37,425 nucleotides of DNA from Deltaproteobacteria bacterium. GTDB taxonomy: Bacteria; Desulfobacterota; Desulfuromonadia; Desulfuromonadales; BM103. Positions 1-37,425 of this stretch are shown one piece after another. Below the pieces are notes generated by a model. The model made no database searches, was not told the DNA's origin, and worked only from the letters and a program-made list of their open reading frames with translations. The translations under genes were made by a program, and so were the position numbers. Each line of letters begins with the position of its first letter. Position 1 is the stretch's first letter. The DNA lies in contig JAJRRB010000045.1 in assembly GCA_024279915.1 (NCBI GenBank), positions 1 to 37,425 of the forward strand, written 5' to 3'.

Positions 1-2
1 AT

Positions 3-116
3 GGTAGGGCGGGGTTGATTGTCGAAGCGCCGTTGATTATTTACAAGGGGGAAGGTCGGGATTATACTGAGGAAGTTTTGGCTATGTATGGGATGTCCGT
101 GACGAACAGGCCGTGA
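3..116 (+). CDS. 3' end of a probable tRNA1(Val) adenine-N6 methyltransferase (TrmN6/YfiC-like), cut by the window edge
   Basis: The third frame is open from the window edge to a TGA at 114-116 and gives about 37 residues. They include EAPLIIYKGEGRDYTEEV followed by LAMYG. A 'PPLIvy...YTeEv..iyg' ending is what I remember for the C-terminus of TrmN6/YfiC-like methyltransferases, which methylate A37 of tRNA1(Val). The catalytic NPPY motif would lie upstream, outside the window, so the family call rests on this short tail only. The gene runs toward the minus-strand dciA-like gene. The 62 bases between the two stops hold nothing I recognise. Confidence 0.5.
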   Translation, partial: GRAGLIVEAPLIIYKGEGRDYTEEVLAMYGMSVTNRP

Positions 117-178
117 TGAATAAGTCGTGACGGGTGCTTCATAACGGCTCCTTTATAACGGGACTTTCATGACGACCC

Positions 179-673
179 CTACTCCCCCGCTTTCAACAAT
201 CTCATCTGTTTCTGTAGAACCTTCTCCATCTCGTCGCGTAATCCAGGGTCTTCAATCGCCGTCAGCAGCCCACCTATCTGTTGCTTCTCACTCTCATCCA
301 GTTGCACCATGCGCCATGCTGGTGGTGGCTCCACCTGTTTTTCCTCGCGCACGTTAACCTTGCCTCGTTTGAGGTAGAGATCCTTGATAGTTGCTTTGCC
401 CAGCTCGGCATTCAACTGGGTGAGAATCTTCGGCTTCATGAATTGCAGTTGCTGCATCCAGGTTGGCTGGTCAACATTAATTTCGAGAACACCTTCGCGG
501 ATTCGGATCGGGCGGGTTCGCGCGGCAATCTGTGGACCGACAACCTCTTCCCAGATGATCAGGGCACGGTACTGATGCAGGCGTTCGTCTAGTCCAAAGC
601 CCTTGAGTAGTTTTTCGACCAGAACACCAGCGCGAGCAGCCTGCTTTAATTTCGGCCGGCGGGGTTTTCTCAA
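179..673 (-). CDS. DUF721 / DciA-like protein, possible replicative helicase loader
   Basis: The product is about 164 aa. The N-terminal half, VLVEKLLKGFGLDERLHQY followed by a 'iWeevVGpqIAarTrP' type segment, is the DUF721 (DciA) signature, then 'VDQPTWMQQLQFMKPKIL'. Family members with this domain in other bacteria load or recruit the replicative helicase DnaB. The C-terminal third is charged and helical. The open frame reaches 754, but that start would run deep into the upstream gene. I prefer the TTG at 673, which overlaps the TGA stop of the upstream membrane gene (TTGA) and has CGGAG about 6 bases upstream. The two genes are therefore probably translationally coupled. The DUF721 call is firm; the helicase-loader role is inferred from the family. 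Confidence 0.8.
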   Translation of the reverse strand: MRKPRRPKLKQAARAGVLVEKLLKGFGLDERLHQYRALIIWEEVVGPQIAARTRPIRIREGVLEINVDQPTWMQQLQFMKPKILTQLNAELGKATIKDLYLKRGKVNVREEKQVEPPPAWRMVQLDESEKQQIGGLLTAIEDPGLRDEMEKVLQKQMRLLKAGE

Positions 674-927
674 GGGTGACTCCGACGATAAATGCGACTG
701 CCAATCATTTGCCCGGCTACAGCCAAGGCGATTGAGAAAGGGATGAAGTGCCAACTGATGTTGTTGGAAATTCGCAGTCCGATGATAAAGGGGACTGAAA
801 GGTGAATGAAAACGAACCAGCGTACCGAGAATTTGGGTGAGCCTTGGCGCAGGTAGCCGAGCGGGATGTTGCTCAGTATGGCGAAAGCAAGCAGGCTGAT
901 CAGGGCAATGTTGAGTTCTATGTTCAA
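670..927 (-). CDS. small conserved membrane protein of unknown function
   Basis: The product is 85 aa with about three hydrophobic stretches: residues 5-22, 38-52 and 60-77. A short loop between the first two holds LGYLRQGSPKFSVRWF. I recognise this as a small hypothetical membrane protein of Geobacter/Desulfuromonas-type genomes, with a conserved 'NIPLGYLR...KFSVRWF' core, but know no function for it. It precedes the DciA-like gene on the same strand and their ends overlap by four bases, so they are likely co-transcribed. The gene diverges from mgtE across about 168 bases. Confidence 0.7.
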   Translation of the reverse strand: MNIELNIALISLLAFAILSNIPLGYLRQGSPKFSVRWFVFIHLSVPFIIGLRISNNISWHFIPFSIALAVAGQMIGSRIYRRSHP

Positions 928-1028
928 GAATGATGCCTTTCGGTGATGTTGATTTTGTACGGTCAGTCTATGCTTGCCGTTTCGTTAAAGTCAATGGTTC
1001 GGGGCTCAAAATTTAAAGCGGCCTCTCA

Positions 1029-1058
1029 TTGACACCCCAAAGACCCCAATGCTAGACT
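1029..1058 (+). promoter_or_regulatory. probable sigma-70 promoter of mgtE
   Basis: A perfect -35 box TTGACA (1029-1034) is followed by an 18-base spacer and TAGACT (1053-1058), which matches four of six bases of the -10 consensus. The expected start of transcription lies about 30 bases before the mgtE ATG. That leaves no room for an Mg2+-sensing leader such as the ykoK riboswitch. Confidence 0.5.
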
Positions 1059-1095
1059 TCCGAAGTTTATACACTATTTCAATAGAGGTTTCCCC

Positions 1096-2451
1096 ATGGA
1101 TCAGAAACAACAGCTATTACTTGACGCGACCAAGCGGCTGATCCGGCGTGGGGCCTTTCCCAATCTGGCAAAACTTCTTGCCAAATCTCACTCTGCTGAT
1201 ATCGCTCATCTCTTTCGCTATCTCGAACTGAAGGAACAGCGGATTCTCTTCAATTTGATTGAGGATGCGGAGAAGAGCGCCAATGTTCTGGCGGAACTCG
1301 ACCACGCTACAGGCGCCCAACTACTCGAGCAGCTCGATAAAGAGACGATTACCGAAGTCTTACAGGAAATGTCTTCGGATGATGCAGCCGATATAATCGG
1401 TAACATGCCAGAAGAATTGGCAGATGAAATCCTCAACATCATGCACGATGAGGATTCCGAGGAAATCGAGCACCTCCTGCAGTATGACGAAGATTCGGCT
1501 GGCGGTATCATGTCGACCGAGATTTTCGCCCTGGATGAAGACCTCACCGTTAAGGATGCTATCGAGGCGGTCCAGCAAGCCGGTGATGTGGAGATGGTCT
1601 TCTATCTCTACGTGGTGAATGAATCAAGGCAACTGGTTGGTGTCCTCTCTTTGCGCCAGTTGCTGACGGTCCAACCGTCGAAAAAACTTTCGGACATCAT
1701 GATCACCGATGTTTTCAGTGTGCGCACCGATATGGATCAGGAAGAGGTTGCGCGGGTTGTCGAGAAATACAACATCCTTGCTGTCCCGGTTGTCGATGAA
1801 ATGAACAGCCTGAAGGGGATCATTACGGTTGATGATATTATCGATGTTCTCCGCCAGGAGGCGACTGAGGATATCTACAAGATGGCGGGCGCCAGCGAGG
1901 AAGAACTCCTCTATGGCTATAAGGCGTTCAAAATCGCCAGCCTGCGTTTGCCATGGCTGTTGGTTAACCTGTTTGGCGGCGTGATTACCGGTTATCTGAT
2001 GTGGCGCTTCAAGATGACTCTTAAGGAAGTGATCGCCCTGATCTCATTTGTCCCCGTCATCACTGGTATGGGTGGTAACGTCGGTGGTCAGTCGGCGACG
2101 ATTATGGTGCGCGGTTTCGCCACCGGACGGATTGATTTCACCATGTTGCGCCAGGTTTTTTTGAAAGAGGTGCGGGTCGGTCTGATTATGGGTAGTGTCT
2201 GCGGAGTGACAGTTGGCCTGGTCGCTTGGGCTTGGCACGGTAATCCATATCTGGGTCTGGTTGTTGGCTTGGCGATGGTGGTGGCGATGGTGGTGGCCTC
2301 ATCAATGGGCGTGATTGCTCCGGCTGCTTTCAAAAGGCTTGGAATTGACCCGGCGATTGCCTCGATGCCTTTTGTGCAAACTGCTAACGATATTACCGGT
2401 ATCCTTATCTACTTCGCCACAGCGACGGCTTTCATTAGCTTTTTAAGGTAG
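1096..2451 (+). CDS. mgtE: magnesium transporter MgtE
   Basis: The product is 451 aa, the usual MgtE length. Residues about 20-130 form the MgtE N-terminal helical domain (SADIAHLFRYLELKEQR, then several 'D.aaDil..m' repeats). Residues about 135-260 hold two CBS domains ('GGIMSTEIFALDEDLTV' and 'DVFSVRTDMDQEEV...VDDIIDVL'). Residues about 283-451 are the five-helix pore domain with the family signature 'PVITGMGGNVGGQSATIMVRG'. In characterised homologues the protein is a homodimeric inner-membrane Mg2+ channel, gated by Mg2+ bound between the cytoplasmic domains. The start is the ATG at 1096, with AGAGG about 8 bases upstream. The next gene begins 11 bases downstream but looks functionally unrelated. 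Confidence 0.95.
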   Translation: MDQKQQLLLDATKRLIRRGAFPNLAKLLAKSHSADIAHLFRYLELKEQRILFNLIEDAEKSANVLAELDHATGAQLLEQLDKETITEVLQEMSSDDAADIIGNMPEELADEILNIMHDEDSEEIEHLLQYDEDSAGGIMSTEIFALDEDLTVKDAIEAVQQAGDVEMVFYLYVVNESRQLVGVLSLRQLLTVQPSKKLSDIMITDVFSVRTDMDQEEVARVVEKYNILAVPVVDEMNSLKGIITVDDIIDVLRQEATEDIYKMAGASEEELLYGYKAFKIASLRLPWLLVNLFGGVITGYLMWRFKMTLKEVIALISFVPVITGMGGNVGGQSATIMVRGFATGRIDFTMLRQVFLKEVRVGLIMGSVCGVTVGLVAWAWHGNPYLGLVVGLAMVVAMVVASSMGVIAPAAFKRLGIDPAIASMPFVQTANDITGILIYFATATAFISFLR

Positions 2452-2462
2452 TAGAACGTGGC

Positions 2463-4148
2463 GTGTCTATGAATAGGTGCTACGTCGAATTCTTTGCTTT
2501 TCTGTTACTCTGGAGCTGTCTGCTGCCGCAATTACACTACCCTGTTCAGGATGGTGACTACTATTGGCACATTAGGTCTGGAGATTACATCCTTGTAAAT
2601 CAAGAACTCCCCGAACAAGACCCTTTCTCGTTTACAACCCCTGACAAGCATGACTTGGATGAAAACGCAAACATGCGCACTGAGTTCATTCTTACACAAT
2701 ACTGGTTAGCGCAGATTGTTATGAGCAAACTACATTCCCTTTTTGGGGAATATGGTGTCATCGGTCTCAGGGTTTTTCTTTTTGGCTTGTTGTTACCGCT
2801 TTTGTACCTTTATGGTCGTCGTTCCGGCAAGGTTTTGTGCTTTGCATTTGTGTTTATTGCGGGTTCTCTACTTACAGAGTATCCTTCAGAACGACCGCAA
2901 CTTTTCTCTTTTGTGCTGATGCCGTTGGTCCTTTTTTTACTTGAAAAAGGTCGTCTTAGCCGACTCCGTGTCCCTAGAGAATTGTTAGTATTGCCACCTG
3001 TGATGCTTTTATGGGCTAACCTTCATGGCAGTTACCTGTTAGGTCTGGTGCTTTGCCTTGTCTACATTGTTGTGTCTGTTTTCAAACGGCTTTATGGTCA
3101 AACGGAAGTCAAACCGGCATATCTATCTTTGATTTTATTGGCAGCCCTGTCCTCAATTATGAACCCAAATGGATTGAATGCATTATGGGCTTGGTTTCAT
3201 GCAGACCCATACTATATAAAGTCTATTTATGAAAACCTGTCTCCATGGGAGGTTTTGAGTTACGGGCATTATTACCCAAGCTTTTGGATCTGTCTCTTAT
3301 CTTCACTTGCAGTTCTTATGCTGAATTGGCGAAGAATGACTCTCGAGCAGATAGTCGTTTTGGCCTGCCTGATGTTATTGGCCCTTTCCGGTTTGAGATA
3401 CATGGTTTTTCTGGCACTTGGATTGCTGTTGTTACTTCCTGCTAGAGCGTTCCCTAAAAAAATATCTGTGATGGTTGTCTTGTGTGCAATTGCCCTTGTC
3501 TTTTCTGGAGTGAAGACTTCTGTGATGGCGGGAGGTGTTGACCAGGAAAGGTTTCCTGTGCAGGCTGTTGGTTTTATGCGGTCAGCAGGCTTGTCTGGGC
3601 GGGTCTTTAGCTTCTATGATTGGGGTGGCTATGTTGGCTACTACCTACCCGGAGCTAAGGTGTTTATCGATGGTCGAGGGTTGTCTGCTGAAGTCAATGT
3701 CCTGTATGAAAAGGTTATGGCGGCTGACGGCTGGCAGCATACTTTAGATGAATATAAAGTCGACTTTATCGTCATACCAGGAGTTGGATGGTACAACGGC
3801 AAGATGTTTCCCATTATCAGGGCTCTGACTGTTAATTTGGGATGGGACTTGATTTATTGGGATGAGGTTGCAGTCATCTTTGCGCGAACGGATGAAATCT
3901 CAAGAATGGTTGTTCTAGAAAAGAAATATGTTCATCGACATGTTATAAGTCGTGTATCGTGGCTGGCGAAGAGGGGGATTGCGGAGAAAGAAGCCTTGCT
4001 AGAAACAAAAGTTCTTTCACAGATGGCACTGAATGATCTCAAAGGTGCTCTGGAAACTTATGGTGAGATAGTAAAGCTGAATGAAAATAGCCATTTTGCA
4101 CGAAAAATATCAACCTATCTAGAGAAAATAGAGGAGAGAGGTAAGTAG
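2463..4148 (+). CDS. polytopic GT-C-like membrane protein, paralogue A
   Basis: The product is 561 aa with about ten hydrophobic segments up to residue 345, then a soluble C-terminal part. D30-G31-D32 followed by YYWH sits just after the first membrane segment, where GT-C glycosyltransferases carry their catalytic acidic residues. Other landmarks shared with the genes at 7856 and 17139 are DPFSFT, ERPQLFSF, a 'LLWANLHGSYLLG' segment, NPNG, 'YDWGGYVGYY' and VFIDGRGL near residue 400. The last 60 residues look helical and TPR-like. I know this only as an unnamed family of large bacterial membrane proteins; transfer of a lipid-linked sugar is inferred from topology and neighbours. The GTG at 2463 or the ATG at 2469 could be the start; neither has a strong ribosome binding site. 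The gene is visibly more AT-rich than mgtE. Confidence 0.7.
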   Translation: MSMNRCYVEFFAFLLLWSCLLPQLHYPVQDGDYYWHIRSGDYILVNQELPEQDPFSFTTPDKHDLDENANMRTEFILTQYWLAQIVMSKLHSLFGEYGVIGLRVFLFGLLLPLLYLYGRRSGKVLCFAFVFIAGSLLTEYPSERPQLFSFVLMPLVLFLLEKGRLSRLRVPRELLVLPPVMLLWANLHGSYLLGLVLCLVYIVVSVFKRLYGQTEVKPAYLSLILLAALSSIMNPNGLNALWAWFHADPYYIKSIYENLSPWEVLSYGHYYPSFWICLLSSLAVLMLNWRRMTLEQIVVLACLMLLALSGLRYMVFLALGLLLLLPARAFPKKISVMVVLCAIALVFSGVKTSVMAGGVDQERFPVQAVGFMRSAGLSGRVFSFYDWGGYVGYYLPGAKVFIDGRGLSAEVNVLYEKVMAADGWQHTLDEYKVDFIVIPGVGWYNGKMFPIIRALTVNLGWDLIYWDEVAVIFARTDEISRMVVLEKKYVHRHVISRVSWLAKRGIAEKEALLETKVLSQMALNDLKGALETYGEIVKLNENSHFARKISTYLEKIEERGK

Positions 4149-4378
4149 AGCATTTTATGAAATAGGCCACTGGCTGCAGCTTTAGGCCGTGGTGATGACC
4201 ATACCAATGGGATAAACGGCCACTTTCAAAAAATACGATACCTTTCTGTCCAGCGTCTCTAGGGGTTTTTGCCGACAATTAATCACAAGGAGCACCTTAA
4301 CTCCATTGTTATGGAGATCCCTTTTGTTAGTATTTTGCGTATTTGAATACAAGATGTTTTAATTTGGAGGCCCTTGTT

Positions 4379-5302
4379 ATGGCTCATTTGTCTGTGGTGA
4401 TCCCTGTCTATAAAGCTGAGGAATGTCTTGAGGAATTGTATACTCGCCTGACAGTATCCTTGAGTAGTATAACTGAAGATTATGAAATCATCTTAGTTGA
4501 AGATTGCGGAGGGGACCGGTCATGGGAAATTATCTGTGAGCTGTCACAACGAGACTCAAGGTTGAAAGGACTTCAGTTTAGCCGCAACTTCGGCCAGCAC
4601 TATGGCATAACAGCTGGCCTGGATCAATGTGATGGCGACTGGGTTGTGGTCATGGACTGTGATCTTCAGGATCGACCTGAAGAAATTCCGCGGCTTTATG
4701 CCAAAGCTCAGGAGGGTCATGAAATTGTTTTGGCGCGAAGAGGTCGACGCCAGGATCCATTCTGGAAGCGTGTTAGCTCGAGAGCCTTCTATAAGCTATT
4801 TAACTATCTGTCGGGAATGCATTATGACGCTGAAGTTGGCAACTTTCGAATCTTCTCTCGTAAGGTTCTTGTACATTTTTTGCAAATCAGAGAGCAATTA
4901 CGTTTTTTTGGTGGTTTGATGGAGTGGATTGGGTTCCCCGTTGCTTCAATCGATGTGAAACATGCAGGAAGATATGAAGGAAAAAGTACTTATACGTTTA
5001 GAAAACTTATAAATCTTGCTGCGGAGACTATTATTGCATATTCGGACAAACCCTTGTGGTTTTCAATTAAAATTGGGTTTGTAATTGCTTCTTCTGCCTT
5101 TATTTATGGCCTTTACGTCGTTTATAATAACCTTTTCCATGGAGTTGAAGTATTAGGTTGGACGAGCGTGATTGTTTCCATATACCTTCTAAGTGGCGTG
5201 ATAATTGTTATTTTAGGCGTGCTCGGTATTTATATCGGCAAAGTTTTTGATGAAACGAAGGGTCGGCCTTTGTACGTTGTTTCGAAGAAGGTGGGGATAT
5301 GA
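4379..5302 (+). CDS. family 2 glycosyltransferase, ArnC/DPM1-like polyprenyl-phosphate glycosyltransferase
   Basis: The product is 307 aa. The catalytic GT-A domain (residues about 1-215) starts with SVVIPVYKAEECL and contains 'EIILVEDCGGDRSWE', a DXD motif in MDCDLQDRPEEI, and 'SRNFGQHYGITAGLD'. Two membrane helices follow (about 230-255 and 265-290), the arrangement of ArnC, GtrB and DPM1 enzymes. These move a sugar from a nucleotide to undecaprenyl or dolichyl phosphate on the cytoplasmic face. I chose the ATG at 4379 because GGAGG lies 8 bases upstream; the open frame extends to 4343 without support. Its stop overlaps the start of the formyltransferase gene (ATGA), so the two are coupled. 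The ArnC-like reading fits the neighbouring formyltransferase, flippase-like and aminotransferase genes. Confidence 0.88.
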   Translation: MAHLSVVIPVYKAEECLEELYTRLTVSLSSITEDYEIILVEDCGGDRSWEIICELSQRDSRLKGLQFSRNFGQHYGITAGLDQCDGDWVVVMDCDLQDRPEEIPRLYAKAQEGHEIVLARRGRRQDPFWKRVSSRAFYKLFNYLSGMHYDAEVGNFRIFSRKVLVHFLQIREQLRFFGGLMEWIGFPVASIDVKHAGRYEGKSTYTFRKLINLAAETIIAYSDKPLWFSIKIGFVIASSAFIYGLYVVYNNLFHGVEVLGWTSVIVSIYLLSGVIIVILGVLGIYIGKVFDETKGRPLYVVSKKVGI

Positions 5303-6182
5303 CCAAGGTTGGTTTTTTTGTTGCCGGGCTGAAGGGGTATGATTTTTTTCAGGCATTATGTGAAAAATGTAATCCAGCTTTTGTCGTCTCGTATGAAGTG
5401 AAAGGCACACTAGACGATAGTTTTTCTCTGATAAAAAAATCTGCGAAGATAAAGATTTGAAATTCTACGAGCGTAAAGATTTTACTGCTGAGGCTGGAGA
5501 AGTGAGCGAAGCTTGTTTAATCTTTGTTGTTGGATGGCAATATCTACTTAATACTGATGAGCGCTATGTCGTCTTTCACGATTCGTTATTGCCTAAGTAT
5601 AGGGGCTTTGCTCCCTTAGTGACAGCACTCTTGAAGGGAGATTCAACAATTGGAGTCTCGGCAATAAAACCTTCAAAAGAGGCTGACCGTGGTCCTGTCT
5701 ATTGTCAGGTTGCTGTTGAAATAAAGTATCCTATAAAAGTTCGAGAAGCACTTGAACACCTTTCGACGGTATATGAAAAGGCTGGGCGACAGGTTTTGGA
5801 GGCTTATTCTCAGCAAAGTTTACAAGCGTGGGAACAAGATGAGAAACTGGCAACTTATAGTCTCTGGCGTGATGAGATAGATTACCACATTGACTGGTCA
5901 TCAAGTGCCTCTTACATAAGACGTTTTGTTGATTCGTTAGGATGGCCTTACGGAGGAGCAAAAACTTATATGGCAAGGAATTGGTTGCGAGTAAACGATG
6001 TTACAGAAATCGTTGATTTAGAGTTTGAGGTTCGCCAGCCAGGGAAGGTCTGGGCTTTGGAGAAAGGCCGGCCTATAGTTGTTTGTGGCTCGGGTCTGTT
6101 GCGAATTGATTCCGCCTGTCATCTGGATGGGACACCGGTTGTTTTTAACAAGTTGAGATGCCGTCTGGGGTGTTATCCCTAG
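5299..6182 (+). pseudogene. sugar/Met-tRNA formyltransferase family protein, frameshifted (or read through by -1 slippage)
   Basis: The ATG at 5299 overlaps the stop of the glycosyltransferase gene. It opens an N-terminal piece (TKVGFFVAGLKGYDFFQAL) that reads 'VVSYEVKG' and then ends at TGA 5458-5460. The rest of the protein continues in the -1 frame from about 5439 to 6182. Together they would make about 294 aa, the size of a formyltransferase with its C-terminal domain. The motif HDSLLPKYRGFAP and the 'ADRGPVYCQ' segment are the Formyl_trans_N core; His and Asp are present, but the Asn of the usual N-x-H is Val here. Such enzymes N-formylate amino sugars with formyl-tetrahydrofolate, as the ArnA N-terminal domain does. 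The shift coincides with seven A at 5433-5439 in the phase of a -1 slippery heptamer. It may be mutation, sequencing error or recoding. Confidence 0.75.
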
Positions 6183-6199
6183 TCAGGCGGGAGGAAGCT

Positions 6200-6562
6200 T
6201 TGGGCTATTTATACATTTTGATGACAATTGTTCTGACCGTCTATGGGCAAGTTGTTATTAAATGGCAAATAAATCTTTCCGGCAGTATGCCTGCTGGCGC
6301 TGCTGCAATCACGATTTATTTGTCCAAGCTTTTTTTGAACGTTTGGATTTTAAGCGGACTTTTAGCTTATGGGCTAGCTGCGCTTGCGTGGATGGCCACT
6401 ATGTCAAAGTTTGAACTAAGTTATGCCTACCCCTTTATGAGCCTTGCCTTTGTGCTGGTAGTTTTCTTGAGTGTGTTTTTTTTCAATGAACCACTAACTC
6501 AACACAAGATTCTTGGAACGGCTTTGGTTGTCGCCGGTATTATTGTTATTAGCCAGGGGTAA
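6200..6562 (+). CDS. small EMR-fold membrane protein, ArnE/ArnF-like
   Basis: The product is about 120 aa with four membrane helices: residues about 3-20, 33-60, 63-85 and 90-118. It ends with 'SYAYPFMSLAFVLVV' and 'EPLTQHKILGTALVVAG', the pattern of EmrE-superfamily half-size transporters and of ArnE/ArnF. The latter are thought to flip undecaprenyl-phosphate aminoarabinose across the inner membrane. The open frame begins at an ATG at 6158 inside the formyltransferase gene. A TTG at 6200 has a good GGAGGA (6190-6195) just before it and avoids a long overlap, so I prefer it; the ATG at 6221 is a third option. Position between the formyltransferase and the aminotransferase supports a flippase role, which remains inference. 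Confidence 0.82.
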   Translation: MGYLYILMTIVLTVYGQVVIKWQINLSGSMPAGAAAITIYLSKLFLNVWILSGLLAYGLAALAWMATMSKFELSYAYPFMSLAFVLVVFLSVFFFNEPLTQHKILGTALVVAGIIVISQG

Positions 6563-6660
6563 AGCAGGACGCGTAGATGTCTGAGGACGCAAGGTGGACA
6601 GCAAAAAACGATGAATTGGTGTCATGCTATAAATGAATCAAACAATCCAGGTATAAGCCG

Positions 6661-7791
6661 TTGATCCCTTTTAACAAACCGTATATGACTGGTCAGGAGT
6701 TGGAATACATCCGGCAGGCGCATGAACGTGGAGCCTTGGCAGGCAGCGGCCATTTCACAAGGTTATGCGAGGCTTGGCTAGAGAAGAGAATCGGGTCATG
6801 TAAAGTGAACCTGACCCATTCCTGTACTGCGGCTCTGGAGATGGTAGCCATCTTGGCGGATATCCAGCCAGGTGACGAGGTGATCCTGCCGTCTTATACT
6901 TTTGTCTCAACGGCTAATGCCTTTGTCCTGCGAGGTGCAACTCCCGTTTTCGTTGATATCCGGCAGGACACCCTGAACATCGATGAACAATTAATTGAGG
7001 GGGCGATCACCGAAAAGACCAAGATCATTGTTCCTGTTCATTATGCAGGGGTTGGTTGTGAGATGGAGGTGATCAATCTTATCGCTCAACAGTACAATCT
7101 GCTTGTCGTTGAGGATGCAGCGCAGGGCCTTATGGCGGAATACAAGGGGCACCCCCTCGGTCCTTGGGGGGATTTCGGTACAGTGAGTTTTCACGAAACC
7201 AAGAACGTGATCTCCGGCGAGGGCGGAGCCCTGCTTGTGAATAACCCTGATTATGCCGCCCGCGCAGAAATTATTTGGGAAAAAGGAACCAATAGGAGCC
7301 AGTTTTTTCGTGGTCAGGTCGACAAATACAGTTGGGTGGATATCGGTTCCTCTTATCTTCCCGGTGAGATCATTGCGGCTTTTTTATTGGCACAGCTCGA
7401 GAGCGCTGATGAGATCACCAAGAAACGCTTAGCTATCTGGGACCAGTACCATGAGGGCTTCGCCGCCCTTGAAGCGCGTGGGCTTGTGCGCCGCCCGATA
7501 ATTCCTGAAGAATCCCAGCACAATGCGCATATGTACTATCTGCTGGTCGAGAATCTAGCGGTACGTACAGCCCTTATGCAATATCTGAAGGAGAATGAGG
7601 TGCACACTGTTTTTCATTATGTTCCGCTTCATTCCTCTCCTGCGGGTAGGCGTTATGGGCGCATTAGCAGAGAACTCCCAGTGACTGATTCCGTAAGCGA
7701 TTCACTGTTGCGCCTTCCTCTTTTTGTCGGCTTTGAGGATGCGCCTAAGGTAATCGATTTGGTTTATAAGTTCTTTGCTTTGAAAAGCTAG
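6661..7791 (+). CDS. DegT/DnrJ/EryC1 aminotransferase, WecE (dTDP-4-amino-4,6-dideoxygalactose transaminase)-like
   Basis: The product is 376 aa, the length of WecE/RffA. It begins IPFNKPYMTGQELEYI and contains NLTHSCTAALEMVAI, 'GDEVILPSYTFVSTANAF' and VEDAAQG. The PLP lysine lies in SFHETKNVISGEGGALL (near residue 181). WecE makes dTDP-4-amino-4,6-dideoxygalactose from the 4-keto sugar with glutamate. This suggests the cluster handles a dTDP-4-amino sugar rather than the UDP-pentose of the Arn pathway, although the exact substrate cannot be read from sequence. The first codon is TTG at 6661, with a weak CAGG about 10 bases upstream and no alternative ATG nearby. The 98-base gap before it shows no clear promoter, so it may be co-transcribed with the upstream genes. 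Confidence 0.9.
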   Translation: MIPFNKPYMTGQELEYIRQAHERGALAGSGHFTRLCEAWLEKRIGSCKVNLTHSCTAALEMVAILADIQPGDEVILPSYTFVSTANAFVLRGATPVFVDIRQDTLNIDEQLIEGAITEKTKIIVPVHYAGVGCEMEVINLIAQQYNLLVVEDAAQGLMAEYKGHPLGPWGDFGTVSFHETKNVISGEGGALLVNNPDYAARAEIIWEKGTNRSQFFRGQVDKYSWVDIGSSYLPGEIIAAFLLAQLESADEITKKRLAIWDQYHEGFAALEARGLVRRPIIPEESQHNAHMYYLLVENLAVRTALMQYLKENEVHTVFHYVPLHSSPAGRRYGRISRELPVTDSVSDSLLRLPLFVGFEDAPKVIDLVYKFFALKS

Positions 7792-7855
7792 AGGCGTGAG
7801 AAGAAGGTTGGAGTTGTGAATATCCATGAACTCGTCCGATGTGTAGAAACAAAAA

Positions 7856-9598
7856 ATGGCATGTAAGTCAATAGAAGTGATGATGTCAAGTCGAGGGGTT
7901 CGTCTCTTTGGCTTTTTGGGGCTGTTTGGCATTCTGTTTGTGTTGAACTCCTATGCTATTGCTGATGGTGACTATTTTTGGCATTTGAATACCGGTCAGT
8001 GGATTTGGGAACACTTTGCAATCCCCTCTTCTGACCCTTTCACATTTACGGTCGCAGACAGCAATCCCTTTCGCCCTGATTCAGGGCGTGTTCAGTTCAT
8101 CCTGAAACAATACTGGTTGAGCCAGCTGGTCTTTTACTCCTTTTGGAAATGGGGGGGGGAGGGTAGTGTCGTAGCTCTTAGAGCTGTGATTCATGCTTTT
8201 TTAATTTCTGCTGTGTTTGTCTCTGCTTGGCGCCGTGCTGATTTTTATCGCGCCTTGTTTTTTGCGTCATTGTTGTTCTTCTATTTTCAGACAGTTACCA
8301 ATGAGCGTCCCCAACTGTTTACCTGCCTCTTTGCCTTTTTACTTGTCGTTTTGCTGGAACGTATTACCTCCAATTCTACTCTTGAGATGAGTCGCCCCTA
8401 CTTTTTCGCTTTGCCCGCTTTGATGCTCATCTGGGCCAATATGCATGCTGGCTACGCTTTGGGGATTTGCATCATAATGGCTTATGCTGTGGTCCTTTTT
8501 CTGGAAAAGCGAGGTTCTTTTGATAAACCGGCCAAGCTAATGCTTATGTTGATGCTTGGCTCTGTTTTAATCCCTGTGTTTAATCCTGCGGGTTTGTTGT
8601 CTCTGTTGACAGAATTATTCTCTATGAAGGATAGTTACCAACTTCAGGTGAAGGATTCAATGTCAACCTTTGCATGGATACGCCATGACGGTATTATCAA
8701 TAACCTTCCTTACATCATAATGTCTTCACTTGCCGCCGTCAGCTTAGGGGTGTCCTTTAAGCAAATGCGCCTTGCCCATCTGTTTACTATCTCGGGCCTT
8801 TTACTGATTTCGCTGATGGCTGTTCGTCATCATGTCTTTCTGTTTTTGGTTGCACCGTTGGTGGCTGGTTATCTTCCACTTATCTCAAAATTGAAGCTGA
8901 CAGTCTTGATCTCGTCTTTTGCTTTTTTAGGCTTAATGCTGCTAAAAGTAGGTATTCAAAAACCATTGGTGTTTGCTGCCAACTCGAATCATCCTGATGG
9001 TGCAATAGAATTTATCCGTTCTACCAAACCTGCCCCTAATGTTTTTAACTATTATCCTTGGGGAGGCTATCTCGCCCATAAAATACCTGAGTATCAATTT
9101 TTTATTGATGGGCGGGGTTTAGTAGAAGAACATTTTGACAAGCATCAGGAACTTTTACAGACGGAAAATCTCTCTACTTTGGATGAGTACCAAATTAACA
9201 CTGCCATTTTCCCTGTATTCAGTTTTGTTGAAGGTAAGGTCTTCCCCTTGGCTGTGATGCTTACTTATGACCCGAATTGGGCTGCAGTGTTTGTTGGTCC
9301 CAATAGCTTGGTTTTTCTTCGCAGGACTTCTGGCAACATCAAGGTTATACAAAGACATGAGATTCCGCAAAAACTTATGTTCACAGTACTCATAACTGCT
9401 TATGACATGATGCTGGAACGGCACCCAAACCATTACCGTGCATTGGTGACCAAAGCACAAATCCAGAAACAGGTCGGTGACTATCCCGGAGCAAGAAAGG
9501 CACTCAAGAGGGCTCAAGTGGTCAGGCCGGAATCAAATTATCCTGTAGAGGCAATGAGGCGTCTTAACCAGAAAACCATCCGTTTGAATCCTAACTAG
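7856..9598 (+). CDS. polytopic GT-C-like membrane protein, paralogue B
   Basis: The product is 580 aa and clearly paralogous to the gene at 2463. D37-G38-D39 plus YFWH follows the first membrane helix, then DPFTFT, 'KQYWLSQLVFYSFW', ERPQLFTC, 'LIWANMHAGYALG', NPAG, 'YYPWGGYLAHK' and FFIDGRGL near residue 416. About nine or ten hydrophobic segments lie between residues 15 and 365. The C-terminus holds one TPR-like unit around 525-560 (ALVTKAQIQKQVGDYPGARK). An ATG at 7880 or 7883 could also be the start. Codons for W-G-G at about residues 98-101 form a run of nine G (8151-8159), which could slip. It closes the glycan island, so a role as the terminal transferase of the lipid-linked sugar, or as a partner of paralogue A, is inferred only from context. 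Confidence 0.7.
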   Translation: MACKSIEVMMSSRGVRLFGFLGLFGILFVLNSYAIADGDYFWHLNTGQWIWEHFAIPSSDPFTFTVADSNPFRPDSGRVQFILKQYWLSQLVFYSFWKWGGEGSVVALRAVIHAFLISAVFVSAWRRADFYRALFFASLLFFYFQTVTNERPQLFTCLFAFLLVVLLERITSNSTLEMSRPYFFALPALMLIWANMHAGYALGICIIMAYAVVLFLEKRGSFDKPAKLMLMLMLGSVLIPVFNPAGLLSLLTELFSMKDSYQLQVKDSMSTFAWIRHDGIINNLPYIIMSSLAAVSLGVSFKQMRLAHLFTISGLLLISLMAVRHHVFLFLVAPLVAGYLPLISKLKLTVLISSFAFLGLMLLKVGIQKPLVFAANSNHPDGAIEFIRSTKPAPNVFNYYPWGGYLAHKIPEYQFFIDGRGLVEEHFDKHQELLQTENLSTLDEYQINTAIFPVFSFVEGKVFPLAVMLTYDPNWAAVFVGPNSLVFLRRTSGNIKVIQRHEIPQKLMFTVLITAYDMMLERHPNHYRALVTKAQIQKQVGDYPGARKALKRAQVVRPESNYPVEAMRRLNQKTIRLNPN

Positions 9599-9688
9599 TC
9601 ACTGACTTTGGCTGATTTGCGAATCTGGGTCAGATTGAGATTTCATAAGCTACATTTTTTGTCGCATCGATTGTTTGATCCTCCATTT

Positions 9689-10450
9689 ATGAAAACTTCC
9701 ATTTCCCAAGCCATCATCCTCCATCACACCAACTACGGCGAAGCCGACCGCATCGTAACCTTCCTGACTCCAGACCATGGTCGCCTCAAGGGCTTTGCCC
9801 GTGCAGCGCGCAAAAGCCGTAAACGTTTTGGAGCGGCTCTTGAGCCGTTTGCCGAGGTGCAATTACATTGGAGTGCGCGTAGTTCCGGAGATCTGATCAG
9901 TTTACGTGATGCCGAACTTGTCAATTTGCGCTCCGGTCTGCGCCGTGATCTGGAGACCCTGACACTGGCAAGTTACGGCTGTGAACTGACCGAAGTTCTC
10001 TTTGATGAGTCAGGAGTAGGTGTTGAGGTCTTTCAGCTGTTGCGGGCTTTTCTCGACCACCTCGACAATGAGGGCTATTCTGTCGAAGCTCGTCTTCTGC
10101 TGGAAATACGCATGCTGTCTCTCTCTGGCTATCTTCCTCATCTGCAACATTGTGCTGATTGTTTCGGCCCTTTGCCGAGTGGCCCTGTCGGTTTCTCGGC
10201 GGCAGCGGACGGCAGCCTCTGCCCTGCCTGTGATGGTGGGCGGTCAGTCCTCAAAGTCGATCGCATGACGCTCGGTACCTTTGGCCGGATCATGCAGACA
10301 CCCCTGACCAGCTTTGCTGATTTCAAGCTCAGTCTACGTTCTCGTCAGGAGGGGCAGACGCTACTGAACGACGCTTTGCAATGTCATCTACACAGACCTT
10401 TGAAGAGTCTTGAATTTCTCAATCGATTCAGTCCGGAAGAGACGTCTTAG
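9689..10450 (+). CDS. recO: DNA repair protein RecO
   Basis: The product is 253 aa. The N-terminal OB-fold region reads SQAIILHHTNYGEADRIV, then 'LTPDHGRLKGFARAARKSRKRFG' and 'LEPFAEVQLHW', as in RecO. The zinc-binding pairs CADC and CPAC, separated by about 22 residues, follow near residues 150-180. RecO works with RecF/RecR to load RecA on gapped DNA coated with single-strand binding protein. An upstream in-frame TTG at 9608 would add 27 residues before the conserved start, so I chose the ATG at 9689, although no strong ribosome binding site precedes it. The gene heads the recO-glyQ-glyS-ppdK block. Confidence 0.93.
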   Translation: MKTSISQAIILHHTNYGEADRIVTFLTPDHGRLKGFARAARKSRKRFGAALEPFAEVQLHWSARSSGDLISLRDAELVNLRSGLRRDLETLTLASYGCELTEVLFDESGVGVEVFQLLRAFLDHLDNEGYSVEARLLLEIRMLSLSGYLPHLQHCADCFGPLPSGPVGFSAAADGSLCPACDGGRSVLKVDRMTLGTFGRIMQTPLTSFADFKLSLRSRQEGQTLLNDALQCHLHRPLKSLEFLNRFSPEETS

Positions 10451-10574
10451 GGCCTACCTGATATCTTGACAGAGGCGGGTCTCCAAGCTAGTATGCCGGA
10501 CTGTTGTTTGTATGCAGTATGCGGTTTTCAGGTTGCCTGAATCCGATTCATTTTGACTAAATATTTACCCCTGT

Positions 10575-10729
10575 TTTAACGCAAAGACGCCAAGTCGCAA
10601 AGAAAGACAAAACACTAAAAACCCTTGGCTAGATGATTTAAAGAATAAATTAATTTCTTTATCTCAGGCTCATAATCCCCTTGCTCTCCGACTTGGCGTC
10701 TTGAGTGAGCAACGCGAGCGGGCGTTAAA
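10575..10729. repeat. palindromic intergenic repeat, copy 1 (before glyQ)
   Basis: This 155-base element starts TTTAACGCAAAGACGCCAAG and ends with GCGTTAAA. The reverse complement of the right end reads TTTAACGCC, then an extra stretch of about 19 bases, then AAGACGCCAAGTCG, so the arms pair imperfectly. A second copy lies at 11671-11813. The AT-rich centre differs between copies while the outer arms are conserved, as expected of a mobile or structurally selected palindrome. Most of the 332-base gap between recO and glyQ is this element; I see nothing else in the gap except the glyQ ribosome binding site. Confidence 0.75.
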
Positions 10730-10782
10730 TGTTTTTTGTCCGGCCTTATTGACCTGACGGGCCTAATGCCCCTGGAGGTATT

Positions 10783-11652
10783 GTGACTTGTCAAGAATTA
10801 ATTATGGCCCTGCAAAACTACTGGGCCAACCATGGTTGTATCATTCAGCAACCTTATGATACGGAAAAGGGTGCTGGAACCTTCCACCCTGCAACTTTCC
10901 TGCGTGCCCTCGGTCCGGAACCGTGGAAGGTCGCTTATGTCGAGCCTTCCCGCCGTCCGACCGATGGTCGTTACGGTGAGAACCCCAACCGTCTGCAACA
11001 CTACTACCAGTTCCAGGTTCTGCTCAAACCTTCACCGATGAATATCCAGGAACTTTATCTCGACTCACTCAAAACTTTCGGTATCGATCCTGCCAAGCAT
11101 GACATCCGCTTTGTTGAGGATGACTGGGAGTCGCCGACTCTCGGTGCCTGGGGACTCGGCTGGGAAGTCTGGCTGGACGGCATGGAGATCACTCAGTTCA
11201 CCTACTTCCAGCAGTGTGGTGGCATCGACCTCAAGCCGATTCCTGGTGAGTTGACCTACGGCATTGAACGTATTGCCATGTACATCCAGGGTGTCGATAA
11301 CGTCTATGACCTCGACTGGGGTGGTGGCCTCAAGTACGGCGACGTTCATCATCAGACCGAAGTAGAATTTTCCACCTACAACTTCGAAGAAGCCGATACC
11401 GGCATGATGTTACAGCTTTTCGATATGTTCGAAAAAGAATGCATTCGTCTGGCAGAGAAAGAGCTGGTTTTTCCGGCCTACGATTATGTTTTGAAATGTT
11501 CTCACGCTTTCAATATGCTCGATGCCCGTGGTGCAATCTCGGTGACTGAGCGCGCTCACTATATCGGCCGGGTGCGTAACCTGTCCAAGCTGTGTGCAGA
11601 GTTGTATGTGGCGCAGCGGGAGAAGATGGGTTTTCCGCTTTTAAAGAAATAG
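10783..11652 (+). CDS. glyQ: glycyl-tRNA synthetase alpha subunit
   Basis: The product is 289 aa, normal for GlyQ. It begins [18 protein letters not shown] and contains '[26 protein letters not shown]', [16 protein letters not shown] and '[13 protein letters not shown]', all hallmarks of the bacterial alpha2beta2 glycyl-tRNA synthetase catalytic subunit. It activates glycine and, with GlyS, charges tRNA-Gly in the cytoplasm. The start is GTG at 10783 with GGAGG six bases upstream. glyS follows on the same strand after 177 bases, most of which are the second copy of the repeat. Confidence 0.97.
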
Positions 11653-11670
11653 TTTAGAACCCAAGCGTTG

Positions 11671-11813
11671 TTTAACGCAAAGACGCTAAGGCGCAAAGAA
11701 AGTCAAACTTCTAATAGCTTTTGTGCCTTTGAAGTTTTTTATATTTCATGTCCACTCATTAGGTTTACTCTGCGACTTTGCGCCTTGAATGAGCAAAGTG
11801 AACGGGCGTTAAA
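11671..11813. repeat. palindromic intergenic repeat, copy 2 (between glyQ and glyS)
   Basis: This 143-base copy starts TTTAACGCAAAGACGCTAAG and ends with GAGCAAAGTGAACGGGCGTTAAA-like sequence; the last eight bases are GCGTTAAA as in the copy at 10575. The ends are clearly alike and the middle is unrelated. It separates two genes whose products form one enzyme, and its arms could fold into a long hairpin in the glyQS transcript. It ends 16 bases before the glyS start codon. Confidence 0.75.
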
Positions 11814-11829
11814 ATAATTGGAGTTATAA

Positions 11830-13896
11830 ATGTCCAAAGAAATATTCCTTGAAATAGGTACCGAAGAGATCCCCGCAGGGTTTCTGCCCAAGGCGATGGC
11901 TGATCTTGAACGGATGATCCGTAAAGAGCTTGAGTCGGCGCGTCTGGAGTTTGGTGAGATCAAAACTCTTGCCACACCACGCCGCCTGGCGCTGGCTGTG
12001 AGTGATGTCGCTGAAGATCAACCGACTTTGCGCACTGAGGCGATGGGACCAGCCAAGCAGATTGCTTATGATGCCGATGGTAATCCGACCAAGGCTGCTA
12101 TCGGTTTTGCCCGTGGCCAGGGCGTTGATGTCGCTGACCTGACCCTGGTGGAAACCGACAAGGGTGAGTACCTGTTTGTTGAAAAGGAAGAGCCTGGCCG
12201 ACCGACAACGGAGCTGTTGACTGAGATCCTGCAACGTCTGGTCGCTGGTCTGACCTTCAAGAAGTCGATGCGCTGGGAAACTCTCGATGTTCGTTTCGCT
12301 CGACCGATGCACTGGATCGTCGCTCTTTATGGCGGGGCGGTAATTGCTTTCACTCATGGCAACTTGACGAGTGGTAACAAATCGCGTGGCCATCGTTTCA
12401 TGGCACCGCAGGAGTTTGCTGTGACTGGACTGGCTGACTGGCTGGAAGGTTGTCGCAAACATTTTGTTACGGCCGATCACAATGAGCGCAAAGCAACTAT
12501 TCGCGCGCAGGTTGAAGCTGCTGGCAAGGCTGCAGGAGGTACGACTGCTCTTGATGAAAAGCTGCTCGAAGAAGTGACTTACCTGGTTGAAGATCCGACT
12601 CCGCTTTGTGGCACTTTTGATGAAGAATATCTGCAACTGCCGCGTGAACTGCTGGTGACCTCAATGCGAGAGCATCAACGTTATTTCACTATTGAAGATG
12701 CTGAAGGCAAACTGCTCAATAAGTTCATCACTGTCTCCAATACCCGCCCTGAGGATGAGCAGGTTGTCATCAAGGGTAACCAACGAGTCATCAGGGCGCG
12801 TCTCGCCGATGCCATGTTCTTCTGGAAAGAAGACCAGAAGGCTAAATTAGAGAGTAACCTGGAATCCCTTAAGCAGGTGATCTACCAAGCGAAACTTGGC
12901 AGTAGCTTCGAGAAAGTTGAGCGTTTCACGCAGATTTCCAAGGGTCTGGCCGAACGTTTTGAACCGTCAGCTGTTACCCTGACCGAACGAGCCGCCAAAC
13001 TGGCCAAGTGTGACCTTGAATCGAAGATGGTCTACGAATTCCCCGAGCTGCAAGGCATCATGGGTCGCGAATACTCCCGCATCGAGGGTGAGGATCCACG
13101 TGTCTCAATCGCTATTTTTGAACACTACCTGCCCACCGAGGCGGGTGGTACTCTGCCGTCAGACAATCTCGGTGCCTTTGTCTCCATCGCTGACAAGATT
13201 GATACCATCTGTGGCTGTTTTGGCGTTGGCCTGATCCCAACCGGTTCCGCTGACCCCTATGCTCTACGGCGCAGTGCCATAGGTATTCTCAATGTCATTC
13301 TTGACCGTGGTTATCAAATCAGTATCCCGGAACTTGTCGAACAGAGTCTTGGCTTGCTCGAATCCAAGTTGACCCGGCCACTTACCGAAGTGCAGGCCGA
13401 CGTGGTTGAGTTTATTCGTTTGCGTCTGGTCAATATGTTGACCACGCGCAAGTTCGCCAACGATGTGGTTGATGCCGTTCTGACAGCACGCTTCGATGAG
13501 CCTGGTGATGCTGTGGCGCGAGTCGAAGCGCTTGCAGCACTTAAGGGTGCCGCTGATTTCGAACCGCTGGCAATTGCTTTCAAGCGCGTTGGCAACATCA
13601 TCAAAGGTGGTGTTGATACCCCGGTACAAGCTGATCTCTTTGCCGCTGACTGTGAACGCCTCCTGGCCTCGGCCGTTGAGGAGACTCGACAGACGGTTTC
13701 CGACCTGGTCGGTAAGGGTGACTACGGTGCTGCGTTGCAGGCCATCGCCAGGCTACGCGAACCGGTCGATGCCTTCTTCGACGGCGTCATGGTCATGGAC
13801 AAAGACGACAGGGTTAAGGCCAATCGGCTGGCTCTGTTGACTCAGGTTGCTGGCTTGTTCGCCGACATCGCAGACTTTACACGCATCGCCGCTTAG
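11830..13896 (+). CDS. glyS: glycyl-tRNA synthetase beta subunit
   Basis: The product is 688 aa, as expected for GlyS. It begins SKEIFLEIGTEEIPAGFLPKA-like (typical 'LLlEIGtEElPa' start) and contains 'TPRRLALAVSDVAEDQP', 'MRWETLDVRFARPMHWIVAL', 'LPRELLVTSMREHQRYF' and a C-terminal anticodon-binding/DALR-like region. GlyS carries the tRNA-recognition domains of the alpha2beta2 enzyme. The start ATG at 11830 follows TTGGAG. The stop codon is embedded in a strong hairpin terminator at 13887-13920, which separates it from ppdK. Confidence 0.97.
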   Translation: MSKEIFLEIGTEEIPAGFLPKAMADLERMIRKELESARLEFGEIKTLATPRRLALAVSDVAEDQPTLRTEAMGPAKQIAYDADGNPTKAAIGFARGQGVDVADLTLVETDKGEYLFVEKEEPGRPTTELLTEILQRLVAGLTFKKSMRWETLDVRFARPMHWIVALYGGAVIAFTHGNLTSGNKSRGHRFMAPQEFAVTGLADWLEGCRKHFVTADHNERKATIRAQVEAAGKAAGGTTALDEKLLEEVTYLVEDPTPLCGTFDEEYLQLPRELLVTSMREHQRYFTIEDAEGKLLNKFITVSNTRPEDEQVVIKGNQRVIRARLADAMFFWKEDQKAKLESNLESLKQVIYQAKLGSSFEKVERFTQISKGLAERFEPSAVTLTERAAKLAKCDLESKMVYEFPELQGIMGREYSRIEGEDPRVSIAIFEHYLPTEAGGTLPSDNLGAFVSIADKIDTICGCFGVGLIPTGSADPYALRRSAIGILNVILDRGYQISIPELVEQSLGLLESKLTRPLTEVQADVVEFIRLRLVNMLTTRKFANDVVDAVLTARFDEPGDAVARVEALAALKGAADFEPLAIAFKRVGNIIKGGVDTPVQADLFAADCERLLASAVEETRQTVSDLVGKGDYGAALQAIARLREPVDAFFDGVMVMDKDDRVKANRLALLTQVAGLFADIADFTRIAA

Positions 13897-13920
13897 GAAA
13901 CTAAGCGGCGGTTTTATTTT
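13887..13920 (+). terminator. intrinsic terminator of glyS, overlapping its stop codon
   Basis: Bases 13887-13896 and 13901-13910 form a perfect 10-bp GC-rich stem closed by a GAAA tetraloop, followed by GTTTTATTTT. The TAG stop (13894-13896) is the last part of the left arm. The stem therefore forms only after the ribosome has left or paused there. Confidence 0.9.
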
Positions 13921-13997
13921 GACTAAAACGCGTCGGTGAAAACCGGCAAAATATTTATTCATATTAATCTGAAGGTCTCAACGGGGAGGAAACAACG

Positions 13998-16658
13998 ATG
14001 GCAAAGCACGTCTATTTCTTCGGTAACGGCGAAGCCGAAGGGCGCGGTGACATGAAAAATCTGCTGGGTGGCAAGGGTGCCAACCTGGCGGAAATGACCA
14101 GCATTGGTCTGCCGGTTCCAGCCGGTTTCACCCTTACCACGGAAGTATGCACCGAGTTCTACAAGAACGACCGCAACTACCCGGCTGGTCTGGAGGATGA
14201 GGTCAATCAGAATCTGGCTAAGGTCGAGCAGTTGATGGATAAAAAATTTGGTGACGCGCAGAACCCACTGCTGGTTTCGGTGCGTTCCGGTGCTCGTGCA
14301 TCGATGCCGGGAATGATGGATACCGTCCTCAACCTCGGTCTCAATGACGACACGGTTCAGGGCGTCATTGCCCAGAGCGGTGATGAGCGCTTTGCCTACG
14401 ACTCCTACCGGCGCTTCATTCAGATGTATGCCAATGTCGTCCTCGATATGGACGGCGATATTCTGGAGCATCTTCTTGAGAAAATGAAGGAAGATCGCGG
14501 TGTCGAAGAAGACACCGCTTTAACTGCTGTTGATTTGAAAGAATTGGTTGGTCTGTTTAAAACCAAGGTCAAAGAAGAGCTTGGTCATGATTTCCCCATG
14601 GATCCCAAAGAACAGCTCTGGGGGTCCATCGGCGCGGTTTTCGGCTCCTGGATGAATTTTCGTGCAAAGACCTACCGCAGACTCAATAACATCCCTGCAG
14701 AATGGGGTACTGCCGTCAACGTACAGTCGATGGTCTACGGCAATATGGGTGACGATTGCGCCACCGGTGTTGCCTTCACCCGTGACCCTGCCACTGGCGA
14801 GGATTACTTTTACGGTGAATATCTGATCAATGCCCAGGGCGAGGATGTGGTCGCTGGTACTCGCACGCCTCAGCCTATCAACAAGGCCAAGCACAAGCCC
14901 GGCGATTTGCCCGCCATGGAAGATGTCCTGCCTGATTGCTACGCGCAGCTGGACAAAATCCGTAGCATTCTTGAGAAACATTACAAGGATATGCAGGATA
15001 TCGAGTTCACTATCGAGAAACATAAGCTCTATATGCTACAGACCCGTAGTGGCAAGCGTACCGCCAAAGCTGCGGTGAAAATCGCCGTTGATATGGTTGC
15101 CGAAGGCTTGATTACCAAAAATGAAGCAGTGATGCGCGTGGCACCTGAACAACTTGATCAGTTGTTGCACCCCTCGCTTGATCCTGACGCCCCCAAGACT
15201 GTGGTCGCCAAAGGCTTGCCGGCATCACCTGGGGCAGCCAGTGGTCAAGTTGTCTTTTCCGCTGACGAGGCGGAAGAAGCGGCCAAGATCGGTCTCAAGG
15301 TTATCCTGGTCCGTGTTGAAACCAGCCCCGAAGATATTCACGGCATGCATGCTGCCGAGGGAATTCTCACCGCTCGCGGTGGTATGACTTCTCATGCGGC
15401 GGTGGTTGCCCGTGGCATGGGTAAGTGCTGTGTTTCCGGCTGCGGCGACATCAGGGTCGACTACGCCAACGAGCAATTTACTGCCAGGAATGGTCAGGTC
15501 TTCAAGAAGAGCGATGTGATTACTCTTGATGGCTCCACTGGTGAAGTCATGCAGGGCGAGGTACCGACAGTGCAGGCAGAGTTGACTGGCGAATTCAATC
15601 AATTGATGGAATGGGTTGATGGTCTCCGTCGTATGCGCGTGCGTGCCAATGCGGATACCCCGCACGATGCTCAGGTGGCCCGTGACTTTGGTGCCGAGGG
15701 AATTGGCCTCTGTCGGACCGAACATATGTTCTTCGAGAGTGATCGCCTTATGGCCGTACGTGAGATGATCCTTGCCGCAGACCTGGAAGGACGTAAACGG
15801 GCATTGGCGAAAATTCTGCCGATGCAAAAAGGCGACTTCCTGGGTCTTTTCAAGGTCATGAAAGGCTTGCCGGTCACTATCCGTCTGCTTGATCCACCTC
15901 TGCATGAATTCCTGCCACACAGCGATAAGGACATCGAAACACTGGCCAGAGAGATTAATGTTCCGGCGCAGACCCTGAAGGCCAAGGTCGAGTCGTTGCA
16001 CGAGTTCAACCCGATGCTCGGTCATCGTGGTTGTCGCTTGGCGATCACCTATCCAGAAATATACGATATGCAGGTGCGGGCAATCATGGAAGCCGCCTGT
16101 GAGTTGGTCAAGAACGAGAGCTTCAGTATTGTTCCCGAGATCATGATCCCTCTGGTTTGTGAGGTGAAAGAGCTGGCTATCTTGCGTGCCAACGCCATCC
16201 GCGTTGCCGATGAAGTAGTTGCCCGCTATGGTGTTGAGATTGAATACCTGATCGGTACCATGATCGAACTGCCACGTGCAGCTCTGACTGCCGATATCAT
16301 CGCCAAGGAAGCCGATTTCTTCTCTTTCGGTACCAACGACCTGACCCAGACGACTTACGGACTCTCTCGTGATGATGCTGGCAAGTTCCTGCCCATCTAT
16401 GTTGAACAGGAGATCTTTCCGAACGATCCTTTCGTCGCTCTTGATCAGGACGGGGTCGGCCAACTGGTGAAAATGGGTTGTGAACTCGGTCGTAAGACGC
16501 GCCCTGACATCAAGCTTGGTATCTGTGGTGAGCATGGCGGTGAGTCCTCCTCGGTGAAGTTCTGTCACCGCATTGGACTCGATTATGTCTCCTGTTCGCC
16601 GTTCCGCGTACCGATTGCTCGATTGGCGGCGGCGCAGGCGGTGTTGGAAGAAAACTAG
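13998..16658 (+). CDS. ppdK: pyruvate, phosphate dikinase
   Basis: The product is 886 aa, normal for PPDK. The N-terminal ATP-grasp part contains 'NLLGGKGANLAEMTSIGLPVPAGFTLTT' and 'VSVRSGARASMPGMMDTVLNLG'. The swivelling phosphohistidine domain has GGMTSHAAVVARGMGKCC, with the catalytic His near residue 465. The C-terminal PEP/pyruvate barrel holds 'GIGLCRTEHMFFE', 'FFSFGTNDLTQTTYGLSRDD' and GICGEHGG with its catalytic Cys. It interconverts pyruvate, ATP and phosphate with PEP, AMP and pyrophosphate, and in anaerobic deltaproteobacteria probably serves gluconeogenesis. GGGGAGGA lies 7-8 bases before the ATG. Confidence 0.98.
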   Translation: MAKHVYFFGNGEAEGRGDMKNLLGGKGANLAEMTSIGLPVPAGFTLTTEVCTEFYKNDRNYPAGLEDEVNQNLAKVEQLMDKKFGDAQNPLLVSVRSGARASMPGMMDTVLNLGLNDDTVQGVIAQSGDERFAYDSYRRFIQMYANVVLDMDGDILEHLLEKMKEDRGVEEDTALTAVDLKELVGLFKTKVKEELGHDFPMDPKEQLWGSIGAVFGSWMNFRAKTYRRLNNIPAEWGTAVNVQSMVYGNMGDDCATGVAFTRDPATGEDYFYGEYLINAQGEDVVAGTRTPQPINKAKHKPGDLPAMEDVLPDCYAQLDKIRSILEKHYKDMQDIEFTIEKHKLYMLQTRSGKRTAKAAVKIAVDMVAEGLITKNEAVMRVAPEQLDQLLHPSLDPDAPKTVVAKGLPASPGAASGQVVFSADEAEEAAKIGLKVILVRVETSPEDIHGMHAAEGILTARGGMTSHAAVVARGMGKCCVSGCGDIRVDYANEQFTARNGQVFKKSDVITLDGSTGEVMQGEVPTVQAELTGEFNQLMEWVDGLRRMRVRANADTPHDAQVARDFGAEGIGLCRTEHMFFESDRLMAVREMILAADLEGRKRALAKILPMQKGDFLGLFKVMKGLPVTIRLLDPPLHEFLPHSDKDIETLAREINVPAQTLKAKVESLHEFNPMLGHRGCRLAITYPEIYDMQVRAIMEAACELVKNESFSIVPEIMIPLVCEVKELAILRANAIRVADEVVARYGVEIEYLIGTMIELPRAALTADIIAKEADFFSFGTNDLTQTTYGLSRDDAGKFLPIYVEQEIFPNDPFVALDQDGVGQLVKMGCELGRKTRPDIKLGICGEHGGESSSVKFCHRIGLDYVSCSPFRVPIARLAAAQAVLEEN

Positions 16659-16693
16659 TATCAGAATTGTTCCAATAGTAATCTGAGTTGACC

Positions 16694-16733
16694 AAGTAAG
16701 GCATTCTCTGATAATGAAGAGGATGCCTTACTT
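16694..16733 (+). other. 16-bp hairpin downstream of ppdK, possible 3'-end structure
   Basis: AAGTAAGGCATTCTCT pairs with AGAGGATGCCTTACTT (one G-T pair) around an 8-base loop, starting 36 bases after the ppdK stop. There is no T-tract on either side, so it is not a classic intrinsic terminator. It may protect the 3' end of the mRNA or aid Rho-dependent termination. Confidence 0.5.
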
Positions 16734-16834
16734 AGTGCAAAATGGAGTTGTATGAACATGATAATCATGATTTGTACTTGTCTTTTTTTGCCTTTTTTGG
16801 TACCTCAGATTGTATAGTTTACAAGTTAGTTTTC

Positions 16835-16963
16835 GTCTGGAAACGGCCCTTTTCCGCAATCTCTGCGTCAACCTGCACATTTGATTGTGCGGCGTAACGT
16901 ACTACGCCTCCGCTCAAATGCTTGATTTCCTTGGCCTTGCGAAAAATTGCTCGTTTCCAAGTC
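16835..16963. repeat. imperfect long inverted repeat in the ppdK to paralogue C gap
   Basis: The left arm GTCTGGAAACGG and the reverse complement of the right arm GACTTGGAAACGAG begin alike. They keep pairing imperfectly through TTTTCCGCAA/TTTTTCGCAA and CACATTTGA/AGCATTTGA to a central palindrome, GGCGTAACGTACTACGCC (16891-16908). The element fills about 129 of the 480 bases between ppdK and the next gene. It carries no open frame. The rest of that gap is AT-rich, with no feature I can name apart from the hairpin at 16694. Confidence 0.65.
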
Positions 16964-17138
16964 CAAAACTACACTTGTGTCTATCTAGAGTTTCCGGATG
17001 GGCACAAGCTAGTTTACTCGGTCTCAAAAAATGTAGATATCGCAAAAGTCGACTCAATCCCCAAAAAGAGTTTATTCCTAAGCTTTTTCGTTAGAATGTA
17101 GCTCGATCTCCACTTTTACTGATTTAGGATTATGATTA

Positions 17139-18905
17139 ATGGATGGCAATTCTTTGCAACATGAACCGACAATGTTGATCCGACCCAATAGGTTTGAGAA
17201 AACAACTTTATTGTTGTTTTGGGGGTTATTTTCCCTTTTCATCTTCTCTTTCGCGGTTCGTCCTATTATGGACCCGGATTTTTGGTGGCACCTAAAGACC
17301 GGAGAGGAAATGGTGAAAAACTGGGGATTGCTGCAGGCTGACCCATTTACCTTTACTGGTGACGCAGTCGTATCGAATCGTGAATTGATGATCCTGAAGG
17401 GATATTGGCTTTGGGAAATCATTGCCTATGGCATGTATTCCTTACTCAAGTTTAACGGGATACTGCTGCTCAATATAATCACGCTCGGTGCGACGGCCGG
17501 GGTGGTTGTCCATCAAATACACCGGGAACGAGTGCCTTATGGCATTGCTCTTCCACTGTTGACCTTCAGCTTTTTTTTAGTATGTAGCTCCTATGTTTGG
17601 GAACGGCCCCAGATGGTCTCCTTCCTATTCGCAGCGATCCTGTTAGGCCAGATTGCTCGAGTGCGTGACGGCGGACAGCTGGGGTGGTCTTTACCACTGG
17701 TAATGGTGATATGGGCGAACATGCACGGCGGTTTCGTTGTTGGAGATATAATTATTCTCTGCTTTGCTGTAGGGGTTGTTATTGAATATCGTCATGACCT
17801 CTCCAGAATGAAGCACCTACTGCTCTGGAGTATAATTGCCATCGGTTCCTCTCTGATCAACCCAAATGGTGGATTGGTCCTAGTAGAAATTTTTACCTTT
17901 CATGACAGTACATTGATGGGTGCTGTTGCTGAGTACCAAAGTACTTTGAGCCGCTTCCAAAACGGGCATGGTATCGTTGCAATATTATGGTTTTTGATCG
18001 TTCTCTATTTTGTTGGTGTATGGGGTAATCGTCGTCTCTTTTGGCCGGAGTTGATCGTTGCCCTCTTCCTGGCATATTTTTCTGTCAAGTACGCACGGAA
18101 TGTTGGATTCTTCTCTTTAGCGCTTCTTCCAACAATCTGCAAGTCTCTTCACGCTGGAGCAGTCCGTCTGCGCTGGAGGTTCTCACCGCTAATTTCACAA
18201 ATAATATTGGTTCTTTGTGCCGCCTTTCTCCTCTGGCCTTCTTATGGCTTATTGCAGGGCCGTTCGGGAAAGGGGCCTATTGTGAATTTCTATCCAGAGA
18301 AAGCCATCTCCTTTATTCGTGAGAGCGGACTGCAAGGAAGGCTGTATAATAGCTATGAAAACGGTGGGTACCTTCTGTGGCGCCTTGCCCCAGAGATTAA
18401 AGTTTTTATCGATGGTCGAGGGTTGGAATCAAGAGTATTTGAAGATTGGGAGGTAATAAAAAGAGGTAGCAGAAAAAGCGAGATACTTCTCGATTCATAT
18501 AAAATTGATTATATTATACAGCCAATCTACCAAGGCGATGGAAGTATTCAGCCCTTAATGAAGAGACTCCTTGATAGACACGGTTGGATGCCAATCTACC
18601 TTGATTTGCAGGTCTATATGTTCGCACATATCACACCCCAAAATGCCAAAATTATCGATAAATACTACATTGACAAGAATGATTTTAGTGCACGCCTTCT
18701 TCTTATGTATAATTACCTTTGCCGGTCTTTTCCAAAAGAGATTGGTTTCCAGGTGGCGCGTGCAGGGATGATGTTACACTTATCCAGATATGATGAAGCC
18801 AAGGCTCAGATAGAGGCAATTATGTCCATCGCGCCGCATGATCAATCTATACCCCGCTTACGCCTTGATCTAGAAATTTTGCGTTTAAAGGGTTTGCGTC
18901 AATGA
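17139..18905 (+). CDS. polytopic GT-C-like membrane protein, paralogue C
   Basis: The product is 588 aa and related to the genes at 2463 and 7856. After a first membrane helix, D45-P46-D47 is followed by FWWHLKTG, then DPFTFTGD, 'LKGYWLWEIIAYGMYSL', ERPQMVSF, 'VIWANMHGGFVVG', NPNG, 'SYENGGYLLWRLAP' and VFIDGRGLE near residue 421. The C-terminus (about 500-588) is helical and TPR-like. 'YWLWEI' replaces the QYWL-S/A-Q of the other two, so C is the more divergent copy. A 21-base stretch coding for the FIDGRGL region is identical in A (from about 3661) and C (from about 18404). The ATG at 17139 follows AGGA at a spacing of 9; the ATG at 17172 is an alternative. Function is unknown; membrane glycan transfer is inferred. 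Confidence 0.7.
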   Translation: MDGNSLQHEPTMLIRPNRFEKTTLLLFWGLFSLFIFSFAVRPIMDPDFWWHLKTGEEMVKNWGLLQADPFTFTGDAVVSNRELMILKGYWLWEIIAYGMYSLLKFNGILLLNIITLGATAGVVVHQIHRERVPYGIALPLLTFSFFLVCSSYVWERPQMVSFLFAAILLGQIARVRDGGQLGWSLPLVMVIWANMHGGFVVGDIIILCFAVGVVIEYRHDLSRMKHLLLWSIIAIGSSLINPNGGLVLVEIFTFHDSTLMGAVAEYQSTLSRFQNGHGIVAILWFLIVLYFVGVWGNRRLFWPELIVALFLAYFSVKYARNVGFFSLALLPTICKSLHAGAVRLRWRFSPLISQIILVLCAAFLLWPSYGLLQGRSGKGPIVNFYPEKAISFIRESGLQGRLYNSYENGGYLLWRLAPEIKVFIDGRGLESRVFEDWEVIKRGSRKSEILLDSYKIDYIIQPIYQGDGSIQPLMKRLLDRHGWMPIYLDLQVYMFAHITPQNAKIIDKYYIDKNDFSARLLLMYNYLCRSFPKEIGFQVARAGMMLHLSRYDEAKAQIEAIMSIAPHDQSIPRLRLDLEILRLKGLRQ

Positions 18906-18971
18906 TTTATCTGTGATCTTCGATGCTACAATGACCTGGTGCTGTTTATTGTGCCTGAGTATTTTGCTCCT

Positions 18972-18998
18972 CCTGTCATATGTTTTCAATATGACAGG
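18972..18998 (+). other. perfect 10-bp hairpin in the leader of the ferritin-like gene
   Basis: CCTGTCATAT and ATATGACAGG pair perfectly across a 7-base loop, 33 bases before the ATG at 19032. It lacks a T-tract. It may be a DNA operator for a dimeric regulator or an mRNA leader hairpin. Confidence 0.5.
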
Positions 18999-19031
18999 CT
19001 CAAACGACTATTTCTTTTTAGGGAGACCAGC

Positions 19032-19523
19032 ATGAAAGCGATCCTGCAGACCTGTATCGATGTCGAAGAGCGGGTTGGTGAAATCTATCAGCAACTGGTG
19101 AATCATCCGGATGCCAACGACGAGTTGCGTGAGATCTGGCAAGAAATGGCCGATGATGAGATGCGTCATGCACATCGGATTCGACTGGTCAATGACCGAT
19201 TCGAGATTGCTGGTGTTCTGGAGTGTAGTCTGGGCCGTGAAGAAGTACAGGAGCTTTTTGACCGAGCCGGTGAAATCCTGCTTGATGCTCAGGAATGCAG
19301 CCTTTCTATTGATGAGGCGATCTACGCTTCAGTAGAGTTGGAAGACGCCTTTCTGAAAACCCATCTTGGTTACGCGGAATCAGGTAATCAACCTGATCTG
19401 CAGACTATGTTCAAGGCTTTGGCCGAAGCGGACCGGGAGCATACTATACGGCTTAAGTCTTATCTCAACCGGATGAATGATGGTGACGGTCTGGTCTTTG
19501 ATGAAGGTAGCGAAACTCCTTGA
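19032..19523 (+). CDS. ferritin-like (rubrerythrin-related) di-iron domain protein
   Basis: The product is 163 aa and almost wholly helical. Likely metal ligands are spread over four helices: DVEERVGEIY near residue 10, MADDEMRHAHRI near 42 (the ExxH signature), VELEDAFLKTH near 102 and AEADREHTIRL near 135. This is the pattern of ferritin-like/rubrerythrin diiron bundles, without the C-terminal rubredoxin domain. Family members act in iron handling or peroxide removal; which applies here cannot be said. The open frame extends to 18939, but the ATG at 19032 has GGGAG 8 bases upstream and begins the conserved helix. Its TGA overlaps the TTG start of the next gene, so the two are probably coupled. 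Confidence 0.82.
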   Translation: MKAILQTCIDVEERVGEIYQQLVNHPDANDELREIWQEMADDEMRHAHRIRLVNDRFEIAGVLECSLGREEVQELFDRAGEILLDAQECSLSIDEAIYASVELEDAFLKTHLGYAESGNQPDLQTMFKALAEADREHTIRLKSYLNRMNDGDGLVFDEGSETP

Positions 19524-20470
19524 AAATTGTCATTCTTGATGGTTATGCAACGAATCCGGGTGATCTCTCCTGGAATGGTTTGGCAGAATTTGGCGAACTG
19601 GTTGTCTATGACCGAACGCCGGTTGAAAAGACTATTGAACGTGCGACTGGCGCTGAAATCCTGATTTCCAACAAGGCCTTTCTCGGCAGGGCCGAAATGG
19701 CCGCTTTGCCGGAGTTGCGTTACATCGGCATCCAGGCCACTGGTGTCAATGTGGTCGATCTGGTGGCTGCGCGGGAACGCGGAGTTGCCGTCACCAATGT
19801 TCCTGCATACAGCACATCGTCGGTTGCACAGCATGTCTTTGCGCTATTGCTGGAACTGGCTCGCGGCGTCGGCCGACATGCCGAGCTGGTTCAACAGGGA
19901 GCGTGGACCAACTGTCCTGATTTTGCCTTTCAGGAAACGCCTCAGATTGAACTGACCGACAAGACCTTTGGTATTGTCGGCTATGGCGATATCGGTAAAA
20001 CGACGGCGCAGATCGCTACGGCCTTTGGTATGCGTGTCCTGGTGCACACGCGTACTCCAGACCCTGATGCTTACTCTGCAGTGAGTTTCGTCGGTCTTGA
20101 TCAGCTTTTAGCTGAAGCTGATGTCGTCAGCCTGAGTTGTCCTCTTTCGCCAGCAACCGGGTCGCTCATCAACGCAGAGCGATTGTCCTTGATGAAAAAA
20201 TCTGCTTACCTGATCAATGCCGGTCGTGGCTTGCTTGTTGATGAAGAGGCGCTGGCTAAAGCGCTGTGTGAGGGTCAAATCGCCGGAGCAGGTCTCGACG
20301 TTCTGTCTCAGGAGCCCCCGCCGGCAGACAATCCTTTGTTGCATGCCCCGAACTGCTTTATTACGCCACACCTTGCGTGGGCAACACAGGCCGCGAGAAA
20401 GCGACTGATCGATGAGATTGTTGAACACCTGCGGGCTTTTTTAGCGGGGACATCGCGAAATCGAGTTTGA
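19520..20470 (+). CDS. D-2-hydroxyacid dehydrogenase, glycerate dehydrogenase/hydroxypyruvate reductase type
   Basis: The product is 316 aa. The N-terminal substrate domain contains 'LRYIGIQATGVNVVDLVAA' and 'VTNVPAYSTSSVAQHVFALLLELAR'. The NAD-binding fold has GIVGYGDIGK (GxGxxG), and the catalytic triad appears as Arg in LINAGRG, Glu in LSQEPP and His in ITPHLAW. It should reduce a 2-keto acid, most likely hydroxypyruvate to glycerate, with NADH. The start TTG overlaps the preceding stop (TTGA) and no nearby ATG fits the conserved beginning KIVILDGYA. The 119-base gap after the gene contains only short GC-rich hairpins. Confidence 0.88.
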   Translation: MKIVILDGYATNPGDLSWNGLAEFGELVVYDRTPVEKTIERATGAEILISNKAFLGRAEMAALPELRYIGIQATGVNVVDLVAARERGVAVTNVPAYSTSSVAQHVFALLLELARGVGRHAELVQQGAWTNCPDFAFQETPQIELTDKTFGIVGYGDIGKTTAQIATAFGMRVLVHTRTPDPDAYSAVSFVGLDQLLAEADVVSLSCPLSPATGSLINAERLSLMKKSAYLINAGRGLLVDEEALAKALCEGQIAGAGLDVLSQEPPPADNPLLHAPNCFITPHLAWATQAARKRLIDEIVEHLRAFLAGTSRNRV

Positions 20471-20601
20471 AATCCGTTACGCTTAATGCAAAACAAGTCG
20501 TAAGCCAAAGATGACTCCCTCCCTCCGTTTTGCCGGGAGGATTTACTCTCCCGTCAGGAAGACGGCTGTAACGCGTCCTTTTCCAGTCTTTGTGCATTTT
20601 G

Positions 20602-22059
20602 ATGATTTATAGTAATAGGACGTTCTTGGTGACAGATAAAACTGGTAAATTGTATATTTTTCTAAAGTATGGGGCTTCGGCGCTTCTTTTTATTATGGTT
20701 GCGTTTGCTTTGTATCTGCCCTCTTTCGATTATCAATGGACATATGATGATGCCACAGTGTTGGTCCTCAACCCCGACATCCGTTCTTGGCAGGGGTTTT
20801 GGATGGATTCTCGTCCTGGGCGACCGTTACGTGAGCTTACGTATTTGCTTGATCATGCGCTGTTCGGTCTTAATTCCGCAGGTTACCACTTTCAAAACAT
20901 CTTCTGGCATGGACTGAATGCTTTTTTTGTATTTCTTACGACTTTACGATTGGGGGGCCGGAAGTTTGTTGCCTGGGGGGGGGCACTCATTTTTCTGACT
21001 CATCCCATTCAAGTAGAAGTAGTTGCTAATATATCTCACCGTAAAGACAGTCTAGTGTTAGTTTTTGCTTTGATTTCTTTTCTTTGTTACCAAAACATGT
21101 TTGAGAGTGCGAAAAGACAGCGCTGGGGTTGGTTTCTGGTATCAGTTATAACGGCATGGATTGCTTTTCAGGGAAAACAAACGGCCGTTGCTCTTTTACC
21201 AATGTTTCTGGCTTACGAGATAGCTTTTGTGCCAACCGAAAATCGCCTTTTATTGCGACATCCAAAGTGGTTTTGTGGAGCAATGTTCATTGGTCTTGTC
21301 AGTGTGTTCTGGTGGTTATTTCGCTTTGGTGCCATGGAAAAGCGCCCTTGGGAGATCCAGGGGCTTATGACAAAGCTAAACCATTTTTCGACCGTAACGG
21401 ATGAAGTATATTTTGCGACTGTGCTCAAATCATGGGCGTTTTCGTTTAGTAAACTTCTTTATCCCATCGACTTATCTGTGGAATATGTCTTCAGTGTTCC
21501 AGTATCATGGTTTGATCCATGGGTCTTGTCATCATTGATTGTATTGTTCCTTTATGTTGTCGCTCTTTGTTTTTTGAGACGTAGGTCTCCACTGTTGTTT
21601 GTGGCCGTTGTATTAATCGGAGCTTTTTGGCTACCCGTTTCGAACCTTTAGCCTCAGACTTATTTTTCTGCAGATCGTTATTTATATGCTCCTATGGCTG
21701 GAATTAGTATCGTCTTAGCAGAGTTTTTGGCTTGTATTCTTAATCAGCGGTTAAATTTCGTTAAAATGTCATTAGTGCTGATGGTTTTGGTTCTTTCTGT
21801 TTTATCTTGGCTGCAGAGCATAGTGTGGCGCACCAATATGACTCTCTGGAGTCACGCGGTCAAGGTTAGTCCAGAATCTTCTTATGCGCTCGGGTTTCTT
21901 GGGATGACCTATCTGAAACAAGGGGATTCAATGCAGGCTCTGCCGCTTTTGGAGCGGGCGGCTAAAAACCCATTCAATTCACAGGCTCAGCTAGCACTGA
22001 AGTATGCCAAAGTTAAGGTTCGATCCCAACTACATAAAAAGACCAAAGAAACCCGTTGA
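20602..22059 (+). pseudogene. TMTC-like membrane protein with TPR tail, interrupted by an in-frame TAG
   Basis: A single reading frame runs to 22059 but is cut by TAG at 21649-21651. The first part (about 350 aa) has the TMTC/GT-C landmarks: 'YDDATVLVLNPDIR', 'RPGRPLRELTYLLDHALFGLNSAGYH', 'HPIQVEVVANISHRKDSL' and, just before the stop, LPVSNL. The second part resumes as PQTYFSADRYLYAPMAG, the conserved 'NliP...aDRYLYlP' segment, then 'WRTNMTLWSHAVKVSP' and a TPR-like end. The break therefore falls inside a conserved loop and replaces one residue. TMTC proteins in eukaryotes are dolichyl-P-mannose protein O-mannosyltransferases; bacterial members are little studied. The start is uncertain (ATG 20602 or GTG 20629). 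A run of nine G sits at 20975-20983. Confidence 0.78.
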
Positions 22060-22092
22060 GGGGGCCCATCGCGGAATGTTTCATGTGACTTA

Positions 22093-22743
22093 TTATGCAA
22101 CTGAAACAATCAGAGTGCCAATCTTCTCAATGCTCGCTTCCAGCTCGTCTCCACTGCAAATTCTACCAACACCTGCCGGTGTCCCGGTCAGCAGAATATC
22201 TCCCTCTTCCAGGGTGAAGTAAGAAGAAACATTAGAGATTAATTCCGCTATTGTGCGCATCATGTCACTGGTATTACCGTCCTGTCGCGTCTGCCCATTC
22301 ACAGTCAATTTGAGCTGCAGCTTTTGCGGGTATGTTATCTGGTCAACTGGAACAAAGGCTGAAAGCGGGCAGGAGGTGTCGAAAGACTTGGCGATCTCCC
22401 AGGGCAATCCCTTCTCCTTTTGAGCATTTTGCACATCTCTGAGGGTCAGATCCAGGGCAACTGCATAACCGATGACGTAGTCAAGAGCCTCCTCTGCACA
22501 AACCCCTTTCGCCTCTTTACCGATTAAAACCGCAAGCTCGATCTCGTGGTGGCAGTTTTGGGAGTAGGGGGGAATTACAATTTTCTCCCCTGATGCAATG
22601 ATGGTGCTGGCTGGTTTCATAAAGATGACCGGTTTGTCTGGTACCTTATTACCAAGTTCTTTAATATGTTCGGCGTAGTTGCGTCCGATACAGACGATTT
22701 TCCCGACCTGGATGTTGTTACCATCAAGATTCACAGTGTGCAT
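22093..22743 (-). CDS. fumarylacetoacetate hydrolase (FAH) family protein, FAHD1-like
   Basis: The product is 216 aa. It has KIVCIGRNYAEHIKELGN, then 'PVIFMKPASTIIASGEKI', the metal ligands in 'CHHEIELAVLIGKEAKG' and Asp in YAVALDLTLRD, and 'LLTGTPAGVG' near the end. This is the compact FAHD1-type enzyme, whose members act as acylpyruvate hydrolase, oxaloacetate decarboxylase or oxaloacetate tautomerase. The ATG at 22743 has GGAG 7 bases upstream, which beats the ATG at 22755. It is transcribed away from the rhomboid gene and converges with the TMTC-like gene. Confidence 0.88.
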   Translation of the reverse strand: MHTVNLDGNNIQVGKIVCIGRNYAEHIKELGNKVPDKPVIFMKPASTIIASGEKIVIPPYSQNCHHEIELAVLIGKEAKGVCAEEALDYVIGYAVALDLTLRDVQNAQKEKGLPWEIAKSFDTSCPLSAFVPVDQITYPQKLQLKLTVNGQTRQDGNTSDMMRTIAELISNVSSYFTLEEGDILLTGTPAGVGRICSGDELEASIEKIGTLIVSVA

Positions 22744-22856
22744 GTTTGTCTCCATAAGAATTTAACCGTTTCAATAGCGTTCAAAAGAGAGAATACAGGA
22801 GACGGAAGATAGAAGACAAGAGGCAGTATGCAGAAATCCAGTTGATTGCCGCAAAG

Positions 22857-22885
22857 TTAGTTTTGTGTTCTCTATGTGTTATAAT
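22857..22885 (+). promoter_or_regulatory. probable promoter of the rhomboid gene, extended -10 type
   Basis: A perfect TATAAT lies at 22880-22885, preceded by TG one base earlier (extended -10). The -35 region (TTAGTT at 22857-22862, spacing 17) is poor, which suits the extended -10 class. The transcript would begin about 37 bases before the ATG at 22929. Confidence 0.55.
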
Positions 22886-22928
22886 ACGTCGATTTTGTTG
22901 ATTATCCTCTCCTTGAACGAGAAGATTG

Positions 22929-24098
22929 ATGCTCCTACCGATTGGTGATGTACCCAACCCTAAAACAACTCCCTACACCAACTGGCTGTTGATCGGGATC
23001 AATATTGCCGTGTTCATCGCAGTCACGCTCCCTTTAAGTGCGGCTCGTCCCGATCTTAACGATCCGGCTTTGCTGGAATATCTGAACCTTCTCGGCGCTC
23101 GTGGTGATTGGCCGCCCCAGCTGGTTTACGATCATATCTCAGCGTATGATCTGGTGGTCTACAAATATGGATTCAGGCCAGCCGAGTTCTCTCTTGTTAG
23201 CATGTTTACAGCGATGTTTCTGCACGCCGGCTGGATGCATTTGGCCGGGAATATGTTGTTCCTGTGGATTTATGGCGATAATGTTGAACATCGTCTCGGT
23301 CATTTTGGCTATTTCACTGCATATATTGGGGCAGGTCTGGTGGCCACCCTCTTTTTCGGTATGTTTGTGCCGAATTCAAACATTCCGATGCTCGGGGCCT
23401 CGGGAGCAATCTCCGGGGTGCTTGGCTTCTACTTTTTGTGGTTTCCACGTAATCGTATCAAAGTTTTTGTCTTTCTCTTTCCTTTGATCATGACCACTTT
23501 CTTAATCCCTGCACGCATCGTGCTGGGGGTTTATCTGGTCATCGATAATGTGTTGCCCTTTATGGCCAGTTCTGCGGAAGGAAGCGGTGTGGCCTATGGA
23601 GCACATATCGGCGGCTTCCTTGCTGGATTGGGTATGGCGCTGGCCATTGATCGTCTGCCCGGGTTGTTGCGGATGAAGGGAACCATCCCCAAGGCCACCC
23701 GAAAACGTGCCAACCTTGTGGATGCAGTGACTGACATCGTCCGTTCCATAGATCGAGATGATCTGGCGCATGCGACCACCCGTTTTGCTGAACTGGACAG
23801 CCGCAGCCAACGGGGGCAATTGTCGACCTCTAATATCCTCACCATCGGCGAGTATCTGCTGGATAGAGGTCGTCATGATGAAGCCTTGACAGTGTTCCGG
23901 CGGTTGATTGCCGAAAGGCCAGGTGATAATGGTTTAGACCGCGCCTATCTTGGAGCAGGTCGGGCAATGCTGCACAAGGATCGTTGTGAGACCTCTGCCT
24001 GGCATTATTTTGTTGCTGCTATTGATCTGGCACAAACTCCTGAAGTCGCCGATGATGCGCGGCGTTATATGCGGATGATAGAAAAAACGGAGCTGTAA
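22929..24098 (+). CDS. rhomboid family intramembrane serine protease with C-terminal TPR-like region
   Basis: The product is 389 aa. The membrane part (to about residue 245) has 'SLVSMFTAMFLHAGWMHLAGNMLFLWIYGDN', the catalytic serine in GASGAISGVLG and the catalytic histidine in AYGAHIGGFLAGLG, so the Ser-His dyad is intact. A large insertion of about 50 residues separates the first helix from the next, as in other bacterial rhomboids of this kind. Residues about 255-389 are soluble and helical with TPR-like spacing ('YLLDRGRHDEALTVFRRLIAERPGD'), presumably cytoplasmic. The substrate is unknown. I chose the ATG at 22929, just after a TTG, with GAGAAG upstream. The radical SAM gene begins 19 bases later, so they form an operon. 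Confidence 0.92.
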   Translation: MLLPIGDVPNPKTTPYTNWLLIGINIAVFIAVTLPLSAARPDLNDPALLEYLNLLGARGDWPPQLVYDHISAYDLVVYKYGFRPAEFSLVSMFTAMFLHAGWMHLAGNMLFLWIYGDNVEHRLGHFGYFTAYIGAGLVATLFFGMFVPNSNIPMLGASGAISGVLGFYFLWFPRNRIKVFVFLFPLIMTTFLIPARIVLGVYLVIDNVLPFMASSAEGSGVAYGAHIGGFLAGLGMALAIDRLPGLLRMKGTIPKATRKRANLVDAVTDIVRSIDRDDLAHATTRFAELDSRSQRGQLSTSNILTIGEYLLDRGRHDEALTVFRRLIAERPGDNGLDRAYLGAGRAMLHKDRCETSAWHYFVAAIDLAQTPEVADDARRYMRMIEKTEL

Positions 24099-24117
24099 GC
24101 TTACAGCAAGGATTTCC

Positions 24118-25008
24118 ATGAACGATTATTTCTCCTACGATTACCCTCTATACCGCCCACCGAGTGAAGGTCGCAGTCAGATCTTCCAGATCACTTTGGG
24201 ATGTTCACAGAATAACTGTTCTTTCTGTGGGATGTATAAAACCAAGCAATTCAAGCTGCGGTCTGTCGATGAGATAAAGGCCGAAATTGAAGCTATCCCT
24301 GCGGTACATAGAGATTTTGTGCAACGGGTCTTTCTGGCCGATGGCGACGCACTGATTTATCCTCAGGTCGGTTTGGTTGAGATCCTGGATCTATTGTCAA
24401 AAAACTTTCCCGGGCTGACTCGCGTTGGCATCTATGCCTCTCCCAACAGCCTGAAAAGTAAAAATGTTGAAGAGCTGACGTTGTTACGTGAGAAAAAGTT
24501 ACGGATTCTTTACTTCGGGTTGGAAAGTGGTGATGAACAGACCTTGTCAGCCGTCAACAAGGGCTTCTCTCCTGCCGAAATGTTCGATTTGTGCTGCAAA
24601 GCCCAGCAGGCTGGAATGAAGCTGTCAGTGACGGCGATTCTTGGGCTGGCCGGACAGGAACGCAGTCGGGAGCATGCCCGAGCGACAGCGCAATGGATCA
24701 CGGAGCTTTCGCCAGCATTTTTCTCTCTGCTAACTATGTTCCAGCGCCATAATGACGATTTCCTGCGTTCGATTACCATGCAGACCCACGGTGGCATTCT
24801 CACCGAGGCTCTTGAAATCGTCCGTCATCTTGCTCCACAAAAGACCATCCTGCGTTCCAATCATGTCTCTAATATACTCAACCTGGCCGGTTCCTATCCT
24901 AAGGACCGGGAGAAGCTTATCGTCCAGGCCGAGCGTGCCTTGTTGCAGGGCAGGGAGCATCCGGGATGGTTTAATGATGTACCTGATTACGAAGAAAATC
25001 AATTTTGA
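24118..25008 (+). CDS. radical SAM protein of unknown substrate
   Basis: The product is 296 aa. The cluster-binding motif is CSQNNCSFC near residue 32, a C-x4-C-x2-C spacing rather than C-x3-C-x2-C. It is followed by GMYKTKQF, 'VFLADGDALIYP', 'GIYASPNSL' and 'LYFGLESGDEQTL', typical of the Elp3/MiaB-like TIM barrel of radical SAM proteins. No extra iron-sulfur or cobalamin domain is visible. I know related proteins only as generic 'radical SAM protein', so the substrate is open. AAGGA precedes the ATG. It follows the rhomboid gene closely and lies 95 bases before the WaaP-like kinase gene. Confidence 0.87.
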   Translation: MNDYFSYDYPLYRPPSEGRSQIFQITLGCSQNNCSFCGMYKTKQFKLRSVDEIKAEIEAIPAVHRDFVQRVFLADGDALIYPQVGLVEILDLLSKNFPGLTRVGIYASPNSLKSKNVEELTLLREKKLRILYFGLESGDEQTLSAVNKGFSPAEMFDLCCKAQQAGMKLSVTAILGLAGQERSREHARATAQWITELSPAFFSLLTMFQRHNDDFLRSITMQTHGGILTEALEIVRHLAPQKTILRSNHVSNILNLAGSYPKDREKLIVQAERALLQGREHPGWFNDVPDYEENQF

Positions 25009-25103
25009 TATTACTGAGACAGCTTATCTGTTAATAATGTACGCCGCCTCGTCAAAAGTGAATCCGTAACGTTTCAATGTTAACAAATTAGAAAAGAGCA
25101 CCC

Positions 25104-26042
25104 ATGAGTAATCAAATCTGGACAGAATTAGAAAAAGGCACCGCACCCAAAGGACTCCTCTGGCTCAACACCCATCGTGTTGTCATCAATCCTGACTATC
25201 GGAAACTGCTTAAGACCGTGGATCTTGACACGATTCAAGGAGTGTTACGTAGCAAGTTGGGTGAGGTTATCAGCACAGATAGAAAACAAGAGAAGAACAG
25301 TGTCAAACGTGTTGAGATTACTTATGAAGGCAAGCAGCGGGTTTTTTACCTCAAACTATACTGGAACTATCTCTTTGAAAAGATCCGGGCTCGTGCCTTT
25401 CGTGGGTCTCTCGTTGGTCGATCCATGGTTCGAGCTGAATACGAGAATCTGGAAAAGCTCGCCGAGTGTGGCTTGCGCGTTCCCCGGCTGGTTGCTTATG
25501 GAGACCACCGTTTCGCTGGAGGTGTCATCCACGCCTTTATTATTACGGAGGAAATTCCCCAAGCAATGGGAGTGGACTATCTCGCTCACGATTGGTTCAA
25601 CCAGCAGACAAAAGCAGTTCGCAGGCAGAAGCAGACAGAGTTAATTGATGAAGTCGCCAGAGCGGTCAGGCAGATGCACGAGCATGGTTTCGAGCACCAC
25701 GATCTTTTCCTGCGTAACATGATGGTCTCGGGGCAGGATATGTCACAACTCTACATGATGGATGCCCCTCGCGGTTATTTCTGGCCGCAGTTTGTTATGC
25801 GCAAACGCCGGACGTTTGACTTGGCTACACTGGATGCCGCCGCAACAGAGGGCTTTACCCGTAGCCAACGCATGCGCTTTATGCACCTCTATCTGGGGTG
25901 TGACCGGTTAACCGAACAGGATAAAAAACTTGTTCTACAGGTTCTGGAACGGACAAAACCGATGCGAGAGCGTCAGATCAAACGCCTGGAACGCAGTATC
26001 GCTGTCGACGAGAATGGTAGACCGCAGATCCTCCAAGATTAG
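25104..26042 (+). CDS. lipopolysaccharide kinase (WaaP/InaA/Kdo kinase) family protein
   Basis: The product is 312 aa. It shows the kinase-fold features of this family: a lysine strand in 'RVFYLKLYWNYLFEKIRARAF', a glycine-poor N-lobe, then 'MHEHGFEHHDLFLRNMMV' (the HxDlxxxN catalytic loop near residue 195) and MMDAPRGYFW as the metal-binding segment. Characterised members phosphorylate heptose or Kdo in the inner core of LPS on the cytoplasmic side. The start ATG at 25104 has a weak GAG-rich ribosome binding site. It ends 4 bases before the convergent trmO stop with no terminator between them. A link with the glycan genes elsewhere in the window is possible but not shown. Confidence 0.87.
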   Translation: MSNQIWTELEKGTAPKGLLWLNTHRVVINPDYRKLLKTVDLDTIQGVLRSKLGEVISTDRKQEKNSVKRVEITYEGKQRVFYLKLYWNYLFEKIRARAFRGSLVGRSMVRAEYENLEKLAECGLRVPRLVAYGDHRFAGGVIHAFIITEEIPQAMGVDYLAHDWFNQQTKAVRRQKQTELIDEVARAVRQMHEHGFEHHDLFLRNMMVSGQDMSQLYMMDAPRGYFWPQFVMRKRRTFDLATLDAAATEGFTRSQRMRFMHLYLGCDRLTEQDKKLVLQVLERTKPMRERQIKRLERSIAVDENGRPQILQD

Positions 26043-26046
26043 AGTT

Positions 26047-26781
26047 TCAACAGGGCACAACCTCGACAACTGTTGCCACCCCGTCTTTTACCTTGAAACG
26101 CACATCAAGATCGTAGAGTTTGACACCGTAAATCCTCACATCATCTTTCTTCTTGAAGGCCGGGCGAGGGTCCAGGCCGATAACCTGGCAGATCAGAGAG
26201 AGCAGACCTGGCCGGATCTTTTCAAACTCCTTACACCTTTCACGCAACTCTTTACTTATTTCCACACGCAACTCTATCTGAGGGGGTGAATGGGCAAATC
26301 CACTCTTCGCTTCATGCACGGCGTCGGCGTAATGCAGGTATGGTTTGATATCGTATACTGGTGTGCCGTCGAGCAGGTCACCCCCCTTGATATGCAGGGT
26401 GATGCCTTCCTCATAATCAATCCGCACAAGCGTGACGACAGACATCCCGATCGGGTTCGGGCGGTGAGTTCCTCGGGTTGCAAAGACCCCCATCCTCTTG
26501 TTGCCGCCGAGTCGTGGTGGTCGTACTGTCATGCTGCCATCGAAGGGCGGGCAGGCATGGAACTGAACAATCAGCCAGATATGTGTAAAATCCTCCAGCC
26601 CCCGCACGGCCTCTTTGCGATTAAAGGGTGGGAGCAGAACCACCTGTGCCGGGACATCTCTGATCAGCCCTGGCTGTCTCGGAATACCGAATTTTTCATG
26701 GAACGGAGAGCGGATAACTGCTACGGGAGAAAATGCTGTGCTTGTTCCATCAGCTTTGGCTGTGTGAATTGGTTGTTGCAT
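26047..26781 (-). CDS. trmO: tRNA (N6-threonylcarbamoyl-A37)-N6 methyltransferase TrmO (TsaA family)
   Basis: The product is 244 aa. The TsaA/YaeB fold is shown by 'AVIRSPFHEKFGIPRQPGL', 'LEDFTHIWLIVQFHAC', 'RPPRLGGNKRMGVFATRGTHRPNPIGMS' (the S-adenosylmethionine-binding core) and 'GGDLLDGTPVYDIKPYL'. TrmO methylates t6A37 to m6t6A37 in tRNA-Thr. An Asp/Pro-containing C-terminal region, 'LICQVIGLDPRPAF' and YGVKLYDLDVRF, matches full-length members. It lies just downstream of the broken SLC13 gene on the same strand (23-base gap), so it may share its transcript. Confidence 0.92.
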   Translation of the reverse strand: MQQPIHTAKADGTSTAFSPVAVIRSPFHEKFGIPRQPGLIRDVPAQVVLLPPFNRKEAVRGLEDFTHIWLIVQFHACPPFDGSMTVRPPRLGGNKRMGVFATRGTHRPNPIGMSVVTLVRIDYEEGITLHIKGGDLLDGTPVYDIKPYLHYADAVHEAKSGFAHSPPQIELRVEISKELRERCKEFEKIRPGLLSLICQVIGLDPRPAFKKKDDVRIYGVKLYDLDVRFKVKDGVATVVEVVPC

Positions 26782-26804
26782 GTATGTAAACCCTGGCTCT
26801 TATT

Positions 26805-28574
26805 TTAAAAAGGAAACAATAAAGGAATCACCAGGGTCGCAATAATCCAGACCATGATGTTTAAGGGAGTGCCAACCTTGGTGTAGTCTAAAAACTTGTA
26901 GCCACCAGGTCCCATAACCAGAGCATTTGACTGGTGGCTGATCGGAGTCATAAAACACATTGAGGCAGCAACAGCGACCGCCATGAAGAAGGGTCGTGGT
27001 GAAACGGCCATGGCGATGGCGGCATTATACGCGATTGGTGCTACCAGCACGGCAGCGGCAGCGTGACTCATTACTTCGGTCAGGCAGAAGGTAATCAGAA
27101 AGACCGCACAGAGTACCGCCCATGGACCGAATGAGCCGACCCCGCCGATGATCATATTCGAAAGTAACTCGGCGGCGCCGCTGTTTTGCATGGCATGACC
27201 AAGTGGCAGGGTCCCGGCAATCATCATAATGATTGGCCAGTCGATGCTGTCGTAGGCCTCTTTAATGGTCAGGCATCTGGATAAGACCATGATCAGGGCT
27301 CCGAGGGTGGCGGCAATGACAATTGGCGTCGCTCCGGAAACACTCAACAGGATGACACCAATAATTGTTGCCACGGCAATCGGTGCCCGTCGAGGTCTGT
27401 ATGAGACCGGATCAACTCCACCCAGGACCAAAAAGCCATGTCCCTGGCCGAGATGTCGTACTTTCTCTTCCGGACCCTGTAGCAACAATACGTCGCCAAA
27501 ACGTAGAATAACGTGATCAACTTTGCGAACCACTGAGGCACCACTGCGCCAGATGGCCAGCACTCTCAGGCCATGGGTGTCGGCAAAGCGCTCCTGACGC
27601 AAGGTCTTGCCGACCATGTCGCTGGTCGTGGTCAGAGAGGCTTCGACAACGACGATCTTCTCTTCAGACGTATCGGGGAGCGGGTTGTCTCGCTCGGGAA
27701 CAACTGCTATCCCCTTTTCTTTACTGACTTTAAGGATTCCTTCCGGATCTCCTTACAGAAAGAGGGTGTCGCCAACGTACAATTTGCGGTTGCGTTTCGG
27801 TTGCGGGAATTTTTGCCGATCACGCAACAAGGCGCGGACTTTCATGTTGAGTTCGCGTTCCAACATGCTCTGGCCGATGGTCTTGCCATGGAGCGGCGAG
27901 CCTTCCAGAATCTCGATTTCGGTGATGTATTCTTTGACCTGGTAAGCCTCTGTCAAAGTTCCGGATTTGCGGTTTGGCAGCAGCTTATGGCCGAAGAAAG
28001 CCATGTAGCAGATACCGCAAGCGAGCAGAATAACGCCGAGTGGGGTGAAGTCGAACATCCTGAAACCTGTTCCGGTGTACTGCTGGAGCAGGGAGTTAAT
28101 CAAAATGTTGGGCGGGGTGCCGATCAGGGTGCAGACACCGCCAAGGAGTGAGCCAAAAGCGAGGGGGATGAGGAGCTTACTCGCTGGAAGATTGGTTTTG
28201 CGGGCCATTGTGATGACGACTGGCATCAGAACCGCAGTGGCACCGATATTATTAATGAAAGCCGAAAAGAAAGCCACGAGCCCCATGATCGAGGCGATCA
28301 TCAACGTCTGGTTATGACCAGTCATACGGATCAGATGTTCACCCAGGGTAGAGATTGATCCCGTGTAGGAAATTCCTGCTCCCAGGACGAACATGGCGGC
28401 AACGGTGATGACGGCGGGGTTGCTGAACCCGGCAAAAGCCTCGGCAGGGGTGACCAGACCAGTCAGGGCCACGGCCAGTAAGACCATGAGGCTGACCAAA
28501 TCCATACGAACCCACTCCGTGGCGAAGAGAATGATGGCAATCAGCAGGATCAGAAGCGTGAGGGTGATTTCCAT
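26805..28574 (-). pseudogene. SLC13/DASS-family transporter with two RCK_C (TrkA-C) domains, interrupted by an in-frame TAA
   Basis: One frame of 589 codons spans the region but is cut by TAA at 27753-27755. Before it come the first membrane half ('FSNPAVITVAAMFVLGAG', 'INNIGATAVLMPVVITMARK', 'GTPPNILINSLLQQY') and most of the first RCK_C domain, ending GDTLFL. After it come the rest of that domain, a second RCK_C domain and the second membrane half ('MMIAGTLPLGHAMQNSGAAELL', 'TEVMSHAAAAVLVAPIAY'). In the second RCK_C domain the matching site reads GDVLLLQGPEEK, so the stop replaces an expected Gln (CAA to TAA, one transition). Everything else looks intact, which suggests a recent nonsense mutation or a read error. 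Substrates of this family are anions such as dicarboxylates or sulfate; which one is unknown. Confidence 0.85.
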
Positions 28575-28637
28575 GGGAAGTCCTGCGAAGTTCGAGTGGT
28601 TGATTGTCCCTTGTTTTTATTCTACTGGTTGATCGCG

Positions 28638-29264
28638 TTAACCACAAGTAACGAAAGCTTCAGCCGCTGCACGAGGATCAGGACTGGCAATGATTGCCGA
28701 AATCAGGGCCACGCCACTGGCTCCTGCGTGCTGTACCTCAATAGCTCGTGCTGGAGTTATGCCGCCAAGAGCGAAGAGTGGTATCGAGCTGTCGCGGCAT
28801 GCGTCTGCCAGTTTATCCAAACCTTGGGGGGCACCGTATTTTGCTTTAGATGGGGTCGCGTAAACCGGGCCAAAAGTGACGAAGTCCGCACCCTGTTCGG
28901 CGGCAAGTTTGATCTCGGCTTTGCTATGAGTGGAGATGCCGATCAGCAGCTTCTGGCCAACTCTTTCCCGGATAACGTCGGTCGGCCTGGAATGTCCGCC
29001 AAGATGCACGCCATCGGCCTGCACCGCGAGGGCAATATCAACATTGTCGTTGATGAAGAGGCGGGCATCATAGCGTCGGGTCAGATCTCTCAGATCCTGT
29101 GCCAGTGGCAAAAAATCTGTTGCAGAGAGGTCTTTTTCGCGCAATTGAACGGCTTTTACGCCGCCCTTAAGTGCGGACTCAACAGTTGAGAACAGGGTGT
29201 GGTTGGCAGTGACTTGATTGCGGTCGGTGATCAGGTAGAGGGAAAAGTCGATCAAGTTAAGCAT
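28638..29264 (-). CDS. thiE: thiamine-phosphate synthase
   Basis: The product is 208 aa, normal for ThiE. It begins 'FSLYLITDRNQV' and has VQLREKDLSATDFLPLA, LFINDNVDIALAVQADGVHLG, 'IGISTHSKAEI', 'GADFVTFGPVYATPSKA' and 'LFALGGITPARAIEV', all ThiE landmarks. It joins hydroxymethylpyrimidine diphosphate to thiazole phosphate to give thiamine phosphate. It is the last recognisable thi gene of the operon, 35 bases after thiH. The SLC13 gene starts 63 bases further on, on the same strand, and may be co-transcribed. Confidence 0.96.
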   Translation of the reverse strand: MLNLIDFSLYLITDRNQVTANHTLFSTVESALKGGVKAVQLREKDLSATDFLPLAQDLRDLTRRYDARLFINDNVDIALAVQADGVHLGGHSRPTDVIRERVGQKLLIGISTHSKAEIKLAAEQGADFVTFGPVYATPSKAKYGAPQGLDKLADACRDSSIPLFALGGITPARAIEVQHAGASGVALISAIIASPDPRAAAEAFVTCG

Positions 29265-29299
29265 GATCTCCTCAGTTGTAAGCTGTAAGGTTAGAAGGT

Positions 29300-30424
29300 T
29301 TAGTCAGCTTGTTTCTGTAAAAAAGCCCCATCCCAATCTTTCCAGACGGGATCATACCCCCGCGCCTGCAAAATCTTTGCGATTTCGGCCGGTGTGCGGT
29401 CATCGTCGATGGCGAACTGTTCGGTGGCAGAGTTTTCTTCCGCATAGCCGCCAGGAGCTGTGCACGATCCGGCGCTCATCTGAGTGATACCAAGGGGAAG
29501 CAGGTTGTCACGCAGCTCAGCACTTTCCCGAGTGGAAAGGACCAGGCCGGCGTCGTGCAACAGCAGACGCATGGCGCACATCAGTTGGACGAATTTTCGA
29601 TCTGAAACCGGGTTGGGTGGTTGGAAAGCGCCTTCCGCTGGACGTAGACGGGGGAAAGAGACTGTCAACAAGGTTCGCCAGTAGTGGTGCATCAGATAGC
29701 GGCCGTGCAAACCGGCAAAGAATGCTTCGCTACGGAAATCACCGAGTCCGAGCAGAAAGCCGATACCGATTCTACGCAAGCCAGCTTTACCTGCGCGCTC
29801 TGGTGTCTCCAGACGGAAGTTGTAGTTGCGCTTGCGTCCACTTGGGTGGAGCTGTTTATAAAGTTCCGGGTCGTAGGTCTCCTGGTAGATTGTCAGACCG
29901 TCGACTCCGGCGTCGATCATCTCCTGGTAGCCAGCCGTTTCCATCGGATAGACTTCAATGCTGATAGAGGAAAAGAGGGGTCGGATACGTTCGGCCGCTG
30001 CGGCGATGAAATCGTTGCCGACCTTGCCCGGAGCTTCGCCCGTCAAAAGGAGAATATGTCGAAACCCCTGGTCGTGCAGGATGCGGGCGTCTCGTTCGAT
30101 CTCATCAAGAGTCAGAGTGCGGCGAGGAATCGGGTTGTTAACTGAAAAGCCACAATAAAGACAACTGTTGTGGCATTCGTTGGAGAGGTACAGAGGAGCG
30201 TAGAGTAGAATAGTTCGTCCGAATCGTCGCAAAGTGATGGCGTGGGCTTTCTGGGCCATCTCTTCAAGAAAATCCTCGGCAGCGGGTGAGAGCAGGGCCA
30301 TGAAATCGTGATTGTCGATCTGCTCCGAGGCCAATGCTCGCTGCACATCTGCTGCGGTCATGGACTCTATTGTGTCAATCACCTGTTGCTGATCGTATTT
30401 TTGGATAACGTTGTAAAAGCTCAT
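29300..30424 (-). CDS. thiH: 2-iminoacetate synthase (tyrosine lyase) ThiH
   Basis: The product is 374 aa. It has the radical SAM motif in CHNSCLYCGF (C-x3-C-x2-C), preceded by 'LLYAPLYLSNE', and later 'HILLLTGEAPGKVGNDF', 'TIYQETYDPELYKQLHPSGRKRNY' and MSAGSCTAPGGY. ThiH cleaves tyrosine to dehydroglycine and p-cresol, supplying the glycine-derived imine for the thiazole ring without oxygen. It is thus the anaerobic alternative to ThiO. The inverted repeat at 30434-30522 lies directly upstream, just outside the start codon. Confidence 0.96.
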   Translation of the reverse strand: MSFYNVIQKYDQQQVIDTIESMTAADVQRALASEQIDNHDFMALLSPAAEDFLEEMAQKAHAITLRRFGRTILLYAPLYLSNECHNSCLYCGFSVNNPIPRRTLTLDEIERDARILHDQGFRHILLLTGEAPGKVGNDFIAAAAERIRPLFSSISIEVYPMETAGYQEMIDAGVDGLTIYQETYDPELYKQLHPSGRKRNYNFRLETPERAGKAGLRRIGIGFLLGLGDFRSEAFFAGLHGRYLMHHYWRTLLTVSFPRLRPAEGAFQPPNPVSDRKFVQLMCAMRLLLHDAGLVLSTRESAELRDNLLPLGITQMSAGSCTAPGGYAEENSATEQFAIDDDRTPAEIAKILQARGYDPVWKDWDGAFLQKQAD

Positions 30425-30433
30425 AATAAGTCA

Positions 30434-30522
30434 GTAGGGGCTAAGCAAGCATTATCTGCTTCGCCCATGTCGTCATGGGGCCTAAATACGGGCGAAGCAG
30501 ATAATGCTTGCTTAGCCCCTAC
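30434..30522. repeat. perfect 33-bp inverted repeat between thiG and thiH (MITE/REP-like)
   Basis: The arms 30434-30466 and 30490-30522 are exact reverse complements (33 of 33), with a 23-base centre. The outer ends are GTAGGGGC and GCCCCTAC. Elements with 'GTAGGGGC...GCCC' ends and CCCATG-type centres are familiar as small dispersed palindromes in many bacterial genomes. The element sits 10 bases upstream of the thiH start inside an operon, so the mRNA would carry a very stable stem that may separate thiG from thiHE expression. No target duplication is evident. Confidence 0.92.
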
Positions 30523-30565
30523 AGATGCAAATGGACTGTCAGCAATTACCGAGCGCCCAGGAAGG

Positions 30566-31336
30566 TTATTGATGTAAAAAACCAGTCAGAGGACTGCTTG
30601 CTTCAGCCTTGTCCTGTTGTTTGCCGAGTCCGGCGAGATAGGCTTCGCGGCCAGCTTCGACACCTTTTTTGAAGGCGACGCCCATGGCGCCTGGATTGCG
30701 TGCCACCGCCAGGGCTGTGTTAATCAAAACCGCGTCGGCACCCATTTCCATCGCTTCGGCAGCGTGAGAAGGAGCGCCCAGGCCAGCATCAACGACTACT
30801 GGGACAGTGGCCTGTTCGATGATGATGGCGATGTTGTCGCGGTTGCGCACACCTTTATTGGTGCCGATCGGTGATCCCAACGGCATGACCGTCGCGGTGC
30901 CGACTTCCTGCAGGCGCTTGGCCAGTACCGGGTCGGCGTTGATGTATGGCAAAACAATAAAGCCTTCCTTAACCAGAACTTCTGCTGCTTTCAAAGTCTC
31001 AATCGGATCTGGCAACAGGTAGTAAGGGTCTGGCGTTACTTCAAGCTTGATCCATGGTTCACAGCCTGCCGCACGGGCAATGCGGGCGAGACGAATCGCC
31101 TCCTCAGCATCACGGGCACCGCTGGTGTTGGGTAGCAGCAGGTAACGTTTCGGGTCGATATGCTGGAGCAGGCTGTCCTGCGGGTTGTCGACATCAACTC
31201 GGCGCAGGGCAACGGTCACAATCTCGCTGGCGGAACCTTCCATTGAAGCAACCATCGCTTCATTTGAAGAGAATTTTCCGGTTCCAACCATCAGCCGTGA
31301 CGAAAAAGAACGTCCGGCAATAATTAATTCGTCCAT
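30566..31336 (-). CDS. thiG: thiazole synthase
   Basis: The product is 256 aa, normal for ThiG. It starts '[19 protein letters not shown]' and has '[15 protein letters not shown]', [15 protein letters not shown], the Schiff-base lysine in [17 protein letters not shown], '[14 protein letters not shown]' and '[29 protein letters not shown]'. It builds the thiazole phosphate from deoxyxylulose phosphate, dehydroglycine made by ThiH and the sulfur of ThiS thiocarboxylate. It lies 79 bases after thiS. Confidence 0.97.
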
Positions 31337-31415
31337 TTAATTTTCATTCCTTAAAAACTCTGTTGCTTAAAGATTGATGTAATCCATCTTGATTTCAAGC
31401 CCTCAGCCCCCGGTT

Positions 31416-31616
31416 CTACCCACCCCCGACGAAGTGAATCACTTCCAGGGTGTCGCCATCATTCAAGGCTGTCTCTGTCAGTCGTTGGCGCGGGATGATG
31501 CTTTTATTGTGTTCGACAACCACTTGCATACAATCAAGCTGCATTTGATCAAGTAATTCCTGAATATTGATGCTTGCTTGTGTTTCGCGTGGTTTGCCGT
31601 TGAAAATGATGTTCAT
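31416..31616 (-). CDS. thiS: sulfur carrier protein ThiS
   Basis: The product is 66 aa, a beta-grasp protein beginning NIIFNGKPRETQASINIQEL and ending with 'LNDGDTLEVIHFVGGG'. The terminal glycines become the thiocarboxylate that donates sulfur to the thiazole. The ATG at 31616 abuts the thiF stop with no gap, and a GAAGGGAA ribosome binding site lies inside the end of thiF, so translation is probably coupled. Confidence 0.94.
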   Translation of the reverse strand: MNIIFNGKPRETQASINIQELLDQMQLDCMQVVVEHNKSIIPRQRLTETALNDGDTLEVIHFVGGG

Positions 31617-32438
31617 CTATAATTTCCCTTCGTTGGCCGGGTTGTAACCTAATAACAGACGCAGAACCGCATTGGCCTGATGATGAGCTGCAACACCGAC
31701 GCGGGGCGCCATCAGGCCGGTGCCTGGGGCCGCAGCCGTACTGCCGTCGCCGCACAGGTAAAGGTTGTTAGCCACCTGTTGTGTTTGCACTGTATTGGCC
31801 GGGCCGTAGCCTGCCATCCCAGATCCGGTTACGATAGGTCTATCCGGGAATCTGGAGGCAAAAGTTTCGATCAGCATGACTTTCTGCTCCGCCTGGTCAA
31901 AGGCTTCCACCAGCAATTGAGCGTGTCCGAGCACCTCGGTAATATTGTTCGGAGTTAAACGCAAATGGCAGGCGGTCACCCGCACGTTCGGGTTGACACG
32001 AGCCAGGGTGTCACGCAGAGCATATACTTTCGGTAGGCCGATCTGGTCAATGAAAAATTGTTGTCGATTCAGGTTGGATGGCTCGACGATATCAAAATCA
32101 GCAATGATCAGATGGCCAACACCGGTACGGGCCAGCGCGATAGCAATTGCAGAACCGAGCCCTCCGACACCGGCAATGCCGACGGTGGATCCTTTGACGA
32201 CCTCATGAACGCCCGGCGTGTGACGGGCTGTGAGCAAGGCGTCAAGCTCGTCAGCTCCGGGCACTTCGCCACGTCGGATCAGAATCACCCGATCACCGTT
32301 GTTTAATTGTGTCTCTTCAGAAGCAGGAAAACCGTTAACAATCAACAGATCAGCATCGGCTTTGATGCGATCTCTGACCACACCGACCGTTGCGTTTTCC
32401 TCGAACGAGTAATTTTGTTCGTTAACGTTGATTTGCAT
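31617..32438 (-). CDS. thiF: ThiS adenylyltransferase ThiF with N-terminal ubiquitin-like domain
   Basis: The product is 273 aa. Residues about 1-60 are a ThiS-like beta-grasp segment (QINVNEQNYSFEENATVGVV, then 'LIVNGFPASEETQLNNGDRVILI') without terminal glycines. Residues about 85-260 are the E1-like domain: GIAGVGGLGSAIAIALARTG (ATP site), 'IADFDIVEPSNLNRQ' and 'VVEAFDQAEQK'-type elements. It adenylates the ThiS C-terminus before sulfur transfer. This is the short ThiF form without the zinc CxxC pairs of MoeB. The fused domain may bind or imitate ThiS. The gene is first in the operon, 27 bases downstream of the attenuator. Confidence 0.93.
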   Translation of the reverse strand: MQINVNEQNYSFEENATVGVVRDRIKADADLLIVNGFPASEETQLNNGDRVILIRRGEVPGADELDALLTARHTPGVHEVVKGSTVGIAGVGGLGSAIAIALARTGVGHLIIADFDIVEPSNLNRQQFFIDQIGLPKVYALRDTLARVNPNVRVTACHLRLTPNNITEVLGHAQLLVEAFDQAEQKVMLIETFASRFPDRPIVTGSGMAGYGPANTVQTQQVANNLYLCGDGSTAAAPGTGLMAPRVGVAAHHQANAVLRLLLGYNPANEGKL

Positions 32439-32464
32439 AATGCTCTTGAATAAGTAGGGCCGCC

Positions 32465-32498
32465 TAAAAACACAAAGAGCCGCATATAGCAGCTCTTT
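32465..32498 (-). terminator. attenuator terminator of the TPP riboswitch
   Basis: On the minus strand AAAGAGCTGC and GCGGCTCTTT form a 10-bp stem (one U-G pair) with a 5-base loop, followed by GTGTTTTT. A competing hairpin, TTTTCGAG/CTCGAAAA (32496-32503 with 32510-32517), shares bases with its 5' arm and can act as antiterminator. This points to control by premature termination, with read-through at low TPP. Confidence 0.8.
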
Positions 32499-32521
32499 TC
32501 GAGGAGACTCTCGAAAATTGC

Positions 32522-32612
32522 GCCGCTTCCCTACGCCGGCATAATCCGGATCAGGTTCAAGGGGTCGTCTGCCGGGCAGACTCTCAGTAGAAGCTACTCC
32601 CCCAGGGCGTAA
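32522..32612 (-). ncRNA. TPP riboswitch (THI box) of the thiFSGHE operon
   Basis: Read on the minus strand, the conserved elements occur in order: GGGGGAGTAGC, CTGAGAG, 'GACCCCTTGAACCTGATCCGG', then ATTATGCCGGCGTAGGGAAG. These are the P2/P3 pyrimidine-sensing arm (CTGAGA) and the P4/P5 pyrophosphate arm of the THI box. It lies between the promoter at 32639-32666 and the attenuator at 32465-32498. Binding of TPP should favour the terminator and switch off the operon. Confidence 0.95.
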
Positions 32613-32638
32613 AATGTTCTTTAGTTGTGAATACTGAG

Positions 32639-32666
32639 ATTATCAGGCTAGTTCGCACTCAGTCAA
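32639..32666 (-). promoter_or_regulatory. probable sigma-70 promoter of the thi operon
   Basis: On the minus strand TTGACT (32661-32666) is followed by a 16-base spacer and GATAAT (32639-32644). Transcription would begin near 32632, about 20 bases before the riboswitch core. Position and quality both fit. Confidence 0.65.
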
Positions 32667-32862
32667 CAGCAAACCTGCCTTTTCGGTTGTCATGCTGCCA
32701 TGGTTCTACTAGGATGTGTCCATCTGAGAATCCCAGGTGAAATGACGACGTTTCCACGAGTGTAGTGTCAACGACAAACTGACGCGGTACTAAGTTAAAC
32801 CTGGGTCAAAAATTATATTGATATCGGTCTTAAGCCAAGATTGATTTGAAAGGATGTGGCGG

Positions 32863-33180
32863 ATGACTATTTCTAACCGCTTTCGAGATATAGCAAAAGA
32901 TGTTGCCAGTTTTTGGGTCAACCTGAAGGGGTGTGACGTTCGTGCCGAACAAGGCTCGCGGATTGTTAAAAAGGCCAACAAAGGCCTGCAGGAATGGGTC
33001 GAACAGGTTGGTGAAATCCCACGCATGCGTCTCGAGTTCCAGTTGACGCCGGTTCTTATGAAAGCCCACGATATCCTCGATAAGGCTCGTATGCTCTTTG
33101 AAGAGGAGGGCTTCGACGAGTATGAAACAGCAACCTGGGAGTTGCAACAGAAAATCTACCGTCTGCTGAACGACATTTAA
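32863..33180 (+). CDS. hypothetical helical protein, 105 aa
   Basis: I do not recognise this family. The protein begins TISNRFRDIAKDVASFWVNL and is rich in charged residues and helix formers throughout, with no signal peptide, membrane segment or cysteine cluster apart from one Cys (about residue 24). The C-terminal half (FEEEGFDEYETATWELQQ) looks like an amphipathic helical bundle. The ATG at 32863 has AAAGGA 8 bases upstream; the ATG at 32854 lies too close to that site. It is divergent from the thi operon and converges with the yehS-like gene 14 bases after its stop. The roughly 200 bases before it hold the thi promoter and nothing else I can name. Confidence 0.7.
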   Translation: MTISNRFRDIAKDVASFWVNLKGCDVRAEQGSRIVKKANKGLQEWVEQVGEIPRMRLEFQLTPVLMKAHDILDKARMLFEEEGFDEYETATWELQQKIYRLLNDI

Positions 33181-33194
33181 TTCCTCTTTACGCT

Positions 33195-33659
33195 TTAAGC
33201 CTCTGTGCGATATTTAAGCTGCAGGCCTTTCAGAAAGTTGCGTAGAATCTGGTCCTGACACACACGGTAGTGTTTGTGCCCAGGTTTACGGAAAAACGCG
33301 CTTAATTCGTGTTTGCCCAAGGGAAAACCAGCCAGAGCCATAACCTCCAGGATGTCCTCGGCTTTCAGATTTAAAGCAATTTTCAGCTTCACAAAAATGA
33401 TGTTGTTGTTTAAACGCTTCTCCGGTGTTGGTTGAGCCCCTTCTTTTTTGCCTCGTCTATCGTTAATCAAGCCATTCAGAAAAATCGCGAACTTCGTGTC
33501 GCTACATCTCTGGTATGCAGGATCATCGTCTTTTTTTAGCCAATCGCTGATCTGCTCCCGCGTTACCTGACAATCGGCCAAGCCAAAGATGGCAATCATG
33601 GCTGAATCGCTAAGGTCAAAGATATAGCGGATGCGACGTAAAATATCGTTGTTGGTCAT
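33195..33659 (-). CDS. DUF1456 / YehS-like protein
   Basis: The product is 154 aa and has two similar halves. Each half carries 'NNDILRRIRYIFDLSDSAMIAIF' or NNNIIFVKLKIALNLKAEDI near its start and 'LSAFFRKPGHKHYRVCQDQILRNFLKGL' or a related segment near its end, the internal duplication known for DUF1456 proteins such as E. coli YehS. The family has no established biochemical role. It lies 17 bases after the SH3-anchor gene on the same strand, so the two may be co-transcribed. Confidence 0.9.
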   Translation of the reverse strand: MTNNDILRRIRYIFDLSDSAMIAIFGLADCQVTREQISDWLKKDDDPAYQRCSDTKFAIFLNGLINDRRGKKEGAQPTPEKRLNNNIIFVKLKIALNLKAEDILEVMALAGFPLGKHELSAFFRKPGHKHYRVCQDQILRNFLKGLQLKYRTEA

Positions 33660-33676
33660 GATTTTGTCCCTTTATT

Positions 33677-34387
33677 TTAGAAGCTGGAACGGCGTCGACC
33701 GCCTGACAACTTGCCGATTATCCAACCCAAAAGCAGAACCCCACCACCGGCTAAAAACCACTTGATGATACCAGTCATTGTTAGGCTTTCAACCTCATCC
33801 TTGAGACTGGTGACAGCGGTTGTCAATTCCTGATTGGTCGCGCGTAACTCAACACGTTCTTTGGTTATCTCTATAACACCCTTGGCGTCCTTTTGCAGTT
33901 TCTGATAAGCCCGGTTGATCGAGGCCAAGCTTGCCTGGCTTGTTTCAAGCCTTTTTTCCAGGTCACTGATCTGTCTGTTATCTTCAGCTAATTGCGAGGC
34001 AAGCTCTTGCTGCGACTTGTCGCCTTGGGAGGTTGCAGCCTCAATCTGCCTCTGTATCTCCTTAACCTTGTTGGTAAGACGATCATTTTCTCGCTGCAGT
34101 TGTTTGATAATTGCAGTCTTTGGTGTGTTGGGTGTCAGATAGTTTTGTTTGATATAGCCGATCTCTCCTGCCTCAGTCTGTATCTTGATGTACACACCGG
34201 TCTCTTCAAGAATTTTGACGGACATATCGGTTTTCAGGTAGGTGATCGATTGAGCGCTCTGCCTTGGTTGCTCACGTAGCGCGACAACCAATTGGTCAGA
34301 GACGTAGCGTGTTTCTGCTCCGGCGATTGCCGCCCAAAAGGTCATCACGATCAAAGCAGAAATCGCGAGATGCCAACAGCTTTTCAT
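33677..34387 (-). CDS. SH3-domain and C-terminal membrane-anchor protein (TIGR04211/YgiM-like)
   Basis: The product is 236 aa. A signal peptide (residues 1-25, cleavage probably after AGA) is followed by a bacterial SH3 domain (about 26-90, 'YVSDQLVVALREQPRQSAQSI' to 'GEIGYIKQNYL'). A long coiled coil covers about 100-200 (LQRENDRLTNKVKEIQRQIE), then a membrane helix at about 206-226 and a basic tail GRRRSSF. This order is that of the SH3-and-anchor family that includes E. coli YgiM. The SH3 domain should face the periplasm, possibly binding peptidoglycan. Function is not established. About 120 bases with no gene separate it from the zinc-ribbon gene. Confidence 0.88.
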   Translation of the reverse strand: MKSCWHLAISALIVMTFWAAIAGAETRYVSDQLVVALREQPRQSAQSITYLKTDMSVKILEETGVYIKIQTEAGEIGYIKQNYLTPNTPKTAIIKQLQRENDRLTNKVKEIQRQIEAATSQGDKSQQELASQLAEDNRQISDLEKRLETSQASLASINRAYQKLQKDAKGVIEITKERVELRATNQELTTAVTSLKDEVESLTMTGIIKWFLAGGGVLLLGWIIGKLSGGRRRSSF

Positions 34388-34509
34388 AACAAGTTCTCCA
34401 TGACGACTTAGATGAATATATTCAATGTCTTACGTAATATATCTATGCTTGCGAGGCATGTCCACTATTTGTCGCCTCATCCAGGTGACAGGCCCATATC
34501 CTCTACGAC

Positions 34510-34698
34510 CTAATGTAATGAAGTGGCATGCTTTGCTACAGGACTTTGATTACCCATGTCAGTGCCGTCGACTGGTACACACTTGACACAGGTGTGCGAC
34601 ATTCCACCGGTTTCGTCACATAACCGCGGACGAACCATGGTGGTTTGTTTACACTGTGAACACTCGCCAAGTACCAGCTTATTCAATAATTTAAGCAT
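34510..34698 (-). CDS. small zinc-ribbon-like protein, 62 aa
   Basis: The protein has CSQC near residue 13, a single Cys in RPRLCDETGG and CVKC near residue 37, the arrangement of a small zinc ribbon. There is no similarity I can name. It is supported as a gene by a strong GGGGGAA ribosome binding site three bases before the ATG at 34698 and by the even spacing of the cysteine pairs. It may be a DNA- or RNA-binding microprotein, but that is a guess. It lies downstream of the LysE remnant. Confidence 0.65.
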   Translation of the reverse strand: MLKLLNKLVLGECSQCKQTTMVRPRLCDETGGMSHTCVKCVPVDGTDMGNQSPVAKHATSLH

Positions 34699-34807
34699 TG
34701 TTCCCCCGTATAAAAATATAATATTGTCTGGTTGGTACTACAATAGCCGTGCCAGTTGTTGGGGGAGAAAAAGTTATTTTGAGTGGATGGGCAGGCAGAT
34801 GGAGTAA

Positions 34808-35003
34808 TCAAACAACCTGGTCCCAAAGCAACGAAACCGCAATGCTCCACATGGTGAGGCCGACAACTCCATCCAGAACGCGCCATGCGGATTTGTTGCG
34901 GAAGAATGGAGCTTGTCGCTACGGCACTGCCGACTCCGGTCACACCTGGTAGAATCAGAATTGAATCGCACAAGGCACAGATCAATGCAGAACCGACAGC
35001 CTC
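34808..35003 (-). pseudogene. decayed LysE/ArgO-type amino-acid exporter remnant
   Basis: On the minus strand, the frame directly after the stop of the flavodoxin-like gene reads EAVGSALICALCDSILILPG, continuing GVTGVGSAVATSSIL. This resembles the 'alCDlilI..Gv.G.gal' second-helix region of LysE/ArgO exporters. A shift then leads into another frame reading FRNKSAWRVLDGVVGLTMWS and IAVSLLWDQVV to a TGA at 34808-34810, which resembles the last helix of the family. The start, the middle and about two thirds of the normal 200 residues are missing. I read this as a gene with 5' and internal deletions. The match is from memory of the family pattern and should be searched. Confidence 0.5.
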
Positions 35004-35606
35004 CTAGATATTGTGCATCATCTGGGCAACTTCGACCATGCGTCTGCCAAGGTTTTTGGCCGTATCAATACCTATTGTGTCACCTTGATAGCCATCGGGA
35101 TGGTTCGCCCAGGCAGCACCGCCAAAATGATCGCCGTCACCAACAATGATCATGTCGTGGATCATCATAGCCGCATGAACTGCCTGAATTGTTAATTCCT
35201 GGCCTCCATTTCGTGATCCACCAAATGCTATTACTCCGCCAAGTTTATTTTTAAACATGAAGCCATTGCGTCTGAAAAGAACTGACCGGTCAAGAAATGC
35301 CTTGGCCTGACTAGACATGCACCCCATGTAAACAGGAGTTGCCATTATGATTCCCAAAACTTCAGGGTCGGCAAGCTTAGGAATTAGCTGTTGGTAATCA
35401 TCCAGTTGGCTGCATGACACGTTTTTTTTGCATGCATTACACGCAATACAACCATGAAATTTCAAAGGAGCCAGATCAATTAATTCAACCTCAAGTCTTT
35501 TCCCCGAGGCCGCAGTTGCAACCTTGACCTCATTAAGGCATTGTTCCAGTAGAAAATGGGTGGATTCGTTTTTTCTTGGACTTGCGGATATTCCTATAAT
35601 CTTCAT
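35004..35606 (-). CDS. flavodoxin-like iron-sulfur flavoprotein / NADPH-dependent FMN reductase family
   Basis: The product is 200 aa. It begins KIIGISASPRKNESTHFLL, the FMN phosphate loop of this fold, and carries the compact cysteine motif CIACNACKKNVSC near residue 50, as in iron-sulfur flavoproteins. 'ATPVYMGCMSSQAKAFLDRS' and 'GGVIAFGGSRNGGQE' contribute the rest of the flavin site. It likely shuttles electrons or reduces a small substrate using FMN and a 4Fe-4S cluster. The open frame starts at 35690, but the ATG at 35606 follows GGAAG by 8 bases and begins the conserved strand. Its TAG stop directly abuts the exporter remnant, so this end may be a deletion junction. Confidence 0.87.
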   Translation of the reverse strand: MKIIGISASPRKNESTHFLLEQCLNEVKVATAASGKRLEVELIDLAPLKFHGCIACNACKKNVSCSQLDDYQQLIPKLADPEVLGIIMATPVYMGCMSSQAKAFLDRSVLFRRNGFMFKNKLGGVIAFGGSRNGGQELTIQAVHAAMMIHDMIIVGDGDHFGGAAWANHPDGYQGDTIGIDTAKNLGRRMVEVAQMMHNI

Positions 35607-35735
35607 TGCCGACACTTCCTTTTTTTTATTTGTTTTAGTCAGAGCGTATTGAGCTTTTATACATCTGCCCAAGATCAAAGCGAAGGTCAAAACCTTTCGT
35701 TCTCCGATTCGTTTATTTCTTAACTGACGGAGGCC

Positions 35736-36041
35736 TTATAAGGGTAAGCCTTTTTTTCTTTTGGAGGCCATTTGGTAAACAAGACCCTTATCTCTTTTGC
35801 CCACAGCAACGACCAGTACGACGATTTCATATTCAATTATTTCGTAAACCAGGCGATATCCGCTGGGTCGAAGCTTGATTTTATAATGATCCTCAAAACC
35901 GTGAAGCCGACTTGCTGGCACACGAGGGTTCTGTAACCGTTCCTTGAGCTTTTTCTTTAGTTGATTCTGAATGGTAGAATCCAGCTTCTTCCACTCCTTT
36001 AATGCCGTGGGTAGGAATTTCAGGCTGTATTTATAGCTCAT
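35736..36041 (-). CDS. RelE/StbE-family toxin
   Basis: The product is 101 aa. It reads SYKYSLKFLPTALKEWKKLD, then 'LKERLQNPRVPASRLHG' and 'YKIKLRPSGYRLVYEIIEYEIVVLVVAVGKRDKGLVY', which is the RelE toxin fold with its basic and aromatic residues in place. RelE toxins cleave mRNA on the ribosome. The ATG at 36041 lies within the last codons of the antitoxin gene, an 11-base overlap, so translation is coupled. The toxin is second, the usual order. Confidence 0.92.
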   Translation of the reverse strand: MSYKYSLKFLPTALKEWKKLDSTIQNQLKKKLKERLQNPRVPASRLHGFEDHYKIKLRPSGYRLVYEIIEYEIVVLVVAVGKRDKGLVYQMASKRKKGLPL

Positions 36042-36282
36042 CGATATCAACTGCTACGGCTTCGATTTTTTCATTCTGCCTTTCATTCACAAGTAAACCA
36101 AGCTGGTAGTCTTCCAACCTTTCCATGATCGCTTCGTACGTTTCAGCCGGGACAAGGTAGGCCGTTGGTCGGTTATGATTCAGTATTGCAATCGGCTCAC
36201 CTTCTGACTCGTCTATCAGCGCGCTTGGGTTCTTTTTTAACTCGGATATGCTGGCGGAGCAGTTTGCAAGGATGGTTTTCAT
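36031..36282 (-). CDS. RelB/StbD (Phd/YefM-like) antitoxin
   Basis: The product is 83 aa. It begins KTILANCSASISELKKNPSA, continues IAILNHNRPTAYLVPAETYEAIME and ends in an acidic tail (VAVDIDEL), as in Phd/YefM and StbD antitoxins that bind DNA through the N-terminal part and the toxin through the tail. I chose the ATG at 36282, with GGAGG 8 bases upstream; the GTG at 36291 overlaps that site. The 180-base gap to the BrnA gene holds its promoter and no other gene. Confidence 0.92.
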   Translation of the reverse strand: MKTILANCSASISELKKNPSALIDESEGEPIAILNHNRPTAYLVPAETYEAIMERLEDYQLGLLVNERQNEKIEAVAVDIDEL

Positions 36283-36462
36283 AGTGCTCACCTCCGATCT
36301 TAATTATGGCCTATATAATGGTCACAAAATAGCGCTTATTTTCTGCAATGTCAATTCGGAGAGAGTTGTTGGCGATAACGGTTTAAGTTGAGCGGCGGGC
36401 ATGCTACCGAGCAGCGTGTTGACTGTCTACGCGAACCACAACTGTTTCACCCGTCATCGACT

Positions 36463-36711
36463 CTAGCGTTTGGGTAGAGTCTCTTTCTGGTTATCAACGT
36501 AGGCATCGATCAGTTGCCTGATCATCCGTTGGTATTGCGTGTGATGTTTGCCTGCTTCTGACTTGAAGAAATCGATGCTTTTTTTACTGAGCGAAATCGT
36601 CACCTTCACGGTCTCTTCTCGAAATGCAAGTTGCTCAGGAGATGGGAGGAAGTCGGAGACCACTTTCAAATTTCCAAGGGGCTCATCAGTGTAGTTAATT
36701 TTCCTGCTCAT
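36463..36711 (-). CDS. brnA: BrnA antitoxin
   Basis: The product is 82 aa. The C-terminal ribbon-helix-helix region reads VKVTISLSKKSIDFFKSEAG, then 'HHTQYQRMIRQLIDAYV', the typical BrnA DNA-binding end; the N-terminal part (about residues 1-35) should neutralise the toxin. It starts 17 bases inside the end of brnT, so the pair is coupled, with the toxin gene first as in other BrnTA systems. Confidence 0.92.
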   Translation of the reverse strand: MSRKINYTDEPLGNLKVVSDFLPSPEQLAFREETVKVTISLSKKSIDFFKSEAGKHHTQYQRMIRQLIDAYVDNQKETLPKR

Positions 36712-36973
36712 AAATCACCTTTCCTTTCCGCCAGTATCCGGCTCCAATGATGCGAATGACATCTTCGCGATATGTAAACCGAACAGTGATGATTCCGCCA
36801 CCAACTTTGCCGAAGCAGTAGTAGCGTTGTTCTTTATCGCTATGGTTTGAGTCTTCTGCAATGACGCGGTTGGGGTCGAAAAAGGCATATTGGGCGTCAG
36901 AAAACGTGACACCATGCTTCTGCTGGTTTTCCAGATCTTTGTTCGGATCCCATTCGAAATGCGTCTTTTGCAT
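36695..36973 (-). CDS. brnT: BrnT ribonuclease toxin
   Basis: The product is 92 aa. FEWDPNKDLENQQKHGVTF, DAQYAFFDPNRVIAEDS, 'RYYCFGKVGGGIITVRFTYRED' and IRIIGAGYWRKGK are the BrnT family landmarks; the fold is RelE-like and characterised BrnT is an RNase that stops translation. The start is the ATG at 36973. Together with the downstream brnA and the palindrome at 37004-37021 it forms a complete type II module. Confidence 0.93.
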   Translation of the reverse strand: MQKTHFEWDPNKDLENQQKHGVTFSDAQYAFFDPNRVIAEDSNHSDKEQRYYCFGKVGGGIITVRFTYREDVIRIIGAGYWRKGKVIYEQEN

Positions 36974-37003
36974 GTCACTAGTTTATCACAAGAGAGGAAG
37001 ATA

Positions 37004-37021
37004 ACCATATTATTGTATGGT
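37004..37021 (-). promoter_or_regulatory. putative operator palindrome upstream of brnTA
   Basis: ACCATA and TATGGT form an inverted repeat with a 6-base AT-rich spacer, 31 bases before the brnT start. Ribbon-helix-helix antitoxins such as BrnA usually bind repeats like this and repress their own operon. No clear -35/-10 pair was identified. Confidence 0.4.
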
Positions 37022-37152
37022 AAACAGTATGGGTCTGGTTTTGTGGCTCTAACGAGATTGTAGAAAAACTTCAGAGAAAAGGAAAATACTGGATTTCAAG
37101 GGTGGAGAAATTATACGCCAGCAGCAACAATCGATTACACGACAAATTTGAG

Positions 37153-37234
37153 CCTCATTTTCTCCTTAATCCCATCAATCAGGGGTTTCTCTACAGCCTC
37201 AACGAGGCTGTAGATAAACGCCCTCAAAATGAGG
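37153..37234. repeat. nested palindromes in the gene-free right end
   Basis: An exact 10-bp hairpin, CTACAGCCTC/GAGGCTGTAG, with a 3-base loop (37191-37213) sits inside a 9-bp outer pair CCTCATTTT/AAAATGAGG (37153-37161 with 37226-37234). The inner right arm, AACGAGGCTGTAGATAAAC (37201-37219), recurs as a 16-of-19 match at 37051-37069. The region from 37022 to the window end has no convincing gene; short open frames there lack ribosome binding sites. It looks like the end of a dispersed repeat or the margin of an insertion sequence continuing beyond the window. Confidence 0.55.
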
Positions 37235-37425
37235 TTTTCTCAGCCAGAAAAAGTTTTTTCTCCAAGGCAGTTGCCAATCACTAGCACCCTACACCAGCGA
37301 TAATTGCCACTCCACTTGTAGAAACCGATATTTGACCTCTATTTGCTTCTTTTTTGCTCTTTTCTCTACACTGCCATTCCAAATCTATGGATCTTGGTCA
37401 GATTATGCAACATGTTCATCAATTG

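Follow-up and report, generated by a model that had tools for sequence, protein, structure and literature searches.

The window analyzed here, a stretch of 37,425 nucleotides, comprises positions 1-37,425 of contig JAJRRB010000045.1 from Deltaproteobacteria bacterium (GCA_024279915.1). Between mgtE and recO lies a cassette of putative sugar-transfer genes, with the following features:

1096-2451: mgtE, the flanking gene before MP561
2463-4148, + strand: MP561, an STT3/DPY19-like GT-C candidate and MP580 paralogue (by homology to MP580)
4343-5302, + strand: GT2, a GtrB/PgfS/ArnC-type polyprenyl-phosphate glycosyltransferase with C-terminal membrane helices (PF00535)
5299-6182, + strand: FT, a formyltransferase-family gene split over two frames (PF00551/PF02911)
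5433-5439, + strand: a run of seven A, the place of the FT frame change
6158-6562, + strand: an EamA/ArnE-F-like small membrane protein, the presumed flippase (PF00892)
6661-7791, + strand: WecE, a dTDP-4-amino-4,6-dideoxygalactose transaminase (NF008687, TIGR02379)
7856-9598, + strand: MP580, a GT-C candidate resembling STT3/DPY19, its C-terminal end bearing TPR-like repeats (by profile comparison)
9608-10450: recO, the flanking gene after MP580
17139-18905, + strand: MP588, a third MP paralogue outside the cassette (by homology to MP580)

The genes named in the initial annotation are all present in the order proposed there (MP561, GT2, FT, EamA/ArnF-like, WecE, MP580), all on the + strand and flanked by mgtE and recO, and their domain matches lie far above chance. 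The cassette forms an island at the mgtE-recO junction; of 40 genomes compared, 31 have a junction shorter than 1 kb. The GC content of the island is 0.42-0.44 (0.50 for WecE), compared with 0.51-0.52 for mgtE and recO. The notion that this junction is a hot spot for sugar genes only was rejected, as the insert in one relative (G003) holds a secretin and a T2SS/T4P-type ATPase. Searches of viral contigs for WecE and MP proteins returned no match. Elsewhere in the window, a CitMHS transporter gene is also split, in this case by an in-frame TAA.

The aminotransferase belongs to the WecE family, scoring 595.8 bits against NF008687 (cut-off 375) and 586.5 against TIGR02379 (cut-off 434.85), with a DegT domain in Pfam (4.3e-84) and 4piw as its best PDB match (3.9e-138). 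It failed the corresponding test for ArnB (NF008658, 201.8 bits; cut-off 631). RmlA (TIGR01207, 443.4; cut-off 360.65) and RmlB (TIGR01181, 509.3; cut-off 365.1) are encoded elsewhere in the genome, on contig C86, and at E<=1e-8 no protein of the genome matches the ArnT-type family PF02366. These results support the earlier proposal that the pathway runs parallel to Arn with another sugar. Judging from its family, WecE would produce dTDP-Fuc4N rather than the C4 epimer.

The Arn pathway leads to UndP-Ara4N through ArnA, ArnB, ArnC, ArnD, ArnE/F, and ArnT. The cassette shares its logic, wherein a nucleotide sugar is aminated, the amine is capped, and the sugar is loaded on polyprenyl phosphate, flipped, and transferred by a GT-C enzyme; GT2, FT, and the flippase are also weakly homologous to their Arn counterparts. 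GT2 carries a Glycos_transf_2 domain (PF00535, 2.8e-27) and falls below the cut-offs for both PgfS (241.9 bits; cut-off 500) and ArnC (192.5; cut-off 529), its best PDB match being sll0501 (1.7e-59; ArnC, 1.9e-48). The small membrane protein, the one ArnE/F-like protein in the island, matches EamA (PF00892, 1.4e-07, 32.3 bits; gathering score 28.2) and similarly scores below the cut-offs for ArnF (56.4 bits; 99) and ArnE (40.3 bits; 92). The cassette departs from Arn in using WecE for ArnB, in its large proteins, which are STT3-like by profile in a genome without a PF02366 match at E<=1e-8, and in lacking, among the window proteins scanned, any ArnA dehydrogenase domain or ArnD-type deformylase, as had been noted from the outset. 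A true Arn logic, in which the formyl group is transient and a deformylase strips it before transfer, would explain the weak Arn-family matches of GT2, FT, and the flippase; nevertheless, this is highly improbable, since PF01522 is absent from the window proteins scanned, the single PF01522 match in the genome lies on a different contig (C33), and acetyltransferase families are found among the enzymes near WecE in relatives. Acetyl caps are kept as a rule.

The formyltransferase recognized in the initial annotation does carry the domains of its family, namely Formyl_trans_N (PF00551, 5.7e-11, 42.9 bits; gathering score 26.1) and Formyl_trans_C (PF02911, 6.3e-10, 39.6 bits; gathering score 21.1), but its frame is not intact. 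Its best PDB match is the ArnA formyl domain (2.9e-13), and its ArnA score of 73.1 bits (cut-off 777) reflects the formyl part alone. The main ORF (5457-6182, 726 bases) is open and lacks the N-terminal part. In a different frame, an ATG at 5299 starts a 47-residue piece (5299-5439), the first 20 residues of which resemble the N-terminus of an intact relative (local score 38, reached by none of 1000 shuffles), although this piece was absent from the tblastn hits at E<=100. The frame shift sits at the seven-A run, where an assembly error would also fit. The cassette may be functional with an FT that is dead or off-phase in this strain, the exported sugar being a free 4-amino sugar or one bearing an N-cap made elsewhere. 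This reading, which we consider doubtful though still worth weighing, accords with the frame change at the A7 run and with the split CitMHS gene in the same window; however, assembly error or A7 slippage would give an identical pattern, and the main ORF is still open and 44% identical to the intact FT of L078, so that loss, if real, was probably recent.

A second peculiarity concerns the catalytic Asn, located two residues before the motif His. This position is occupied by Val in both the window FT and the L078 FT, and by Asn in ArnA and in the Fmt of the same genome (VVFHDSLLP in FT versus INVHASLLP in Fmt). FDH has Ile104 at this site, whereas FMT, ArnA, and GART have Asn, and replacement of FDH Ile104 by Asn cut hydrolase activity to less than 10% (PMC4388273). 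By analogy with the FDH hydrolase domain, FT might not be a sugar N-formyltransferase at all, acting instead as a hydrolase or passing formyl to another acceptor. Such a function seems rather improbable in view of the location of FT near WecE in two phyla and of the other sugar-modifying families that relatives carry in the same region. Because of the Val substitution and the frame break, formylation by FT is unproven; with the enzyme exchanged in related cassettes as well, the formyl group may or may not stay on the product.

Searches for FT in 58 relatives (E<=1e-20) and in 395 genomes drawn from the phylum (E<=1e-25), each set including the genome under study, matched only that genome; none was detected on plasmids at 1e-15 or, with the L078 protein as query, on viral contigs. 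GTDB contigs yielded one relative in a search with six peptide patterns, which would have missed distant ones.

In a survey of 136 genomes of the order, WecE was found in 11, including this one, with neighborhoods judged on the stretches fetched (for two genomes, the WecE stretch only). A GT2-like gene lies within 12 kb of WecE in nine of the 11 and an EamA-like gene near it in six, with GtrA in one further genome; GT2-like and small-flippase-like partners recur in most, not all, WecE relatives. MP-family proteins likewise occur near WecE in 9/11; those of G002, G451, and G453 were assigned from an early, mixed profile together with blastp matches of 22-24%. Only three of the 11 show GT2, enzyme, EamA, and WecE in that strict order: the cassette genes of G006 are scattered across approximately 11 kb, G016 has no GT2 on the stretch fetched, and G051 has none closer than approximately 14 kb. 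FT adjoins WecE in a single WecE genome of the order, the present one, and also in a Cyclobacteriaceae MAG (Bacteroidota). Conservation of the gene set among relatives thus holds for the scaffold and does not extend to FT.

Other enzymes are found near WecE in these relatives: a GNAT enzyme in G002, a hexapeptide enzyme in G021, PglD-like and WbqC enzymes in G006, hexapeptide, MaoC, and HpcH enzymes in G031, a sulfotransferase in G025, ATP-grasp and epimerase enzymes in G451, an epimerase and a 403-aa protein in G453, WbqC in G051, and an AMP-ligase and a methyltransferase in G001. The enzyme family near GT2, flippase, and WecE is exchanged among relatives, and these other families may cap the same nitrogen. 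Since further sugar-modifying enzymes occupy the exchangeable position, located between GT2 and either the flippase or WecE, related strains would be expected to show differently capped versions of one sugar.

MP561 and MP588 are each 29% identical to MP580 (E 8.8e-61 and 3.3e-38, respectively), and a 28-member MP alignment that includes both has 15 invariant columns. Neither MP561 nor MP580 matches any Pfam or NCBIfam family, except for a weak sub-cut-off TPR at the C-terminal end of MP580; at E<=0.1, known GT-C families of Pfam are matched by 0 of the 28 members, whose Pfam matches comprise one weak DUF6057 and otherwise mostly TPR. In profile comparisons, the 28-member MP profile matched STT3 (six sequences) at 94.4% (E 8.7e-8; reversed controls, 0.3% and 0.3%), with the match spanning the last membrane helices and the soluble part; the soluble part by itself gave 1.5%, less than its 8.6% against an MgtE control. 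Among the matches of the MP profile to the PDB, the 60 listed of 187 all fall within the TPR region. The comparison with PMT gave 5.2% (reversed controls, 6.6% and 10.7%), on which basis an ArnT-like nature of the large proteins was rejected. A first set of 53 sequences had given 88% against PMT, a value discounted because this set was seeded with the PMT-like orf353 group (97.3% against PMT); at E<=1, the clean profile of 28 members fails to match the orf353 proteins sought with it. The MP family accordingly resembles STT3/DPY19 more than ArnT at the profile level, and its placement in the stead of ArnT, as originally envisaged, agrees with position and presumed function, but not with the profile, in which PMT/ArnT likeness is undetectable.

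With the oligosaccharyltransferases STT3, AglB, and PglB and the C-mannosyltransferases of the DPY19 type (PMC10154233), the MP family also shares an acidic motif after the first helix, and its WGGY segment aligns with WDYGGW. Unlike STT3, MP proteins lack a Pfam STT3 match and bear a TPR-like tail, and their donor, as for DPY19, is presumably a monosaccharide phosphate. AlphaFold2 models built from the three window sequences were poor (pLDDT 55 for MP580 and 46, unusable, for MP561); in MP580, confidence was fair only for the TPR tail and the soluble part. Foldseek with this low-confidence MP580 model ranked DPY19 first (E 0.02) and found the C-terminal domain AglB-like, with no hit at E<=0.001; a fold clearly unlike GT-C, which would have spoken against the initial annotation, did not emerge from these models.

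The closest MP580 homologues, in G006 (55%) and G001 (51%), are both encoded near WecE, with one MP gene intervening in G001, such that MP580-type proteins more than 50% identical lie close to WecE in three of three genomes, the window counted. MP proteins occur in 23 of 58 genomes, often without WecE, and the WecE-associated ones are spread over more than a single clade (eight label changes in the tree; 59 of 500 shuffles as low); the match of donor and transferase is consequently unproven. MP561 and MP580 might instead serve a neighboring exopolysaccharide, the WecE product passing through cytoplasmic glycosyltransferases into a Wzx/Wzy or ECA-like polymer. The greater frequency of MP than of WecE (11/136) is in keeping with this, as is the classic use of WecE, in which WecF adds dTDP-Fuc4NAc (PMC7439462). 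Yet WecE has as neighbors a GT2 of polyprenyl-phosphate type and a small ArnF-like protein, and together with the three-of-three association of MP580-type proteins they make this explanation unlikely.

On balance, we judge it somewhat more probable than not that the locus encodes a three-component system that decorates glycans with a WecE-derived sugar and whose N-capping gene can be exchanged. The gene set, the WecE membership, the presence of the precursor enzymes, the recurrence of most of the scaffold, the exchange of enzyme families, and the STT3 likeness of the large proteins are established computationally; each reaction, the reaction order, the acceptor, the capping of this nitrogen by the other families, and the working of FT at all are proposed. 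RmlA and RmlB would supply dTDP-4-keto-6-deoxyglucose, which WecE would aminate to dTDP-Fuc4N; the N-capping enzyme (here FT, with formyl) would cap the 4-amino group; GT2 would load the capped product onto polyprenyl phosphate; flipping would fall to the EamA-like protein; and MP580 and/or MP561 would move the sugar to an acceptor outside the membrane, either a polysaccharide or a protein.

By homology, the cassette combines the components of the Gtr and GT136 systems, i.e., a lipid-phosphate sugar synthase (here a polyprenyl-phosphate GT2), a small flippase, and a GT-C transferase; the GT136 pentofuranose system is one of the three-component periplasmic glycosylation systems (PMC11127046). 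In comparison, the cassette also includes genes for making the sugar and, presumably, for N-capping it, and its GT-C candidate comes from an unnamed family. The Fuc4NAc branch of ECA, comprising RmlA, RmlB, WecE, WecD, and WecF (PMC7439462), shares the RmlA/RmlB/WecE route to dTDP-Fuc4N and, in G002, a GNAT-family enzyme (WecD fold) by WecE. ECA differs in using WecF and a pyrophosphate-linked repeat, whereas here the sugar apparently passes by way of polyprenyl phosphate to a GT-C transferase.

More tentatively, MP proteins could constitute an undescribed STT3/DPY19-like GT-C family with a TPR tail that adds WecE-made 4-amino-4,6-dideoxyhexoses to surface glycans or proteins, the cap gene (formyl-, acetyl-, WbqC-, sulfate-, or ATP-grasp-type) being swapped among strains for rapid change of one surface sugar, and the Asn-less FT possibly being switched by A7 slippage. 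Searches of open-licence PMC papers listed none whose title or opening abstract lines describe this cassette, a weak sign that it has not been published. If our reading is right, the RmlA/RmlB/WecE route of the enterobacterial common antigen would be coupled to export on polyprenyl phosphate and to a GT-C family as yet unnamed, and relatives would provide a natural series of one surface sugar with varying caps. Such a series would open the cap tolerance of GT2, flippase, and GT-C to direct test, and the Asn-less FT would probe the need for that Asn in sugar formylation.

The six genes that the initial annotation had listed were all found between mgtE and recO, on the forward strand, in a genome of 3.83 Mb (99 contigs):

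2463-4148, +, MP561, large membrane protein
4343-5302, +, GT2, polyprenyl-phosphate glycosyltransferase
5299-6182, +, FT, formyltransferase-family gene in two frames
6158-6562, +, EamA-like, small presumed flippase
6661-7791, +, WecE, aminotransferase
7856-9598, +, MP580, large membrane protein

The GC content of this island is 0.42-0.44, WecE excepted (0.50), and that of mgtE and recO is 0.51-0.52. Among 58 related genomes, in which mgtE was matched in 49 (low-identity second copies left out) and recO in 51, the two share one contig in 40; the gap between them is below 1 kb in 31 of these and 5.1-16.5 kb in nine, our own included. WecE lies inside the wide gap only here and in G006, while the gap of G014 carries a different sugar set (PMT_2, GT2, STELLO, carbamoyltransferase) and that of G003 a secretion set. 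Because the wide gaps hold such differing cargo, the mgtE-recO junction (2451-9608 in the window) is a general insertion site. At the G006 island end, a partial second recO match (71 residues, 79% identical; contig C69, 29093-29305) directly precedes the full recO and is perhaps an insertion trace.

At 595.8 bits, WecE exceeds its cut-off of 375; among solved structures it is far nearer to WecE-type enzymes (3.9e-138) than to ArnB (5.3e-48). An excerpt of PMC7439462 describes WecE as converting dTDP-4-keto-6-deoxyglucose to dTDP-Fuc4N. Since RmlA, RmlB, RmlC and RmlD, each above a curated cut-off, are encoded on contig C86 of the same genome, the precursor should be available; judging from its family, we infer that the product would be Fuc4N rather than its C4 epimer. 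GT2 and the small membrane protein had been termed ArnC-like and ArnE/F-like, which stands as resemblance and fails as family membership, since their Arn scores lie below cut-off: the nearest solved structures to GT2 are sll0501 (1.7e-59) and next ArnC (1.9e-48), with PgfS outscoring ArnC among profiles and neither reaching cut-off, and the small protein resembles ArnF/ArnE, likewise below cut-off.

The nearest solved relative of FT is the ArnA formyl domain. A single close relative was found, an intact 297-aa protein that shares 44% identity and comes from a Cyclobacteriaceae MAG, in which its gene directly neighbours WecE. Both carry V-F-H at the position of N-L-H in ArnA and of N-V-H in the Fmt encoded by this genome. 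According to part of PMC4388273, FDH has Ile104 at the corresponding position, and the Asn of FMT, ArnA and GART is crucial for catalysis. With Val in place of that Asn, FT is a candidate sugar formylase whose activity is unproven. Its frame shifts at an A7 run (5433-5439), the N-terminal piece (from 5299) and the main ORF (from 5457) being in different frames; this may reflect error, pseudogene formation, slippage or phase variation, and because the downstream part is still open, error, slippage or a recent event is favoured. No other copy was found among the 58 relatives and 395 phylum genomes searched, which take in eight of the ten other WecE genomes; G451 and G453, compared over the WecE stretch only, gave no match.

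Searching 136 genomes of the order at E<=1e-120 recovered WecE from 11, our own counted. On the fetched stretches, a GT2-like gene lies within 12 kb of it in nine (none on the 14-kb stretch of G016, and none closer than ~14 kb in G051), and an EamA-like gene is nearby in six (the window, G002, G006, G021, G025 and G031), with GtrA in G001. The MP family is nearby in nine and is absent from the stretches of G025 and G031; for G002, G451 and G453 its presence rests on an initial profile of mixed composition plus weak blastp hits. The order GT2, enzyme, EamA, WecE is strictly kept in three (the window, G002 and G021); G025 conforms only if a 188-aa opposite-strand ORF is discounted, additional genes interrupt the order in G031, and the set is dispersed in G006.

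Genes near WecE in each genome
Window: FT
G002: GNAT
G021: hexapeptide
G006: PglD-like and WbqC
G031: hexapeptide, MaoC and HpcH
G025: sulfotransferase
G451: ATP-grasp and epimerase
G453: epimerase and a 403-aa protein (domains unscanned)
G001: AMP-ligase and methyltransferase
G051: WbqC
G016: MP proteins (adjoining)

The reading we prefer, with modest confidence, is a WecE-based three-component decoration cassette whose capping gene is exchangeable, similar in working to the Arn pathway yet distinct from it. Additional sets of GT2 and large membrane proteins on the same stretches in G002 (L090) and G006 (L073/L044) suggest stacked decoration cassettes. The points of interest are the exchangeable enzymes and the unnamed GT-C-like family.

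MP561, MP580 and MP588 (17139-18905, +, outside the cassette) are paralogues, and MP580 was matched in 23 of the 58 genomes, including its own. An alignment of 28 members holds 15 invariant columns (M1, D39, W42, G47, D60, W87, R151, P152, H197, P244, R324, G403, G404, D418 and R420). None of the 28 matched a known GT-C Pfam family at E<=0.1, and one weakly matched DUF6057. In a one-to-one comparison, the MP profile matched six STT3 proteins (PF02516) of the same class at 94.4% (E 8.7e-8) over MP580 ~258-455, a WGGY segment aligning to WDYGGW. Unrelated membrane families gave 0.1-1.7%; as these sets held only two to four sequences each, reversed profiles (0.3% and 0.3%) are the fairer control. 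The signal requires membrane and soluble parts together: the membrane part alone reached 43%, and the soluble part a non-significant 1.5%, below its 8.6% against MgtE. Past the first helix, FDPDCY or YDPDCY occurs in three of the six STT3 proteins, which also contain WDYG; MP588 has a similar D-P-D-F-W motif. Global alignment did not superpose the first-helix motifs. Foldseek with a weak MP580 model returned no match at 0.001; DPY19 ranked first (E 0.02), the AglB C-terminal domain 17th and 26th (probability 0.99 and 1.00), and other matches were mostly TPR. As the variable modules of DPY19 and STT3 are alike, according to a portion of PMC10154233, the two hints agree.

Elsewhere in the window, orf353 (20590-21651) falls in a distinct PMT-like group, whose match to PMT is 97.3%. 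A small TPR protein (21694-22059) comes next, and the two are possibly one split TMTC-like gene. A Kdo/WaaP-type lipopolysaccharide kinase family protein (25104-26042) is preceded by a radical SAM protein and a rhomboid, and a CitMHS transporter (26805-28574, reverse strand) is interrupted in-frame by a single TAA.
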